Positions 1-64,000 of a DNA stretch of 64,000 nucleotides are shown one piece after another. A program made the translations under genes and the position numbers. The stretch is from Bdellovibrio sp. SKB1291214 (lineage in GTDB: Bacteria; Bdellovibrionota; Bdellovibrionia; Bdellovibrionales; Bdellovibrionaceae), in NCBI RefSeq assembly GCF_002209355.2, contig NZ_CP106855.1, forward strand, positions 992,001 to 1,056,000, read 5' to 3'. The notes below the pieces were generated by a model. The model had not been told where the DNA came from, searched no databases, and was given only the letters and a program-made list of their open reading frames with translations. Numbering within the stretch: the first letter of the stretch is position 1; each line of letters begins with the position of its first letter.

Positions 1-1
1 A

Positions 2-304
2 AGAGAACAAAGAGCTTTCCCTGGTGACGCAGAAAAAGCCATCAAAACTCTTTATGTTCCCGTTCCAAAAAATTCTAAATTAGAATTCACTCTGGATAAT
101 ATGCCGGCTGGAAAATATGCGGTGGCGATTCTTCATGATGAAGATGGAAACAAAAAACTAAATACGGTTTTGGGTTATCCCCGTGAAGGCTTTGGCTTCT
201 CTAACAACCCAACGATCCTTGTGGGCGCACCTGCATTTTCAAAATGCGCGGTGGAGTTGCGTGACGACTCTGTTGTGAAAATCAAAATGAAGTACTTCTA
301 CTAA
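2..304 (+). CDS. DUF2141 family protein, 5' end cut by window edge
   Basis: The reading frame is open from the first bases of the window, so the start lies upstream and only about the last 100 residues are seen. The visible part has the DUF2141 pattern: a GKYAVAILHDEDGN block (small beta-sandwich core with an HDED motif), then LGYPREGFGFSNN, then a closing strand KIKMKYFY. Proteins of this family are usually small and exported, with no settled function. A hairpin terminator follows the stop. The first ATG inside the window, at 101, is internal to the domain and is probably not the start. Confidence 0.75.
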   Translation, partial: REQRAFPGDAEKAIKTLYVPVPKNSKLEFTLDNMPAGKYAVAILHDEDGNKKLNTVLGYPREGFGFSNNPTILVGAPAFSKCAVELRDDSVVKIKMKYFY

Positions 305-335
305 AGCTGCTTCGATCAAATCTTGTAAAATAAAA

Positions 336-358
336 AGGGGCTGCTAAACAGCCCTTTT
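336..358 (+). terminator. Intrinsic terminator after the DUF2141 gene
   Basis: GGGCTG pairs with CAGCCC around a CTAAA loop, flanked by an A-run on the left and a T-run on the right. The A/T flanks could let it serve both the plus-strand DUF2141 gene and the minus-strand transporter gene that ends just beyond it. Confidence 0.75.
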
Positions 359-366
359 TATTTCAA

Positions 367-1368
367 TTATGGAGTCCTAGGGTGCGAGGAGCCTGTAATA
401 GAGATCATCCGATAGTTCAATAAGACAATCGCAATGATGATAACGGCGACACCCAGCCATTGTTTTGCAATGACCGTCTCATTCAAGAAAATAAAAGCAA
501 TCGTCACGGCAAATGGCAATTCAACAGATGACAAAATACTACCAAGACCCACCCCCACAATCGGGAAACCTTTATTCAACATGATCGGCGGAATAATCGT
601 TCCAAAGATCGCTACGATTAAACCATAGGTCAAAAAGATGTTGGGATTAAAAGCTTGATTGCGGATGAATTCTTCACCCACTAAATGCAGATTCAAGTAA
701 AATGGCAAAATCTGGGTAAGTAATCCAAAGACCAATACAATGAATGAACCACTGTATAGCATATACTGACTGCGCTTCACGGAATGTAGATGGGACGCAA
801 CCGTGCTAGTGGCAAACATCGTCCAACTGAAAGACATTGCCGCCATAAGCCCCAGAATCACGCCACGAATATCCAACGAGACTTTCGTTGCACCTAACAC
901 ATTTGTCGCAAGTAAAGTTCCGAACAGAACTAAGACCACCGCCAAAATTTTATCTGCTTTGGGAAAGGTTTTTTTCTGAAAGGCTTCCACCACAACTCCC
1001 ATCCACACCGTTTGCATAAGCAAGACCACGGCGACGGATGCATCAATGTATTTCACAGCAAGATAATAGAACACACTGGTAAGCCCAACGGGAATACCTG
1101 CAATCATCAAACTCACAATATCGGAGCGTGACGGTTTCGGAGAACTTTTTTTAAGGAACTGACTCATGATCGTAAGAACCAAAGCCCCCCAACCAAACTG
1201 CGCCATTGTCACTTCGGCAGTTGTAAAGTTTTGCTTGTAAGCAAGCTTTACGAAAGTAGAAAGCATACCATAGCTGGATGAGCCAAGAATGATAAAAAGA
1301 ATACCGATCGCTAGACCGTTTACACGTGTTGAAGATTGAATTTCGAAAGATCCAGATTGAGCTGCCAT
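367..1368 (-). CDS. DMT/EamA-family membrane transporter
   Basis: A 333-residue hydrophobic protein with about ten membrane segments in two repeated halves of five, the usual size and layout of EamA-type drug/metabolite transporters of the inner membrane. The second half ends with the typical VELPFAVTIAFIFLNETVIAKQWLGV stretch, in which the conserved Glu precedes the last two helices (residues about 283-308). The substrate cannot be told from sequence. The start codon is ATG with a GGGAAA just upstream. It stands alone: its neighbours are a DUF2141 gene facing it and a proline-rich secreted protein behind it. Confidence 0.85.
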   Translation of the reverse strand: MAAQSGSFEIQSSTRVNGLAIGILFIILGSSSYGMLSTFVKLAYKQNFTTAEVTMAQFGWGALVLTIMSQFLKKSSPKPSRSDIVSLMIAGIPVGLTSVFYYLAVKYIDASVAVVLLMQTVWMGVVVEAFQKKTFPKADKILAVVLVLFGTLLATNVLGATKVSLDIRGVILGLMAAMSFSWTMFATSTVASHLHSVKRSQYMLYSGSFIVLVFGLLTQILPFYLNLHLVGEEFIRNQAFNPNIFLTYGLIVAIFGTIIPPIMLNKGFPIVGVGLGSILSSVELPFAVTIAFIFLNETVIAKQWLGVAVIIIAIVLLNYRMISITGSSHPRTP

Positions 1369-1615
1369 TTTCCCGTACTACCACTGACTAGAGTTAATTT
1401 TGTCAGTTAATATTTCGTTCCAATAGTCAACTCTTAGAGGGAGTTGGTAGAGACGTTCAACCAATCTTGAACTTATATCGTTACGTATTAACAGCTCGAA
1501 AATATCACAGTCCGTAGAGATGGCAAATTGCAAATGCAATTTCGACCTTTATTCGAATCTGAACGTCTCAAATTCTATCTATTAGTTAAAAGGCTTGATG
1601 TAGCGCGTGAGAATT

Positions 1616-1644
1616 CCCCGGGGCGTATCGACTGCGCCCCAGGG
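1616..1644. terminator. GC-rich inverted repeat between two minus-strand genes
   Basis: GGGGCG (1620-1625) pairs with CGCCCC (1635-1640), extended by a CCC/GGG pair with a bulge. It lies 15 bases beyond the stop of the proline-rich gene and could end its transcript, but there is no T-run on the minus strand. The call rests on the stem only. Confidence 0.45.
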
Positions 1645-1658
1645 TTGGGATGAAAATG

Positions 1659-3887
1659 TTAAAGTGCTGGTTTCAAAGGTGGAAGGGTTGCAAAACCATT
1701 CTTCACTGCATCTTTCGTAACACCAGGAACTTCCGAGAACACAGGCTTCGTATACTCTTTGTTATAACGACCAGCCATAGATGTCGTCGTGTACTTCACG
1801 TTATAAGAAGACATGTATGTATTGTTGATTGAGTAATTCATCTCAACACCTGCACCTGCAATCTCGAGAATCGTCTGGAACAGGAATGGACTTCTTAGCA
1901 TTTCTTTACCAAAACTTGCGTAAGAATTTGCAAAAGCTTTGTCATTGCGATTCACATGCATCGCCATATCGCCCACTGCCGTGTGCATTTTCTCTGCAGA
2001 ATCATTCGCCGTCCACTTGATACGCATGTCACAGCTACTCATAGCTTCATCTTTGCGGCAAAGTTCCCATACGTCTGAATTGCGTGTGTACTCTTCGGCC
2101 TTTTTATTTACCAAAGATTTGAATTGATACTCAGACATCGAGTTGATTTTATTCATCACTTTCATCGTCTGAGATTCATCCAGCGTCGCTGTGAAATTGA
2201 CTTTCGCATATTGCAGGCTCGCCAACGTGGGCAAATTTACCAAAAGGCCTGTCATACCCGTTTTTTTAACAAGCTCTTTTATAGCTGCGCGAATATCTTT
2301 GTGGTTGGATGCCTCGTCATCAGCAGACCAAGTGTACTGACCAAACATCGTTTTTTCGGTGTTACGGACTTCACGGTCGTCGATTTTAACCACAGCGCCA
2401 TAGAAGGCCTCTGTCATCGATGTATGAGTATCCCAAAGCTTGCTGCGTTTTTCTTTCAAATAAATACCATATTGAATATCGGAATTCGTTTGACCATAGA
2501 AATCTTGGCTCGAAGAAATGTCATAGATTCTGCCTGCAGTCCAAGTTTTGTAAGCCAAGATAGGGATACCGAAGAAGAAGTTATTCAACTTACCAGATTG
2601 TCTTTGGTTGATTTTTTCCCATTTAACAACCGGGCCACCTGGGTTGGCTTGAGCATACTTTTGAACACCCGCAACGTTCCCATTGATCAAATCATTGTAT
2701 GCTTTCGCGCCATTTTCGTCTTGAACATTGATCATGTAAGACACGCCGTCAGACACAGATTTGAATTTTGAAGAACTCACTGTTGCAAGTGACATTGACA
2801 TCTGAGCTTGCAATGTATCGATCTTCACATCATCGATGCGTACATAAACGTTCTTAGTATCGATTTTTTCTACGTACGTTTGGAAAGTACCTTGTGCCAC
2901 ATAGGTTGGACCAGCGCCAATCGATGCAAAACCTATAGAAGACGAGAAAATAATTCCACCATTCGAAGCGTAAGTTACGTTGTCACCTTGTGCCCAACCG
3001 GTAAAATCCGAAGCTTTTGAAGGAAGCGATAAGGCTGGGTAAGTCATTGCTTGCTGTTGCGTTTTTAAGTTGCGTGTGGAAACCATGTCGCGACCATTAA
3101 ACGGAATAAGACCAATACTGCCCCATGCAGACCGCGCCAAGCCCGTGGCATTTTCAAAATAGAACATCACGTTGGCACCGACACCGGCTGCTAAACTTTG
3201 ATACTTCGTTACTTGGAACCCACCTGAATAGTCACCAGAGATCAACGTATCACGGGAAGCATCATAATCTTGCTTTACAGCCGCAGTTAAAGCGGATGCC
3301 AAACGAGGACTGTAAGTCGTTTTATTTACAACTTGAGTGCCCCAGTCAAAATTCAAAAAGAATGCAGGCAATAGTTTAGCCTTCAATTTTCTTTTTGGCT
3401 TATCATCACGACGCTCTTGTACCTGAGCTTTTTCTTCCTGAGGTTTTTCTTCAGCAGGTTTTTGCTCTTCCTTAGCTGGAGCTTGCGCTGCCGGCTTTTG
3501 CTCTTCGGGTTTTTGTTCAACTGGTTTTTCAGCCACCGGGCTCGCTTGAGGTTTCGGAGATGCCGAAGGAGCTGGCGTCACTGACGGCTGAGCCGTTGGT
3601 TGTGGAGACGGCTGTGGCGTAGGCTGCGTCACCGGAGGCGTCGGTGTCGGCGTTTGCACCGGCGTTACCGGAGTCGGAGATGGTGTTGGCGTAGGAGTCG
3701 TCGGCTTGGTCGGCGGCGTCGGTTTAGGAGGTTGAGGTTTTGGTGGCGTTGGCTTTGGTGGCTTAGGTGGTTTATGACCACACTTGATATGATGTTTATG
3801 AGATCCACCCGCCTGAGCTTCCTGTTGAAGACTCAGGGACATTCCAAGAACCGTTAAAACCGCAAGGGCAAGTTTCGAGCTCGACAC
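1659..3887 (-). CDS. Large secreted protein with proline-rich N-terminal linker
   Basis: 742 residues starting at GTG, with a GGGAG ribosome site six bases upstream. Residues 1-26 form a Sec signal peptide ending in QAQAG-like sequence (EAQAG). Residues about 30-110 are Pro/Thr-rich, with KPP, PTP and PKP repeats after a His-rich patch (GSHKHHIKCGH). Residues 110-165 are Glu/Gln/Lys/Pro-rich. From about 175 to the end there is a globular part of nearly 570 residues that I do not recognise. The linker resembles spacers that hold a domain away from the membrane or cross the periplasm. The long open frames antisense to this gene are shadows. It is probably exported; function unknown. Confidence 0.7.
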   Translation of the reverse strand: MSSSKLALAVLTVLGMSLSLQQEAQAGGSHKHHIKCGHKPPKPPKPTPPKPQPPKPTPPTKPTTPTPTPSPTPVTPVQTPTPTPPVTQPTPQPSPQPTAQPSVTPAPSASPKPQASPVAEKPVEQKPEEQKPAAQAPAKEEQKPAEEKPQEEKAQVQERRDDKPKRKLKAKLLPAFFLNFDWGTQVVNKTTYSPRLASALTAAVKQDYDASRDTLISGDYSGGFQVTKYQSLAAGVGANVMFYFENATGLARSAWGSIGLIPFNGRDMVSTRNLKTQQQAMTYPALSLPSKASDFTGWAQGDNVTYASNGGIIFSSSIGFASIGAGPTYVAQGTFQTYVEKIDTKNVYVRIDDVKIDTLQAQMSMSLATVSSSKFKSVSDGVSYMINVQDENGAKAYNDLINGNVAGVQKYAQANPGGPVVKWEKINQRQSGKLNNFFFGIPILAYKTWTAGRIYDISSSQDFYGQTNSDIQYGIYLKEKRSKLWDTHTSMTEAFYGAVVKIDDREVRNTEKTMFGQYTWSADDEASNHKDIRAAIKELVKKTGMTGLLVNLPTLASLQYAKVNFTATLDESQTMKVMNKINSMSEYQFKSLVNKKAEEYTRNSDVWELCRKDEAMSSCDMRIKWTANDSAEKMHTAVGDMAMHVNRNDKAFANSYASFGKEMLRSPFLFQTILEIAGAGVEMNYSINNTYMSSYNVKYTTTSMAGRYNKEYTKPVFSEVPGVTKDAVKNGFATLPPLKPAL

Positions 3888-4206
3888 AATCTTCTCCCAG
3901 TTAATGAGTAATTTGTTTGTTTCCTATGCGAACCATTAATAAGGCTGTTCCGCCTAAGTTCAAAGATGAGCAATTTTCGGCCAGGGAAACGCTTCTGAGG
4001 TCGACTATGGGTCATACAGTACGCATGCTCGAATCTTATCCCAGCTCCGTCCTCAATGGCTCATTGCGTCATTTTGCTGGAATTTGATCGAATGCCCTGG
4101 ATGCAGTGGGCCTTCCTCAGATGAAAACCAATTCACATTTGGGAGGCCCTTTTGTTGACCTTTTTTCCAAACCCAGAGCAGATTTGAAGCTTGCAGCGGG
4201 GGGCCT
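3888..4206. other. Divergent intergenic region, 319 bp
   Basis: No gene is visible. The region separates the minus-strand proline-rich protein from the plus-strand small protein / ABC ATPase operon, so it should hold both promoters. The only clear structure is the hairpin at 4108-4153, listed separately. Confidence 0.5.
4108..4153 (+). terminator. Leader hairpin with T-run before the ABC operon
   Basis: GGGCCTTCC (4108-4116) pairs with GGGAGGCCC (4141-4149), with one wobble and a 24-base loop, followed by TTTT. It lies about 55 bases upstream of the small ORF at 4207 and points the same way. It could be an attenuator or the end of a short leader transcript. The loop is long, so this is uncertain. 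Confidence 0.4.
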
Positions 4207-4488
4207 ATGGATCATCCAGAAAAACGTACATATTTCGATACTACAGATGAGTTTTATTTTGGACGTGACGCCGAAAATGATCTAATACAGATAAACTTCG
4301 GCCCTATGCGCGTTCAGTTGAGTAACTATGCGGCACATGATCTGGCTTACAGGTTATCTGCTTATCTGCTATTCTTGGAAAACGGCGAAGGCCAACCGAT
4401 GAAAGACAGCAAACCCCTGATCACTCCAGAGGTTCAGCTGCCAGATAATGTATTGGTGTATCCAGGAAGAAAGAGAAATGAACAATAA
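4207..4488 (+). CDS. Small acidic protein upstream of ABC ATPase, unknown function
   Basis: 93 residues, soluble, with no signal peptide or membrane segment. It starts YFDTTDEFYFGRDAENDLIQINFGP, looks like a compact alpha/beta fold, and I recognise no family. Its last 11 bases overlap the start of the ABC ATPase gene, so the two are probably translationally coupled and co-transcribed. The overlap supports it as a real gene rather than chance. A purine-rich stretch (GCGGGGGG) precedes the ATG. Confidence 0.6.
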   Translation: MDHPEKRTYFDTTDEFYFGRDAENDLIQINFGPMRVQLSNYAAHDLAYRLSAYLLFLENGEGQPMKDSKPLITPEVQLPDNVLVYPGRKRNEQ

Positions 4489-6196
4489 CAATGTCATTGA
4501 AGTTAAAAACCTTGCTGTAGAATTCAAAACGGATGACGGCATTGTTCAGGCTGTTAAAACCATCTCCTTTAACATCCCTAAGGGTAAAACTGTGGGCCTT
4601 GTGGGCGAGTCAGGTTCTGGTAAAAGTATTACTTCTTTGGCAATCATGCGTTTGATCGGTCACCCCGGTAAAGTAACTAGCGGTGAAATCTTTTTCGAAG
4701 GCCAAGATCTTTTAAAACTTTCTGAAGAAAAAATGCGCGAGATCCGTGGCGCAAAAATTTCCATGATCTTCCAAGAACCGATGACAAGTTTGAATCCGGT
4801 TCTTACCGTTGCAGAACAAATCACTGAAACATTGATGCTTCACCAAGGTTTGACGAAAGAACAAGCTTTGGCACGTGGTGTGGAATTGTTGAAATTGACA
4901 GGCATCCCACATCCTGAAGAACGCCTTTACTTCTACCCTCACAAATTCTCGGGTGGTCAACGTCAACGTATCATGATCGCCATGGCGATTGCTTGCAACC
5001 CGGACGTTTTGATCTGTGACGAGCCTACGACTGCGCTGGACGTAACAATTCAAAAACAAATCTTGGATCTATTGGCTGACATTCAAAAACGCACGAACAT
5101 GAGTATGTTGTTCATCACGCACGACTTGGGCGTAGTGGCAGACATCGCAGATGAAGTGATCGTTATGAACAAGGGCCACGTTGTTGAAACAAACAACGCG
5201 AAAAAAATCTTCACTCACGCAGTTCACCCCTACACGAAAGGTTTGTTGGCTTGCCGTCCTTCATTGTCTTCACACTTGGCACGTTTGCCAGTATTGAGCG
5301 ACTTTATGGGCCCGAATGGCGAAGAGCTTCCGGGACCAAACGTTGCAGCACTGGGTGAAGCAAAAGTTGCTCCGGTAGACGCTAGCGCTCCACTTATTTT
5401 GGAAGTTAAAGATCTGCAAACTCACTTTGCACACACTGGCGGTCTTTTGGGTCGCGTTCAGGGTTATACTAAAGCCGTAGACGGTGTTAGCTTCTCTGTT
5501 AAAAAAGGCAGAACTTTGGGCCTTGTGGGCGAGTCAGGCTGTGGTAAAACGACGTTGGGTCGTACTTTGATGCGTTTAGTGGATTCAACAGCGGGTCAAA
5601 TCGTATTCGAAGGCCAAGACATCACAAAACTTTCTGCACGCCAAATGCTTCCGATCCGTAAAAAAATGCAGATCGTATTCCAAGATCCATATGCATCTTT
5701 GAATCCGCGCATGACGATCGGTGCGATTTTGATGGAACCAATGCAAATCCATAAGTTGGGTGACAACGACAGCCAACGTAAAGAGATGGCTGCGGTTATG
5801 ATGAAAAAAGTAGGTCTTACTCCAGGCGTGATGAACCGTTACCCACACGAGTTCTCGGGTGGTCAAAGACAACGTATTTCTATCGCACGTGCCTTGATGG
5901 TTAAACCTGATTTCATCGTGTGTGACGAATCCGTATCTGCTTTGGACGTTTCCATCCAAGCTCAAATCTTGAACTTGTTGTTGGATCTTCAAGACGAAAT
6001 GAATTTGACGTACATCTTCATCTCTCATGACTTGTCAGTGGTTAAATTTATCTCTGACGATGTGGCCGTGATGAATGGCGGTAAAATCGTGGAAATGAAT
6101 ACAGCTGAAAATATCTATTCAAATCCACAGCATGAATACACTCAAAAACTTTTGAGTGCGATTCCTAAAGGCATTCCTAAAGAATTAGTTCTATAA
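4478..6196 (+). CDS. Duplicated ABC transporter ATPase (DppD-DppF fusion, GsiA/YejF type)
   Basis: One chain of about 570 residues carries two ABC ATPase domains of the peptide/nickel importer class. Domain 1 has Walker A GESGSGKS and signature [12 protein letters not shown], followed by Walker [11 protein letters not shown]. Domain 2 has [21 protein letters not shown] and [10 protein letters not shown]. Each half ends in the oligopeptide-type tail ([16 protein letters not shown]). The start at 4478 is chosen because AGGAAGA lies seven bases upstream; the earlier ATG at 4448 sits inside the upstream gene without such a site. It should energise uptake of peptides or glutathione-like solutes, but no permease or binding protein gene is next to it. 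Confidence 0.9.
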
Positions 6197-6206
6197 GAAA
6201 CCTCAA

Positions 6207-6232
6207 GGGGACCCATCGGTCCCCTTTTTTTA
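6207..6232 (+). terminator. Strong intrinsic terminator after ABC ATPase
   Basis: A perfect seven-pair stem, GGGGACC with GGTCCCC, around a CATC loop, followed by eight T. It lies 11 bases beyond the stop codon. Confidence 0.9.
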
Positions 6233-6234
6233 TC

Positions 6235-7305
6235 CTATTTTCGACTGACCTGAGTTTTCTCTTCCGTGATTTTTTGAAATTCAAAAGCCTTAACAGGTTT
6301 GAAGTATCCCGTTATATCGCCACTTAACTCATAGTTTTTTACTAAGGTGATTTTCTGAACCGGAGCATTCTTTTTAAAATCCAAGCGATCTAATTGCACC
6401 CATACGACGCTAGGGCTTAGGGTGTTTTCATAAAAATAAACTCCTCGGGTCATATCGGCCACAGTCCTCCACCGAGTCGTAGAAATATAAGGGCGTGCTG
6501 GATCAGGCGTTCCAAACGGCTGGGACACGTTTCTAAGAACACTGAAGACCCCAGCAACCGACTCACGGTAATCGCTCGGCTGAGGCAGTTGCTGGGCGTA
6601 ATAAGCGGCACGGACGAAGCGGTCCGCGGCCGCTGTTGTTCCTGGAAGTTCTTTAGATCCGCCAAAGCCTTTATACTGCTTCAAAGCTGCTAACTGCTGA
6701 TCAAAGGTGGGAGAATTGGTCATCACTTTATAAGTTCTATCGTGATAAATCTTCGGCTCCCCATCAATGTATTCAATGACCACTGAATCACCCGTCTTAT
6801 CAGAAATGGCCAAATGCACAGCGCCCTCTTTTGATCCCAGGGCTGTCTTAATAGTGAATGTTTGAACCTGGAAAGGTTGGGATTTCAAAGAGGTCAACGC
6901 CTCTTCCACAGTTTCAAAATTATCTAAAAAATATTGTGCCCACAACGCCACTGAAATCCCCGGCGTTTTAGAATCCCGGGTGCCAAAGTTACTTTCAGTC
7001 AGGTATAAGATATTAGTGACCAAACCCTTTTCATTAATGCCGTCCGCAGTGCCAATATCATAGGCCGTCAGAACGACACTGCCATACTTCGAAGTCCACT
7101 TCATGGCATTGACCGCCACCCCCCCGTCCCGACTAATACCTCTGGGAAGAAGCCACATATTGGAGCCAATCTCTTCCGCCCAATCCATGTTTCGCCCTAC
7201 AATCACATCGTGGCTTTTTGTGTCCCACAAGAACCGAGTGCATGGATATGCAGGCTGTATAATCAGGAGAGTAAGCACTAGATATATAATTTTTGATTTA
7301 GTCAT
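6235..7305 (-). CDS. Secreted choloylglycine hydrolase / penicillin V acylase family (linear amide C-N hydrolase)
   Basis: About 356 residues. A short signal peptide (IIYLVLTLLIIQPAYP) is followed at once by CTRFLWDTK, where removal of the leader exposes the N-terminal cysteine that is the nucleophile of this Ntn-hydrolase family. Downstream is the family block DVIVGRNMDWAEE (Arg and Asp near the active site) and later an Asn-rich NSPTFDQQL block that matches the conserved TNSP region. Members cleave linear amides such as bile salts, penicillin V or acyl-homoserine lactones; the substrate here is open. The start at 7305 is preferred because GGAG lies upstream and the signal peptide then begins the protein. 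A longer frame reaches 7389. Confidence 0.85.
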   Translation of the reverse strand: MTKSKIIYLVLTLLIIQPAYPCTRFLWDTKSHDVIVGRNMDWAEEIGSNMWLLPRGISRDGGVAVNAMKWTSKYGSVVLTAYDIGTADGINEKGLVTNILYLTESNFGTRDSKTPGISVALWAQYFLDNFETVEEALTSLKSQPFQVQTFTIKTALGSKEGAVHLAISDKTGDSVVIEYIDGEPKIYHDRTYKVMTNSPTFDQQLAALKQYKGFGGSKELPGTTAAADRFVRAAYYAQQLPQPSDYRESVAGVFSVLRNVSQPFGTPDPARPYISTTRWRTVADMTRGVYFYENTLSPSVVWVQLDRLDFKKNAPVQKITLVKNYELSGDITGYFKPVKAFEFQKITEEKTQVSRK

Positions 7306-7453
7306 ATTGAAGCTCCGTTGAATGTTCCCCATCATAGGGAACCACATCCAAATTAGCTTCGAACAACTCGATGTTTTTTTGCAGATCAAAAACGGGGAAT
7401 TTAAAACTCAGAAAATCTTGATACGTCTTACAAAGTAACTTGGACATGTTGAA

Positions 7454-7482
7454 TAAAAAAAGGGCTCCACGTGGGAGCCCTT
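7454..7482 (-). terminator. Intrinsic terminator of the secreted protein gene at 7512
   Basis: AAGGGCTCC pairs with GGAGCCCTT around a short loop. On the minus strand the stem is followed by seven T (the A-run at 7454-7460). It lies about 30 bases past the stop of the minus-strand gene. Confidence 0.85.
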
Positions 7483-7511
7483 AATCAACTTATGGTTGTA
7501 CTAATTTAAAA

Positions 7512-7994
7512 CTAGTTAACACTAGCGTTGTCGCAATCAGGAACTGTGTAAGATTTTGTAAACAAGTGAACCTCACGACCTTTATTCAACTTACGACCTA
7601 CGGAGATCTCCACAGTCATTGGGTAAGTACCTGTGTACGTCACTGGATAACAAAGAGTTCTTGCTTCAGTAGAGTCACAGAAATCTTCGTGTTGCACGAA
7701 ATTGATAGGTGTAGAAAGAACTTCGCTACGAACGGTCGTGAAAGTAGCCTTACGGTTTGTCCCATCCATATTTGTTACGACGGTATCAACCGGGCCTTTT
7801 GTGCGAAGGTTCTCGCCATCACGGCAAACGTAAGTGTAAGAAATCGCGCGACCCATATAAACAGCCGGCGCATGAACAACGTACGGAGCCTTAGCAGCCA
7901 AGATTTCTTCCCATGAAGAGTTTTGAGTAATGGCACCCGCAGATGCAGCCTGGGAAAGAACCAACGTCAGCAAGGACAAAACGATCTTTTTCAT
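7512..7994 (-). CDS. Small secreted protein, unknown function
   Basis: 160 residues with a clear signal peptide (MKKIVLSLLTLVLSQAASAG). The mature part has four cysteines that could form two disulfides, and it is beta-rich (VEISVGRKLNKGREVHLF). I do not recognise the family. An AGGAG-type site precedes the ATG, and a strong terminator follows the gene. It is transcribed alone and divergently from the barrel protein at 8394. Confidence 0.65.
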   Translation of the reverse strand: MKKIVLSLLTLVLSQAASAGAITQNSSWEEILAAKAPYVVHAPAVYMGRAISYTYVCRDGENLRTKGPVDTVVTNMDGTNRKATFTTVRSEVLSTPINFVQHEDFCDSTEARTLCYPVTYTGTYPMTVEISVGRKLNKGREVHLFTKSYTVPDCDNASVN

Positions 7995-8393
7995 TAGAAT
8001 CTCCTTATGATTTATTTTTTCGATGGGCGCAAAATGCCCAACATCCTGAAAATTCTCAATTCAATGTTTTGCAAATATAGTTTTGAAGGCTTCCAAATGA
8101 AAAAGATACTGAATCGTCTGATTATTCGACAGAACAAATGGTAAAAAAAACCATAAAGGAGGTGGCTTTCACTTACCAATTTTTAATACGGGAGGCACCT
8201 CCTCCAGCGGTGACTTTAACCAACGCCAACGAGAGGTTTCGCACATTTTTTCCACGCCATCCGGGGCATAAATCCACTCGATTGTTCAATAAACTTACTA
8301 AGAGCGATTAAGAGTGCCCTGAGACTTGGATTCATTTTTGCTGTGTACAAAAGGACTGAGTAATTTTTCGGTATTTCAACAAAGGAGCTCATC
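7995..8393. other. Divergent intergenic region, 399 bp, with SD/anti-SD-like stem
   Basis: No convincing gene. It separates two divergent secreted-protein genes. AGGAGGTG at 8157-8164 can pair with CACCTCCT at 8196-8203, and the second block also contains its own GGAGGCACCTCC mini-hairpin. This could be leader RNA structure for the plus-strand gene, or chance. An AAAGGAGCTC site directly precedes the ATG at 8394. Confidence 0.4.
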
Positions 8394-8906
8394 ATGAAAA
8401 CACTCATCACCATTTTTGCAACTCTAACTCTTTGCATGGTTGCCAATGCACAAAATCGCGAGGATCTGAAAAACGGTTCCAACACGATTCGCCTTTTAGG
8501 TGGTTCAGCACAAGCCGCAGCTTCATTCGGTTTGGATTATGAACGTCGCACGGGCACATTTGGCCTAGGTGCCAAAGTTCTTCATTCCACTAAAAACGAA
8601 GACGCTGGCAAAGCTGAAAGCACAACAGTCGACGTTCATGCGGTGACTCATCTATTTGATCACAACGATATGGACATCTATCTTGCAGGTGGTGTTGGTG
8701 TAACGAACATGGATGACGTAACGGATATCGCAGGTAACCAAGGTGACGAAACTCTTGTCGGTCCTACTTTGGGTATTGGCGTAGCGTACACAATCAACCC
8801 GCAATGGTCTGTAGGATTCGAATACTACACGTTGTACAACTGGTTCAGCGACAAAGTTGCTGATAATTACAATTACTCTAACGTCGCTGTTGGTTTTAAC
8901 TTCTAG
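8394..8906 (+). CDS. Small outer membrane beta-barrel protein (OmpW/OmpX-like size)
   Basis: 170 residues: a signal peptide (MKTLITIFATLTLCMVANAQ), then alternating amphipathic strands typical of an eight-stranded barrel, ending in NVAVGFNF with a terminal Phe as used for outer membrane insertion. Motifs such as FGLDYERRTGTFGLGAKV, MDIYLAGGVGVT and WSVGFEYYTLYNWF are barrel strands. The role cannot be told beyond an outer membrane protein. GGAGCTC upstream of the ATG supports the start. A very long hairpin follows. Confidence 0.75.
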   Translation: MKTLITIFATLTLCMVANAQNREDLKNGSNTIRLLGGSAQAAASFGLDYERRTGTFGLGAKVLHSTKNEDAGKAESTTVDVHAVTHLFDHNDMDIYLAGGVGVTNMDDVTDIAGNQGDETLVGPTLGIGVAYTINPQWSVGFEYYTLYNWFSDKVADNYNYSNVAVGFNF

Positions 8907-8934
8907 TTTTAATATCCTTCACAGGAAATCTTAA

Positions 8935-8978
8935 GAAACAGGAAAAGAGCGAGATGGATTTCGCTCTTTTCCTGTTTC
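8935..8978. terminator. Perfect 18-bp inverted repeat between two convergent genes
   Basis: An 18-base arm at 8935-8952 is perfectly complementary to 8961-8978, with an 8-base loop (GATGGATT). It lies between the barrel gene and the convergent response regulator gene. There is no terminal T-run outside the stem, but TTTT lies inside the right arm and AAAA inside the left arm, so it may work as a bidirectional terminator. Confidence 0.7.
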
Positions 8979-8989
8979 TGGGTGACTAG

Positions 8990-9721
8990 CTAGATGGTCA
9001 TTTCTCGGTCACGATCCTTGTTTTCTTCAGGGAGCGTGAATGTGTAGCCTTGTTTAAAGATAGACCTTAAGTTTATACCTGGTGCGCCCAACTTCTTACG
9101 TAGCGAAGAAATATGTGTGTCGACCGTGTGCTTGGAAACATACAAACTGTCACTCCAAAACATATCTAAAAGTTTCTGCCGAGAGAAAACCTTGCCCTCA
9201 TTTTTCATAAAGTGACTCATCAGTTTAAATTCAATCGGCGTCAGTGGCAAAGCCGTTTCAGAACCATCTTTATTCACGACAAATATTTTTTGTAAAGACA
9301 GGTCGACCCGAAATCCAGCCATAAGAAATGAAGATCCAGCAGTTTTTGTACGTCGCAATTTTCCGCGCACACGGGCCTTAAGCTCTTCTGGATCAAACGG
9401 TTTAGTGACATAATCATCGCCGCCCACTTCGAACCCTTGCACTTTACTGGAGAGCTCGGTTTTTCCGGTTAGAAAAATAACGGGAAGGTCTGCAAATCTT
9501 TGCTCCGCTCGCAAATCTTTACAAAATTCAAAACCGTTAGCATCCGGCAAACTCACTTCTAAAAGCACAAGGGAGTAAATTCCCTTTTCTAGCTCCTGCC
9601 GTCCTTCTTCGGCAGAGGCTACACATTTAAGATTACAAATTTCCCCGATCGAATGCCGAACAATTGCCTGCATCTCCCGGGAATCCTCCACCAATAAAAC
9701 TCTCTTCTTTTGTGTTTCCAT
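8990..9721 (-). CDS. OmpR/PhoB-type response regulator with Asp-to-Glu phosphosite
   Basis: About 243 residues. The receiver domain (residues 6-118) has the acidic pair (VLLVED), the conserved Thr (VIFLTG) and Lys (YVTKPF), but the phosphoacceptor position reads LLEVSLPD, Glu 55 instead of Asp. The C-terminal winged helix (about 140-235) carries the usual LTPIEFKLM and SKHTVDTHISSLRKKLG recognition region. A Glu here often mimics phosphorylation, so the protein may be constitutively active or regulated otherwise. I chose ATG 9721 over a GTG at 9760 because the domain starts right after it, though the ribosome site is weak. It is divergent from the hybrid kinase at 9833. Confidence 0.85.
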   Translation of the reverse strand: METQKKRVLLVEDSREMQAIVRHSIGEICNLKCVASAEEGRQELEKGIYSLVLLEVSLPDANGFEFCKDLRAEQRFADLPVIFLTGKTELSSKVQGFEVGGDDYVTKPFDPEELKARVRGKLRRTKTAGSSFLMAGFRVDLSLQKIFVVNKDGSETALPLTPIEFKLMSHFMKNEGKVFSRQKLLDMFWSDSLYVSKHTVDTHISSLRKKLGAPGINLRSIFKQGYTFTLPEENKDRDREMTI

Positions 9722-9832
9722 ACACTCATTGTCTAAACCCACACCAATAATTTCTAGCACTTTTAATGTGTATTTTGTTTATCCCTGCGGACAAGACTTG
9801 GAGAGGGTCGTTTATTAAAGTCTAATTTAAAT

Positions 9833-12040
9833 ATGGCCACACAAACGATCCGACATAATCATACAAAACTACCAAGACTACTTGCCTATGCGGGCCTCGC
9901 AACCCTAGGTCTTATTGTTTTATTAATCTGCTACTCCGGATATAATCTGATGGATGCTGCCCTCTGGAGACGCCACACTGGCCAGGTTATCAACGAAATA
10001 CGAGGATTGAGGGCGAACTTAGAAGAAACAAAAATGAACTTGGCAGCGCTCTATATAAATCCGTATATGTCTAACGAGGCGTTCTCAAAGTCGCAGCTCG
10101 CGTTGCAAAGAAATCTTGTTAATGTGTCAGATCTCGTTCAAGACAACAAGATTCAGTCAAGAAGAGCACAGAAAGTCAGTACACTGGTGTCTGCAAAGAT
10201 AGACGTATGGACCTCCTACGCTACTAATTTACGCAATCGTAGCAAGTCCATCTCGATCGATCAGTTTCGTTCAATGTTATCTGCTGTGAACACAGATGAA
10301 ATCAATCGGACGGTCTTAGAGATGGAAACGGAAGAGCAATCTCTTCTCAATCGACGAACGGCCCGAGTCGATAAAGATTTTCAGCGCACAACTTGGATTG
10401 TGATCTTTTGTATCACCATCGCTTTTCTTCTTTTCTTCTTGTCCACAAGAATCTTGCACAAACAAATACGACTCCGTCAAAAAGTGGAAAAGGCCCTTGA
10501 TGAGGCTAGAATTAAGGCCATGGAGGCTTCCAATCTGAAATCCAGTTTTTTGGCGAATATGAGTCACGAAATTCGCACCCCACTTAATGGGATTATTGGA
10601 ATGACCAAACTGATGGAGCAGACTCCCCTGAATGCTCGTCAGCTTGATTATCTAGAAACCATCAAAGTGTCGTCGACATCACTTCTATCACTCATTAACG
10701 AGATATTAGACCTTTCAAAAATCGAATCAGGAAAATTTCAACTAGAGGAAACAAACTTTGAACTGTCCTCATTAATTAAAAGTGCTGTATCAATCGTTGA
10801 TTATTCAGCCAAACTTAAAAATCTGGAAATCAAAACTGAGATTGACCCAGCCGTTCCAGAGTTCTTAACCGGGGACCCACTAAGACTTCGACAAGTTCTT
10901 TTAAACCTTATCAACAACGCAATCAAATTTTCAGAACACGGTTTGATCAAAGTGCGCATCACACCAAAAGGACCCGATGCCAACGGCTCGCTTCACTTGC
11001 TTTTTGAGATCATTGACCAAGGAATTGGCTTTGATGCCGAAACGAAAAACAAGCTGTTTCAAAGTTTTTCCCAAGGCGATGGCTCAATGACTCGCAAATA
11101 TGGTGGCACAGGTTTAGGGCTGGCGATATCCAAACAAATTGTAGAAATGATGAAGGGCACGATTGATGTTGATAGCGTCAAAGGCATTGGCTCTCGATTT
11201 TATTTTGATGTGAATCTGGGATTGCCTCATACCGATGCTGAAATCCAAAGAATATCAAATCTTAAGCCAGTTGCTCCCCTTCAAGGACACGTTCTGATTG
11301 CTGAAGACAATCTCGTGAATCAAAAAGTCGTATCAGAAATGCTTTCAACAATGGGATGTACGAGTCACGTCGTAGAAAACGGGAATGCTGCGATTGCAGC
11401 TTTGCTCACAGACCACTACGATCTGATTCTTATGGATGCTCAAATGCCCGTCATGGACGGATATGAGGCGACCCGTCTAATTCGTAAAGGACAAGCTGGT
11501 GAGGACAATAAAACGATCCCGATCCTTGCCACGACGGCAAATGCTATCAAAGGTGATATTGAACTTTGTCTGGAAGCCGGCATGAACGACTATATCAGCA
11601 AACCGATTTCATATAATGACCTGGCTTTTAAAATCGGTAAATGGATGGGACGAGGACACCATGTGGTTAATCCGCTCAACATGGACAACCTTAAACAAGA
11701 AGATAAAAGAAGTGGAAACATGCTCCTCAAAGAGGTCGTGGAAATTTTCAATGAAGAAAGTCCAGCACAAATCAAAAAAATGCGAGAAGCAATTGCTTCT
11801 AAAGAATATGCTAAAATCCCGCCCATTGCTCACAACCTAAAATCTTCGGCTGCGGTTTTAGGAGCAATGAGGCTTAAAGAACTTGCCGAAAGAATTGAAA
11901 ATTTAGATTTAAAATCAACCAACGAGCAACAGGTCACATTACTCGTTGATTCATTAGACAAAGAATTAAGTTTGGTTCAGGAATACCTCGGCAAACATAT
12001 TCGCAAACAGTACCCACCACCGCCTGAAGCTTCCCCTTAG
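9833..12040 (+). CDS. Hybrid sensor histidine kinase (CHASE3-like, HisKA, ATPase, receiver, Hpt)
   Basis: 735 residues. Membrane segments at about 17-37 and 185-203 enclose a helical periplasmic region of CHASE3 type ([21 protein letters not shown]). Then come HisKA with [11 protein letters not shown] (His near 245), the ATPase with the N-box [22 protein letters not shown] and [11 protein letters not shown], a receiver with [13 protein letters not shown] (Asp near 535), and a C-terminal Hpt with [12 protein letters not shown] (His near 667). All phosphorelay residues are present, so it can run an internal His-Asp-His relay. Its output partner may be the divergent response regulator, though that protein lacks a phosphorylatable Asp. 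Its stop overlaps the stop of the convergent chemoreceptor gene. Confidence 0.92.
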
Positions 12041-13566
12041 GAAGCTCTTCGTCCTTCAATGAATTCATTGAGGCTTGTCACCAAGGAGTGTAGTTTAGCC
12101 GATTGACCGGAAAGTTCCTCTGCTGCTGCTGCGGACTCTTCCGCAACTGCCGCATTTGCCTGCGTTACTTTATCAAGTTCCGTAATCGAAACATTGATTT
12201 GGCTGATTCCTTGAGACTGCTCAGCACTTGCTGAAGACACTTCCGTGTTTAATTGATTCACTTTTTCCACTGTCGTGACAATCTGATTCAACGCATTCCC
12301 GCTGGATTCAGCCACTTCACAACCATGATTGATCTTTTCGACACTTTCTTTAATCAGCTCAGTGATCTCTTTGGCTGAAATCGCACTTCTTTGCGCCAAC
12401 GCACGGACCGCCTCGGCCACGACAGAAAATCCTTTACCCTGCTCGCCAGCTCTTGCCGCTTCCACAGCTGCATTTAAGGCCAACAGATTTGTTTGAAAGG
12501 CTATGTCATCAATGACACCCGTAATTTCTTCGATTTTCCTAGAACTTGATGCGATATCATTCATTGACACAATCAGATTTTGAACTTTGTTCTTACCTTC
12601 TGTTGCGCGCACTTGGGCTTCGCCCGATAGGTTTTTAGCCTCATTCGCGTTAGACGAATTCATATTGATCATACTTGAGACTTGCTCAGTCGAAGCTGAT
12701 GTTGTCTCGATCGACGCGGCAGCTTGTGTGGAAGACGTGCTCAGCGTTTGAGATGCTCTCGAGATTTCCGTACTTGCGTACGAAACCTTCTCTCCGGAAT
12801 CCTGTAGCTCTTTAATCACTTCTACCAACGTCGCCAAAGGCTTTTTTAAAGTCAAAGAGACGGCTCCCACAACTAGCAAACAGAACAACCCCGCAAACAT
12901 CAGGATTTTACCCGAAGCCTCTGCACTAGCGGCTCTGACTGGGGCCGTGCTAGACGTAATAGCAAAAACTCCGTGCAATTTTCCATCTTTCCAGTTTTCC
13001 ATTTGATGACCCAAAATATCTTTACCATTTTTCCAAGGACTGTTTGCCGGATCTCCATGGCACATCAGGCAACCTTGAGCTTCTGACAGCCTTACAGGGC
13101 GATAAACAGTCACAGTACTGTCGGTAATATCTGTGATCTCGGGAAGATTGGTATCCGCAGCAAACTTTTTAAACACTTCCATTTCAGAGATACTGGCCTG
13201 GTTTTCCACGTTACGTGGTTCATCCGAAAAAACCCGGAATTTATAGTGTTCTTTTTCTGCGCCCTCTTCGCCGACTTTCATTGCAGCAAAAATAGGAACT
13301 TGCTTCAACACTTCCAACTTTGATTCTTTCGATAGTTGTCCATCTGAATGCAGACTGATTGCTTTGGCGGCTATGTCGTCCAGACCACCTTGTTGTGCTA
13401 CGTAGGAGCGAACAACTTCCAATCGACTTAAAATCGCACGGGATTTCTCGACAAGATCTTCTGTACCCATCTGTTTGATTTGATGGTCACTTACGTAAAT
13501 GGAAAGTCCAACGCATAACGCGCAACCTATTGCGACACTTACAAGAACTCTGTGAGAGAACTTCAT
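12037..13566 (-). CDS. Methyl-accepting chemotaxis protein with haem c-type sensor (DUF3365/Tll0287-like)
   Basis: 509 residues. One N-terminal membrane helix, then a periplasmic domain of the Tll0287-like (DUF3365) class holding a CxxCH haem site (C166, C169, H170 in GCLMCHGDP) and the family stretch [15 protein letters not shown] second helix near 225-245 leads to a signalling domain with the hairpin tip [23 protein letters not shown]. It should sense redox state, oxygen, NO or a similar ligand through a covalent haem and signal to CheA/CheW. The start at 13566 has AGGTGG five bases upstream; the GTG at 13575 does not. A close paralogue sits at 41063. Confidence 0.9.
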
Positions 13567-13665
13567 GCACACCACCTATTGTGTTATGGTGTGCTTATCG
13601 GAGACGCCAAAGTGGGCCATCATTCAATTTACCTTGAGATGTCCACCCTCATCTGATCTAGGATT

Positions 13666-14556
13666 TTAGGCCATTCTTAAAGGGAACGATGACAGTTTGG
13701 GATAAGACAGCGCTGCAACTTCACCAAAGTATTTTTCCGGTTCAGCGAAACAACGTTCGAAAATCTTTTGCAGAGCTGCTGCGTGTGTTCCATCCATAAA
13801 ACGGTGATCAAAAGTAACACCAATACGTGCCACAGGTCTAGCTTCCACAGAACCGGTTTCTGTTACCCATGCCCGTTGCTTAATTTGCCCCACAGTTAAT
13901 AGAATAGGAACCTTGGAATAAGAAACCAACGGCGCCCATGCAGTATCGGCACCCATCCCGCCAATGTTGGTAATCATAATAGAACCAAATGCATCTCGTG
14001 GCATTCCTGCCCACGTTAAATTAATGCCCAAATCATAATTCAAGAATGAAGTAATATTCAAAAGCGTGCGCATGAACGTCCATGGAACCCATTTCATGGC
14101 ATCCAATGATTTGGTCAACTCGCTTTGCTCACCACCTTTGATGGCCTTTGATTTACTCGCTAACTCTTGAGCAATCTGCGTTGCAGACATCTTTTCTGCT
14201 TCGCGCACGACAACGCCTGTTAAAGTCGCCTTACCCACCGGATCTTCTGAATTACCTGGAATATTGACTTGATAAAAGATATCGACGTTTTCACGCAGAT
14301 AAATGCGATTGAAACGAATCATCCCATTGATCTCTGGACGTTCTTTCATAGCGGTCGCTGCAGCCTTACCTACTAAGTGGGAAATCGAAAGCTTCACACC
14401 CGTCGCCGTCTCTTGAGCCTTCATGTACTCAAGAGCTTTACTCATGTCGATTTCAAGCAAGCCGTACACAGTAGGGTCCCCAGCTTTATGCCATGAACCC
14501 ATCGCGATTTTACGGAAAGCCGATCCACCTTTGGAAAGAGATAATTTTGTTTTCAT
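13666..14556 (-). CDS. Stand-alone 2-oxoacid dehydrogenase E2-type acyltransferase domain
   Basis: 296 residues matching the catalytic (CoA-binding) domain of dihydrolipoamide acyltransferases, with the active-site motif DHRFMDG (His 251) near the C-terminus and the strand block SISHLVGKAAATAMKERPEIN. There is no lipoyl domain and no peripheral-subunit-binding domain, so it is not a normal E2 subunit. No E1 or E3 genes are nearby. Related lone domains occur in some bacteria, and chloramphenicol acetyltransferases share the fold. The acyl acceptor is unknown. The start is an ATG with only a weak ribosome site. Confidence 0.82.
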   Translation of the reverse strand: MKTKLSLSKGGSAFRKIAMGSWHKAGDPTVYGLLEIDMSKALEYMKAQETATGVKLSISHLVGKAAATAMKERPEINGMIRFNRIYLRENVDIFYQVNIPGNSEDPVGKATLTGVVVREAEKMSATQIAQELASKSKAIKGGEQSELTKSLDAMKWVPWTFMRTLLNITSFLNYDLGINLTWAGMPRDAFGSIMITNIGGMGADTAWAPLVSYSKVPILLTVGQIKQRAWVTETGSVEARPVARIGVTFDHRFMDGTHAAALQKIFERCFAEPEKYFGEVAALSYPKLSSFPLRMA

Positions 14557-14641
14557 CTCTTAATGCTAAGTGTGACGGCCAACACATGTAAAATATGAAA
14601 GAAGCAAGGAATTGGGAATGCGACCTACGAAGAGTCGAGGT

Positions 14642-15094
14642 CTAGCGCAAATAGCAGGTCACTTTTTCGATGGTCCCGAATCCGATATAAGATTCTTCTT
14701 CGCGTAGAACTTGTACTGCCTTTAACTTCCGGTCTTCCTTGTGCAGTTTCAGTGTGACCCGCACATCTTTTTCAGACTCATTCTGAATCAAGACCTCGTA
14801 GTTCTCGGTATTTCCAACAAGCTTTGCTTGAACGGAGTCAAATGCGGCAGCCAACTGAAACTTTGCAGAGGTCATTGGATTCCCTCGTCCATCATATATG
14901 GATACAGATGCGCTCAAACGAGACCTTGCAGAAAACACATCGAAAGAACACTCCTTACCGTCCAAGGTCTTTCCTCGATAGGTCATTTCATCCTTGCCTA
15001 CCGGAACAAGATTCTTAAGTTGAAGCGGAATGGGGCCAGCAAATACGGAAGAAACGCACAGACATAGACTCACAAATACGACCAGGGATTTCAT
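14642..15094 (-). CDS. Small secreted protein, unknown function
   Basis: About 150 residues with a signal peptide (MKSLVVFVSLCLCVSSVFAG). The rest is beta-rich with three scattered cysteines and no known motif. The chosen start has GGAGAG seven bases upstream; an ATG five codons earlier lies on that site itself. It could be a periplasmic beta-sandwich protein. It is a single gene between the acyltransferase and the divergent thioredoxin-like gene. Confidence 0.6.
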   Translation of the reverse strand: MKSLVVFVSLCLCVSSVFAGPIPLQLKNLVPVGKDEMTYRGKTLDGKECSFDVFSARSRLSASVSIYDGRGNPMTSAKFQLAAAFDSVQAKLVGNTENYEVLIQNESEKDVRVTLKLHKEDRKLKAVQVLREEESYIGFGTIEKVTCYLR

Positions 15095-15339
15095 GGGAGA
15101 TCTCTCCATTCGAGACAGTTAAGTGACCCCTGGAATAATACGCGCAGGTCTTATGAATTCCCACAGGCAGAAAATTCAAAACATATTTTTCACCACAGCT
15201 CAAAAATAACCCCGCCAGATTCGTCACCCGAATGTGAGTTTTTTCAACCTGACCATTATCCATATTCTTTCACCTTAGTGGTGATTTAATCCTCGGGCCC
15301 GTTAAAACTTAGTCAAGATCTGCCGATTTATTTAGGGTC

Positions 15340-15921
15340 ATGAAAAGAATAATATTAAGTTTCGCATTAACTTGCTGGGCCTTGGGCTCATTAGCGTTAG
15401 TCTCCCAGTTCTATGGGTGGCACCTCATGACCTTTGCATCAGACGCTTCACTGGCTACAAAACAACAAGGTCAGTGGACCCTCACTCACGTCGTTAGTGA
15501 GTCCTGCAAATGCTCGGCAAAGGTTATGGCTTACCTAAAAGATCGAGGTCCATCGTCGCTTGCGCATGAAGAAATCGTTCTGTTAGGAAGGATACCTGCG
15601 GAATCTCAGGAGCTGGTCGCTAAAGGCTTTCCTCTTCGTCATTTGAACCCTGAGAATATCAAAGAAGACATTTCCAAGTTGGGTGTCCCTTTTCTGCTGA
15701 TCACCACACCCCAAGGCGACACAGTCTATGCCGGCGGTTATTCCGAGAAATCTGTGCAAGACGGTGGCCCTATTCGCGATCTTGAAATTCTGCAAGGCCT
15801 ACAAGGAAAAGGCACCGTTCAGAATTTTCCAATTTTCGGATGTGCTGTCAGTCGTAAGCTTCAAAAAATTGTAGATCCATTTTCTTTAAAGTATTCAAAA
15901 CAGGTGAACCATGAACTTTAG
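15340..15921 (+). CDS. Membrane-anchored thioredoxin-fold protein with CxC motif
   Basis: 193 residues: an N-terminal hydrophobic helix (residues 4-24) that anchors or exports it, then a thioredoxin-like domain. The active-site position holds CKC (C56, C58) instead of CxxC. A cis-Pro-like segment [13 protein letters not shown] follows near residues 110-123, and a further Cys lies near the C-terminus (IFGCAVS). It should act on thiols or metals in the periplasm. The gene overlaps the next chemoreceptor gene by 11 bases, so the pair is almost certainly co-translated, which suggests it works with that receptor. The family assignment is inferred from motifs only. Confidence 0.65.
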
Positions 15922-17206
15922 ACAAAGTTTTACCAGATCTCGCTCGGCTATTTTTCTAATCAGTCTGTATGCGCACCTTCCTATTTTCTCATATCTGGCG
16001 GCGACTCATGGACACAGCCAATGGGTTCCTTGGGGAGCGGGATTATTTATTTTATCTGCTCCGACGATCGCCTTTTTCATGGGCGTAGCGTCGGCCTTAC
16101 TGCCAAACTTGCTGGCGATTGCGATCATGAGTTTCTCAGGTCTGTTGATCCATTTAACAAATGGAATGATCGAGATGCACTTTCACGTGTTCGTATCCTT
16201 AGCTTTTTGTTTGTCATTCGGCTTGATGACTCCGATATTAACGGCTGCCGTGACGATCGCGATTCATCACATCGGCTTCTTTCTGTGGTTTCCGAAAAGT
16301 GTATTTAGCTATGACGCAGGTTTTGGGATTGTTCTGCTTCATGCTGTTTTCGTTATACTAGAAACAATTCCCTTGATGCTCATCGCGAAACGTTATGGCG
16401 TATTTATCGAGTTACAAGATACGACCATCGCTCAGCTCACGCAAATTTCAGGGCAAAACTATGAGGGTTGCACGGTCATCGAAGATACCGGGAAAAAACT
16501 AGACGCTTCCACTCAAGAAGTCAGTTCCGGTTTAGAAAGTTCATTACAGCGCCTCACAGATTTACTGCAAGTCGTGAATAACAACTCTCGTTCTGCTCAA
16601 GAAGCAGAATCTCTATCCACGACCTCCAAGCAAGTTGCTACTGAGGGTGCCAAGCATATCACGGACTTGATCGACACAATCAAAAAGATCTCCGCCAGTG
16701 CAAATGAAATCAATAATATCGTAACGGTGATCGAAGACATTGCTTTTCAAACAAATCTGTTGGCTTTAAACGCCTCCGTTGAAGCAGCCCGCGCTGGTGA
16801 ACACGGAAGAGGGTTTGGAGTCGTGGCTGAAGCAGTCCGTACTCTCGCACAGCGTTGTGCTAATTCCGCAAAAGACATTTCGGGTCTGGTTAAAGGCAAT
16901 GTTGAGATCATCCGCACGGGAGAAACAAGCGCCGACGAAAGCAGTCAATCCTTGAATGAAATTCTAACGGCTATCAACCGCGTGCAAGCTCTGAATGCCG
17001 AAATCTCTATCTCCAGCGCTTCTCAAAGCATGGAACTGGAACAGGTCACTAAAACGATTTCAAAAGTCGATGAATTGACCTCGCAAAATACAGGTTATGC
17101 ACGTGATTTAAATGCTACGTCCGCACAGCTGCTGAACGACGCTCAGATGCTTTCAGAATTGGTAAGCAGTATGAAAGATTCTTCGACGATAAAGAAACAA
17201 CATTAA
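15911..17206 (+). CDS. Methyl-accepting chemotaxis protein with multi-pass membrane sensor
   Basis: 431 residues. Residues 12-165 form about six membrane helices with a histidine cluster: H90 and H92 in [10 protein letters not shown], and H119 and H120 in AIHHIG. The same kind of His-bearing membrane module occurs in other bacterial sensors. There is no periplasmic domain. Residues about 190-425 are a chemoreceptor signalling domain with the tip [25 protein letters not shown]. It may sense a metal, redox or membrane signal. AGGTG lies five bases before the ATG, inside the preceding gene. The upstream CxC protein is a likely partner. Confidence 0.88.
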
Positions 17207-17236
17207 CTGAAATTCATTCTGCAAAATAACATCTTT

Positions 17237-17276
17237 CCCCTCTCACTTCTGAATGGAAAACTGAGAGGGGTTTTTT
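17237..17276 (+). terminator. Intrinsic terminator after the chemoreceptor pair
   Basis: CCCCTCTCA pairs with TGAGAGGGG (nine pairs) around a 16-base loop, followed by six T. It lies 30 bases after the stop and 20 bases before the next gene. Confidence 0.85.
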
Positions 17277-17295
17277 ATTTTGTAAGGACGTGACC

Positions 17296-18864
17296 ATGGC
17301 AACTGTGCAACAGAAAACAGAATCTTTTTGGCAAAAGGATTTCTCTCTCTCTTCAATTTCACAACTCGACGAATCCCTCAATACGGACGTGTGTGTTGTC
17401 GGCGGCGGTGTTGCAGGGCTGCTCACCGCCTACGAATTATTAAAACAAGGGCTTCGGGTGGTTGTCCTTGAACGGGGGCCATTAAATAAAAATGAAAGTA
17501 GCTTTACGACAGCTCATCTTTCTGCGGCATTGGATGATGGTTTTGATCACATGCTGCATCTACATGGCCAAGAGAAATTGCGGCTTTTTTATCAGAGCCA
17601 TCGCCATGCTATTCAACTGATCGAAAAAATTATTACTGATGAAAAGATCGATTGTGAGTTCGCGCGAGTTAATGGATATCTGTTTCTATCCCCCGATAAA
17701 GATCAGGCCTATTTAGCCCGAGAGTACGAAGCCGCTTTGCTAGCGGGGGCGGAAGATATCAAGTTCGCCAGCGAGTTCCCGGAAACGTTCTTTCCCACAG
17801 GCCCTGCGATTCGCTTTGAAGGTCAAGGGCAGCTTCATCCCTTAAAGTTTGTTCAAGGGCTGGTGCAGGCTATTCTTCGACATGGAGGAAAAGTATATGA
17901 ATATTCCAACGCCGAATATTTCCACGAGGGAGAAGAAACCTTTGTTATCGCAAAGGGGGATCACCGTATCGATTGCAAAGACATTGTTCTTGCGACCAAC
18001 AGCCCGACGACTTCAAATAAAATTTATTTAAAACAAGCGGCCTATCGAACTTACGCCATTGCATTGAAGATCCCGAAGGGCTCCATGACCCCTGCTCTTT
18101 ATTGGGATACTCAGGAAAATTACCACTATGTGCGAAGCGTATCGTCCCCGGAGAGAAACTTCGATGTATTGATTGTTGGTGGCGAGGACCACCGAGTCGG
18201 CGAAGGACATCCAGAAAAATGTTTCGAAAATCTTCTAGAATGGGTGCAACAACGTTTGGAAATAAACTCTACGGAAATGGTTGCCTCATGGTCTGGCCAA
18301 GTGGAGGAGCCCGTCGACGGAATTGCCTTTATTGGTCTTTCTCCAGGTAAAAAAAATACTTATATCGTCACTGGCGACTCAGGACATGGCTATACCCATG
18401 CGGCGATTGCTTCCAAAATCATCACCGGTTTGATCAAAGGGGAGCATCATCAATGGGCTTCCATATATGACCCAAACCGCTTCACTTTAAAAGCGGCCAA
18501 GGACTATTTATCCGAAAATGCAAACACTCTTCAACAATATGCCGATTGGATTGTGCCTCACGAAAGTATTGAAACTTTAAATCTTAACGAAGGGTGCATT
18601 GTAAATCGAGGTTTGCAAAAAATGGCAGTGTATAAGGATGAAGAAGGAAAACTTTTTAAGATGTCAGCCGTGTGCCCGCACATGGGTGGCCTGGTTAAAT
18701 GGAATTCGGTCGAGAAAACCTGGGACTGTCCCTGCCATGGTTCACGTTTTAATAGATTTGGTGAAACGCTTCACCCACCAGCAACCACGAATTTACAATC
18801 ATTGGATGGAACAAAAAAAGAAGTTCCTGGCGAACACAAGGATCGCCAGGAACCAAATCTATGA
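17296..18864 (+). CDS. FAD-dependent oxidoreductase with C-terminal Rieske [2Fe-2S] domain
   Basis: About 522 residues. The N-terminal Rossmann motif DVCVVGGGVAGLLTAYELL binds FAD, and the middle matches the DAO-type glycine-oxidase fold, with GDSGHGYTHA near its end. The last 90 residues are a Rieske domain with CPHMGG and CPCHGSRF, the four cluster ligands being Cys-x-His and Cys-x-x-His. Such fusions are known in bacteria but their substrates are mostly undefined; an amine or amino acid substrate is a guess. AAGGA seven bases upstream fixes the start at ATG 17296. No signal peptide is present, so it is cytoplasmic. Confidence 0.9.
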   Translation: MATVQQKTESFWQKDFSLSSISQLDESLNTDVCVVGGGVAGLLTAYELLKQGLRVVVLERGPLNKNESSFTTAHLSAALDDGFDHMLHLHGQEKLRLFYQSHRHAIQLIEKIITDEKIDCEFARVNGYLFLSPDKDQAYLAREYEAALLAGAEDIKFASEFPETFFPTGPAIRFEGQGQLHPLKFVQGLVQAILRHGGKVYEYSNAEYFHEGEETFVIAKGDHRIDCKDIVLATNSPTTSNKIYLKQAAYRTYAIALKIPKGSMTPALYWDTQENYHYVRSVSSPERNFDVLIVGGEDHRVGEGHPEKCFENLLEWVQQRLEINSTEMVASWSGQVEEPVDGIAFIGLSPGKKNTYIVTGDSGHGYTHAAIASKIITGLIKGEHHQWASIYDPNRFTLKAAKDYLSENANTLQQYADWIVPHESIETLNLNEGCIVNRGLQKMAVYKDEEGKLFKMSAVCPHMGGLVKWNSVEKTWDCPCHGSRFNRFGETLHPPATTNLQSLDGTKKEVPGEHKDRQEPNL

Positions 18865-18868
18865 ACTT

Positions 18869-19042
18869 TTATACGCGGCGATTGGAATCTTTCTTATCGT
18901 TCATGTGCTCGATCTTATCACCGAGATCATGAATCGCTTTTCCTGTTTTGGGCGCTTTTTCAGAGACCTTAGAAGCCACTTCTTCGATCTTGTCGCCAAC
19001 TTTACGGGAGAAACTTTGGTTAGAGTTTGTATTTGAAGCCAT
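18869..19042 (-). CDS. Small hydrophilic protein, possible stress protein
   Basis: 57 residues, very polar, rich in Lys, Ser, Asp and Glu, and predicted to be helical or disordered (KVGDKIEEVASKVSEKAPKTG repeats a K-x-x-E pattern). The composition resembles small LEA-like or CsbD-like stress proteins, but no motif proves that. A strong GGAGG five bases before the ATG supports it as a real gene. It ends four bases from the convergent oxidoreductase gene. Confidence 0.6.
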   Translation of the reverse strand: MASNTNSNQSFSRKVGDKIEEVASKVSEKAPKTGKAIHDLGDKIEHMNDKKDSNRRV

Positions 19043-19127
19043 AATTGCCTCCTTTTTGTTGACCACAGTATATCTCGATTTGAACAGGCTTTAATTTGTT
19101 TATGAACAATGACTAGACGAGGGACCT

Positions 19128-19985
19128 ATGAGTATCAGAGTTGGAATCTCAGGATGGGTATATCCACCGTGGCGAGGCGTTTTCTATCCGGACGATCTTA
19201 CGATCAAGAAAGAACTTCAGTATGCAAGTCGACAAGTTTCAACGATCGAAATTAATGGTTCTTTCTATTCTAACCAACGCCCCGAAACATACACGCGGTG
19301 GTACAAAGAGACTCCCGATGATTTTTGCTTTTCGGTTAAAGGATCACGCTTTATCACGCACATTTTGAGACTCAAGAACTGTGAAAGAGCTCTAGAAAAC
19401 TTTTTCGGATCGGGAGTTCTTAATCTGCAACAAAAGTTGGGGGTATTTCTATGGCAGATACCGCCGAATCTTGTCTTTGACCCTGAGGTTATCGAAAAAT
19501 TCTTCCAGCTTTTACCTAAAACATTCGCAGAAGCCACCAAAATGGCAGATCGCTCGGAACGTTATGATAAGCATTATTCAGATCGTATCAGACGCTCAAA
19601 GCAAAAACTTCGCCATTGCCTCGAGGTTCGTCATCACAGCTTCGAGAATCCTGAATTTATCGCACTGCTTAGAAAGTATAATATCGCCTTAGTGTTCGCG
19701 GACACCGCTGGCAAGTGGCCCTACATGGAAGACGTCACTGCCGATTTTGTCTATGTAAGACTTCACGGAGACGAGGAATTTTATGTCAGCGGATATTCAC
19801 CAGAATCTTTGAGATGGTGGGCGGCAAGAATCGACAAATGGACAAAAGGAAAACAACCTGCAGATGCGTTAACCATCACTGAAGAGAAAATAAAAGCCCT
19901 ACCTCGCGATGTTTATATTTACTTTGATAATGATCTTAAAGTGAAAGCACCTTTTGATGCCAAAAGCTTAATTCAGATGTTATAG
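19128..19985 (+). CDS. DUF72 (YecE-like) family protein
   Basis: 285 residues, the normal length for DUF72, a TIM-barrel-like family of unknown function. The hallmark N-terminus is present (RVGISGWVYPPWRGVFYP), followed by STIEINGSFYSNQRPETYTRW and the later DFVYVRLHGDEEFYVSGYSPE, which hold the conserved pocket residues, and the end has IYFDNDLKVKAPFDA. Cytoplasmic. GAGGGACCT precedes the ATG. Its last six bases overlap the convergent flavin reductase gene. Confidence 0.92.
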   Translation: MSIRVGISGWVYPPWRGVFYPDDLTIKKELQYASRQVSTIEINGSFYSNQRPETYTRWYKETPDDFCFSVKGSRFITHILRLKNCERALENFFGSGVLNLQQKLGVFLWQIPPNLVFDPEVIEKFFQLLPKTFAEATKMADRSERYDKHYSDRIRRSKQKLRHCLEVRHHSFENPEFIALLRKYNIALVFADTAGKWPYMEDVTADFVYVRLHGDEEFYVSGYSPESLRWWAARIDKWTKGKQPADALTITEEKIKALPRDVYIYFDNDLKVKAPFDAKSLIQML

Positions 19986-20537
19986 ATATTCGGGCTTAAA
20001 TAAACTCTTCCGGCTAACATGTTTACCCGAGGTCATAAAGACACCATCCCCAGTATAATGGAAAGTCTTAGGATATTTTGGTGTTGTGGGTGCGTGAGCT
20101 TTGACAACCTCGAAAATAAAGAAATTATACGAGTTAAAAAGTTTTGTTTCGACGAGCTTGCATTCCAAGTTTGCAAAGCACTCCCTGATCAGCGGAGCAT
20201 CAACGGCATCCGCTTTTTCCGGGGTCAGATTGAATTCGGAAAATTTATTAACATCTTTGCCACTGCAATTGCCAATACGAACTGCTATATTCAACAACTC
20301 CACCGTAGGAATGTTGATCACACATTCTTTGCTTTTTCGAATCAGCTCGAAGCTGTGATTAGCTTGTGTAATCATGCATCCCACCAAAGAGGGTGAAAAC
20401 TCCAAAACGGTATGCCATCCCATTGCCATGATGTCAGTCTCGCCCTTGAATTGAGAACTCACCAAAGCTATGGGGCCCGGCTCTAAGAAGCGACGAACCT
20501 TCTCAACCGGAAAGTTTTTCTTTTTATAAACTTTCAT
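19980..20537 (-). CDS. Flavin reductase-like FMN-binding protein
   Basis: 185 residues of the flavin reductase-like domain family. The N-terminal block GPIALVSSQFKGETDIMAMGWHTVLEFSPSLVG binds FMN, and ECVINIPTVELL and LECKLVET are further family segments. It lies 17 bases downstream of the pterin dehydratase gene on the same strand, so the two are probably one operon. It may supply reduced flavin or act on a small aromatic substrate. There is no monooxygenase partner in the window. Confidence 0.85.
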   Translation of the reverse strand: MKVYKKKNFPVEKVRRFLEPGPIALVSSQFKGETDIMAMGWHTVLEFSPSLVGCMITQANHSFELIRKSKECVINIPTVELLNIAVRIGNCSGKDVNKFSEFNLTPEKADAVDAPLIRECFANLECKLVETKLFNSYNFFIFEVVKAHAPTTPKYPKTFHYTGDGVFMTSGKHVSRKSLFKPEYL

Positions 20538-20554
20538 GACCGTCGCCTCGCGGA

Positions 20555-20905
20555 TTAATGTGCTACTGGTGCAAAATTGTGAGATGCCATTGCGTCAATT
20601 TTAGCCGCGCAGATAAAATCGTTTTCAGAAATCCCACCCACCGAATGTGTATTGAACATGACCACACACCGCTTGAAGGAAATTAAAAGATCCGGGTGAT
20701 GATTTTCAGCGTTAACGACAAAGGCCACAGCGTTCGCAAAAGCCATCGTCTCGTAGTAATCTTTGAACGAATAGGCTTTAACGATATGGTTGTCTTCATA
20801 AGACCAACCCTTCATCGCAGCTAAGTATTCCTCAATCTCAGTACCGGTAAGGCCTTTTTTTACGTTGCGTGTCTTCTTCTTCAGAAGTTCTGCTGAATCG
20901 ATCAT
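20555..20905 (-). CDS. phhB: Pterin-4a-carbinolamine dehydratase
   Basis: 116 residues with the family signature ENHHPDLLISF, holding the catalytic His pair, and a later THSVGGISENDFICAAKID segment. The enzyme dehydrates 4a-hydroxytetrahydrobiopterin during cofactor recycling for aromatic amino acid hydroxylases. No phenylalanine hydroxylase gene is in view. AGGAGG lies five bases before the ATG at 20905; a GTG just upstream is too close to that site. It is probably co-transcribed with the flavin reductase. Confidence 0.92.
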   Translation of the reverse strand: MIDSAELLKKKTRNVKKGLTGTEIEEYLAAMKGWSYEDNHIVKAYSFKDYYETMAFANAVAFVVNAENHHPDLLISFKRCVVMFNTHSVGGISENDFICAAKIDAMASHNFAPVAH

Positions 20906-21031
20906 CACTACCTCCTGTCCCCAATATTAGATTAAGAAAGAGTAATAAATAAAGAGTTCCCTGTGGACTTTGTCTTGACACATATTTTTTGGGGAATAGA
21001 TTTTTAGAATCACATAATAAAAGGAAAAAAC

Positions 21032-21466
21032 ATGTCAACGAACGTCCATATCGTATTTCCAATGTGCGCAATGTTTTTGCTAGTAGTAATTGTTTTAGGT
21101 GTCATGTTTTTCGGTAGAGTCAAAGCTGTACGCGCAGGTTCTATCAAAATTGGCTACTTTCGTACCCTCCAAGGCGCAGAACCTGCAGAGTCCATCCAGG
21201 CGGCCCGACACTTTATCAACTTATTCGAAGCCCCTGTTCTGTTTTATGTCGCATGTATTTTGGGATTGATCTTGCCCGTTCAAGCCGTTGGGTTTGTGAT
21301 TTTAGCCTGGGCTTATGTGGCAGCGCGCGCACTCCACGCATTCATTCATATCGGCAAAAATGATGTATTTAAACGAATGCGTGCGTATGGACTCAGCTGG
21401 TTGATACTTTTAGGGATGTGGCTCATGATCTTTTGGAAAGCGATCAGTATTGCCACAATTTCTTAA
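21032..21466 (+). CDS. MAPEG-family membrane protein
   Basis: 144 residues with four membrane helices. It shows the MAPEG pattern, a loop with RAGSIKIGYFRTLQGAEP after helix 1 and AARHFINLFEAPVLFY in helix 2, where Arg, Asn and Glu are the conserved glutathione-binding positions. Later segments are AWAYVAARALHAFIHIGKNDVFKRMRAYG. Bacterial members are membrane glutathione transferase or peroxidase relatives. It is a single gene, convergent with flagellin by four bases. An AAAGGAAAA site lies upstream. Confidence 0.88.
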   Translation: MSTNVHIVFPMCAMFLLVVIVLGVMFFGRVKAVRAGSIKIGYFRTLQGAEPAESIQAARHFINLFEAPVLFYVACILGLILPVQAVGFVILAWAYVAARALHAFIHIGKNDVFKRMRAYGLSWLILLGMWLMIFWKAISIATIS

Positions 21467-22296
21467 CCGATCAGTTTCAATGCCAACTGTGCGGATTGAT
21501 TTGCTTGCCCCAGAATAGAAGTTCCGGCCTGCAGTAAAATATTATTTCTAACCATCTCACTGGATGCGGCAGCAACATCAGTGTCTCTAATACGGCTGTT
21601 AGCAGCAGAAAGATTTTCTTGCATCACACCTAAATTGTCAGATGTGGATGTCAAACGATTCTGCAAAGCCCCCATATAAGCGCGAGTGCCATTGACCGAA
21701 GTTTGTGCCTCATCAAGTTTTGTTAAAGCTTGTTGAGCTGCTTCTTTGGTATCATATGATAGCCCATCTAAGCCCAGCGCACTTAGAGTGATGTTACTTT
21801 GACCAGCCTCAAAAGAAATACGGTCAGCAAATGAGTCATTATGTATACCCACTTGGAAATCAAAAGTGGGGGTCGTACCATCCAGAAGCTTTGTAGTACC
21901 CCACTGAGTCGTTTTAGCGATACGTTGAATTTCATCACGCAGTTGATGAACTTCTTTATTCAACATGCCACGTTCTTTTTCACCGATAGTGTCTGAGGCC
22001 GCTTGGATACCCAGCTCGCGAAGACGAACGATAATATTACCAACTTCATTCAAACCACCCTCAGCTGTTTGGATCATGGAAATACCATCATTCGCATTTC
22101 TTTGAGCCATAGCTGCAGAACGAATCTGCGCTTTCATGGATTCAGAGATCGCCAATCCGGCAGCATCATCCGCCGCTTTATTAATACGACTTCCCGAAGA
22201 AAGCTTTGCCATCGAATCATTGATAAGTCTTTGTGAACCTACCAGATTACGTTGCGCATTGATTGCAGCCATATTTGTTTGAATTCTCATTCCCAT
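21463..22296 (-). CDS. fliC: Flagellin
   Basis: About 277 residues, a short flagellin with the conserved D0/D1 ends (MRIQTNMAAINAQRNLVGSQ and the C-terminal SAANSRIRDTDVAAASSEM then LLQAGTSILGQANQSAQLALKLI) and almost no variable D2/D3. It polymerises into the filament after export by the flagellar type III system. Start codons at 22296 (MGMR) and 22290 (MRIQ) both fit: GGAG or AAGGA lie at suitable distances. The upstream in-frame ATG at 22347 is not typical for flagellins. A weak sigma-28-like CGATAG with TTAA lies near 22352-22380. No other flagellar gene adjoins it. Confidence 0.95.
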   Translation of the reverse strand: MGMRIQTNMAAINAQRNLVGSQRLINDSMAKLSSGSRINKAADDAAGLAISESMKAQIRSAAMAQRNANDGISMIQTAEGGLNEVGNIIVRLRELGIQAASDTIGEKERGMLNKEVHQLRDEIQRIAKTTQWGTTKLLDGTTPTFDFQVGIHNDSFADRISFEAGQSNITLSALGLDGLSYDTKEAAQQALTKLDEAQTSVNGTRAYMGALQNRLTSTSDNLGVMQENLSAANSRIRDTDVAAASSEMVRNNILLQAGTSILGQANQSAQLALKLIG

Positions 22297-22419
22297 ATCC
22301 TTTGTCTCCGCCGACATATTCTTCGGGAAACAAAGAAAGGACTTCACGAGACTATCGTTTTAGTTTTTTTGTTGTATTAAGATCTAATCTGAAGACCTGT
22401 AACGACGTGAAACAGTGAT

Positions 22420-23442
22420 TTATTTCTCCTGTGTCACTCCGAGATATGCAGCTTTAACCTGAGGATTAGTTAATAATTCTCTCGCATTTCCCTCAAGACG
22501 AATCACTCCTTGCTCCAAAACATAGCCGCGATCAGCCACCTGTAAGGCGCGAAATGCTAACTGTTCAACTAACAAGATGCTGGTGTTGCCCGCCTCTTTA
22601 ATTTTTTTAATGACCGAAAACATTTCATCAATAATCACCGGCGCCAATCCCATAGAGGGTTCATCCAACATAAGGATTTTGGGCTTCAGCATTAAAGCAC
22701 GGCCGATAGCAAGCATCTGCTGTTCTCCACCCGATAAAGTCCCAGCCAACTGACTATTGCGTTCTTTCAAGCGGGGGAAAATACCATAAACTTCTTCAAT
22801 AGTTTTTTCGATGTCAGCCTTCTTCTCAGTCTTTGTTCTTAAAAAGGCACCCAATACCAAATTGTCGTGAACACTTTGTTGAGCAAATATGCGACGGGCT
22901 TCCGGGCAGTGTGCTAGACCAAAGGCTACGCGTTTGTGCGCTGGTATTTTGTTGGCAAGCTTCCCCTCTATGTAAACGTCGCCAGATGCCGGTTCCACCA
23001 ATCCTGAAATTGTTCGCAGCAGTGATATATGGTGCTCAATAAGAAGAATCGCCAATCCCGCCTCTTTCACTTTGCGAATGATGGAATTAAACTCCTGAAT
23101 TTCACCAGACGTTAAACCCGCTGCCGGCTCATCAAGCAATAAAATTTTCGGCTGTAGAGCCAAGGCACGGGCAATTTCCAATCGTCTTGCTTGACCGTAA
23201 GCCTCCAAGCTTAAGTGCTCGTTCACGATCACTCGCGATTGAATGTCATCATTCGCCGCAGTTCTAAAAACATACTTCTCAGGATTATTTTGAAATAACT
23301 CGTTTACTTTCGCACCGGCGCTCACGTTGATATTCATGGGAACTTTTTTACTATTAGAATATTGAGTACTGGCATCTGCTGCACCGGTATTAATCGGTCC
23401 TAAGACTGCCACTACTTTCTCTTTATCCAGGAACTCGAGCAT
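22420..23442 (-). pseudogene. Fused remnant of liv operon: LivJ middle + LivG tail + LivF tail
   Basis: A 340-codon open frame made of three pieces. Residues 1-75 continue a branched-chain amino acid binding protein (KEKVVAVLGPINTGAADAST, then YVFRTAANDDIQSRVIVNE). Residues about 80-140 are the back half of a LivG ATPase (YGQARRLEIARALALQ, LLLDEPAAGLT, ILLIEHH). Residues about 141-340 are a LivF ATPase lacking its start (RTISGLVEPASGDVYIEG, LSGGEQQMLAIGRAL, LMLDEPSMGLAP, ending YLGV). Neither ATPase part keeps a Walker A loop, and no LivH or LivM remains, so it cannot be a working ATPase. The junctions lie near 23200-23217 and 23013-23024. Confidence 0.88.
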
Positions 23443-23690
23443 AATTTGCCCACCCCGTTCATTCTTGGCTCATCATCTCGGTCCACCATAGAGATTCTTT
23501 TACCCAGGACTCCACCAGCTGCATTGATTTCGTCGATAGCAACTTGAACGCCATTGCGCATGGAAATACCCATGGGCGCACTGCCCCCGGTGAACGGTCC
23601 ATAGACGCCAACCTTGATGTCATCTGATTTTTTAGTACATCCAGTAAATGCCATGGCTAGCACAAGCAGTGCAACCTTCGGAAGTCTCAT
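23412..23690 (-). pseudogene. 5' fragment of branched-chain amino acid binding lipoprotein (LivJ-like), frameshifted
   Basis: 92 codons: a lipoprotein signal with lipobox FTGC, then DIKVGVYGPFTGGSAPMGISMRNG and VAIDEINAAGGVLGKRISMV, the N-terminus of an ABC amino acid binding protein. After DDE the frame is lost. The +1 frame of the same bases reads on as AKNERGGQIMLEFLDKEKVVAV, which is exactly what the family has next. Restoring one G near 23467-23471 would rejoin the two frames. The downstream fused frame therefore belongs to the same ancestral gene. An AGGATACTTATG-type site is still present. Confidence 0.88.
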
Positions 23691-23958
23691 AAGTATCCTC
23701 CCACATTTAAAAAAATTCTTTGGGCGCCGTAACTTAAAGTCAAGGCAGCCACTTGTTTACGGAAGTTTGTGTCTGCAAGTACACTTGGATTTCACATCTG
23801 TGACTCGAACGGCGACAGTTTAAAACTTAACAAAGATGAGTGGAGCCGCGTCTAGGTCAAGGACGATCTAAGTATGATGCTCCATAATATTCATTGCGAT
23901 TCAACACGGTTTGTTCAAAAATTTGTAAAGTCTAAAATCACATCAAGGAGTAATAGAC

Positions 23959-24591
23959 ATGATGAAGACGTTTCTAACAGCAATGGTTTTGGTATTCGCA
24001 GTAACTGGTGCCCAGGCAAAATCAAAAGGTAAAGCAGCAAAAGCTGACGCAACTAAAACTGAATCTTATAAAGTCGATACTAAAGAAAGTACTGTCGCTT
24101 GGAAAGGAACTAAAAAAGCTGGTTCCGCTCACAACGGCAACATCTCAGTTAAAGACGGTGAAGTCCAAGTAGATAGCAAAGGTCAAATCACTTCAGGTCA
24201 AATCAACATCGACATGGCTACAATCACAAATGAAGATGTTAAAGACGCTGAATACAACAAAAAGCTTGTTGGTCACTTGGCTAGCAACGATTTCTTCGAC
24301 ATTGCAAAATACCCGACAAGCTCTTTCAAAGTTCTTAGCGTTACTCCAGCAGCTAATGGCCAAGTAACAGTTAAAGGTGAATTGACGATGATCGGTAAAA
24401 CGAACCCAATCGAGTTCCCTGCAAAAGTAACGGTTGATAAAGGCGTAGCTACTGCTGAAGCAACTGTTAAAGTTGACCGCACTAAATGGGGTCTTAAATA
24501 CGGTTCGGGCAACTTCTTCAAAGAGTTGACGGCAGATAAAGTAATCAATGACGAATTCGAAATGAATTTGAAGTTGGTAGCGAAGAAGTAA
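23959..24591 (+). CDS. YceI-family periplasmic protein
   Basis: 210 residues with a signal peptide (MKTFLTAMVLVFAVTGAQA), a Lys-rich spacer, and a YceI lipocalin-like barrel from about residue 35. Family blocks are KESTVAWKGTKKAGSAHNGNI, LASNDFFDIAKYPTSSFK and GELTMIGKTNPIEFP, ending with WGLKYGSG and INDEFEMNLKL. YceI proteins bind isoprenoid-type lipids in the periplasm. AAGGAG precedes two adjacent ATG codons; the first is used here. A clear terminator follows. Confidence 0.93.
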   Translation: MMKTFLTAMVLVFAVTGAQAKSKGKAAKADATKTESYKVDTKESTVAWKGTKKAGSAHNGNISVKDGEVQVDSKGQITSGQINIDMATITNEDVKDAEYNKKLVGHLASNDFFDIAKYPTSSFKVLSVTPAANGQVTVKGELTMIGKTNPIEFPAKVTVDKGVATAEATVKVDRTKWGLKYGSGNFFKELTADKVINDEFEMNLKLVAKK

Positions 24592-24617
24592 TTTCTTTCT
24601 ACAAATTCATGTAATGA

Positions 24618-24645
24618 AAGGCGTGGAGATATCCGCGCCTTTTTT
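24618..24645 (+). terminator. Intrinsic terminator after yceI-like gene
   Basis: AAGGCGTGGA pairs with TCCGCGCCTT (ten pairs, one wobble) around a GATA loop, followed by a T-run. Confidence 0.88.
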
Positions 24646-24716
24646 ATATCCAACTCTTAATGCTTTAATTCATTTCTCTCATCGCCTCCCCCGTTTTCTT
24701 TTGCTAGGTTCGGGCG

Positions 24717-25634
24717 ATGAAAAAATTTAGCTTTCTCCTAACGACAGCTCTGCTTATCGGGTCTTCGTCCTTTGCGCAAAGAACGGTTTCAGATTCGTTG
24801 GTATCCGATCTTCCTTGCGACAAGGTAACCGCCAACGAAATCTATCGACGTATGTCTCAGAACCAGTTTTCAAGCAGCTATCACATCCCTTTAACCAATT
24901 GGGGTGTCGAAGCGAAAAACGGACTTTATGAACTGGGTGTTTGTTGGTCGCTCTCGCGTGCTCAGCGCCTTTTATTTTATCTGAATCGATGGAACGAAAC
25001 TTCAACTGTTCGTGGTCCACAGACCCTTCAGGTTTTAAACATGCTTCGAGGGGATCCAACATATCCCGTCATCCTAAATTCAGAGACCTATCCTCGCACT
25101 GATTTAGGCATGCTTGGAAATTTAATGGATGGAGTGAGTTTTGAAAGAGGCGGTAAAAATTTGCATCGCAACTTCCGCTCGGAGATAGAAAAGTACCAAC
25201 TCGCGCGCTTTCACAAACTAGGAAAGAATCTAAAGTATCTAATTGGAAATGGAACTCGCAGCAAAACGAACAATCGCCAAACCAAAGATCAACTGGTGGG
25301 GAACCTACAAATTAATAAGTTAACAATGCTTATTGTAAGAGCGAACCGCATGGCCCAGCACGTGGTACTTGCCAAAAGATTTGAACGTCTCTCAAATGGT
25401 GATATTAATTTTTATGTCTACGATTCAAATCATCCTGGCGAAGACAATGTTCTTACCTATAACAAAGCGGATTCCCGGTTCTATTCGCCGGGCATTGTCT
25501 ATGGAGTGGTTCCCGCTAAAGACCTCAATGACTCCTTAGGAGTATATATAGTCGACGAACAAGAGCGCGATCCCGTCGAGAAGGTATTGGTCCGTTACTA
25601 TAGTTCTTTGTGTAGTTCTTTAAATAAGCCGTAA
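24717..25634 (+). CDS. Secreted protein with papain/C39-like Cys-His-Asp pattern
   Basis: 305 residues with a signal peptide (MKKFSFLLTTALLIGSSSFAQ). I know no close family, but three motifs fall in the order of papain-fold enzymes. ELGVCWSLSRAQ has Cys 76 at the start of a helix, MAQHVVLAKRF has His 215 starting a strand, and NFYVYDSNHPGED has Asp 236 / Asn 238. The YDxNxP element is common in C39-like and other papain-like peptidases. This makes an exported cysteine protease or transferase plausible, but it is inference. A terminator follows at 25665. Confidence 0.6.
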   Translation: MKKFSFLLTTALLIGSSSFAQRTVSDSLVSDLPCDKVTANEIYRRMSQNQFSSSYHIPLTNWGVEAKNGLYELGVCWSLSRAQRLLFYLNRWNETSTVRGPQTLQVLNMLRGDPTYPVILNSETYPRTDLGMLGNLMDGVSFERGGKNLHRNFRSEIEKYQLARFHKLGKNLKYLIGNGTRSKTNNRQTKDQLVGNLQINKLTMLIVRANRMAQHVVLAKRFERLSNGDINFYVYDSNHPGEDNVLTYNKADSRFYSPGIVYGVVPAKDLNDSLGVYIVDEQERDPVEKVLVRYYSSLCSSLNKP

Positions 25635-25664
25635 TGGGACGTCTAGCGTCCTGTGTACTCGTGC

Positions 25665-25699
25665 AAAAAGGCAATTGATTGATCACAAATTGCCTTTTT
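25665..25699 (+). terminator. Intrinsic terminator, bidirectional type
   Basis: AAAAAGGCAATT (25665-25676) pairs perfectly with AATTGCCTTTTT (25688-25699) around an 11-base loop. It lies 30 bases after the secreted protein gene. Confidence 0.88.
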
Positions 25700-25772
25700 A
25701 TTCGTCCCAAAAATTTGACGATCTTCCTTTCAGGTTCATACTGGAGCTGCCATAAAAAAGGAGATTATAACT

Positions 25773-26879
25773 ATGAAAAAGCTCATTATAGCCGCCATAC
25801 TTTGCACAGGGGCTTTTGCCCAAGCACAAGAACAATCAGCAACAACAAGTACCCTAACATTTGGGCGTGAGGCCACTGAAGCAGCACCTCGCGGTGTCCT
25901 TCCATTCATCGGATTGGGCGGTGGTTATACAGGTTATGACCAAAGCGACGTCCAAGACGTCGAAGGGACTCCCTCAACAATTAAATTGTTGGGTTCGTGG
26001 TACTTGGAAAGTCCATGGGTATTCGATGTGGGTTACGGTGTGAACAACCAACAATTCTCTCACTCGACGGCTCTGGATACAGGCAGTTCTGATGGCGCGG
26101 TTGAGCTCGCAGCTCGTTATCGCACAGACAATCGCTGGCAAATCGGTGTGATTGCCAATCAATTCTTCAATCAAGGCGCTAACTACGCTTCATCACAAGC
26201 TGATGCTCAATTCGCAGGTTTGCAAGTGTTGAAAGAGTTCAATATGTCTCCTGCATGGCTCGCACGTCTGGGGGCTCGTGCCATGAGCGAAACAAGCAAC
26301 ACTGGTAACTTAGTTATGATGTATCTGGTGGACTTGCAAATCGGTTGGAATCCGAACGCTTATAAAACATCAGTTAGATCAACTGCATCCGAAGAAACAA
26401 TGGTTCAGGATGAAGAGTTTGTCGCTGATGAAGATGTAGCTGCTCCTGCTCGTCCGGTGGCGCAAGCACAACCAGAGCCAATTTTGAATGATGTGGCGAT
26501 GTCGAGCCTTATTGCCGGCAATCAATCCATCACTTTCAATACATCTCAGGTAGCACTATCAAACACCGACCAACAAAAAATGCAAAGATTGGCTCAAGCC
26601 CTAGATGAGCATTCTGATCTATATGAACGTGTTGAGGTGCGTGGTTACACAGACTCTTCAGGTTCTCCACAACTCAATGAACGACTCTCACAACGTCGCG
26701 CAGACACAGTGGCAAGCGCCCTTGAAAGATATGGTCTGGATTCTTCAAAAATTTCAGCGGTAGGTAAAGGCTCTGAAGACTCTTTGGGAAGCAAAAATGC
26801 GGACCGCAGAGCTGAGCTTGTATTTATCGGTGTGAAAGATGAAGAAGCACTTCGCAGTGCCCTTTCATCGATCGAATAG
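25773..26879 (+). CDS. OmpA-family outer membrane protein with peptidoglycan-binding domain
   Basis: 368 residues: a signal peptide (MKKLIIAAILCTGAFAQAQ), an N-terminal beta-barrel of about 170 residues (PFIGLGGGYTGYDQSDV, WVFDVGYGVNNQQF), an acidic Pro/Ala linker (EDVAAPARPVAQAQPEP), and an OmpA C-terminal domain with FNTSQVALSN, VEVRGYTDSSGSPQLNERLSQRRADTVASAL and ADRRAELVF. The Asp and Arg residues in these blocks bind diaminopimelate of peptidoglycan. It should tie the outer membrane to the wall. AAGGAG lies upstream of the ATG. Confidence 0.93.
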   Translation: MKKLIIAAILCTGAFAQAQEQSATTSTLTFGREATEAAPRGVLPFIGLGGGYTGYDQSDVQDVEGTPSTIKLLGSWYLESPWVFDVGYGVNNQQFSHSTALDTGSSDGAVELAARYRTDNRWQIGVIANQFFNQGANYASSQADAQFAGLQVLKEFNMSPAWLARLGARAMSETSNTGNLVMMYLVDLQIGWNPNAYKTSVRSTASEETMVQDEEFVADEDVAAPARPVAQAQPEPILNDVAMSSLIAGNQSITFNTSQVALSNTDQQKMQRLAQALDEHSDLYERVEVRGYTDSSGSPQLNERLSQRRADTVASALERYGLDSSKISAVGKGSEDSLGSKNADRRAELVFIGVKDEEALRSALSSIE

Positions 26880-26939
26880 TTAGTCTAATATAAAGAACTA
26901 ACTAGAGCTGCTTCAGTAAGACGTAGTAGCATAAAGAGT

Positions 26940-26975
26940 GCAGCTTTCTTAACCCAGCGGGGACAAGAAGGCTGC
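26940..26975 (+). terminator. Terminator-like hairpin after the OmpA-type gene
   Basis: GCAGCTTTCTT (26940-26950) pairs with AAGAAGGCTGC (26965-26975) with one wobble, an 11-pair stem and 14-base loop, followed by ATTTCATTTTT. It sits between convergent genes. Confidence 0.65.
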
Positions 26976-26984
26976 ATTTCATTT

Positions 26985-28709
26985 TTACTCAAATAACGGA
27001 CGCCAGCTCAACACAAAATTCGAGCTACTGGTCCCATTCATAGGTTTTCCATCTGTTAAAAATTCCACCTTCGAGTTAAATTCACGCGTCAACGCCTGAG
27101 CTTCCACGTCATTTGCAGGGACACGGGCGCCCATAGGTGCAATTTCAGAAATCGGAACATCAATTTGGCGAGTCGTTATACAACCGGCCACTTCATCACC
27201 GAATGGATTCTTAAAATAACAATTTTTATTCGCGACAAAGTTATACATTCGAAATGTCACAGAGGCCTTTTGGGATTTAGCTTCGAACTTCCAAGACTGA
27301 CCCACATGTTGATAGACGCTTGAGATTTTTTTAAAACCAAACTTCCAAGGCATTTCCGAACGTTTATACGAGTCTACAAACTCTGGACTGTTGTGCAGAA
27401 CAAAGCTTCTTAGCATCAGAGCCGCCGTTTGATAACCGTATGCCGCCGAGAATGCACAATGACTACCATATTTCGCATTAACCACCCCCACATTCGGTGC
27501 GGTTTCATAATAGTCATCCGTTTCAAAAACTTGGGCATTTAACTTGTTACTAACAACGTTGTCGTCTTTTGAAGCCCATACCATCAAAGGCGTCTGGACC
27601 TTATTAGGTAAATTCCAAAAATTATTACTCTTAAAAAATTCCGGTGTTGTGCTTGCGATACCACGTCTTTGTAAAGAGGTGGAAGCCATATCGCCCAGGT
27701 ATGATGGCATCTGCTTTCGTGCAGGCAATTGGTCATCCGCAACCATTTCGGGAATATCCGTCAAATAGCCCCGAGCCTTTCGGAACTGAGAGCGAGTCAT
27801 CATATTAAACACGGGACCAATAACATTATCACTATATAGATGCTCCAAAGTGGGCTTTAAGGAAATAACCGGGCACACCGCTGTCGCTGAGTTATAAACT
27901 TTTTGTCCATTTCCCATTGGATACATGTCGTTAAAGGCCGCGCCGAATACGGCTGCATTTCCACCTAAGCTCATGCCCATTAAGTGCATACTAGAAATAC
28001 GGTCACGATGGGCCCATTTTTCACGAAGCCATTTACCAGCCAACAAAGCTTCATAGCCCTCACTCCATCCGCCCAATGAAAAGTGGGAGTTGGCGATCAG
28101 ATAGTCCAAACCGGTCTGATTCGCTAATAACACGACGTTAAATGGAGCCAAGTCGAACAACTGAATTAAGTGAGTGACGTTAAAGGCGTTCTGGTCAGCA
28201 CCACAAAAAACCCCACACTTCATGACGACCAGTGGACGAGGTCGAGAATCTTGTTTAAGCGCTACAATAGCAGGTACCACAACACCGTTTGATAATGGAA
28301 TTTGCAGACTTGTGACTTGGGGATGCTTAAAAAATTTATACTCATCCACTGCCATCTTAGCCAGACTCAAAATCCCCTTTGGAGATCCATAAGCCAACTC
28401 AGACTGGCAATCATTCATGAACTGTTTAACGGCTTTAAAGTATTCTTCCGTTGTACGTTTTTTTGATAGAAGTTGATCTTCGAAAAACTTAGGATCGCAC
28501 TCAGGAGCGACATCCTTATTATTTTCCGCTTTTGGAACTCGGTTAAGAATTCCAAGGACCGAGGTCGCGGTTGGATCCACAGCCTTAGTCAATTCCAACA
28601 GGAATTCAGAATCATTCTGTTCCTGATTGATTATCGAGACTTGCGCCAGAGCTTCAGTGCTCAACACGACGAAAGATAATGCGATAATTGCGGTTCTTAA
28701 GGAAACCAT
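26985..28709 (-). CDS. Secreted alpha/beta hydrolase-fold protein
   Basis: 574 residues with a signal peptide ending ALAQ. The nucleophile elbow is GMSLGG (Ser 247), later come an acid in VWASKDDNVVSN and a His in KYGSHCAFSAAYGYQ, the order of an alpha/beta hydrolase triad. The block PRPLVVMKCGVFCGADQNA resembles the oxyanion-hole strand. About 140 residues follow the catalytic core as a beta-rich tail with two cysteines. A secreted or periplasmic esterase or peptidase is likely; the substrate is unknown. AGGTG six bases before the ATG supports the start. Confidence 0.78.
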   Translation of the reverse strand: MVSLRTAIIALSFVVLSTEALAQVSIINQEQNDSEFLLELTKAVDPTATSVLGILNRVPKAENNKDVAPECDPKFFEDQLLSKKRTTEEYFKAVKQFMNDCQSELAYGSPKGILSLAKMAVDEYKFFKHPQVTSLQIPLSNGVVVPAIVALKQDSRPRPLVVMKCGVFCGADQNAFNVTHLIQLFDLAPFNVVLLANQTGLDYLIANSHFSLGGWSEGYEALLAGKWLREKWAHRDRISSMHLMGMSLGGNAAVFGAAFNDMYPMGNGQKVYNSATAVCPVISLKPTLEHLYSDNVIGPVFNMMTRSQFRKARGYLTDIPEMVADDQLPARKQMPSYLGDMASTSLQRRGIASTTPEFFKSNNFWNLPNKVQTPLMVWASKDDNVVSNKLNAQVFETDDYYETAPNVGVVNAKYGSHCAFSAAYGYQTAALMLRSFVLHNSPEFVDSYKRSEMPWKFGFKKISSVYQHVGQSWKFEAKSQKASVTFRMYNFVANKNCYFKNPFGDEVAGCITTRQIDVPISEIAPMGARVPANDVEAQALTREFNSKVEFLTDGKPMNGTSSSNFVLSWRPLFE

Positions 28710-28848
28710 TTGTTACACCTCACGTGCTTCAAATGGCTTATCGGACCTAACCAACTGGCATTAATGACAGGTCCCTGTTTGTCAAAAGCATCGACAAAAC
28801 AGGGAACCTACAGAGGAGAAAGTTAATTGAATCTCGACGATCGTCGCG

Positions 28849-29553
28849 TTAAGCAATCTTTTTGATCTGTGCAAGCTTATCTTTCAATACGGTGTTTTCG
28901 TGTTTCAAAGCATTCACTTCCGAAGAAAGCTGATTCACTTTTCTGCGCAAAAATTCCGCTTCCTGACTTACAGCTGAACCTGGCGAATCATCGGAGTCAC
29001 CTACGATGTTAGGTTTCATATCTTTCTTTGCTACATTTCCATCCGAAGTCAGTGGCGGCATATTTATATTGAAAGCCGTCGTGTTCAGAATCTCTTCAAT
29101 GTTTTCAGGAATATGAAGTTCTGGATCGACTTTTTCCAGGCGAATAATACCTTGGCTTACAAAGCCACGCACTTCCGTCAGCATCTTAGAGATACTCGTT
29201 CCCTTTTCCGCTGGCGTCGGAGCCGCCTCGGCCATCAAGTCCGTAATTTTTCTTTTTGAAATTGGAGGCAGACAGCTTAACAGCTGTTCGATTTGTTCAT
29301 CAGGATTGCCGTGCAATGCATACGCAAGGGTCATAGGCTGGACGCGAGAAAAGATCTCGACCAAGTACTGGCCCTCCCATCCATAAACTCGCCCGATTGT
29401 TAGAATTCTTTTCCGAAGAGCTTCTTCCCAAACAGGATTCTCGCCCGCGATAAGAGTTAAAAATTGTTCTCTCTTCGTAGTTGGTGATGTCTCCAACAAC
29501 TGAAGCAATTGAAAGAACCCGCCCTTTTTTTTGTATCTGTCTAGCATTCCCAT
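28849..29553 (-). CDS. FliG C-domain-like protein with coiled-coil tail
   Basis: About 234 residues, soluble. After MLDRYKKKGGFFQLLQLLETS come two segments resembling FliG motor-switch repeats: FLTLIAGENPVWEEALRKRILTIGRV and LVEIFSRVQPMTLAYALHGNPDEQIEQLLSCLPPISKRKITDLM (the latter like the FliG AL-G-x(n)-ILS-NM stretch). The last 40 residues are a heptad-like coiled coil (VNQLSSEVNALKHENTVLKDKL). It is not FliG itself; no flagellar genes adjoin. The start is uncertain: ATG at 29553 or 29547, with TTG at 29580 possible. Confidence 0.6.
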   Translation of the reverse strand: MGMLDRYKKKGGFFQLLQLLETSPTTKREQFLTLIAGENPVWEEALRKRILTIGRVYGWEGQYLVEIFSRVQPMTLAYALHGNPDEQIEQLLSCLPPISKRKITDLMAEAAPTPAEKGTSISKMLTEVRGFVSQGIIRLEKVDPELHIPENIEEILNTTAFNINMPPLTSDGNVAKKDMKPNIVGDSDDSPGSAVSQEAEFLRRKVNQLSSEVNALKHENTVLKDKLAQIKKIA

Positions 29554-29904
29554 ATTTGTTATATCGGAAACGACTTTCAAGACTAAAGGATTAAGACCAG
29601 GTAATTCGGTCTCACACCGAGAATATCATCCTTGAAAGCTTCCTCACCTTCCATAACCCATCTATTGTCCAAAACATCTCCGCAAAACTAAAGATTTATC
29701 AAAATAAATCTCATCTCTATCCATCCTCCCGTCTCACAACAAAACACCCCCATATGTGAAGGGTTGGAATAAAAAAAGCGAAGTGGTGAGCATCGCTTTG
29801 GTGGTATTAGATTTAGAAAAGATGCATTCTCTGCAAAAGGTATTTCAAGGTTCGAACCAAAAAACCCGATTTGGATTTTCTATTCTGAAATTCGATCGAC
29901 AGCA
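29554..29904. other. Intergenic region, about 350 bp, with one terminator
   Basis: No gene is visible on either strand. It lies downstream of the minus-strand VWA lipoprotein gene and upstream of the minus-strand FliG-like gene, so it should hold the end of the first transcript (hairpin at 29771-29799) and the promoter of the second. Confidence 0.5.
29771..29799 (-). terminator. Intrinsic terminator downstream of the VWA lipoprotein gene
   Basis: On the minus strand AAAGCGA pairs with TCGCTTT around an 11-base loop, and the stem runs into four or more T. It lies about 105 bases past the stop codon of the lipoprotein gene at 29905. Confidence 0.75.
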
Positions 29905-31053
29905 TTAGATGCCGCATTTATACGACAAGTTCACTGTCGTTCCCGGAGAAAGCGTCTGTGAGAATGTCAGAACATTTCCATTGATAGAGTGAGCGACATT
30001 CGTACCAGACACACTCACCACGACATCCGTTGGATTAGAACAATTCAGTAAGATGTCTTTGATCTTAGCCTGAATCGAAGTCTGAATCGTACCCAACTGG
30101 CCTGTATAATCAGAAGAACAGATATCTGCAGACACTCCCCAAGCTGGGCTCGTCGTAGTGAATGCTAGATAAGCTGTGCCGATCGCACCGGATACCAAGC
30201 CTCTGGTGTCTTGATTTGGATTATCTCCAAGGACTTGGCTGTTTTGCTGAGCCAAGCAAGAACTATCACGAACCACAATAGCATGAATCGATAAGGAGTT
30301 GTATTTTGCGTCACCTAAAACAGATTTCACAGTCTTAGGCAAAGTCGAAGGCTGATCCAGATTGGACAAAGGATAACCATTCGACCAAACCGCGCTCGAA
30401 CTTCTTTCATCTTCATCAGACAAGAAGATAATAGATAAGTGAGCATCCGTACGGATGAAACTACTTGGATTGTTCTGTACAATTAAGTTCGCAGAATAAA
30501 TACCGCGCTCATCACCCGATGGGCAATTCGCAGCATAACCACTAGAATATCCCGAAGTATTGATCGAGCTAGCACCATTATTTCTCAAATAATTCGCGAT
30601 AAAGTTCTCACAAGCTTGTGTTTCTGTTCTTTGAATCGCAGCATTAAACAACGCCAGTCTATTTGAGTTTGATGGAGTGATATATTTTGACCCATCACCA
30701 TAAGAGATCAGTTGCCCACCTTGAGGAAACTTACCTCCGCTAACATCCGTCGTCGTGATCGCGATTCTATAATCAACTTTCGAAGCATCTAAATTTTGAA
30801 TAAAATTGGCAAAGCGAGGGGCCAATCGTTTTTGTTCAAACGACATAGAAGCCGAGTTATCGTTAACAATTAGAATGTCAACCTTACCTGCCCCTGCCGT
30901 CACAGAGTACGAGTATGCTTTCTTATTATTAGAAACCACACAGTTTGTGCTGGCATTACAGTCAGCGCTGCTTACCCCGAAATTCACAGGGGAGCAACCC
31001 ACGTAAAATCCGACGGCAAATGCTAGTGCTGTTAATCTGGTAAGTGTTTTCAT
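29905..31053 (-). CDS. Von Willebrand factor A-domain lipoprotein
   Basis: 382 residues. The lipobox YVGC puts the lipidated Cys at 20. The VWA fold starts with VDILIVNDNSASM, a MIDAS metal site D65-x-S67-x-S69, and later has the second metal-site strand LSIIFLSDEDERSS and the strand LSIHAIVV. Several Cys pairs suggest an exported protein. It ends in a 45-residue beta segment (VVVSVSGTNVAHSING). It is likely an outer-membrane adhesion or protein-binding lipoprotein. The start at ATG 31053 has AGAGGTG upstream. Confidence 0.85.
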   Translation of the reverse strand: MKTLTRLTALAFAVGFYVGCSPVNFGVSSADCNASTNCVVSNNKKAYSYSVTAGAGKVDILIVNDNSASMSFEQKRLAPRFANFIQNLDASKVDYRIAITTTDVSGGKFPQGGQLISYGDGSKYITPSNSNRLALFNAAIQRTETQACENFIANYLRNNGASSINTSGYSSGYAANCPSGDERGIYSANLIVQNNPSSFIRTDAHLSIIFLSDEDERSSSAVWSNGYPLSNLDQPSTLPKTVKSVLGDAKYNSLSIHAIVVRDSSCLAQQNSQVLGDNPNQDTRGLVSGAIGTAYLAFTTTSPAWGVSADICSSDYTGQLGTIQTSIQAKIKDILLNCSNPTDVVVSVSGTNVAHSINGNVLTFSQTLSPGTTVNLSYKCGI

Positions 31054-31427
31054 AGACACACCTCTCTGACCTGGATATATCCAATCTCAGTGCCAGATTC
31101 GAACGGACCTCCTAAGTATAGGTAATTCAAAGATATTTCTAGTTCCGTCCAATTCCACCAAACAGGCCCCGATCGTCGAATTCTTAGACAGCGGCCCCTT
31201 AAGGGCGCTCTTTCTTGTGGAATTTCAGTATTTTAGCGGATCAGAGGAGCCCTAGGCTGAAGGAGCGATTTTGGGCTAGCCACACGAAAGCCTTTGAGCC
31301 CTTCCTAAAAATTCCCATAATGAAAAGAGATTAATTTCTGCGTGACGTTGGGTCGCATGGAAGTCGCCCAATTAGTACAAATGTTTTTCTCTAGATTCCA
31401 TCGATGAATGACAGCAAGGATATTAGA
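31054..31427. other. Divergent intergenic region, about 375 bp
   Basis: No gene is visible. It lies between the minus-strand VWA lipoprotein and the plus-strand anchored protein and should carry both promoters. A GC-rich CAGCGGCCCCTTAAGGGCGCT stretch around 31190-31210 can fold weakly. A T-arm-like piece near 31085-31110 was examined and is not a tRNA. Confidence 0.4.
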
Positions 31428-31973
31428 ATGATTTATAAGTTAATCGGCACATTGGTAATCTTAACCGCCGGCGTCCTAGCCTTCCTGATTGTACAAGATG
31501 GTCCTACAGGTAACTTTATCCGCAAAAGCACATCATCCGAAAACTGTGTACAACTCACGCCAGCTCAACAACTTGTGAAATTGATCAATGATGATATCGA
31601 TAATTTAAAGCGCGAAGGCCAACTTCCCCAACAATGGAACTCCATCGCGACTATTGAATACAAAGTAAGATCAGAGCTTGCGCGCACGTTATTAGGAAGC
31701 GAAAAACTAACTCTTCAAAGGGTAAAGGAAGGCGCTTTCTTCCTAGAAGTAGAAGTTCTTGATATGCCTGACGAAATTGACCCGGGAATAATCCTTCAAA
31801 TGAGCCTAAAGGATATCAAAACAAAAAACAAAATCTTCGAAATCGGCCGCACCTATCTAATGAGCACTCTCAACAGACAGCAGCCGCCAGCCAAACAAAA
31901 AGCTCCACAGCAGCAGTCAAATCCACCAGCACAACCGAGCGCAGCTCAACCACCCGTAAAATCATCGAAGTAG
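31428..31973 (+). CDS. Membrane-anchored protein with Gln/Pro-rich tail, unknown
   Basis: About 181 residues: one N-terminal membrane helix (LIGTLVILTAGVLAFLIV), a central alpha/beta region of about 110 residues, and a low-complexity tail of Pro, Gln and Lys (QQPPAKQKAPQQQ). I recognise no family. The start at 31428 is preferred because AAGGA lies seven bases upstream; the ATG at 31404 lacks a site. The tail could bind other envelope parts. Confidence 0.55.
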   Translation: MIYKLIGTLVILTAGVLAFLIVQDGPTGNFIRKSTSSENCVQLTPAQQLVKLINDDIDNLKREGQLPQQWNSIATIEYKVRSELARTLLGSEKLTLQRVKEGAFFLEVEVLDMPDEIDPGIILQMSLKDIKTKNKIFEIGRTYLMSTLNRQQPPAKQKAPQQQSNPPAQPSAAQPPVKSSK

Positions 31974-32028
31974 CGACGACATCGGCGGATTTCAGAAATC
32001 AGCCATATAAACTAATATTTGTTTTAGT

Positions 32029-32760
32029 TCACCTGCTTAAAGGTTGCCCTAGCATCACCGCTTCTGCTTCAATACCACCAACACCCCAGCCCAAAGCTGC
32101 TAAGCCATTCACCATCGTTGTATGGGAATCCGTACCCACCAGCGTATCAGGGAATGCATACTCGCCGTGTTGGCCTTTCGCGTTCCAAATTGTCTTACCC
32201 AGATATTCTAAATTCACTTGATGGCAAATTCCCGTGCCCGGAGGAACCACACGGAAATTGTGGAAAGCACGCTGCCCCCATTTTAGGAACACATAGCGTT
32301 CGTGATTACGGTTGAATTCCATATTCACATTTTCTTGAAAGCTTGAAGGGGTCCCGAAAGAATCCACCATAACGGAGTGATCGATAACCAAATCAACTGG
32401 CACCAGCGGATTGATTTTCGTTGGATCTCCACCCAATGATTTCATGGCGTCTCTCATGGCAGCTAAATCTACCACCGCAGGAACGCCGGTAAAATCTTGC
32501 ATCAAAACGCGCGCTGGAAAAAATGAAATTTCACGAGAGAGCGATTCTTTACTCAGACTCAACAACGAGTCGATATCTTCTTTAGTGACATGAACGCCGT
32601 CTTCGTGGCGCAGAAGATTTTCTAAAAGAACTCTAAGTGAGTTTGGAAGTTTTTTTAAATTCGGATGGGAAATTTTTTTCTGATTGAAGATCGTATATTC
32701 TTTCCCACCGACCTTGAGTTTGTCTTTTGTCTTAAAGCTGTCTTTTGACTGTACCAACAT
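32029..32760 (-). pseudogene. acnA: Truncated aconitase A (N-terminal quarter only)
   Basis: 243 codons that match the N-terminus of AcnA/IRP-type aconitase: [110 protein letters not shown]. The frame stops right after this last block. Normal enzymes run to about 900 residues, and the three Cys ligands of the 4Fe-4S cluster and the swivel domain are missing. It is a remnant left by a 3' deletion or rearrangement. The start and a GGGAGGATC site are intact, 16 bases after the NUDIX gene. Confidence 0.9.
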
Positions 32761-32776
32761 GAGAGGATCCTCCCTC

Positions 32777-33325
32777 TCAATTCCACTCCTCGCGCAGAAT
32801 TTTATCAAGCCAAAAGGCGCCTATCTGGGTTTTCACATCAGTTAGTTTACCCTCTTGAATAAGCTTAATCAGATCTCGAGGAGCCACTTCGACGACTTCC
32901 AAAAACTCTCCCTGATCCAGACGTTGCTGAGTCTTGCTTAGATCCTTTGCCAAATACAAATCGATCTGCTCGTTGGAATATCCAATCACAGGGTGTATGG
33001 GGGTCAAAAATTTCCATTCGTTTGCGGAATATCCAGTCTCTTCAGTAAGTTCGCGTTTTGCAGTTACCAAACTGTCTTCGCCGTGGTCACGTTTACCCGC
33101 GGGGAACTCCAACATCACCTGCTTTACAGCATGGCGATACTGATGAACCATCACCACATTTCCATTAGGCAGCAGAGGGATCATCATCGCTGCACCAGGA
33201 TGAACGATGTATTCACGATGATACGTTTTTCCGTCAGGAGCCTGGACCTTATCCTCCTCCACTTTTAAAAAACGACCTTTGAACACTTGCTTGGATGACA
33301 GAGTTTTTTCTTCTAAATGCTTCAT
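32777..33325 (-). CDS. NUDIX hydrolase, ADP-ribose pyrophosphatase type
   Basis: 182 residues with a perfect Nudix box G-x5-E-x7-REL-x-EE-x-GY (GKRDHGED ... [10 protein letters not shown]). Before it is [21 protein letters not shown], as in ADP-ribose pyrophosphatases, and after it [18 protein letters not shown]. It hydrolyses nucleotide-sugar diphosphates such as ADP-ribose in the cytoplasm. It sits directly upstream of the broken aconitase gene on the same strand, so they may once have formed an operon. Confidence 0.9.
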
Positions 33326-33453
33326 ACAATGAGCGTCTCACGCTGGACTTAAGTCAGTCACGGTCTTTGTCGGAAGAAATATATATGCGAACCGAACTTC
33401 CATGATTTTATAAGTGCATAGAAGAAATAACGAATATTAGATCAGGAGGATCT

Positions 33454-34215
33454 ATGTTGTTTTTCCGTAAAGCGGGTGTCTTCTCTTTTTTAGCGATTCT
33501 TGCCAGTCTAATTTTTATTCAATCAGCAAATGCGGTGAGTGTTTCTCGGGGTCTTAAAGGCAATGCCCTTGGTGGTGGTTCGCACGCTTTGGGATTAGGT
33601 TTTTCAGTCGTCACTTCAAATCAAACAGATATGAATGCTGTTATTACAGAAAACAATGCTACCAATACAGCGAACTCAAAAGACATGACCTCCGCGTATG
33701 AATTTTATGCCAATTGGATTTATCGTTTTGGTGGCAGTCCCTATGCCTTCGTTTTACGCCCCTCGTATTTTATGCAAGAATCCAAAGGCTTTGGCACTGG
33801 TGGAGCCTATAATTATAATTTGAACGGATTCACGGTTTTTCCAATTGTTCGGATGTATCCATTGGAAAATGATTTCATTCATTTCTTCTTACAAGGCGGT
33901 GTTGGTTACGGTTCACTAACCGGGGAAATTGATGCCGCCACAAATAATTTGAAATTCAACGGATCAGCTTTCGGAGCCATGGCAGGCATGGGTGTGGATT
34001 TCTGTTTTACTGAATCGCATTGCGTGACGGTCGAGGGAAACATCCGATATCTCCCTGTAGAAAGAAACATGTCCGAAGGGGGTAACTGTTCCGGTAGCGC
34101 CATCACCGGGATTTCTCAATGCGGTAACGGCTTAGAGGTTGAACATGGCGGATCAGATTTAAGAACCACGATGTCTGGCGTCTTAGGTGTTATAGGTTAT
34201 ACGATGAATTTCTAA
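33454..34215 (+). CDS. Outer membrane beta-barrel protein
   Basis: 253 residues: a signal peptide ending SANA, a Gly/Ser-rich start (SRGLKGNALGGGSHALGLGFSV), then alternating aromatic strands (YEFYANWIYRFGG, DFIHFFLQGGVGYGSLTG), and a C-terminal strand VLGVIGYTMNF ending in Phe. Two Cys pairs (DFCFTESHC, GGNCSGSAITGISQC) probably form surface-loop disulfides. Function unknown. AGGAGGATCT precedes the ATG, and a strong terminator follows. Confidence 0.8.
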   Translation: MLFFRKAGVFSFLAILASLIFIQSANAVSVSRGLKGNALGGGSHALGLGFSVVTSNQTDMNAVITENNATNTANSKDMTSAYEFYANWIYRFGGSPYAFVLRPSYFMQESKGFGTGGAYNYNLNGFTVFPIVRMYPLENDFIHFFLQGGVGYGSLTGEIDAATNNLKFNGSAFGAMAGMGVDFCFTESHCVTVEGNIRYLPVERNMSEGGNCSGSAITGISQCGNGLEVEHGGSDLRTTMSGVLGVIGYTMNF

Positions 34216-34217
34216 TA

Positions 34218-34245
34218 AAAAAGGCTTCCTTAAGGAAGCCTTTTT
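34218..34245. terminator. Bidirectional intrinsic terminator
   Basis: AAAGGCTTCC pairs perfectly with GGAAGCCTTT around a TTAA loop, with an A-run before and T-run after. It sits between convergent genes (barrel protein, metallophosphoesterase) and can serve both. Confidence 0.92.
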
Positions 34246-34258
34246 GCCTGATTAAAAT

Positions 34259-35539
34259 TTACTTCACCGTTTTTGCTTCGGGCTCTTTCGCCACACACGG
34301 AACTCCGGGTTCTTCTAAGCCACAGGTAAAGTTCGTCTGCCCATCATAACCTTTCACAGTCCCTACCCATTTGCTATTGCTGTCTTTCTCAAGAACCATA
34401 TAACCATGGTTCGAGGGTAAGACATTGAATCCCGCAGGGATCAGCTTGCGAGTGGCAGCATCATAGTAATCCAGGGCCGTTCCACCCTCTCCCATCACTA
34501 CATGCACCGGACGATTTGTCGCCACTGCAATTTGCGTATTATGAATATGCCCCGCAAAAACCATTTTCACTTTTTTTGGAAGTGGCATTTCTTTCGTCAA
34601 TGTTTGCATATTCAAATTAACAGGTAAAACAGCTGCGGGACCATTCCAATTCGGAGCCAACCCCCAAATCGGACGGTGAACAACCAGCCACACTTCACTT
34701 TCAGATCGAGCGTTGATTGTCGTGATCATCTTGCGGTAATGTGCGCGCCACAAAGCCATCTCTGATCCCTTGGGATCCAACTTTTGATCCGACAAAGTGG
34801 CGTTATCGAAATTCACAATTAGCATATTGCCAAAGCTTGTGTAGCGAGTTTCTTGAAATTGAGGGCAAGAGTCTTCACCAAGAGGAGTTAGCAATTTACT
34901 AAAACCTTCGTGAGCGCGCTGGCAATCCTCATGATTACCGCGCACGAAAATGAAGGGCTTTGATTGTAGCAAAGGCGCTGCTGGTGCAATGAAATCGGCT
35001 TCCCAAGGGCGATAGCCATAACCAAGGGTCTCTTTGAATGGCGCGCATTTTACCGGGTCTTTGCAGGACTCACGATAATGATAGTCACCCACGTGAACAA
35101 TCAGATCTGCGTTTTCTTTGTCGATCGCTTTTACGATGCGCGCGAATGGCCATTGCTTTTCGTCATTACAGTCTTGGAAATAGTCACCCTTTAAACGACA
35201 CCCTGTATCGCCAAAAATAACGATACGCTTTGGTGTTTGGGGAATTGAAATTTCTTTTTCGTCCAAAACGACAGTCTTTGCACCCTCTGGCAAGGTAGCT
35301 TCGCAAACCGTCACCGTATCAAATTTTCGTTCTACGAGGGCGACCTGTTGGGAATCCGTTCCATTCGAAATGGTCACCTGATTGCATTTACCATCTTTCG
35401 GCTTGATGGTTCTTACGAATGAATTTTTTGTGTCTGCCAGACCCACGTATGTCAGGTTTTCCGCTTTATCGCTTGGCTTGTGAGCGCAAGCCGCCAGAAA
35501 GATCAACGCTAGTGCGGAGGAAGCTTTAAACAAACGCAT
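34259..35539 (-). CDS. Metallophosphoesterase lipoprotein
   Basis: 426 residues. Lipobox LAAC (Cys 18). The calcineurin-like metal-binding motifs appear in order: GDTG, LIVHVGDYHYRE, FVRGNHEDC, VHRPIWG and VFAGHIHN. The catalytic metal centre therefore looks complete. It is probably a periplasm-facing phosphatase on the membrane, similar to purple acid phosphatase-like exported enzymes. It starts two bases after the lipoprotein gene at 35542 stops, so they form an operon. Confidence 0.88.
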   Translation of the reverse strand: MRLFKASSALALIFLAACAHKPSDKAENLTYVGLADTKNSFVRTIKPKDGKCNQVTISNGTDSQQVALVERKFDTVTVCEATLPEGAKTVVLDEKEISIPQTPKRIVIFGDTGCRLKGDYFQDCNDEKQWPFARIVKAIDKENADLIVHVGDYHYRESCKDPVKCAPFKETLGYGYRPWEADFIAPAAPLLQSKPFIFVRGNHEDCQRAHEGFSKLLTPLGEDSCPQFQETRYTSFGNMLIVNFDNATLSDQKLDPKGSEMALWRAHYRKMITTINARSESEVWLVVHRPIWGLAPNWNGPAAVLPVNLNMQTLTKEMPLPKKVKMVFAGHIHNTQIAVATNRPVHVVMGEGGTALDYYDAATRKLIPAGFNVLPSNHGYMVLEKDSNSKWVGTVKGYDGQTNFTCGLEEPGVPCVAKEPEAKTVK

Positions 35540-35541
35540 TC

Positions 35542-36102
35542 CTAGTTCCCTTCAACTTTATTTTTTGCTTTTTGTCGTTTCAATTCAAGTTCGCAGACTT
35601 TCACTTTAGTTTCATACTCATCCTGACGTTTAACCAACGTGTCCTTATAACCCTTAAAGCGATCGATGCGGTCCCGCAAGCCTTCTTCAGTTACGCCCAC
35701 GATGTCTTTTTTATTTTCCACACCGATTTTAGAAAAATCTTCCTCGGACGTGACGTAAACACGGGACTCTGTCCAGCGCATTTTTCCATCGCCATTATTT
35801 TCAGCCTCGCCCATTTGCAGGCGGCAATCGCGAAGGACGCCGTACAAACCGCGGTTATCAAGATAACGAGGTCCCCCGAATACACGGGCTTCCAGATCGT
35901 AGACCTCATTTTCCAAAGTACGGAGTTGTTCGTTCATCGCAACTTTACGTTGATAAACCATATCACCATCTTTAATACCGATAGCACCGCTACCGACCGG
36001 AGCAGAATTGTCCAGTTTAGTATCTACTTTTTCAGCTTTGTTACGATTTGTAGCACATGCTACGAAAGATAAAGATAGAACTGCGATCATAAGCAAACGC
36101 AT
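35542..36102 (-). CDS. Lipoprotein with coiled-coil region, unknown
   Basis: About 186 residues. Lipobox VAC (Cys 16), then a Gly-rich spacer and long amphipathic helices (QLRTLENEVYDLEARVFGG, LVKRQDEYETKVKVCELELKRQKAK), probably a coiled coil. The family is not recognised. The start at 36102 has GGAGG eight bases upstream. It is co-transcribed with the metallophosphoesterase directly downstream and may present or tether it. Confidence 0.68.
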   Translation of the reverse strand: MRLLMIAVLSLSFVACATNRNKAEKVDTKLDNSAPVGSGAIGIKDGDMVYQRKVAMNEQLRTLENEVYDLEARVFGGPRYLDNRGLYGVLRDCRLQMGEAENNGDGKMRWTESRVYVTSEEDFSKIGVENKKDIVGVTEEGLRDRIDRFKGYKDTLVKRQDEYETKVKVCELELKRQKAKNKVEGN

Positions 36103-36166
36103 AAGGGTTTCCTCCATCAGAGGAAGACTTTAGAAGCGAAGCTTACCCAGGTCAATGGGCCCACTG

Positions 36167-36913
36167 TCAGGAAATCGTCACCCAATCGCATTTGCCATCT
36201 TTAATACGGAATACTTTAACATGCTCTTCAAACCAAGAACCCAAATTGACAGAGCGGACGTCTCGGCCATGCGTTGACACAATTGCGTCGTCGAACACAT
36301 GCATATGACCAGATACAATGACATCAAAAGGACCTTCATCGTAGGCGCGAGGCACATGACCTCGGATCATTTTGATTAACTGCTCCTCATTACGATGACG
36401 ATAGTGACCGCTGCGTTCACGGCTTTTTTTGCTGGCACGGTTGCCGACATAATCCCAGAACTTCCCAGGAAAGACGTCTTTGAGAGGTTTAATGAATGGA
36501 TTCCGAATGATTGAACGATACTTTAGATATTTGATATCGTTCAGATTGATCAGATCTCCGTGCTCAACGCGCACTTTTAAATTATCAATTTGATAGTACT
36601 GAGCTTCGACAAAGACTTCGACGTTTAATTTTTTCTGAAAGTAACCTTCGACGTGAACGTCATGGTTTCCTTCGATGTAGGTAATACGTGCACCAGCATT
36701 TCTCAGGTCTTTCAAGGCATCCATCAAGGGCTGGAATTTTCTTGCAAAGAACTCAGAACCACCGATCCAAAGATCAAAGATATCACCCAACATAAAAAGG
36801 TGAACTTGCGAAGGATTTCCCTGCCGCAAAGAACGCAAAAAGCGCAACAGGATTTGCCCATTGCGCTCTTCTGCGGATTTCAAGTGGATGTCAGATATGA
36901 ACCAGGCTTCCAC
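36167..36913 (-). CDS. lpxH: UDP-2,3-diacylglucosamine hydrolase-like metallophosphoesterase (LpxH type)
   Basis: 248 residues, with the LpxH order of metal ligands: FISDIHLK, MLGDIFDLW, YIEGNHDVH, RVEHGDLIN, SGHMHVFD. LpxH cleaves UDP-2,3-diacylglucosamine to lipid X in lipid A synthesis on the cytosolic face. The GTG start overlaps the ftsZ stop by one base (TAGTG), so translation is coupled to ftsZ. This ties lipid A synthesis to the division cluster. The assignment could also fit a close LpxH paralogue. Confidence 0.82.
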   Translation of the reverse strand: MEAWFISDIHLKSAEERNGQILLRFLRSLRQGNPSQVHLFMLGDIFDLWIGGSEFFARKFQPLMDALKDLRNAGARITYIEGNHDVHVEGYFQKKLNVEVFVEAQYYQIDNLKVRVEHGDLINLNDIKYLKYRSIIRNPFIKPLKDVFPGKFWDYVGNRASKKSRERSGHYRHRNEEQLIKMIRGHVPRAYDEGPFDVIVSGHMHVFDDAIVSTHGRDVRSVNLGSWFEEHVKVFRIKDGKCDWVTIS

Positions 36914-38622
36914 TAGTCTTGTTTCAAATCAAAACCTTGTTTCTTGCGGATGAATGCAGGTACTTCCAAGTTTTGAGAAGAGAATGGAGAGCTCAACACT
37001 TCACGTGCCATGCGACGAGCTTCTTCCAAAGATTGTTGTTCGTGGTCTACGTTCATAGACAACTGTTCAGGATTTGCATGACGGTTTTTAAGGTCTTGGC
37101 TTTCTTTGAAAGCGCGAGCCTTAGCCAACAACAAATCACGAGGAGAAACACCTTCAACTTGTGGTTGGATAGGTGTTGCCATCTCTGGCTGAGCCGGTTG
37201 TGCTACTGGTTGCTGCATTGGCTGAGCTTGTGGAGGCACTTGTGCTGCCACAGACTGAGCGGCTTGTTGAGCAACTTGCGGTGTTACTTGAGCAACTGGA
37301 GGAACTGTTACAGTTTCAACTACGGGTTGCTGGGGTAACCCCGGAGTGACCGGAACTTCCACTTGCTGCTGGTAAGTGTAGTTCATCACTTGGGACTGCA
37401 CTGTCGCGATAGGCGGCAGTTCAACTGGTGTAGCCTGTTGAGGCATCACCGGCATAGTTGGCATTGTAGGCATAACAGGCATTTGATTCATGTTAGGCAT
37501 CTGTGGCATTTGGAACTGAGGCATTTGCGGAATGCTGTTCATGTTTGGCATTTGTGGCATTTGCATACCCATGCCCATGTTGTTCATACCGAATTGAGCC
37601 GACTGTTGGTTCAAGAAATTTTGCATTTGGTTTACTTGAGCCATGTCGTTGACAAGTTTAACTTCGTGAGAGTCAAAACCAGTTGCAATAACAGTGACGC
37701 GAACTTCATCGCCCATAGATTCGTCGATAACAGCACCAAAGATGATTTCTGCGTCTTCGTGAGCAGCTTCTGTCACAAGAGTCGTTGCTTCGTTCACTTC
37801 GTACAATGACAACTCAGAACCACCTGTGATGTTCACAATGATACCAGTTGCACCGTCGATTTTTACGTTCTCAAGAAGTGGAGAAGAAATCGCTGCAGTT
37901 GCTGCTTCTACTGCGCGGTTTTCACCTTTAGCAGCACCAGTACCCATGATCGCGATACCTTTAGAAGACATAACCGTACGGATATCTGCGAAGTCCAAGT
38001 TGATCAAACCACGGATGTTGATCAAATCAGAAATACCTTTAACCGCTTGCAAAAGTACTTCGTCAGCTTTTTTGAATGTATCCAAAAGTGGAGTTTTTTC
38101 AGCTGCGATAGTCAAAAGTTTTTGGTTCGGGATTACGATCAATGTATCAACATTGTCTTTAAGTTCTTGAAGACCGGCATCAGCGTGTTTACCACGTTTT
38201 TTACCTTCGAAAAGGAATGGCTTCGTCACAACACCGATAGTTAGTGCGCCCAATTCGCGAGCGATTTTCGCTACGATCGGAGCGCCACCAGTACCCGTAC
38301 CACCGCCCATACCAGCAGTGACGAATACCATGTCAGAACCTTCCAATTTTTCTACGATTTCGTTGTATGATTCGATTGCAGCTCTGCGGCCGACATCTGG
38401 ATTTGCACCGGCGCCCAAACCTTTTGTCAAATCGATACCCAATTGGATTTTGTTAGATGCTTTATGTGAGTTCAAAGCTTGGATATCTGTATTTGCTACG
38501 ATGAATTCAACGCCGCCCATTTCAGAAGCGATCATTGTAGAAACTGCGTTGCTACCGCCACCGCCGACGCCTACAACTTTGATATTCGCACCGATATTGA
38601 TATTTTCTTCTAATTCAAACAT
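36913..38622 (-). CDS. ftsZ: Cell division protein FtsZ with extended Met/Pro/Gln linker
   Basis: 569 residues, far longer than the usual 380-400. The GTPase domain is complete: [11 protein letters not shown], the tubulin signature [10 protein letters not shown], and the T7 loop NLDFADI. From about residue 325 to 545 runs a low-complexity linker with MPQMPNM-type repeats followed by Gln/Val/Pro-rich sequence. The conserved C-terminal peptide VPAFIRKK for FtsA/ZipA-type binding ends the protein. It forms the division ring in the cytoplasm. GGGAGGGAC precedes the ATG. ftsA is directly upstream. Confidence 0.97.
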
Positions 38623-38688
38623 GTTGTCCCTCCCGACGATGCTTAAAAGATACAGAGGCCTCCAGCCCCCACCGAGTAAATTTAAAAA

Positions 38689-39948
38689 CTAAAAAACCTT
38701 GTCGAACATTTCCTTAAGACGCTTGGTCAAGCCGTTGATCGACTCTCCAATATTGATCTCAAGTTCCTGCGTATGCTGGCCCATCAACAAATCTTTACGT
38801 TGTGACAAACCATACTGTAACAATCCAACTGCTGCAGAGAACTCACCAGACTTCACGACATCAGTCAGACCACCGATCTCCAAAGGCGCACCTCTGCGAA
38901 CCGGAATATCAAAAATAAACTCACCCATTTCGATCAGGCCGTCCAACTGACTTGCTCCGCCAGTCAAAACGATACCTGAACCCAACATTGGCATCACACC
39001 GCTCATACGAATATCGTTAGCGATCAGATTCAATGTTTCTTCGGCGCGGGCTTCGATCACATCAGCAAGATCCTTGCGAGGGATCACGCGAGCTTTACGA
39101 CCGCCTACACCTTCAACTTCGATTGTTTCGTTGTCGTTCACCATGGATGCCATTGCGCAACCGTATTTTTTCTTTAAAACCTCGGCCGCGAACTGAGGAG
39201 TTCTAAGTCCTACAGCCACGTCGTGAGTAAAGTGTGAACCGCCAACTGGAATAATAGAGGAGTGAGCTACGCTGCCGTTGACGAAGTACAAGTTATTACA
39301 AGTACCGCCACCCATATCGACAACGACTACGCCCAGATTTTTTTCATCATTAGAAATAACAGCTGTTGCAGATGCTAGCTGGCTTAAAACCAAACCAGCA
39401 ATTTTCAATCCCGCTTTCTCAACACATTTGACAGTGTTTTGGATCGCAGATTGGCTGCCTGTAACAATATGAACATTCGCTTCCAAACGGATACCTGACA
39501 TGCCCACTGGATCAGTGATGCCGTCTTGACCGTCGACTTTGAATTCTCTTGGAAGGATGTGCAAAACGGTACGGTCTGTTGGAACGGCTACTGCTTTCGC
39601 CGCTTCGATCACGCGATCAATTTCAGAAGGTGTTACCTCACGATTTTTGATTGCGACCATACCTTTTGAGTCGAAAGAAGAAATATGAGTTCCAGAAACG
39701 CCCACCCATACTTCGCCGACGCTGTAACCAGACATCAACTCTGCTTCTTCTTTTGCTTTTTTAATAGAATCGGTTGTTGCCTCAATATTAACGACAACAC
39801 CCTGGCGGATGCCTGTATTAGGAGCAGTTCCTACTCCCGCGACTTCGATTTTCCCTTCGGGATTGACGGTTCCGATGACGAAACAAACTTTGGTCGAACC
39901 AATATCCAAACCAGCCAATACCGGAGCTTTCGGTTTTGATGTACTCAT
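38689..39948 (-). CDS. ftsA: Cell division protein FtsA
   Basis: 419 residues of the actin-like ATPase that tethers FtsZ to the membrane. It has the phosphate-1 motif AGLDIGSTKVCFVIG, phosphate-2 VVVDMGGGTCNNLYF, adenosine motif GIVLTGGASQLDGL, and the C-terminal amphipathic helix (NGLTKRLKEMFDKVF) for membrane binding. It lies between ftsQ and ftsZ on the same strand, the classic order, with 66 bases before ftsZ. Confidence 0.97.
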   Translation of the reverse strand: MSTSKPKAPVLAGLDIGSTKVCFVIGTVNPEGKIEVAGVGTAPNTGIRQGVVVNIEATTDSIKKAKEEAELMSGYSVGEVWVGVSGTHISSFDSKGMVAIKNREVTPSEIDRVIEAAKAVAVPTDRTVLHILPREFKVDGQDGITDPVGMSGIRLEANVHIVTGSQSAIQNTVKCVEKAGLKIAGLVLSQLASATAVISNDEKNLGVVVVDMGGGTCNNLYFVNGSVAHSSIIPVGGSHFTHDVAVGLRTPQFAAEVLKKKYGCAMASMVNDNETIEVEGVGGRKARVIPRKDLADVIEARAEETLNLIANDIRMSGVMPMLGSGIVLTGGASQLDGLIEMGEFIFDIPVRRGAPLEIGGLTDVVKSGEFSAAVGLLQYGLSQRKDLLMGQHTQELEINIGESINGLTKRLKEMFDKVF

Positions 39949-40072
39949 CCCTAAGTCCTCGTATATGACACCCTATTTGAGCGTCTTTGTTTGAGAGACC
40001 GACGAATAAAATCATTTTATTCGATTTGAGCCGAACGCGAGCTCGACTTTAGATGGTCTTCCAGACTTAAGC

Positions 40073-40819
40073 TTAGGGATCCTTACGCAACCTGACAAGG
40101 ACTTTCTTCGACAGATCCGCGTCTATGACGCGAGCGTCAAACTGCTTTGTTTCGAGGTAATCAACGACGCGAGAAACGCGCGCTGCCTTTAGTGCCACTT
40201 GGTCTTCACCGATTTTGACCTGTGTTCCCGTCTTAATCAGTGTCATCCAAAAACCTTCTTTATTATCGTAACGAACTTCCGAAATTGTTTTTCTGCTGAA
40301 GGATCCGTTCGTAGGAATTTGCTCGATCACATCAACAGCTTTCTTACGAAGATCTTTTTTCTTAGCGAAAGCATCTCCATCTAAGATCGCAAGGTCTGGC
40401 GCTTCCTTTGCTTCGATAGGATCTAGGAAATCACCACTCTTAATAATAGGAACAAGCTTTCCGGCTTTACCCATATAAAGAAGTTTCACTTCGTAAGGTC
40501 TCACACGCAAAGAAAGTGTCGTAGGCCATTGACGAGAAATCTGTACGCCCTCGATCCACTCTTGTTTTTGTAACTCTTTATTTACAGATCTCAATTTGAT
40601 GTTCCAAAGAGATTCGCCTTTGTATTTAGCAAGGGCGGCTTCTAGCGCATCGACATTTGGTTTTAAAAACTGCTCTTGGCCTTGAGGTGGATTTTCCAAA
40701 ACCACTTCCACTTTTTGAATATTGAAAAAGCCATTTTCATTCAAATAATAGAGAGTACCAATCAAAGCGGCTGGAATAACAACGAACCCAACAAATAATT
40801 TCAGCACCAACTTCTTCAC
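40073..40819 (-). CDS. ftsQ: Cell division protein FtsQ/DivIB
   Basis: About 248 residues: a short cytoplasmic start, one membrane helix (LFVGFVVIPAALIGTLYYL), a POTRA domain (FNIQKVEVVL through SLWNIKLRSVNKELQKQEWIEGVQISRQWPTTLSLRVRPYE), and a beta domain to the end. It links early and late division proteins. The start used is GTG 40819, with GGAG seven bases upstream; a GTG at 40849 has its AAGG too close. It begins the ftsQ-ftsA-ftsZ-lpxH block; its upstream neighbour is a divergent chemoreceptor. Confidence 0.88.
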   Translation of the reverse strand: MKKLVLKLFVGFVVIPAALIGTLYYLNENGFFNIQKVEVVLENPPQGQEQFLKPNVDALEAALAKYKGESLWNIKLRSVNKELQKQEWIEGVQISRQWPTTLSLRVRPYEVKLLYMGKAGKLVPIIKSGDFLDPIEAKEAPDLAILDGDAFAKKKDLRKKAVDVIEQIPTNGSFSRKTISEVRYDNKEGFWMTLIKTGTQVKIGEDQVALKAARVSRVVDYLETKQFDARVIDADLSKKVLVRLRKDP

Positions 40820-41062
40820 AAGAACTCTCCAAAAGAACGGCTTTTCCACCTTAGCGTATCAATATTCACTCGACCTTTCACTGACTGACACCAGTGAAAA
40901 ATAAAACACGACTAAGGAAGGGTTCATTCAAAACAGCATGGAATCCAACTGTTTTTAGATGAAGGTTTCTGGACAGGACTAAAGTTTTGATGTCACATTT
41001 ACCTAAGGAATACGCGAACTTCTCTCCATATAGTCCAATGACTCCTTACCGATATTACATGC

Positions 41063-42580
41063 ATGAAATTTGGATCAAAGATCATTTTAAATATCGCAGT
41101 CTCTAGCGTGGTTTGTTCTCTGGCAGCCGTGGCTATTTCGTCTTCAAAAATTCACAAACAAGGCCAAGAGCAACTGGTGGAAAAATCCCAAGCTATATTG
41201 TCCCGTCTTGAAGCTATTCGTGGTTACATCGCCACTCAGGGTGGACTTGAAGAAGATATCAAACACATGGTTGCGACCTATCCGGATGGAAAGCTTCCAG
41301 CTGAAGCCCAAGAACGCATTCTTCACAAAGTTCCAATCTATGCCTCTATTAAAGTAGGTTTTGAAAACGCAGATAAGGATCACTATAAGTTCCGCGTTTT
41401 TGCGGCTCACCCAAGACGCGTTCAAAATACGCCCACAGCTAGCGAATCTGAAATCTTGAAAATGTTTGAATCAAAACCAGAGCTGACTGAGTTTGTAGAA
41501 AACAAAGACGGTGAGATCACGGTCTACCGACCGATCCGTTTATCTGCTCAACAAGGTTGTATGCTTTGCCATGGTCATCCCTCCACTTCTCCATGGGGTA
41601 ACGGCAAAGACATTTTGGGCTTCCCGATGGAAAATTGGGCTGATGGAAAAATGCACGGTGTATTCGCGGTAAAGTCTTCCACCGAGGAAGTGAAAGCAGC
41701 GGCTAACAACGCATCTATTTCTATTTTGCTTTGGACAACATTAATTTCAGCTTTCATCTTAGTTGTTTCATACCTACTGATCCGCAAACCATTAGGCGCG
41801 TTGATGGAATCCATCAACAAGCTCAACGTTGCGGGCACACAAGTTTCTGCCACTTCGAATGAAATTCTTGCTTCAAGCCAAACAGTGACGCAATCTTCTG
41901 TGAAAGCCGCAGCATCCATCGAAGAAACATCTGCCTCTACAGAAGAAATTTCCAGCATGGTTAAACGCAATAGCGAACATGCCAACGAAGCGAAAAACCT
42001 GGCTCACCAAGCTTCACAAAAAGCACATATTGGCGAACAAGAAGTCCGTAAATTAACGTCGTCAATGGAAGACATTTCTGCAAGTTCGAAAAAAATTGAA
42101 GAGATCATCACCGTGATCGACGACATTGCTTTCCAAACAAACCTGCTGGCATTGAATGCCTCTGTCGAAGCTGCTCGCGCAGGAGAACATGGTAAAGGCT
42201 TTGCCGTGGTCGCTGATGCCGTTCGTTCTTTAGCGCAAAGAAGTGCAACATCTGCCAAAGAGATTTCAAACCTGATCAATGAAAGTGCGAAAAAAGTAGA
42301 ACACGGCCACGAGGTCGTTCGCTCCAGCGAAGCGTCTTTGAAAGAAATCGTGACATCTATCGAAAAGCTTTCAAACCTGAACACAGAAATTTCAACAGCC
42401 AGCGCTGAGCAAGAACAAGGTATCGCGCAAATCAACCAAGCACTAACCGATATGGAAAAGATAACAATCTCCAACACAAGCTCTGCCCAAGAAGTTTCCA
42501 CAGCCTCTGAAGAGCTCAACAACCAAGCCGACGTCATGAAAACCGTCGTCGACGACCTAACCAAGCTAATGGCCGGCTAA
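41063..42580 (+). CDS. Methyl-accepting chemotaxis protein with haem c-type sensor (paralogue of 12037-13566)
   Basis: 505 residues, the same layout and almost the same residue numbering as the copy at 12037: N-terminal helix, Tll0287-like domain with CxxCH (C166, C169, H170 in GCMLCHGHP), KMHGVFAV, a second helix near 225-245, and a signalling domain with [25 protein letters not shown]. It should bind haem covalently in the periplasm. It lies on the plus strand between ftsQ and murC, inside an otherwise minus-strand cluster. Only a weak ribosome site is visible. Confidence 0.9.
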
Positions 42581-42621
42581 AAGGCACGGACTTCCCTCCA
42601 AAGGTAGTTACTTACCTCATG

Positions 42622-42663
42622 AAAATAAAAAACCCACGACTTAAAAGCGTGGGTTTTTATTTT
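42622..42663. terminator. Bidirectional terminator between chemoreceptor and murC
   Basis: A stem of about 16 pairs, AAAATAAAAACCCACG-type left arm (one extra A) with CGTGGGTTTTTATTTT on the right, around a nine-base loop. It lies between convergent genes and has T-runs on both strands. Confidence 0.92.
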
Positions 42664-42681
42664 CAAGTAAGGACGTAACTT

Positions 42682-44049
42682 TTAATTTTGGATTTTATCC
42701 AAGACATCTAATCCTAGCTTCCAGCCGTCGCCGGCGCCTAGGGTGATGAAGACGTCGCCGTCTTTAAGCATCGATACAATCTTAGAAGAAGATTTATCGT
42801 CGCGAAGGAAGTACTGCGCGTGCTCGTGCTTCATTTCAGAAGCCAGCTTTTCAGAGCTGATACCTGGAATCGGTGCCTCACCTGCCGGATAAATATCTGT
42901 CAGCAAGATTTGATCAGCTTCCATGAACGCTGTCGTAAAATCATGCCAGCAGTGCTGAGTACGAGAGAAACGATGTGGTTGGAAATACACCACCAAGCGA
43001 TTATTTGGATACTTCTCGCGGAAAGCTTGAAGAACCGCACGCACCTCTGTTGGATGGTGACCATAGTCATCGTATACTCTGATGCCTTTTTTCTCGCCTT
43101 TAAAGTGGAAGCGACGGTCAACACCATCAAAGCGCTGCAAGCCGGCTGCACACTGTTCAAACGGAATACCTGCCGCAAGACCTGCACAGATTGCTGCCAC
43201 TGCATTCAAAGCATTGTGACGGCCGGGAACGTTGAGCTTAAACTTACCCACCAAGTGACGAGTACCAAGCAAGCGATCACTGCGATACAAAGAGTAATTG
43301 CCTTGCTCGCCCGAAAGAACCAAATCGTTCTTTTCGTCGAAGCCATAGTACAAAATACGTTTCGGGAAGTTTTCAAAAATTTGACGAACGATAGGATCAT
43401 CACCGCAAGCGATGATTTTTCCATAAAATGGAACTTTCAAGGCAAAGTCATAGAAGTTCTTTTGCAAGTTCTCGAAAGTTTTATAGTGATCCAAGTGATC
43501 CGAATCGATGTTCGTGATGATCGCGATCTCAGGAGTTAGTTTATTGAAACTACCATCTGACTCATCGGCCTCAGCCACCAACCACTCACCTTCGCCAAGA
43601 AGAGCTGTGGATTTGATCATTTCAAAACGACCACCAACCACAATTGTTGGCTTCATATTTCCTTCCAGAAAAATCGCCGACGTCATTGACGTTGTCGTTG
43701 TTTTTCCGTGCGTGCCCGCCACAGCGATACCGCGTTTCAAACGCATGATCTCCGCCAAGGCTTCCGCACGCGGAATCAATGGAATCTGACGAGCGCGTGC
43801 TTCATAAATTTCTGGATTACCATATTGAATCGCGGAAGAGTAAACCACCACATCTGCATCACCAATATTGGAAGCAGCATGGCCTTTGAAAACTTTCACG
43901 CCCATTTCGCGCAGACGTTCCGTGTTCGCGTTTTCTGCGATATCACTTCCTGAAACTTTCGCACCCATGTTGTGCAAGAGTTCAGCGAGTCCACACATAC
44001 CGATACCGCCCACACCGACGAAGTGGAATTTGGCGTGTTGTAATTTCAT
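42682..44049 (-). CDS. murC: UDP-N-acetylmuramate-L-alanine ligase
   Basis: 455 residues, the normal length. Glycine-rich start FHFVGVGGIGMCGLAELL, ATP-binding loop AGTHGKTTTTSM, central ligase blocks EADESDGSF and NIDSDHLDHY, and C-terminal DDYGHHPTEV and FQPHRFSRT. It adds the first peptide residue, L-alanine, to UDP-MurNAc in the cytoplasm. The start overlaps the end of murG by four bases. murB, which often follows, is absent. Confidence 0.97.
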   Translation of the reverse strand: MKLQHAKFHFVGVGGIGMCGLAELLHNMGAKVSGSDIAENANTERLREMGVKVFKGHAASNIGDADVVVYSSAIQYGNPEIYEARARQIPLIPRAEALAEIMRLKRGIAVAGTHGKTTTTSMTSAIFLEGNMKPTIVVGGRFEMIKSTALLGEGEWLVAEADESDGSFNKLTPEIAIITNIDSDHLDHYKTFENLQKNFYDFALKVPFYGKIIACGDDPIVRQIFENFPKRILYYGFDEKNDLVLSGEQGNYSLYRSDRLLGTRHLVGKFKLNVPGRHNALNAVAAICAGLAAGIPFEQCAAGLQRFDGVDRRFHFKGEKKGIRVYDDYGHHPTEVRAVLQAFREKYPNNRLVVYFQPHRFSRTQHCWHDFTTAFMEADQILLTDIYPAGEAPIPGISSEKLASEMKHEHAQYFLRDDKSSSKIVSMLKDGDVFITLGAGDGWKLGLDVLDKIQN

Positions 44050-45119
44050 TGCAAGATTTCCTTTGCGATGGTTGTTGCTGCCTGGGGAACATAAAGATCT
44101 TTTATATTCCGAACCATTTGCTCGCGCAAAGCTTTATCTTGGCGAAGAGATTGTACTTCTGAAATCAATCTTTCAGGCGTTAAATCTTTCTGCAAAATCA
44201 TGCGACCCGCATTTCGGGCGACAAGGCTCTCTGCATTTTTTTGCTGATGATCATCAGCAGCTCCTGGCAATGGCACAATAATAGGAATTATACCAAATGC
44301 TGCGGCCTCCGCAATGGAACTGGCCCCACCACGGCTCACAATAATATCTGCCCATTGGTAGTACTTTGGCATATCGAAGATATACTCATGATAATCCACA
44401 TTGGCGCCAGAATTTTGATATTTGACAGATATCGTTGGGAAATCAGCACTTCCCAACTGGTGAACGACAGCTAAATCCCTGGTCCACTCACCCCCGGCTA
44501 AGATCGCGTCGCTCAAACAGTTGTTAATAACTCTTGAGCCTTGGCTGCCACCGAACGCTAAAAGATGAAATTTCTCATCTTTATGAGCAGAGTGAACAGC
44601 GCTCTCGATCTCTGCTCTGACGGGCATTCCCGCCTGAACAATACGATCGCCCTTTAGGTGCTTGCGAGATTCCTCAAATACCACAAAACATTTATCCACG
44701 AAGCGGGACAAGAAACGATTCGCCATTCCTGGCATTACATTGGGCTCCCAGATCGCAGTATTAAAGCCGACGATACTTGCGGCAAGGACAAAGGGTCCCG
44801 AGGCATAGCCTCCCACTCCGATCACGTACAACGGCTTTAGTTGCATCAACAAGCGGAACGACTGCCACAATCCCAAAGGAATGCGTAACAAGGTTTTTAG
44901 TTTCTTTATAGGGCTTTTCACATTGAGCTGACCAGATTCGATCAGATGGAGAGGGAAACCCTCGCGAGGTACGATTTTAGATTCCATCCCGCGCGAAGTC
45001 CCCACGAAATGGATCTCGACAGAGGGATCCAGTTTCTGGATAGCGCGGGCAATAGCGATCCCAGGGTAAATATGGCCACCAGTGCCACCCCCAGCAATCA
45101 CAACGGTTCTTTTAGTCAT
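44046..45119 (-). CDS. murG: Undecaprenyldiphospho-muramoylpentapeptide N-acetylglucosaminyltransferase
   Basis: 357 residues with the MurG donor loop IAGGGTGGHIYPGIAIA, the GVGGYASGPFVLAA segment, FGGSQGSRVINN, and the UDP-GlcNAc site SRGGASSIAEAAAFGIIPIIVPLP. It converts lipid I to lipid II at the inner face of the membrane. It overlaps ftsW by eight bases upstream and murC by four bases downstream, so the three are tightly coupled. Confidence 0.97.
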   Translation of the reverse strand: MTKRTVVIAGGGTGGHIYPGIAIARAIQKLDPSVEIHFVGTSRGMESKIVPREGFPLHLIESGQLNVKSPIKKLKTLLRIPLGLWQSFRLLMQLKPLYVIGVGGYASGPFVLAASIVGFNTAIWEPNVMPGMANRFLSRFVDKCFVVFEESRKHLKGDRIVQAGMPVRAEIESAVHSAHKDEKFHLLAFGGSQGSRVINNCLSDAILAGGEWTRDLAVVHQLGSADFPTISVKYQNSGANVDYHEYIFDMPKYYQWADIIVSRGGASSIAEAAAFGIIPIIVPLPGAADDHQQKNAESLVARNAGRMILQKDLTPERLISEVQSLRQDKALREQMVRNIKDLYVPQAATTIAKEILQ

Positions 45120-46263
45120 GTGCTTTCACTTTCGATGTATTCCAACGAGATGTTCCGAAACGTTTTGAGAATTTATCTTCTTCGAAGGAATTTTCAATAT
45201 TCAAAATCAATCCGAACATAAAACACAAAGCGACAAGGGAGCTACCACCATAACTTAAGAAAGGCAGCGTCAAACCTTTTGTCGGAAGAAGTCCCATTAC
45301 CACACCCGCATTGATGAATACGCTTAAACCGAAAGTCATCGATAATCCCAAAGCCAAAGAACGTTTGAAAGCGTCTTCTGTTTTCATCGCAATCTGAATA
45401 CCACGGAATACCACGAAACCGTACAGAGCCAAGATCGCGATGAAACCGACAAAGCCCATCTCTTCACCCAAAACCGCTAACGTGAAATCTGTATGAGCCT
45501 CAGGAAGGAAGAAAAGCTTTCCTTGTCCTTGCCCCAGGCCTGCGCCTGTCAAGCCGCCCGAGTGAAAACTCAGCATACTTTGAATCACTTGAAAGCCTTT
45601 TTGCGCAGGATCGGACCATGGATCCAGAAACGCCAACACACGAGCACGACGATAAGGCACCGTCATCACTAACATATAAAATGCGGGAACGATGATAGCG
45701 AAAGCCGCCACGATATATTTCCATTGCAAACCAAAGGCGAACAACAAACTCACTGCGACCATCGTGATGATCGCAAAAGATCCAAAGTCTGGCTGGCGCA
45801 ATAACAGGAACATCGGAACGATCATCGCCAATGCCAACCACCACCATTTCACGTGGCCCAAAATATTATCGCGGCGACATAACAAACTTGCGAACCAAAC
45901 CGAAAATGAAATTTTCAAAAGCTCTGCGGGCTCAAAGCGGATACCGAATGGAAGTTGAATCCAGCGGATCGCACCCCCGACTCGAACACCTAAACCAGGT
46001 ACGAAAGTCATCAAGACACCGATAGCCGCTGCAAACCACAGCATCCAACCGTGTTTTTCAATATACTTAAAGGGGATATGAATGGTGCCGACCAAAACAC
46101 AGGCAGCAATTAAGGCAAAGACAAGTTGTCGTTTAAAAAAGAAAAGACCATCACCATAGGATTCGATCGCGAAAATAAAACTGGAAGAGTAAACTTGCAC
46201 CAGGCCGATGCCTAACAAAGTGATGATCGCTAAAAACAAGCTGCTCGATAAATATCTGAACAT
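45112..46263 (-). CDS. ftsW: Septal peptidoglycan glycosyltransferase FtsW
   Basis: About 383 residues with about ten membrane helices of the SEDS family. Key blocks: GGAIRWIQLPFGIRFEPAELLKISF, QPDFGS (the motif after the conserved Arg), YQ-free FQVIQSMLSFHSGGLTGAGLGQGQ, EAHTDFTLAVLGEEMGF and LPFLSYGGSSL. It polymerises lipid II with FtsI during division. ATG 46263 has GGGAG six bases upstream; a longer frame to 46323 has no support. It heads the ftsW-murG-murC block. Confidence 0.95.
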   Translation of the reverse strand: MFRYLSSSLFLAIITLLGIGLVQVYSSSFIFAIESYGDGLFFFKRQLVFALIAACVLVGTIHIPFKYIEKHGWMLWFAAAIGVLMTFVPGLGVRVGGAIRWIQLPFGIRFEPAELLKISFSVWFASLLCRRDNILGHVKWWWLALAMIVPMFLLLRQPDFGSFAIITMVAVSLLFAFGLQWKYIVAAFAIIVPAFYMLVMTVPYRRARVLAFLDPWSDPAQKGFQVIQSMLSFHSGGLTGAGLGQGQGKLFFLPEAHTDFTLAVLGEEMGFVGFIAILALYGFVVFRGIQIAMKTEDAFKRSLALGLSMTFGLSVFINAGVVMGLLPTKGLTLPFLSYGGSSLVALCFMFGLILNIENSFEEDKFSKRFGTSRWNTSKVKAHD

Positions 46264-46346
46264 GATGGACTCCCAAAGGCGCCGATAATTGCAGCCTTTA
46301 TTGTAGCCAGAAGTCCATTTCAACGTCTAGGAGTCGCTCCAAGACT

Positions 46347-46369
46347 GGACCCTGTTAAAATCAGGGTCC
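46347..46369. terminator. Hairpin downstream of the small lipoprotein gene
   Basis: GGACCCTG pairs with CAGGGTCC around a seven-base loop (TTAAAAT). It lies between the small lipoprotein gene (minus, ends 46389) and ftsW, about 80 bases before the ftsW start. No T-run on the minus strand, so termination may be partial. Confidence 0.5.
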
Positions 46370-46388
46370 TTGAGGCTTTTACGAAAGA

Positions 46389-46763
46389 CTACTGTGCTTC
46401 GATTACTTCCGCGTTGTTGTCTGATTTTTTATCCGACACGGCAGCTGGCTTTGCTTCAGAACGTCTGCTTACAGAAGCTGAGCCACGAGTGGCCATTGAA
46501 CAGCAGTAAACGATGCCGTTTTCGTTGGAAGCTGTTTTATAGTTAGTAATAGAGAATGCGCGAGAGGAATCACAACGCTTTGCCATCTCCATGCTCAGCT
46601 CAACTTCAACATCGGCGAAAACTTCACCGCTTACAAAGTTGCAGTACATGCCCGTGTTTGCTGCCATTTTGTCACGTTGTTCCTGACGTGCCTTGAAAGT
46701 GCCGGAAGCACAAGCAGACAATAAAAGTAATGAAGACATAGCGACAACAAATAGACGAATCAC
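46389..46763 (-). CDS. Small lipoprotein within the dcw cluster
   Basis: 124 residues. Lipobox LSAC (Cys 18). The mature part has a few further Cys (YCNF, KRCD, YCCSM) and a disordered Ala/Lys/Ser-rich tail. No known family. It is inserted between murD and ftsW with terminator-like hairpins on both sides, so it is probably an independent transcript. AAGGAGTGCTTTG lies before the ATG. Confidence 0.65.
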   Translation of the reverse strand: MIRLFVVAMSSLLLLSACASGTFKARQEQRDKMAANTGMYCNFVSGEVFADVEVELSMEMAKRCDSSRAFSITNYKTASNENGIVYCCSMATRGSASVSRRSEAKPAAVSDKKSDNNAEVIEAQ

Positions 46764-46791
46764 AAAGCACTCCTTGCTTTATTAATTACTC

Positions 46792-46821
46792 AAAAAAAAA
46801 GCTCTCGTAACGAGAGCTTTT
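46792..46821. terminator. Intrinsic terminator after murD
   Basis: AAAAAGCTCTCG pairs with CGAGAGCTTTTT around TAA. On the minus strand it ends in a run of nine T, fitting the end of the mraY-murD transcript about 50 bases past the murD stop. Confidence 0.9.
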
Positions 46822-46870
46822 TAATATCACCTGAAGTCCCACTCCGAAGAACTCGGAGTACAAACTCAAC

Positions 46871-48259
46871 TCAGTGAAATTTTCTCACGATTTCTTTAAA
46901 GTATTCACCACGCTCCTCGAAACTGTCAAACATGTCAAAGCTTGAACAGCCCGGTGACAACAGAACGATATCGCCGATTCTGGACTTTTGGTAAGCGATC
47001 AAAACCGCCTCCTCAAATGTACCGATCAAGAAAGTCTCAGAGAAGTCGCCAAGATCACGGTTGATGCGTTCTTTCGCTTCCCCGACCAAGATCAGGGTTT
47101 TCACCTTGCGTTTAACAGAAGTACGAAGAGGTTCGTAGTTCAAGTTTGTGTCTTTACCACCCGCAATCAAAATCACGTTTTCATCGAAAGTATCCAACGC
47201 GCGAAGAACTGCATGAACGTTTGTTGCTTTAGAGTCGTTGTAGAACAACACGCCGCCAACTTTACGAACATACTCAATACGGTGAGGAAGACCGTTGAAC
47301 GTCTCAATCACTTTTTGAACCGCTTCACGAGTTGCACCATGTTCACGAGATGCCAGAATAGCTGCCATCACGTTTTCAATCGAGTGCTTACCGCGCATTT
47401 TCATGTTCTTGATATTGAATGTCTCAATCTCAGGACCTGTGCGCACACGAATCTCGTCACCGATATTCACAGCACCACCGATATTCATGATTTGTGGTTC
47501 CAAAGCTGGTTTACGAGAGAAGTAGAAAATACGACCGCGTTGAACCGCTGGATCACGAGCCAATTCAACAACCGCATTATCATCAGCATTCAAGATGCTT
47601 GTTGTCGCTTGGTTCGTGTTTTTGAAGATACGGCGTTTTGCGTTTACGTACTCTTCCATGGAACGGTAACGGTCCAAGTGATTTTCAGCCAAGTTCGTGA
47701 AGACCACGTTGCCTGGATTGAAAGTATCGCAGTGTTCAAGCATGAAGCTAGATACCTCGGCGATAACAACTTGGGCTTTGTCATCAAGACGAAGGTAATC
47801 TACCAACGGCTTTTCATTCGCGCCGCCAACCCAAGTTTTAACACCTGATTGAGTCAAGATCGCTTCAGTGATACGAGCCACAGTAGTTTTACCGTTTGTA
47901 CCAGTCAAACCAATGATTGGTTCTTTGATGAAACCAGCAGAGAACTCGAACTCACCCGTGATCTTGATACCTTGAGATCTTGCATAATCGAAGATCTTCA
48001 ATGTGGAAGGAACACCTGGAGACAAGATCACTAGATCTTGTGCGATGAAAGTTTTTGGACTGTGACCACCCAATTCGTACTTGATTGGAAGATCGCCCAA
48101 TTGCTCAAGCTGCGCAGAAAGTTCTGGTTTGGATTTATGATCCGTTACAGTGACTTGTGCCCCGTGCTTAGTCAGGAAATGCGCCAAAGACACACCCGTT
48201 TTACCAAGACCGACAACAAGGATTCTTTTGTCTTTTAATTCACTATACTCTTTATACAT
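46871..48259 (-). CDS. murD: UDP-N-acetylmuramoylalanine-D-glutamate ligase
   Basis: 462 residues. N-terminal RILVVGLGKTGVSLAHFL binds UDP, GLTGTNGKTTVARI is the ATP loop, EVSSFMLE and NLAENHLDRY are central ligase motifs, and FYNDSKATNVHAV and ILIAGGKD are in the C-terminal domain. It adds D-glutamate in the cytoplasm. It follows mraY by four bases, the common mraY-murD arrangement. GAGGTAGAAG precedes the ATG. Confidence 0.97.
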   Translation of the reverse strand: MYKEYSELKDKRILVVGLGKTGVSLAHFLTKHGAQVTVTDHKSKPELSAQLEQLGDLPIKYELGGHSPKTFIAQDLVILSPGVPSTLKIFDYARSQGIKITGEFEFSAGFIKEPIIGLTGTNGKTTVARITEAILTQSGVKTWVGGANEKPLVDYLRLDDKAQVVIAEVSSFMLEHCDTFNPGNVVFTNLAENHLDRYRSMEEYVNAKRRIFKNTNQATTSILNADDNAVVELARDPAVQRGRIFYFSRKPALEPQIMNIGGAVNIGDEIRVRTGPEIETFNIKNMKMRGKHSIENVMAAILASREHGATREAVQKVIETFNGLPHRIEYVRKVGGVLFYNDSKATNVHAVLRALDTFDENVILIAGGKDTNLNYEPLRTSVKRKVKTLILVGEAKERINRDLGDFSETFLIGTFEEAVLIAYQKSRIGDIVLLSPGCSSFDMFDSFEERGEYFKEIVRKFH

Positions 48260-48263
48260 TCTT

Positions 48264-49340
48264 CTACCTCAATTTGAGAGTCGCTAGACTTAAAACAGCC
48301 AATAAAATCGAAATAATCCAGAAACGAACGATGATCTTCGTCTCCGTTAAACCGCCCAATTCAAAGTGGTGATGAATCGGCGCCATTTTGAAAATACGCT
48401 TACCGGTAAGCTTAAAGGAAATAACTTGAGTGATGACTGACAATGCTTCCACCACGAAGACACCGCCCAAAACAACCATCAACAACTCATTCTGAGTGAT
48501 GACAGCCATAGAACCCAAGAAACCGCCAAGAGACAAAGAACCCACGTCACCCATGAAGACCTGCGCGGGATACGCGTTAAACCACAAGAAGCCCATTCCC
48601 GCAGCAACAATCGTCGCAGCCACCGGAGTTAACTCACCTGCTCCCACGACATGTGGAATTTGAAGGTAATTTGCGATGGAATAGTGACCCGTGACATAAG
48701 CAAATAACCCCAAAGTCGCTGCAGAGATCATCACTGGAACAATTGCCAAGCCATCCAAACCATCAGTCAGATTCACCGCATTCGCCGTTCCGACCACAAC
48801 TAAAGCTGCAAAAACAATGTAGGCATAACCTAAATCAAAGCCGAATGATTTTACGAACGGAACGTAGACAGTTGTGCCCAAATTATGGAAGTGAACCAAA
48901 TAAGCGACAACAGCACCACTGATCAAAAACTCCCCTGCCAAGCGGATTTTTCCAGACAACCCTTTTGAGTTCTTTTTGGATACTTTCAACCAGTCATCCA
49001 TATAACCGATCATCCCGAAGCCCCAAGTGATGATCAAAACCGCCCATACCAGTGGATTTTGCATATCAACCCACAGCAAGCATGGAATTAAAGTGGATAG
49101 AAGAATCAACCCACCACCCATTGTTGGAGTTCCGGCTTTTTTCTTATGAGATTGAGGACCGTCGTCACGGATCGATTGCCCAAAATGCTTGAGCTGCAAA
49201 CGTTTGATGAAGTAGGGACCCCACATCCAGCACAGTAGGAAAGATGTAAAAAACGCGATGAACGTACGAACTGTGATGTAACGAAATACATTCAACGGCG
49301 AGAAATGTTCCGACATTGAATAGAGCCACTGATAAAGCAT
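48264..49340 (-). CDS. mraY: Phospho-N-acetylmuramoyl-pentapeptide transferase
   Basis: 358 residues, about ten membrane helices. The catalytic motifs are GYMDDWLKV (Asp pair), [13 protein letters not shown] and the histidine cluster [11 protein letters not shown]. It transfers the UDP-MurNAc-pentapeptide to undecaprenyl phosphate to form lipid I. It starts an mraY-murD pair. Upstream of it, instead of murF, lies a curlin-repeat lipoprotein gene with a strong terminator, so it needs its own promoter in 49341-49510. Confidence 0.97.
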
Positions 49341-49510
49341 GATGTGCGATTCCCCTATATCCTTGGAAATTGATTTTTGCTTGGAACTTTAAGGGTTTAG
49401 CACGTTTTCGATTTTAAAAGCAATGGCAAATTTATAACTACTTAATATCATTACGGAAAAATAAAAAAGATAAGCCACCTGGCACTGTTTTAAGTTCCCT
49501 GGAAAACTTA

Positions 49511-49552
49511 AAAAGGTACGTCCTTACCTTAATAGGTAAGGGCGTACCTTTT
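49511..49552. terminator. 18-bp hairpin, double copy of the AAGGTA-N6-TACCTT motif
   Basis: The arm at 49511-49528 pairs with 49535-49552 over 18 positions with one G-T wobble, around a TTAATA loop, with A-run and T-run ends. Each arm alone also folds as AAGGTA-N6-TACCTT. It lies 18 bases after the curlin-repeat lipoprotein gene and can end its transcript. Confidence 0.88.
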
Positions 49553-49569
49553 GCTTCTTTGCTATGGGA

Positions 49570-50115
49570 TTACTTTTGGATCACGACCGCACTATTGCTG
49601 CCACCTGATTGGACGATGTTTGCCGTGTTGCCGTTACCCTGTTGACTGACGGATGCGAAATTCGAAGAACCTGTTTGTTGCACATCTGCTCTATTGTTAT
49701 CACCCACTTGCACCACACAAGCTGTGTTGCTATCGCCCTTCTGATAAATTGTCGCCGAGTTGTTTGCTCCTGTCTGGTTTGCGCCGGCCACGTTTGTAGA
49801 GCCTTCTTGTCTTAAGATCAGTTGGGCCTCTACTTGCGTTTTCGCATCACAGGCAGGAACCACCACTTCACCATCACCGTCTACTATGTTGCCGTCGCCA
49901 TCGATCACTTCGCCTGGCGCCAATGGCACATCATCTATGATCTCTGGAGAACTGATATTAGGTGGCCCCTGTGGTTCCTCTCCATCTGTGATCGGCGTAT
50001 AATCTTGTGCACTCGTAGCTCTTAACGAGCCAAATTGAACATCGGTACCCAACTGAGAACATGCCGTCATAAACAACGGAGCCGTTACCACTAGAACCAA
50101 CACTGATGCTTTCAT
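49570..50115 (-). CDS. Lipoprotein with seven curlin-like repeats (putative amyloid)
   Basis: 181 residues. Lipobox FMTAC (Cys 19), then an acidic Pro/Gly region with calcium-site-like DGDGN and DGDGE, then from residue 102 seven unbroken 11-residue repeats of the form x-Q-x-G-x-x-N-x-A-x-x (for example QQTGSSNFASV, SQQGNGNTANI) and a final IQK cap. The Gln/Gly/Asn spacing is that of CsgA/CsgB curlin repeats. It therefore looks like a membrane-anchored amyloid or nucleator. No csgE, F or G gene is in view. GGAGG five bases before the ATG fixes the start. Confidence 0.8.
   Translation of the reverse strand: MKASVLVLVVTAPLFMTACSQLGTDVQFGSLRATSAQDYTPITDGEEPQGPPNISSPEIIDDVPLAPGEVIDGDGNIVDGDGEVVVPACDAKTQVEAQLILRQEGSTNVAGANQTGANNSATIYQKGDSNTACVVQVGDNNRADVQQTGSSNFASVSQQGNGNTANIVQSGGSNSAVVIQK
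49582..49812 (-). repeat. Seven tandem 33-bp units encoding curlin-like repeats
   Basis: Seven in-frame units of 33 bp encode the pattern xQxGxxNxAxx. The codons differ between units while the Gln, Gly, Asn and Ala positions are kept, so the array is old and held by selection on protein rather than a recent DNA expansion. Confidence 0.8.
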
Positions 50116-50462
50116 GAAATCCTCCATAAGGCTTCACAAACGAGTAAAGCAAAACGCATGCACAGGGTGTTTCGATGGCCAGATAAAATGAAATGAAGTT
50201 TGAGGTGTTTGAATTCTGACGTTGCAAAATTTTTGATCGAAGTCCGCGAAGGTTCCATAACATCTCATCCGAGGGAACCTGCGGATTCATAACACAAACT
50301 GAATCTGCCTGAGACGAATGAGCCTTTGAAATCAATGCAAGAGGTGTTTCCATGCCTATAGAAACGATGAAACATCAGAAAGCGATGATAGTAACACTAA
50401 GACATGTAAATGAAACGCCAACGGCCTCGACAGCTGAAACCTAGAAGGTAAGGACGTACCTT
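50116..50462. other. Intergenic region, about 345 bp, with hairpins
   Basis: No supported gene. AGGTTCC near 50244 can pair with GGAACCT near 50275. The AAGGTA-N6-TACCTT hairpin at 50445-50462 lies at the 3' end of the AHSA1-type gene. The rest should hold the promoter of the curlin-repeat lipoprotein. Confidence 0.4.
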
Positions 50463-50464
50463 TT
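50445..50464. repeat. AAGGTA-N6-TACCTT hairpin, single copy
   Basis: AAGGTA, loop AGGACG, TACCTT, followed by TT. The core GGTAAGGACGTACC is the same as in the double copy at 49511-49552 and nearly the same at 42665-42683. It abuts the stop of the minus-strand gene at 50463. Confidence 0.6.
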
Positions 50465-50945
50465 AGCCTTCGTCGTCCAAGTATGCTTTGAGTTCTTGCA
50501 TGTGATACTTCCACCCGACCTGGAAGTCTTTAAGGAGTTTCCCACCCAGCTTTTCTGGGAATGCTTCCCAGCCTGTGTGGCGAACTGTCATGGTGCGAGT
50601 TTTACCTTTGTCTTCGATCAAATAAGAACACTCTGTGGAGACTTTCACATCCCAGGTTTTCTCACGCCAAGTAAAAGTAATGGATTTATTGGGAACAAGT
50701 GAAAGGACTTTACCGGATGCGAGTTGCTCGTTACCTTCGTCATCTTCCCAAGCTTCGCGGAACTTTCCCCCGACCTTAGGTTCAAGGGCGACGTCATCGC
50801 CCCACCAGTTTTCTAGATCGTCCGTATCAGTCAGGGCGCGCCAGATTTCTGCCGCCGTCGCCTTCACAGTGATCGTGATATTGATTTCCTGACTGTTGGA
50901 ATCCTCCCCCTTTTTTGAGGGAGGAATGAATTTCGATCCAGACAT
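50463..50945 (-). CDS. SRPBCC / AHSA1-like domain protein
   Basis: 160 residues, soluble. The Bet v1-like AHSA1 pattern is clear: TITVKATAAEIWRALTDTDDLENWWGDD, VGGKFREAWED, GKVLSLVPNKSITFTW, then TMTVRHTGWEAFPE and a C-terminal helix KLLKDFQVGWKYHMQELKAYL. Such proteins bind small hydrophobic ligands or act as Hsp90 co-chaperone relatives; the ligand is unknown. It starts five bases after the outer membrane protein gene ends, so the two are an operon. Confidence 0.88.
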   Translation of the reverse strand: MSGSKFIPPSKKGEDSNSQEINITITVKATAAEIWRALTDTDDLENWWGDDVALEPKVGGKFREAWEDDEGNEQLASGKVLSLVPNKSITFTWREKTWDVKVSTECSYLIEDKGKTRTMTVRHTGWEAFPEKLGGKLLKDFQVGWKYHMQELKAYLDDEG

Positions 50946-50950
50946 ATTTA

Positions 50951-51973
50951 TTAGAACAAGTTGATGTTCGTAGACAGAGCCACGTTCGTTCTGTCGTCAC
51001 GTACGTCTTTTGGAGTGAACTGGATATTTGGGTACAAGTAAATATCACGAGTTACGGAGATACCAAAGCCTACAGATTGGTATGGCTCAAGTTGGATGTA
51101 ACGATCGTTGATCTCGTATTTAGAGAATTGCAAGTAACCGAATACTGTTCTGAAAGAGTAAGTGTCGTTGAACGTGTATTGCAAGAATGGGAACAAACCC
51201 ACACCGATATCAGAACGTTGGAATCTGCCTTGGTTTTGCAATGCTAAGTAATCTGGATCCGTCAAAGCACCATTGTAAAGATACTTAGACAAGCTCAAGC
51301 TTACGCCACCATTCCATTTCGAAGTCCCGAAATTAGCCAAGAATACTTGAGACAAAGAAATGCTTCCCAAATAGTTTTGGAATTTGCTTGTGTCTTCGTC
51401 TGTGAAGTAAGTCGTAGAAACGCTTGTGCTCATTTGAGTGCCCAAAGCTTTGTAACCACGGCTCCAGCTTACGAACGGAGTCGACATTTCATAACGAGGA
51501 AGTACAGCATCTGCTTTTCTGCCTTTACGAGTATCAGCTGCTGGCTTCGTGATATCACCATGGAATGGATCGTTGATCGTCAGACCAGAACCAAAACTGA
51601 TGCTGTCTTTTTGACCGATACGTACATTCACACCCAAGTTACCAGAAAGGTAAGACAATGATTCCGCTGTCGCAGAAGCACGGTAGTTCGGGCGAATTGA
51701 ACCAAATGGATCGTTGATGGAGCCACCAGAATAAGAGAAATCTGATTTAAGTGACCATTTAGATTTAGAACCCAAAGATGCACGCATACGAGCATCAGTG
51801 ATCTCTTCGTCAACGTCCTTCATTTTTTCTGTTGGCTTCTTAAGATCTTCGATTTTTGAAGTCGAAGTGTTTGTCGAAGAAGCGGCACCAATCTTTGCAG
51901 AACTTGATTGCGCTCCGGCTTGCATCGCAGAGAAAGTAAGAGCTGCGATAAGTAGAGAAAGATTTTGTTTCAT
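50951..51973 (-). CDS. Outer membrane beta-barrel protein
   Basis: 340 residues: a signal peptide (MKQNLSLLIAALTFSAMQAGAQ), a Ser/Thr-rich and charged region (residues 23-68), then about 12-14 amphipathic strands from SKWSLKSDFSYSGG to DDRTNVALSTNINLF, with a terminal Phe. No known family. AGGAGGACTA precedes the ATG. It is inserted between murF and the AHSA1-type gene, and could be a transport or structural barrel. Confidence 0.75.
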   Translation of the reverse strand: MKQNLSLLIAALTFSAMQAGAQSSSAKIGAASSTNTSTSKIEDLKKPTEKMKDVDEEITDARMRASLGSKSKWSLKSDFSYSGGSINDPFGSIRPNYRASATAESLSYLSGNLGVNVRIGQKDSISFGSGLTINDPFHGDITKPAADTRKGRKADAVLPRYEMSTPFVSWSRGYKALGTQMSTSVSTTYFTDEDTSKFQNYLGSISLSQVFLANFGTSKWNGGVSLSLSKYLYNGALTDPDYLALQNQGRFQRSDIGVGLFPFLQYTFNDTYSFRTVFGYLQFSKYEINDRYIQLEPYQSVGFGISVTRDIYLYPNIQFTPKDVRDDRTNVALSTNINLF

Positions 51974-52054
51974 TAGTCCTCCTAATAACGAGGACTGTTA
52001 TATGTCACCCGGCCGGTTTTCACCAGCCGGAAAGTGGCACTTCACCAAAAATGA

Positions 52055-53476
52055 TTAAGATTTTTCAGAGAAATCTAAAGGTTCACAAGGGAAAACAAAG
52101 CGCTCAAGCTTCGTTCCTCGGGACGCCTTCACGACTGCAATGTCCCCATCACGAAGGAAAGTGGCTAAATCTTTGCCAGCAGAATCGCTGAAATCTTTTT
52201 GGATCAAAGTTTCCTTAGAGAAATGAGACTTTTGCAGACCCTTCGTAAAAGCGTCGAAATCATCGCCAACGAAGTAAACTTTTTCAAAACCCGCTTTACC
52301 CACGCGCTCACCCAATTCCTCATGCAGTTGAGCAGAGGCAGAACCCATTTCCCTCATCTGTCCAAAGACGCCAACCTTACGGCCACTTACGCTTAACAAT
52401 TGTACATTTTCTAGCAAAGCTTTCATGCTGTCTGGGTTTGCATTATAGGCATCAAAGATCATCTGAGCCCCTGATTTTAAGTGCACTAATTGATTACGAC
52501 CCCAATTAGTTTTACATGCTGGCAGGCCATTCCAGATTTGCTCGGGGGTCATTCCCACTGCTAAAGCCAAAGCCGCTGCAGCCATGAGGTTCGTCAAATT
52601 CTGCGCACCGAAGACCTCCACGGTAGCTTGTCCTGAAACACCCTTAATGGAACCTTTAAGCACCAGCTGCTTCATGTTCATCGAATCAATCATCATATGA
52701 ATGTCGGCACGTGGGTCTTCACTTGAGAAAGTAAGTACTTTATCTTGAGGGAATTTGTCGTGACCACGCACGAACATGTTGTGCGTTTGATCGTTGTCCA
52801 AGTTATAGATACGGATCGCGTTCTTTTTAGCGGCATTATAGATTTCTTCTTTGGCTTCAGCGACTTTTTCAATCGTGCCAAAGAATTCCATGTGCGCGCG
52901 ACCTACCATTGTGCAAACCACAACATCAGGCTCTGCGATATTCACAAGCTCCGTGATTTCGCCGGCGTGATTCATACCCATTTCAATCACGGCTACTTCT
53001 TTTTTAGGATCAAGCTGTAGGAGTGTGAATGGCACACCCCAGTGATTGTTGAAGCTGCCTTTGTTGTAGTGAACCGATTTTGCCGTGCTGATCAAGGCTG
53101 CCGTAAATTCTTTCGTCGTTGTTTTCCCGTTAGAGCCCGTGATCGCCACAATCTGTGCCGAAGCCTGGTGACGAGCCCAGTTCCCCAATTGCTGAAGGGC
53201 TTTCAATGTGTCTTGGACTTTTAGAATTGTGACTTTGCTTTTCAACGCTTGAACTTGGGCGTTGTCTTCGTGAACCATCAATACTGTGGCCCCTTGAGCC
53301 ACTGCCTTATCCAAGAACTGGTGAGCATCAAAAGCCTCGCCCTTTAGAGCGATAAATAATTGATCTTTCAAATCGGCACGAGTGTCTGTCCCAATTCCCG
53401 AAAAACGATCTGCAAAACTGCTGATCACTTGCGCTCCTGTGGCTTTTAATACTGTTTGCACATCCATGGCTCTCAT
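52055..53476 (-). CDS. murF: UDP-N-acetylmuramoyl-tripeptide-D-alanyl-D-alanine ligase
   Basis: 473 residues. ATP loop AITGSNGKTTTKEF, central SFNNHWGVPFTLL and EMGMNHAGEI, C-terminal FDAYNANPDSMKALL and VFGQMREMGSAS, all MurF-specific. It adds D-Ala-D-Ala to complete the pentapeptide. The ATG overlaps the murE stop by one base (TAATG), so translation is coupled. The FVGDDFDAF and KASRGTKLE segments near the end are also typical. Confidence 0.97.
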   Translation of the reverse strand: MRAMDVQTVLKATGAQVISSFADRFSGIGTDTRADLKDQLFIALKGEAFDAHQFLDKAVAQGATVLMVHEDNAQVQALKSKVTILKVQDTLKALQQLGNWARHQASAQIVAITGSNGKTTTKEFTAALISTAKSVHYNKGSFNNHWGVPFTLLQLDPKKEVAVIEMGMNHAGEITELVNIAEPDVVVCTMVGRAHMEFFGTIEKVAEAKEEIYNAAKKNAIRIYNLDNDQTHNMFVRGHDKFPQDKVLTFSSEDPRADIHMMIDSMNMKQLVLKGSIKGVSGQATVEVFGAQNLTNLMAAAALALAVGMTPEQIWNGLPACKTNWGRNQLVHLKSGAQMIFDAYNANPDSMKALLENVQLLSVSGRKVGVFGQMREMGSASAQLHEELGERVGKAGFEKVYFVGDDFDAFTKGLQKSHFSKETLIQKDFSDSAGKDLATFLRDGDIAVVKASRGTKLERFVFPCEPLDFSEKS

Positions 53477-54972
53477 TACACTCTCCCTTGCAGCGCTTGT
53501 TCTGCGACCTGCACATCACTAAACGGAAACTTCGTGGTTCCAATAATCTGATAGTCTTCATGACCTTTGCCTGCGATCAAAATCACATCGCCCGGATTGG
53601 CTTCGCGAATAGTTTGATCAATGGCAGCCTTGCGGTCCACCAACACAGTCACACGTTTTTCATCGTGGGTCTCGATACCCTTTACAATATCATCAATAAT
53701 CGTTTGCGGGTCCTCAGTGCGAGGATTGTCTGATGTTACAACAACATAGTCAGAAAACCTCAGCGCCATCTCGGCCATCAAAGGACGCTTGCCTTTGTCA
53801 CGGTCTCCACCGCAACCAAAGATCGTCCAGATCCTTGCCGTCGATTTCAAACTTTCGCGAACCTTATTCAACGCCGTCAGAACATTTTCTAATGCATCCG
53901 GCGAGTGAGCATAATCCACGAACACCGATAAGTTTTTATTATTAGGTACCGCCTGCAAACGTCCCGGCACACCTGTGAACTTGTTGATGGCTTCCACACA
54001 ATTTTCCAAAGGAATTTTGGCAGAGAGCCCCGCTCCAATGGCGGCCACGGCATTCATCACATTGTGAGTGCCTGACATCGGCAACTCCACCGCCACCGTA
54101 CCCACGGGAGTTTTCAGATCGAACTTCGTCAAAGCGAAATCCATCTCTTTGATTTTAAAACAAAGGTCCGCGGATTTATCGGCACCATACGTCCACAGCA
54201 CCGCAGGATCTGCGACATGCAACTTACGACCGTATTTATCATCGATATTCACAATGGCAAAACAAGGAGCTTTGTCTGTTTGCCACAAAAGATCTGTGAA
54301 TAAGCGTTGCTTAGACTCAAAATATTTCTCCATGGTTTCGTGATAGTCCAAATGATCACGCGTCAGGTTGGTGAAAATCACCGTATTAAAAGGCACACTG
54401 TCCACCCGATGCTGATCCAAAGCGTGGGAGGAAACTTCCATAGCAACGGCCTTTGCTCCATCGTCTTTGAATTCCTTCAGACGTTTTTGCAGATAGATTG
54501 GATCTGGCGTTGTCATGTCTGACGGCCATACTTTTTCAAGTAAGTGATGATTCACGGTTCCTATCACACCCGTGTGAAGTTTGGCGTGATTCAAAATCGA
54601 CTCAACCATATACGTCACAGAAGTTTTACCGTTAGTACCCGTGACACCCACGCAGAATAGCTCCTCTGCAGGGTCCCCATAATAGTGGCTCGCCAAGATA
54701 TCCAAAGCCTCACGTGTGTTTTCCACACGCAATACGAAACCTTTAAAAGAATTTGGAACTTGATTGGCGTCTTCAACTACCAGAACACTGGCGCCTTTGC
54801 TGATCGCATCAGGAATAAACGTGTGGCCGTCAACCTTCACACCGCGGATGGCAACAAACAGACCGTCTTGAATGACTTTACGAGCATCATTGAAAATTCC
54901 CGAGACTTCGATGTCTGGCAAAGCGTGACCGGGAATTCCTGGAATTGTTGAAAAAAGATGCTGTAGTTTCAT
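53476..54972 (-). CDS. murE: UDP-N-acetylmuramoyl-L-alanyl-D-glutamate-2,6-diaminopimelate ligase
   Basis: 498 residues. ATP loop GVTGTNGKTSVTYM, EVSSHALDQHR, TNLTRDHLDYHETM, DYAHSPDALENVL, and the specificity motif DNPRTEDP (Asp about residue 415). DNPR marks the enzymes that add meso-diaminopimelate rather than lysine, so the wall is of DAP type. It is the first gene of the murE-murF pair and is divergent from the esterase gene. Confidence 0.97.
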   Translation of the reverse strand: MKLQHLFSTIPGIPGHALPDIEVSGIFNDARKVIQDGLFVAIRGVKVDGHTFIPDAISKGASVLVVEDANQVPNSFKGFVLRVENTREALDILASHYYGDPAEELFCVGVTGTNGKTSVTYMVESILNHAKLHTGVIGTVNHHLLEKVWPSDMTTPDPIYLQKRLKEFKDDGAKAVAMEVSSHALDQHRVDSVPFNTVIFTNLTRDHLDYHETMEKYFESKQRLFTDLLWQTDKAPCFAIVNIDDKYGRKLHVADPAVLWTYGADKSADLCFKIKEMDFALTKFDLKTPVGTVAVELPMSGTHNVMNAVAAIGAGLSAKIPLENCVEAINKFTGVPGRLQAVPNNKNLSVFVDYAHSPDALENVLTALNKVRESLKSTARIWTIFGCGGDRDKGKRPLMAEMALRFSDYVVVTSDNPRTEDPQTIIDDIVKGIETHDEKRVTVLVDRKAAIDQTIREANPGDVILIAGKGHEDYQIIGTTKFPFSDVQVAEQALQGRV

Positions 54973-54997
54973 GGGATCAGTATAGTATGTGAAAGCT

Positions 54998-55675
54998 ATG
55001 AGACAACTCGGAAAAATACATTGCCAAGAAATTAATCAAGACGATAACGCGCCCTGGATCATCTTCTTCCATGGTTATGGCGCAGATGCCAATGACTTGT
55101 TCTCGTTGGGGCAGATGATCCCTACGAAAAAGACGTACAATTGGCTTTTTCCGAATGGAATCTTGGAAGTACCCATTGGACCTGCCTGGACGGGTCGCGC
55201 TTGGTGGCCCATCGACATGATGGAAATTCAACGCGCTATGGAAACAGGTGTCCCTCGAGATTTCAGCGCTGAAATCCCTAAAGGTTTCAACAAGGCCCGC
55301 GATATGGCGCTGGAAATGATCCGTCAACTGCGTGTGCCGTGGGACCAAATCATTTTGGGAGGCTTCTCTCAAGGTGCGATGCTAGCGACGGACTTGTATT
55401 TGCGTGCTCCTGAAACTCCACGGGGCTTGGTGATCATGTCGGGCACTTTGGTGAGCCAAGATGAGTGGAAAAAACACGTCCCGAATCGTGAAGGTCAGCG
55501 TTTTTTCCAAAGCCATGGGCAGATGGATCAGGTTCTGAATTTCAAACAAGCTCAGAAGCTTGAAACCCTTCTTACTCAGAATGGAATGAAGGGTTCGTTG
55601 ATGGGATTCCGTGGTGGTCACGAGATTCCACAGCAAGTACTCCAAGGTATTAGCCAATACATCAATTCCCTATAG
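54998..55675 (+). CDS. Phospholipase/carboxylesterase family hydrolase
   Basis: About 225 residues, an alpha/beta hydrolase of the carboxylesterase type without signal peptide. Nucleophile elbow LGGFSQGAMLA, oxyanion segment IIFFHGYGADANDL, catalytic Asp in QSHGQMDQVL and His in FRGGHEIPQQ. It splits short acyl esters in the cytoplasm. The start may be ATG 54998 or GTG 54989; neither has a strong ribosome site. It is divergent from murE with a gap of about 20 bases, so the promoters overlap. Confidence 0.88.
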   Translation: MRQLGKIHCQEINQDDNAPWIIFFHGYGADANDLFSLGQMIPTKKTYNWLFPNGILEVPIGPAWTGRAWWPIDMMEIQRAMETGVPRDFSAEIPKGFNKARDMALEMIRQLRVPWDQIILGGFSQGAMLATDLYLRAPETPRGLVIMSGTLVSQDEWKKHVPNREGQRFFQSHGQMDQVLNFKQAQKLETLLTQNGMKGSLMGFRGGHEIPQQVLQGISQYINSL

Positions 55676-55692
55676 TTCTTACTGTCTAAAAT

Positions 55693-55717
55693 CCTGACAG
55701 GAGTAAATCCTGTCAGG
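55693..55717. terminator. Perfect ten-pair hairpin upstream of the barstar-like gene
   Basis: CCTGACAGGA pairs with TCCTGTCAGG around GTAAA. It lies between the esterase gene and the barstar-like gene. No T-run follows, so it may be a weak terminator or a regulatory inverted repeat for the next gene. Confidence 0.55.
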
Positions 55718-55754
55718 TGTGATATAGTGCCGCAACTTTCATTAAGGGGTCCCC

Positions 55755-56183
55755 ATGAAAAAGTTGATGGTTCTTACTTCCGCTTTGCTACTAAACCTTG
55801 TAGCTGTTCAATCCCACGCTGGCGTTTACAACGTGACTGCTGATTCAACGGCTGAGCGCGCAGGTCTTAACGGAGCTTCCATTTTTGAATCTCGTTATAA
55901 AATTTTGGTATTGATCCAAGGCCGCGAAATCAAATCTTTGAAGCAGTTGCATGCGACTTTGGCTGATGGTTTGAAGTTGCCGAAAACTTACGGTGCTAAT
56001 TTGGATGCTTTATATGATGTTTTGACGGATCCGTCGGTGATTAAGAAAAACTGGGACATCACTATTATTGGTGGTAAGGACCTGGTTGAGAATTTGGGTG
56101 AAGCTAAGGTTCAAGCGTTGATTGATACGCTGAACGACGCTCAAGAACAAGACCGTATGAATACGTTCATGTATTGGTTGTAA
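55755..56183 (+). CDS. Exported barstar-like protein
   Basis: 142 residues. A signal peptide (MKKLMVLTSALLLNLVAVQSHAG) precedes a barstar-type domain: ILVLIQGREIKSLKQLHATLADGLKLPKTYGANLDALYDVLTDP, then WDITIIGGKDLVENLG. Asp 84 and Asp 88 in NLDALYD match Asp 35 and Asp 39 of barstar, which plug the barnase active site. Barstars normally act in the cytoplasm, so the leader is unusual and places the inhibitor in the periplasm or outside. No ribonuclease gene is next to it. GGGGTCCCC precedes the ATG; a strong terminator follows. Confidence 0.82.
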   Translation: MKKLMVLTSALLLNLVAVQSHAGVYNVTADSTAERAGLNGASIFESRYKILVLIQGREIKSLKQLHATLADGLKLPKTYGANLDALYDVLTDPSVIKKNWDITIIGGKDLVENLGEAKVQALIDTLNDAQEQDRMNTFMYWL

Positions 56184-56185
56184 AT

Positions 56186-56213
56186 AAAAAGGCGCTTCAA
56201 CAGCGCCTTTTTT
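56186..56213 (+). terminator. Intrinsic terminator after barstar-like gene
   Basis: AAAAAGGCGCT pairs with AGCGCCTTTTT (11 pairs) around TCAAC, three bases after the stop. It could also serve the convergent gene at 56244. Confidence 0.92.
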
Positions 56214-56243
56214 CCCACAATTTCAACAAATAATAGCAGAAAC

Positions 56244-56699
56244 CTATCTCACAACTGCTTCTATTGATAGCTGCTCATAGCTTTCACTATTTTTGCGCAA
56301 TCCATTTTCCCAAAATTCATCATGGTAAAATTCAACTTGAGCTGGCAGAAACTGTGGCAAACTTTTAATATACTCTATAGTCATTTGCCGAACTGCGGGG
56401 TCGTTCAAACCATAAATTTCTATTTTTTTATATTTCCGCATTGAGTAGTCTAAAACTATTTTGCAGTAGATCTGATAAGTTTTCCTCTCAGCCAACAGAC
56501 TACCTTCTATTTTTTTATTTATTAGATCAGTCCAAGAAGAACACTCAGCATAACTTTTAGACAACTCCTCCGTCATTCTCCCCTTGTCTAGCTCTAACGA
56601 CTTCATACTCCAAATCCAAAAATACGCACCAAACACCATGGCCAGGCTTCCCACGACAAAAATCAAAAACTTAACTTTTCTCATGCTTCTCATTCCCAT
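56244..56699 (-). CDS. Membrane-anchored small protein, unknown
   Basis: About 151 residues: a basic start, one membrane helix (FLIFVVGSLAMVFGAYFWIW), and a polar domain with two Cys. No family recognised. Starts at 56699, 56684 or 56753 are all possible; none has a strong ribosome site. The stretch 56220-56880 is visibly more AT-rich than the neighbouring dcw genes, a mild sign of separate origin. Confidence 0.5.
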   Translation of the reverse strand: MGMRSMRKVKFLIFVVGSLAMVFGAYFWIWSMKSLELDKGRMTEELSKSYAECSSWTDLINKKIEGSLLAERKTYQIYCKIVLDYSMRKYKKIEIYGLNDPAVRQMTIEYIKSLPQFLPAQVEFYHDEFWENGLRKNSESYEQLSIEAVVR

Positions 56700-56892
56700 C
56701 AATATCCGAGTGAGTCCATAGGTGCTCCTGTTGGCGGAATTCCTCCAGCACATGTAATTACACGTCTGACGAACGTATTACTATTATTAACCATTCCGGG
56801 GATGTTCAAGTATTTACTAACACCTTTCTTACTCTCATTTACAAAACTATTTAGAACGGCTTTATCGAACTGATAGGTCCTGACTTCGAACG

Positions 56893-58341
56893 CTACTCGT
56901 ACATGTAGGAAAATTCTGGGTCGATATCTTTTTTAAGCATCGGTTGCCCGAGGGCATCGTACTCGAATTTCACTGGGACCATCGCGGTGATGCGACCGTA
57001 TTCTGGAAAATCGTGAGCAGAAGGCCAACCTTCCACAGGTCCCCATTGCGGGATGCTATCCTTGGGCACAAAGTGGAATGACAGCCACAACTTACCTGAG
57101 GGGTCATAGTTTAACTGAGGTCGACCGACCCACGTGGCGTTCATCATTTCGCGAAGGTTTAGTGTAGTAGCGAAGTCGACCATTTCACCGCGCGCATCGA
57201 CGACATTTCTGTATGGGCCAACTGCATCCGCGCCAGGTGGGCGATAATCAAGATAAATACCGTATTTTCTGACGTAGTCATTTGCACTTCCTGCTTTAAT
57301 AAATTGCTTATGTTTTAATTCTTTAAGTACGTTGTCGCCCTCACGCAAATATCCATCGATCTGATGCTCGTCTCCTCGGCGTAAAGCTTCAAAGGGTTTG
57401 CCAGTCAGGGGATTGATCAAGTTCGTGACTTCAATTTCCGGTCCCACCGTTGACTTCAACGAAGGGTCCATTTCACGCATGAATGTCGTGGTCATCCAAG
57501 GCATTCCATTTTTTTCTTCGGTCACGCGTTCATACATCAAAGTGTAATTGCCATTTTTATTTTTAACGGGCTCGTGCACACCAGTTTTAGGATTAAACTC
57601 AGTGACTAGAGTTCCGCCATATCCGTGATATTCCCAGCCTTGATGCTTGGAACGGTTGAAATCGTGAACTGGCTCCTGCCAAACAATGCGCTCTTCAAAA
57701 ACTCCAGGTTTAACTTCTGTGTGGGAAACCTTGCCCCACCATCGCGAGCGCGAACGGTTGTCGCGTGCAACATTAGGAAGTTTTCCTGGAACGGCTTGCT
57801 CCATCACACCGCCTAACGCGATTAATTCACCAGCATCATTCTTATAGATTACGACGTCCCATGCCCAAGCTTCATTGTGATAAGCACCGGTCATTTCAGT
57901 GCCATCCTTATAAAAACCTCGAGACCTTTGAACTTTACTTACTCCGCCTTTAAATAAGTCTGCGGGAGTATTGGCTTCGATGTAACGAAGACCGGAAAAG
58001 TTAATACGGTATTTGGTAACACCATTAGGATAAGTAATCGGCATTACCAGCGACGGGTCCGCCGTATCGATTTTAATATCGGCGGCATCGATATCAGCAG
58101 ACGCATCTTTTCTTAAGCCAGAAGTTTTGACGATGGGTCGGCGTTGGACAACATTTGATGCGGTATACATCTGCTGTTTACGAAGCGCGTTTTTCTGTTC
58201 TATTGAAAGCTTGGCCCATTGAGCCTGAAGTTCGGAATACCGATTGGAAAAAATCCCACTGCATTGGCCCGCAGATTGTGCGCTCGCATAATTAGCGAAC
58301 CCTATCACTCCAGCAATAATTAAAATCGATGAGTATTTCAT
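56893..58341 (-). CDS. Large secreted protein, unknown function
   Basis: 482 residues with a signal peptide ending ASAQ. The mature protein is rich in Trp, Tyr and Gly (AYHNEAWAWDVVIYKND, HQGWEYHGYGG, MPWMTTTFMRE) and looks like an all-beta fold with many polar loops. I do not recognise a family. It is monocistronic in appearance, lies between murE-murF and ftsI blocks, and is not a typical dcw gene. An enzyme or carbohydrate-binding protein would fit the aromatic content but this is a guess. Confidence 0.7.
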   Translation of the reverse strand: MKYSSILIIAGVIGFANYASAQSAGQCSGIFSNRYSELQAQWAKLSIEQKNALRKQQMYTASNVVQRRPIVKTSGLRKDASADIDAADIKIDTADPSLVMPITYPNGVTKYRINFSGLRYIEANTPADLFKGGVSKVQRSRGFYKDGTEMTGAYHNEAWAWDVVIYKNDAGELIALGGVMEQAVPGKLPNVARDNRSRSRWWGKVSHTEVKPGVFEERIVWQEPVHDFNRSKHQGWEYHGYGGTLVTEFNPKTGVHEPVKNKNGNYTLMYERVTEEKNGMPWMTTTFMREMDPSLKSTVGPEIEVTNLINPLTGKPFEALRRGDEHQIDGYLREGDNVLKELKHKQFIKAGSANDYVRKYGIYLDYRPPGADAVGPYRNVVDARGEMVDFATTLNLREMMNATWVGRPQLNYDPSGKLWLSFHFVPKDSIPQWGPVEGWPSAHDFPEYGRITAMVPVKFEYDALGQPMLKKDIDPEFSYMYE

Positions 58342-58490
58342 AGCTCCCCTCTGCTAAGGTGCTATTTCAAAACTCATGCGAAAGATTTTCGGCTTTAACT
58401 TTAATATAAGCTAAGAGAAACGAAAATTTGCTGTGAGAATCTTAACGAGTAACAATTTGTGCTCGACACTGAGAGCGAAACCGACCTGTC

Positions 58491-58991
58491 TCATTTTGAG
58501 ACTCTTTCTGCAAAGGCACGTTTGATACGATCTTCAATTTCGTGTTTCAAACGATAGCGGTCTCCGGCAGGCCCGGAGAGTTCCACGATTTCTAAGTAAG
58601 GCGAGAAGTGACCGTCGATTTTTTCGATGCCAGCACTCAGAGGAATCAGACGACTGTCTTTTAAGACTAAACTCAAGCTAAAGCTTGATTCCATGTACTC
58701 CGCACACTGAAGTTCGCTGTACGGAATGGCACGAACAACATCACGCAAAGGATATTCAAGTTCGATGCAGTTTTCTTGTAAGATGATTTTTACAACTTTA
58801 AAGCGACGAATCATCAACAGGGCAAAGCACACAAATAACTGCAAAGCCATCAACCACAGATACATATCTGCTTCACCGGGATTCATATACCAGCCGATAA
58901 AAGGAATCAGTGTGGCAGCAGCCGTGACATAGGCCCCGATCAGCAAGCTTTTAATTTCATTTTCATTGGAGAAGACAATTTTACTCTGCAC
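58491..58991 (-). CDS. Two-helix membrane protein with PH-like domain
   Basis: 166 residues. Two close membrane helices (LLIGAYVTAAATLIPFIGWY, YLWLMALQLFVCFALLMI), then a beta domain (VVKIILQENCIELEYPLRDVVRAIPYSEL) that resembles the PH-like domain of YdbT/DUF304-type proteins. The start is GTG with a weak site. It may form a short operon with the 4-helix protein downstream. Function unknown. Confidence 0.6.
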   Translation of the reverse strand: MQSKIVFSNENEIKSLLIGAYVTAAATLIPFIGWYMNPGEADMYLWLMALQLFVCFALLMIRRFKVVKIILQENCIELEYPLRDVVRAIPYSELQCAEYMESSFSLSLVLKDSRLIPLSAGIEKIDGHFSPYLEIVELSGPAGDRYRLKHEIEDRIKRAFAERVSK

Positions 58992-59137
58992 CGAATTTAC
59001 CCACGCATGTTTGCCATCATTTCAATCGTCAGCGGATATTCTCTCTTATTAGGAATCCCAAACAATTGAAAATTTACCGCAAGCAAATGAGCATCTATTT
59101 TTTGACTTAAGTCTGACTCCGTGGATACAACGGATGT

Positions 59138-59584
59138 TTAGGCTTTACTGGCAGTTGCAGTTTTTTCTTCAGATAATGTTTGTTGTAAAATCAAAGTCAT
59201 CGGGAAAAGCGTGAATTGCATCGCAATCCTTAAAGGAACTATGGCTTCGCTTTTTCCCCAATAATTGAACAAAGTCCAAACGGCTCCCGCCGAAAAAACA
59301 AAAATACTGATGTTCAATACTTGGTTTAAAATGCGCGACTCACGCAAAGGCTTAATAGCAGATAAAATCTGCAGCACCACGAACAGGTAAACCAAAACAG
59401 CCTGAAAACGTTCTAACCAAGATGAGTCTTGCGCTGATAAAGAAAAATAGCGAGGCACACCACCATATGAAACTGTGTTGATATTGCCAATAATAAAGCC
59501 CAAGCAAAATGAAAGAGCAAGAATACGCAGGAACAGAACAATATACTTAAGGTTCGCCTTCATAAACGCAGTTACGCCAGCCAT
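59138..59584 (-). CDS. Integral membrane protein with four helices, unknown
   Basis: 148 residues, four hydrophobic helices (VLFLRILALSFCLGFIIG, FQAVLVYLFVVLQILSA, VLNISIFVFSAGAVWTLF, LRIAMQFTLFPMTLILQ) and a short polar tail. No known motif. ATG 59584 has AAGGGCGG upstream; ATG 59563 is the alternative. It lies just downstream of the ftsI terminator on the same strand. Confidence 0.55.
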   Translation of the reverse strand: MAGVTAFMKANLKYIVLFLRILALSFCLGFIIGNINTVSYGGVPRYFSLSAQDSSWLERFQAVLVYLFVVLQILSAIKPLRESRILNQVLNISIFVFSAGAVWTLFNYWGKSEAIVPLRIAMQFTLFPMTLILQQTLSEEKTATASKA

Positions 59585-59662
59585 CCATGCCGCCCTTCTT
59601 TTACCGATAGTTCAAAACAAGCGTGACTTTATATTCTGGAGCAATATGGATGAGTTGCAAAT

Positions 59663-59692
59663 AAAAAAGGCACCTTGCAGGTGCCTTTTTTT
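59663..59692. terminator. Intrinsic terminator after ftsI
   Basis: AAAAAAGGCACC pairs with GGTGCCTTTTTT around TTGCA. The T-run on the minus strand ends the rsmH-ftsL-ftsI transcript. The stem touches the ftsI stop codon. Confidence 0.92.
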
Positions 59693-61730
59693 ATTTTAGT
59701 ATCACAGTGATATTTTTATCTTCAGGAAGTGTCGAACCGGCGGACGGTATCATGTCTGTAACCAAGCTACCCGAACCGACGAACTTTACTTTGAGATTCT
59801 GTCCGCTGACCTGTCTTAAAACTTCGCGAGTTGTGAGTTTCATCAGGTTTGGAACTGTCTCGCCCGGCTTTACTTCGGCGGTAACTTTATCTAACTCTTG
59901 TGCTGTAAGTGTTACTGGCTCAACCTTTTTCGGCAGGTCTTTGGATTCATTTGCAATCTCACGAGCGATTTTATCCAAAGCTGCCTTTTGATTGATCATT
60001 GATTTCATAGAATTGAAATTCTTATTGTTGGTCTCGGCCAAAATCCCTGGAAGGGGGGCAATACCCTCTTTACGAACTGCATAAGATGCAATTCGAGAAA
60101 ACACCGGTGCTGCTACTTTTGCTCCGTAATATGATTTTCGAGGAGAATCAACTGCCACATAAATTACAAACTTTGGATCATTGGCGGGAATGAAACCGGC
60201 AAAACTAGAAACATAAGCTCCCTTAAGGTAACCGCGACCATTCGGGTTTACTTTTTGTGCAGTACCTGTCTTACCCGCAACCATAAATCCATCAACACGC
60301 GCATTCGCGCCCGAACCAATCTTCAAAGTCGTGACACCTAAAAGCATCGCGCGCATTTGTGCAGCTTGCTCAGGTGTTAACACTCGACGAATGGGTTTAA
60401 CCTTAGTTTCTGTCAACTCGCCCGTCTCAGAATCACGAACCGATTGGACAATGTAAGGAGTGTTCAAAACACCGCCGTTTGCAATGGCAGCATAGGCATT
60501 AGCGATTTGAATCGGAGTGGTCGAAATACCGTGACCAAAGGAAATATTACTTAAAGAGATTGGCTTCCAAGGAAGGGCTTGAACGATACCCCGTGCTTCA
60601 CCTGGAAGATCCACGCCGAGTTTTTGTCCAAGACCGAAATCCAAAAGACCTTGGCGCAATTTTTCTTGTCCCAATTTAAAAGCGATCTTTGTCGTTCCGA
60701 TATTTGAAGATACGGCAAGGATCTCTGCCGCAGTGATATCGCCGAACTTTTCATGAGCTTCAGCTTCTTTAATTATTTTATCCCCGACACGGAAAGCACC
60801 ATTTTCACAAAAGAACTTAGTATTGGGCTGCAAAGCTCCTTCGCGAAGAGCCGAAGCAATAACCAAAGTCTTCAATGTTGATCCTGGCTCAAACGCATCC
60901 GTCACCGATTTATTACGACGATAATCAGCTTGGGCTTTTTGTGCTTTGTTTAAATCAAAAGTGGGAGCAGAGGCCAATGCCACCACCGCCGATGTCTTCG
61001 CATCCAAAACCACGCCAACCGCATGATCAGCATCAAAAGTTTGAACTGCGTTAGCGAGTTCTGATTCAAGAGCATACTGCAATTCAGAATCCACAGTCAG
61101 ACGAAGCTCGTTCCCATCGGGATTTTCGATAAACATCAAGCCGTCATTAATCAGAGGACGTCCACGAGCATCTCTTTTAACCATCACTTTCTTTTGATTG
61201 CCACGAAGAGACTGATCATATCCTAGCTCCAAACCTTCAAGTCCCTGACCTTCAATGCCTAAGAAACCCAGAGTTTGCGCTAACAACGTTTCGTTCGGAT
61301 ATACGCGGCGCCATTCTTCAACGAAAGACAATCCACGAATATCGAACTTTTTGATTTCATCCGCTTTGTTTTGCTCAAGCATACGTTGAATCCAAACGAA
61401 GCGCTTGTTACCGTCTTTGATTTTTGAATAGACAGATTCGTAAGACTGCCCCAAAACCTTGGACAATTTTTTCGCGGCGGCTTTGCGATTTTCGATAATT
61501 TTGGGATCTGCATACAAAGAATAGGCAGTAGCCGACATAGCAAGATCACGACCATTACGATCAACAATGGCACCCCGGCGAGCTTGCAAGGTTACTTTAG
61601 TTTGAAATTGACGACTCTGAAGAGCGTTCAAACGATCATTGGGAAGGAACTGCAGATAAGCCGCTCTCATTGCCAAAAGCGACCACAGACCGATGATACC
61701 AACAAAGATAAAGACAATACGTGATTTCAA
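59691..61730 (-). CDS. ftsI: Septal peptidoglycan transpeptidase FtsI (PBP3) with PASTA domain
   Basis: 679 residues. One membrane helix at 4-22, the dimerisation domain with RRGAIVDRNGRDLA, then the transpeptidase with S284-x-x-K287 (FEPGSTLKTL), SSN at 342-344 and KTGT at 488-491. A PASTA domain lies at about 618-679 (PNLMKLTTREVLRQVSGQNLKV), which is common in Gram-positive and deltaproteobacterial PBPs. It cross-links septal wall with FtsW. The start is TTG directly after the ftsL stop, supported by AAGGA seven bases upstream. Confidence 0.96.
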   Translation of the reverse strand: MKSRIVFIFVGIIGLWSLLAMRAAYLQFLPNDRLNALQSRQFQTKVTLQARRGAIVDRNGRDLAMSATAYSLYADPKIIENRKAAAKKLSKVLGQSYESVYSKIKDGNKRFVWIQRMLEQNKADEIKKFDIRGLSFVEEWRRVYPNETLLAQTLGFLGIEGQGLEGLELGYDQSLRGNQKKVMVKRDARGRPLINDGLMFIENPDGNELRLTVDSELQYALESELANAVQTFDADHAVGVVLDAKTSAVVALASAPTFDLNKAQKAQADYRRNKSVTDAFEPGSTLKTLVIASALREGALQPNTKFFCENGAFRVGDKIIKEAEAHEKFGDITAAEILAVSSNIGTTKIAFKLGQEKLRQGLLDFGLGQKLGVDLPGEARGIVQALPWKPISLSNISFGHGISTTPIQIANAYAAIANGGVLNTPYIVQSVRDSETGELTETKVKPIRRVLTPEQAAQMRAMLLGVTTLKIGSGANARVDGFMVAGKTGTAQKVNPNGRGYLKGAYVSSFAGFIPANDPKFVIYVAVDSPRKSYYGAKVAAPVFSRIASYAVRKEGIAPLPGILAETNNKNFNSMKSMINQKAALDKIAREIANESKDLPKKVEPVTLTAQELDKVTAEVKPGETVPNLMKLTTREVLRQVSGQNLKVKFVGSGSLVTDMIPSAGSTLPEDKNITVILK

Positions 61731-62066
61731 CTACAGATCCTTTTTAGCAATTTTCTTATCAAGCGCTTTGGCAACAGGAATTTCTTGAACATCACTTAAA
61801 TGAATGATCTGATTCGCCTGAACTTTTTTAAGCGTGAATTTCTGCTGAGCCACGTGGTCCAACAATTGCGGACGCGTGATTTTTGCTAAGGAAATTTCTT
61901 TGGTGCGTTTTTCTTCTAGAACTTTCTTATGCTCGCGAGTCAGCTTCAACACAACGTAGCCCATGCGACGCTCTTCCATTTGCAGGAACACGATGGAGAA
62001 TAAAGTAAAGATACCTAGAAGGATGCTGAAAAACGGTCTTAATTGTCTAAAGTTCTCTTTGCTCAT
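61731..62066 (-). CDS. ftsL: Cell division protein FtsL
   Basis: 111 residues. Short cytoplasmic start, one membrane helix (FSILLGIFTLFSIVFLQM), then a periplasmic coiled coil (YVVLKLTREHKKVLEEKRTKEISLAKITRP) ending in HVAQQKFTLKKVQANQIIHL. Identity rests on this layout and its place between rsmH and ftsI, since FtsL sequences diverge. It overlaps rsmH by 20 bases and abuts ftsI. AGGAG lies eight bases before the ATG at 62066. Confidence 0.88.
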   Translation of the reverse strand: MSKENFRQLRPFFSILLGIFTLFSIVFLQMEERRMGYVVLKLTREHKKVLEEKRTKEISLAKITRPQLLDHVAQQKFTLKKVQANQIIHLSDVQEIPVAKALDKKIAKKDL

Positions 62067-63033
62067 CCTGAGCACTCCTCTCGAAAACCCTCAACTTCGC
62101 AGAGCGCGAGCGAGAGTTCAAATCCAACTCTTCCTGAGATGGAACGACTACTTTTTTATAAACAGATCTGCCGAGTTCTTCTGAATCACGGAAGATGTTT
62201 TTAACAATTCTATCTTCTAACGAATGGAACGTGATCACTGCCAAACGACCACCAGGATTTAACGCCTTGATCATTTGCGGAATCGTTTCAGCGACAACTT
62301 CGAGCTCAGAGTTCACTGCCAAACGCAGAGCCATAAAGTATTTCGTCGCGGGGTGATGGCCTTTCACTTGCCATCCATCCACACGTTCGATCAAACCTGC
62401 AAGCTGACCTGTAGATTGAAATGCTTTTGTTTTACGATCTTGAACGATCGCTCTGACAACACGAGCTGGACGGTAAACTTCGCCATACTCTTTAAAGATT
62501 CGAATGAGTTCATCCTCTGTTGCCGTATTCACAAGCACCTCAGCCGTCAAACCTTGCTGCTGATTCATTCGCATATCTAGTGGACCATCGTGGTAAAAAC
62601 TAAAGCCTCGTTCGGCCTGGTCTAACTGCGGTGAGCTCACACCTAGATCTAAGAGCATCATATCAAAGTTTTTCAGATTGTGATCCGAAAACTGCGAGAA
62701 ATTTCCATGGATTATGCGAAGTTGGCCGTTCTCGACTTCCGTCTTGAAACGTTCGCCACCGTATTTTACGGCGGCTAGATCTTGGTCCATGACGGTTGCT
62801 TTCATCGCGGGAACGGTGTGTTTCACCGCCATATAGTGACCACCGCGACCAAAAGTTCCGTCAAAGTAAGTGACGTCTTTTCTCTCTCTGTAAGGAAAGA
62901 AAGCTGCGAGCACTTCTTGCAGCATGACGGGATAATGTTCCGGCGAGAATGTAATCGGAAGCTCGACCTTTGGCGGGATAATTTCCTCTGTGCGTTCGAT
63001 TTTTTCACCAGTGCCGGGCTTATATTTTTTCAT
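62047..63033 (-). CDS. rsmH: 16S rRNA (cytosine(1402)-N(4))-methyltransferase
   Basis: 328 residues. HYPVMLQEVLAAF start, S-adenosylmethionine loop FDGTFGRGGHYMAV, MLLDLGVSSPQLDQAERGFSFYHDGPLDMRM, and C-terminal FHSLEDRIVKNIF with the SRSRSAKLRV end. It methylates C1402 in the ribosomal P site. It begins the dcw cluster. ATG 63033 has AGGAAG six bases upstream; a TTG at 63039 overlaps that region. mraZ is not upstream. Confidence 0.97.
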   Translation of the reverse strand: MKKYKPGTGEKIERTEEIIPPKVELPITFSPEHYPVMLQEVLAAFFPYRERKDVTYFDGTFGRGGHYMAVKHTVPAMKATVMDQDLAAVKYGGERFKTEVENGQLRIIHGNFSQFSDHNLKNFDMMLLDLGVSSPQLDQAERGFSFYHDGPLDMRMNQQQGLTAEVLVNTATEDELIRIFKEYGEVYRPARVVRAIVQDRKTKAFQSTGQLAGLIERVDGWQVKGHHPATKYFMALRLAVNSELEVVAETIPQMIKALNPGGRLAVITFHSLEDRIVKNIFRDSEELGRSVYKKVVVPSQEELDLNSRSRSAKLRVFERSAQDEQREL

Positions 63034-63142
63034 CGTCAACTTCCTAGAATTTCAAGGTATGAACAATTCGGTGGACCGTCAAGAAGCTTTGAATTAGCCT
63101 ATTTATAAGGCTTTTTCTAATCACAACAGGAAAACTTTTTAG

Positions 63143-64000
63143 ATGCTAATTTCGTGTCCACGCTGTGGCTTTCAACAACCTCAAGATAAGTATTGCGCTC
63201 AATGCGGCGTCGATATGGAAAGCTTTAAACCACAGTCGGCTCCATTTTGGAAAACATTCTTAAAGAATCCTGTTTTACATGTGACATTGTTCGTTGCTGT
63301 CGTCGTTAGTGGCGGAGTTTACGTTTACAAAAACAAACAAACGGAAACCACAAATATAGCCAGCACATCTCGACCTACTGTTCGAGTAAATAGCTCCAGC
63401 AATCTTCCGCCTCCCCCACCCGCAGCTCCAGAACCAAGTTCTGAGATGGCAACGGCATCGGGTGGCGTGACTGAACCTTCTCCAAGCCCAGTGGTTGCAA
63501 ACGTTGCTTCAAGCGACGCAGATGATAGTAAAGAATTGGCAGCCGCAAAAGCTTTCGCAGATGCTCACTCTGAGAAAGTTGCCGAAGAACCAAAAAAAGA
63601 AAGCCGCACTGTTGCCGCAAAAAGCACGGGTGGACCACACCTGATCGTCACTTATGCCGAAGTGATCAGGCCTATGTTGGGTCGAATGATCGAATCCAGC
63701 CGCGGCACTGGGCAGTTCATGAATTTCGCAGATTATTCCGCCGGCATTATTCCCGGTCTAGATAAACGCATTCAAGCGGCAGGAGTGAAAGTCCTTCATA
63801 AAGAAGAACGTACTCTTTCCTCCAGCAAAACAATGCAGTGGTCTTACAGCATAAAAGACCGAAACAATCCATCTGTTGAAATTGGCCTGACGACATTCTT
63901 TGAAATTGCAGATGTTGACGGACCAAGTCTGCGCGGCAATATCGAAATCCAAAGAACGTGGCGTGAAGGCAGTCCCACAGGTGGGTTTGAGGTTCAAAGA
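63143..64000 (+). CDS. Zinc-ribbon membrane protein, 3' end cut by window edge
   Basis: The open frame runs to the last base (286 codons seen). Residues 1-25 form a zinc ribbon with two Cys pairs (CPRC and CAQC). One membrane helix follows at about 45-63 (VLHVTLFVAVVVSGGVYVY), then a Pro/Ser/Ala-rich linker (PPPPPAAPEPSS), then a domain from about residue 165 (PHLIVTYAEVIRPMLGRMIESSRGTGQF). The Zn ribbon should be cytoplasmic and the domain extracytoplasmic. Family unknown. ACAGGAAAA lies upstream. It is divergent from rsmH. Confidence 0.7.
   Translation, partial: MLISCPRCGFQQPQDKYCAQCGVDMESFKPQSAPFWKTFLKNPVLHVTLFVAVVVSGGVYVYKNKQTETTNIASTSRPTVRVNSSSNLPPPPPAAPEPSSEMATASGGVTEPSPSPVVANVASSDADDSKELAAAKAFADAHSEKVAEEPKKESRTVAAKSTGGPHLIVTYAEVIRPMLGRMIESSRGTGQFMNFADYSAGIIPGLDKRIQAAGVKVLHKEERTLSSSKTMQWSYSIKDRNNPSVEIGLTTFFEIADVDGPSLRGNIEIQRTWREGSPTGGFEVQR

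Follow-up and report, generated by a model that had tools for sequence, protein, structure and literature searches.

A 1.27 kb stretch of liv-operon sequence on the minus strand of Bdellovibrio sp. SKB1291214, with a flagellin gene and a YceI family gene on either side, is best explained as a recent pseudogene of an accessory LivJ-LivH-LivMG-LivF (HAAT) operon, whose loss was probably tolerated and whose remains are drifting neutrally; we put the probability of this explanation at roughly 93%. The locus lies in a 64,000-nt stretch of the forward strand (GCF_002209355.2, NZ_CP106855.1, positions 992,001-1,056,000), here called the window, whose numbering we use throughout. What remains is livJ up to codon ~160, livG from the signature to the H-loop, and livF without its Walker A. 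A sequence-only reading had already described a whole liv operon collapsed into one fused pseudogene, and we reach the same diagnosis from the disabling lesions at the locus together with the intact operon in two congeners, G012 and G022. The case is an unremarkable instance of gene decay, resolved in good detail; our literature search found nothing specific to this locus.

Anatomy of the remnant and its junctions

The flagellin gene (21463..22347, minus strand) and the YceI family gene (23959..24591, plus strand) are the conserved neighbors of the operon. The first part of the remnant is an ORF at 23412..23690 (minus strand), in which a lipobox signal peptide and ~74 native LivJ codons (Peripla_BP_6, E 5.7e-14) are followed by a shifted tail of 18 codons. 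An alignment with four intact livJ genes locates the single-base loss that breaks the frame (23467..23471, minus strand). The sequence-only reading was right to propose a missing base here, which falls between 23470 and 23471, the four intact relatives being one base longer; however, the letter they carry differs from the one it had proposed. livJ continues in another frame (23204..23470, minus strand) up to the first deletion junction, so that the VIVNE motif, which had been taken as the last LivJ residues, does belong to LivJ but is not its end, which lies at about 23204. Comparison with the intact relatives places a second single-base loss just before the junction (23211..23214, minus strand); the residues LSLE of the fused frame are LivJ DNA read in the wrong frame as a result. 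Relative to G012, livJ has thus lost single bases at two places.

Junction 1 (23202..23204, minus strand; base 23203 assigned to neither side) leads from livJ into the livG half of livMG. The livG piece (23027..23202, minus strand) has 58 codons with 98% protein identity to G012 and carries the ABC signature (AYGQARR), Walker B, the D-loop and the H-loop (EHH). At junction 2 (23025..23027, minus strand; base 23026 assigned to neither side) it gives way to livF just after the Walker A. The livF piece (22420..23025, minus strand) runs from SLLRTISGL to the native end, lacks the Walker A and corresponds to residues 47-247 of G012 LivF, with 91.5% protein identity. All three pieces are thus present where they had been described, with 81-98% protein identity to the intact G012 orthologues, far above chance. 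In the ORF listing they are fused by a 340-codon open frame (22420..23442, minus strand), whose start codon (ATG 23442) is internal to livJ.

We placed the junctions to within 1-3 bases by alignment to the corresponding G012 locus (L038). Deletion 1 comprises L038 6947-10045, or 3,099 bp, which held the remaining 3' portion of livJ, then livH, the livM part of livMG and the 5' portion of its livG half. Deletion 2 comprises L038 6514-6770, or 257 bp, in which livG ends and livF begins, up to and including the Walker A of livF. The first jump had been described as cleanly in frame, which it is not: the frame across junction 1 results from the deletion together with the one-base livJ loss beside it. 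Nor do the two sides of the second join have SLL in common; these residues are LivF sequence (GKTSLLRTISGL), and LivG has EMM. In the parental sequences of the four relatives, which do not include the immediate ancestor, the identity shared at either join amounts to 0-2 bases at most. Because of this, recombination at microhomology, which had been offered as the origin of the deletions, is possible but not supported.

The claim that LivH, LivM and both Walker A loops were lost withstood closer analysis. No Walker A motif occurs in any frame of the region, Pfam yielded no permease match among the window ORFs, and a tblastn search with LivH against window positions 21001-25000 had no match, while BPD_transp_2 permease domains are found in LivH and LivMG of the intact operon in L038. 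The LivG and LivF pieces retain signature, Walker B and H-loop motifs, the Walker A alone being lost. The binding protein is incomplete, as only ~160 of ~388 LivJ codons are present and these are frameshifted. The NCBIfam LivF model scored 216.8 bits on the window against a cut-off of 441, which does not discriminate here, since intact G012 LivF is also below it at 245.7.

The gene order and domains of the pieces are those of the LivJHMGF (HAAT) branched-chain amino acid ABC transporter operon in its LivM-LivG fused form. In contrast to that operon, the window has no LivH, no LivM, no N-terminal half of LivG, no LivF Walker A and not the C-terminal ~60% of LivJ, so that two permease domains, ATP-binding subunits with a Walker A and a complete LivJ, which a functional HAAT (Liv) transporter has, are all missing. 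The locus rather shows two features of a liv-operon pseudogene: it is disabled by a frameshift and by deletions of essential motifs, and a sister species has the orthologous operon intact in the corresponding place. Like other bacterial pseudogenes formed by internal deletion and frameshift of redundant genes, it has this intact orthologue in place, an intact paralogue, a frameshift and deletions that span gene boundaries; unlike them, it merges several genes into one open frame.

The accessory and the core operon in the genus

Our genus sample comprised 24 genomes, that of the window and 23 congeners. The accessory operon is patchy, with 5 of the 24 carrying it whole or in remains. An intact orthologue of it is found in four congeners: in G012 and G022, the two closest, it has the flagellin and YceI genes of the window on either side, confirming that relatives have an intact operon at the same place, and in G005 and G015 it lies elsewhere. 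In congeners without it, YceI is found in different neighborhoods or is conserved on the downstream side only. The order of the intact operon is livJ, livH, fused livM-livG, livF. LivG and LivM had been treated as separate genes; both were indeed part of the ancestral operon, but in the relatives' intact operon they form one protein of ~611 codons (BPD_transp_2, ABC_tran and BCA_ABC_TP_C). Fused LivM-LivG proteins of ~610 residues are encoded in the accessory liv operons at L038 6629-8464, L039 6725-8557, L040 7703-9535, L041 8270-10102 and L072 6798-8627.

The same four-gene operon, with 73-78% protein identity, is found in a MAG labelled Bacteriovoracaceae. This, and the varying location among congeners, suggests that the accessory liv operon has moved within the Bdellovibrionota. 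A further local difference concerns a flavin reductase-like gene (PF01613), which follows a DUF72 gene in the window (19980-20537); the syntenic stretch of G012 (L038 3968 to 4044) is too short for one.

A diverged second LivJ homologue is present in 24 of the 24 genomes. In the window's own genome, this core operon, located at about G000:C1 3467399-3471909, is complete, with LivJ, LivH, LivM, LivG and LivF of 373, 300, 326, 269 and 237 codons (L126), and its proteins are 30-51% identical to those of the intact orthologue of the collapsed operon. Judging from this retained paralogue, redundancy with the core operon was probably what allowed the loss. Members of this predatory genus obtain amino acids from their prey.

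The accessory operon was already at this site in the ancestor that the window's genome shares with G012 and G022. It then suffered two deletions (~3.1 kb and ~0.26 kb) as well as one-base losses at two places, at the cost of LivH, LivM, most of LivJ and the Walker A motifs of both LivG and LivF. With the intact core liv operon kept, this was probably tolerated, and the remnant would be drifting neutrally. Whereas the anatomy, the ancestry, the site, the recency relative to species divergence and the retained paralogue are established from the sequences, we infer that redundancy was the cause and that the drift has been neutral, and likewise the order of the lesions.

Age of the collapse

To date the event relative to the divergence of the species, we compared rates over the 381 remnant codons, with G005 as outgroup. 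The dN from G005 was 0.116 for the window, close to that of intact G012 (0.110) and G022 (0.108), and dS was saturated. On the branches, dN was 0.031 for the window and 0.025 for G012, with a bootstrap 95% interval of the difference (−0.012 to +0.021) that includes zero. This relative-rate test, made with one strain of the species, therefore detects no elevated amino-acid substitution in the remnant, which, with dS saturated, points to a recent collapse, as the sequence-only reading had supposed. From these substitution patterns, the lineage of the window was under strong purifying selection for most of its history, and the collapse is late, recent relative to species divergence. The few replacements at residues that agree in the three compared intact proteins (V>A, I>N and I>T in LivJ) would fit a slight recent relaxation.

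Alternative explanations

The open 340-codon frame and the motifs kept in the LivF and LivG pieces, except for the Walker A, are what we count against a pseudogene. They would be expected if the frame were maintained as a working protein, for example as an ATP-less NBD-like regulator starting at the internal ATG 23442. In simulations, however, such frames escaped a stop codon in about half the cases at 0.02 substitutions per site and in one fifth of them at 0.05. Since the remnant has changed little after the collapse, its open frame is unsurprising and no evidence of a working protein. Further, the frame hinges on the one-base loss beside the junction, it begins with LivJ mature-domain sequence and lacks a signal peptide, and a Walker A is found nowhere. 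The LivJ-LivG-LivF fusion is also absent from all 23 other genomes of the genus; the sequence-only reading would have held its presence in many relatives, under purifying selection, against itself. We thus rejected the fused frame as a conserved gene, and consider a working product highly improbable. Least likely of all is its expression from ATG 23442 with some new function, for instance as a titrator or regulator of an ABC ATPase that partners the core Liv transporter.

Somewhat less remote, though still very unlikely, is an assembly or sequencing error, by which the assembler would have collapsed an operon that is intact in the true genome. Both one-base losses do lie in short A runs, which are error-prone on some platforms. 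Yet the genome is a single 3.68 Mb contig, 99.99% complete, and one fault could hardly account for all of the lesions: the two deletions lie apart from each other in sequence that is not repeated, single bases are missing at two places, and residues invariant among intact LivJ proteins are replaced. Contamination with G012 is incompatible with a DNA identity of only ~75% between the pieces and that genome.

As a pseudogene, the locus offers a snapshot of how the several genes of an operon can end up as a single misleading open frame shortly after becoming dispensable. It also holds a warning for annotation, as the 340-codon frame may be called automatically as an ABC transporter ATP-binding protein (340 aa) despite having no Walker A.

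Follow-up and report, generated by a model that had tools for sequence, protein, structure and literature searches.

Curli are sticky amyloid fibres produced by many prey bacteria of the predator Bdellovibrio, and their subunits, the curlins, are known as secreted proteins that need the CsgG channel and that stack edge to edge. In E. coli, CsgB acts as the cell-bound nucleator of curli. The curlin unit has been defined as an N-$-hydrophobic-$-hydrophobic-$-Q-X-G-X-X motif, with two motifs per curlin repeat (Sleutel et al. 2023, PMC10192328), and the number of repeats per protein ranges from 4 to 62 (PMC10192328). About 2% of the genomes encoding curlins are devoid of CsgG, and the products concerned are referred to as orphan curlins (Sleutel et al., PMC10192328). 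The main text of PMC10192328 contains no occurrence of "lipo" or "Bdellovibrio", and a lipid-anchored curlin was not found in the open-access literature.

Here, we describe a protein of Bdellovibrio sp. SKB1291214 that we classify as a curlin-repeat lipoprotein, probably membrane-anchored, and not as a member of the curli (csg) system. The 16S gene of this genome contains the published Bdellovibrio-specific primer Bd529F (PMC7585534) without mismatch, in keeping with that genus. Its gene occupies positions 49570..50115 on the minus strand of the window (the whole 64,000-nucleotide stretch of DNA analysed) and encodes 181 aa, from an ATG at 50115 to a stop codon at 49570-49572. This start is preceded by a GGAGG ribosome site (50121-50125) and is supported by the orthologs, which also begin at MK(S/T); an alternative ORF of 185 aa starting at 50127 corresponds to the identical frame opened at a further-upstream ATG. 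Sequence inspection, a regular-expression lipobox scan and ortholog conservation identified residues 1-18 (MKASVLVLVVTAPLFMTA; 50062..50115, minus strand) as a lipoprotein signal peptide, followed by the predicted lipidated residue Cys19 (50059..50061, minus strand), with a Ser at position +2. In the alignment of the four orthologs, the lipobox F-M-T-A-C(19)-S-Q is invariant throughout FMTAC-SQ and the hydrophobic stretch is variable. The signal peptide gives way to an acidic linker rich in Pro, Asp, Glu and Gly (residues 20-88; 49852..50058, minus strand), which is probably disordered, as suggested by its low confidence in fold prediction.

Within this linker is the motif DYTPITDGEEP (49973..50004, minus strand), a kind of motif shared with two further lipoproteins encoded in the genome. 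Motifs of the DYTPVVDGEEP form occur in exactly three places in the genome, all in otherwise different lipoproteins (window 49973-50004; L170, G000:C1:2169396-2169427; L171, G000:C1:2538179-2538210), as well as in similar lipoproteins of three congeners, and a reversed control pattern returned none. This element might serve as a tag for sorting or binding. The lipoprotein at L171 (also L027, G000:C1:2538062 onward) has a similar leader (E 7.5e-4 in a single-protein search), after which come a Cys and a repeat-rich domain of another kind (SISNGAGQNLS... type).

The C-terminal part of the protein consists of curlin motifs. The initial annotation had reported seven perfect consecutive units after a lipobox and an acidic linker, with one Cys in VPACD and another in NTACV, and all of these elements proved real. 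The seven 11-residue QxGxxNxAxx units span residues 103-179 (49579..49809, minus strand) and are preceded by an eighth, degenerate one, AQLILRQ (residues 97-103; 49807..49827, minus strand), which was recognised from the sequence, from a strand in the model and from the motif scheme of PMC10192328. Cys89 (VPACD; 49849..49851, minus strand) lies directly ahead of the predicted solenoid, while Cys133 (49717..49719, minus strand) belongs to the unit NTACVVQ, at a strand position that, going by the motif scheme of PMC10192328, would face outward; both are invariant in the four orthologs. Together, the seven perfect units and the degenerate one follow the PF07012 motif with its 22-23-residue repeats and, at two motifs per repeat, these eight motifs make up four near-symmetric curlin repeats, a number at the bottom of the known range. 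A chance low-complexity repeat was ruled out by shuffling residues 89-181, as none of 200,000 shuffles gave even two consecutive units. The Pfam family Curlin_rpt (PF07012) matched in three stretches with an E-value of 1.3e-19 and 70.2 bits, for a gathering cut-off of 20.7 bits. Among NCBIfam models, the best match was CsgB with 63.3 bits, far from its equivalog cut-off of 165, and CsgA scored 55.1 bits, far from its cut-off of 160.

Structure prediction points to the same family. An AlphaFold2 model based on 16 aligned curlin sequences assigns one strand to each motif, eight in all; pLDDT block means are 80-88 across the repeats, and confidence is low in the linker and around C89; this alignment-based model was used instead of a single-sequence prediction of the mature protein, whose overall confidence was low (pLDDT 54). 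Foldseek searches with the model retrieved the E. coli CsgA fibril (8enq) with an E-value of 3.5e-4, the sole match below 0.001, followed by 8c50. VIA-align superposed the model on 8enq with a Z-score of 14.6 (93 residues, 1.6 A) and on 8c50, the Pontibacter R15.5 curlin, with a Z-score of 9.0, these two being the top entries of good rmsd; the other folds in the VIA list were dismissed as relatives, their Z-scores being much lower or their rmsd poor. Sequence profile searches returned 8enq and 8c50 too. The repeat domain is thus predicted to be a stacked beta-arch solenoid of the CsgA type, in line with the earlier suggestion of a beta-solenoid; a model without stacked strands, the outcome that would have spoken against this suggestion, did not occur.

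We lean slightly towards a reading of this protein as a membrane-fixed curlin stub, in which a lipoprotein carries a four-repeat solenoid on a flexible acidic linker and stacks on another curlin solenoid. Export would proceed through Sec, with lipidation at Cys19 and Lol-dependent sorting to the outer membrane, and for this reason the protein would have no need of the CsgG channel. The linker would keep the solenoid away from the membrane, and a further curlin solenoid would stack on the open end strands, in the way that curli fibres are built. Given this edge-to-edge stacking of curlins, the solenoid edges offer a natural binding surface. C89 and C133 are probably joined by a disulfide, which would lock the N-terminal edge, or else they would link two copies. 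Such a stub may act as a tether, a cap or a nucleation seed, its partner being another copy or curli from another cell. The low confidence of the linker and C89 region, together with the single-sequence pLDDT, weighs against this reading. The same predicted fold, which matches the CsgA fibril subunit, could also serve a homotypic surface amyloid, copies stacking into short membrane-bound fibres or patches for adhesion or biofilm formation. All seven units retain the N/Q ladder residues on which stacking depends, yet a lipid anchor on each subunit would limit fibre growth away from the membrane, and the degenerate first unit with C89 and C133 could block one edge, so that we regard such fibres as fairly unlikely.

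The predicted anchor sets this protein apart from the curlins sampled in other bacteria. A scan of named genomes yielded 182 curlin ORFs at 74 other loci, spread over many phyla, a sample drawn by repeat motifs and not exhaustive. By pattern scan and reading, a convincing lipobox was found in none of the 182 ORFs, the two pattern matches falling inside ordinary signal peptides, and a Cys in or after the repeats was present in nine of them. In this sample, near-identical curlin clusters (L086, L089 and L091) were observed in Qipengyuania flava and in metagenome-assembled genomes labelled Flavobacteriaceae and Microbacterium, contigs of the latter two being probably misbinned. One Flammeovirgaceae contig (L113) carries at least seven tandem curlin genes, and no CsgG was found within the stretch examined.

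The gene is located in the gap between murF and mraY (window 49341-52054, loci L053-L057), a variable cargo site inside the essential dcw cluster. Depending on the congener, this gap measures ca. 0.9 to 6.6 kb and contains unrelated genes, whose translations resemble methyl-accepting chemotaxis, periplasmic binding and outer-membrane proteins, as well as CBS-domain proteins and a two-component system. Here, the curlin gene is separated from murF by a gene for a 160-aa AHSA1-domain protein and another for a 340-aa predicted outer-membrane protein. Downstream, a 19-bp hairpin formed by the GGTACGYCCTTACC palindrome (49511..49552; RNA fold -27.6 kcal/mol, z -7.4) probably terminates the curlin gene and separates it from mraY. 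Upstream, the intergenic region 50116..50462 (minus strand) is partly conserved in the four genomes carrying the gene and, judging from the sequence, is its probable own promoter region; searches of Rfam returned no match around the gene. The initial annotation had associated the lipoprotein with the division genes, a link that was not sustained: because the gap is variable, the gene has its own terminator and most congeners lack it, we do not consider it a division gene, and a division-cluster function was rejected as the main reading. Allowing at most one mismatch, the GGTACGYCCTTACC element was detected at 23 genome sites and its reversed pattern at 3; the 23 include 49511-49552, 50447-50460 and about 20 more, some paired as terminator-like hairpins. 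Another gap of the cluster, between murD and ftsW, also harbours a predicted lipoprotein (window 46389-46763; LLSAC, 124 aa), present in several congeners too and matching no family over cut-off.

Four of the 24 congeners, namely this genome, G016, G018 and G023, carry the gene, and the three orthologs, with lipobox and repeats, occupy the same place upstream of mraY. No further match over cut-off was obtained in the 140 genomes surveyed for the order or the 368 surveyed for the phylum; a contig scan with the whole protein matched leader peptides and revealed no relatives. In two congeners, P-type ATPases matched the leader, which was attributed to chance. In a mraY and murD tree of the 24 congeners, the four carriers form one group (support 98/94), with G019, which lacks the gene, as sister. 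This distribution fits one gain, loss elsewhere being also possible. Loss of the repeat pattern in all relatives, which would have spoken against the initial annotation, was not observed: the invariant columns of the ortholog alignment comprise the lipobox, both C89 and C133, and the greater part of the Q/G/N ladder. G016 and G018 differ by 49 synonymous and 2 nonsynonymous changes, and for most other ortholog pairs synonymous sites are saturated; by this sequence comparison, the curlin lipoprotein gene is under strong purifying selection. A narrowly distributed gene at a variable cargo site is what might be seen if a curlin fragment had recently been captured and fused by chance to a lipoprotein leader, with no important function. 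This scenario appears very improbable in the face of such selection, of the architecture and cysteines that all four orthologs have kept, and of the conserved upstream region.

The partners available to a membrane-fixed stub depend on the curli genes of the host. The genome consists of one contig, is 99.99% complete and contains no second curlin over the Curlin_rpt cut-off, and neither CsgG nor CsgF gave a match at E<=10. The absence of exporter genes that had been noted in the neighbourhood extends, for CsgG and CsgF, to the whole genome, leaving a predicted lipid-anchored curlin without either. The soluble partners with the same repeats that had been envisaged were not found in the genome. 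Nucleation of a self-made CsgA is thereby excluded and, with no other curlin in the genome, only two sources of a partner are left, further copies of the protein or another cell. CsgG-family proteins were detected in 80 of the 368 genomes of the phylum and in none of the 24 congeners, and the genomes having them were without curlin repeats, bar one sub-threshold match in G238. A decayed curli operon was rejected on the lack of CsgG and CsgF matches in the genome itself and of CsgG matches in the congeners; since CsgG-family proteins are absent from the latter, it is likelier that a single gene was captured or built locally.

With CsgG absent, the protein may also never leave the periplasm, which counts against the membrane-fixed stub and leads to the main rival of an outward-facing protein. 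According to this alternative, the solenoid remains on the inner side of the outer membrane, where, as a small and stable repeat spacer or oligomer, it would stiffen the envelope or attach to peptidoglycan or other envelope components, with no link to curli. In E. coli, outer-membrane lipoproteins sorted by Lol face the periplasm by default. The Ser at +2 fits ordinary outer-membrane sorting, and cysteines capable of forming a disulfide suit the periplasm, as does the missing CsgG match; restriction to one clade (4 of 24 genomes) is nevertheless odd for a basic envelope part, and we hold a purely periplasmic role to be possible, if somewhat doubtful.

Should the membrane-fixed stub face outward, its partner might be supplied by the prey. 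Curli protect E. coli from B. bacteriovorus, according to PMC12584612 and its reference 17, and curlins of different species are known to cross-seed one another (work cited in PMC10192328). An outward-facing protein would be expected to meet the curli of the prey, and the protection conferred on E. coli makes it attractive to suppose that the outer-membrane-tethered stub docks onto, caps or is held by the curli of prey or prey biofilms. We consider this unlikely as it stands. If true, an anti-predator defence would now offer the predator a point of attachment or would have been neutralised as a barrier, and a predator-borne curlin raises the question of whether it changes the attack on curliated prey.

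A lone lipid-anchored curlin would mean that the amyloid repeat lends itself to use as a membrane-fixed module, with an export route other than that of the known curlins. Like the orphan curlins, this protein comes from a genome with no CsgG match. An ordinary curli subunit is soluble and secreted by means of an ordinary signal peptide, in place of which the Bdellovibrio protein has a lipobox. The likeness to CsgB extends to 43% identity over the repeats and to a near-regular 11-residue spacing of Q. In contrast to CsgB, which is non-lipidated, secreted and dependent on CsgG and CsgF, the Bdellovibrio protein has a lipobox and a long acidic linker, no CsgG or CsgF match in its genome and no CsgA to nucleate. 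With the CsgA-type curlins (Pontibacter R15.5, 8c50; E. coli CsgA fibril, 8enq), it shares the same repeat motif and the predicted beta-solenoid class, and it departs from them by having only four repeats, its predicted membrane anchor and its location outside a csg operon.
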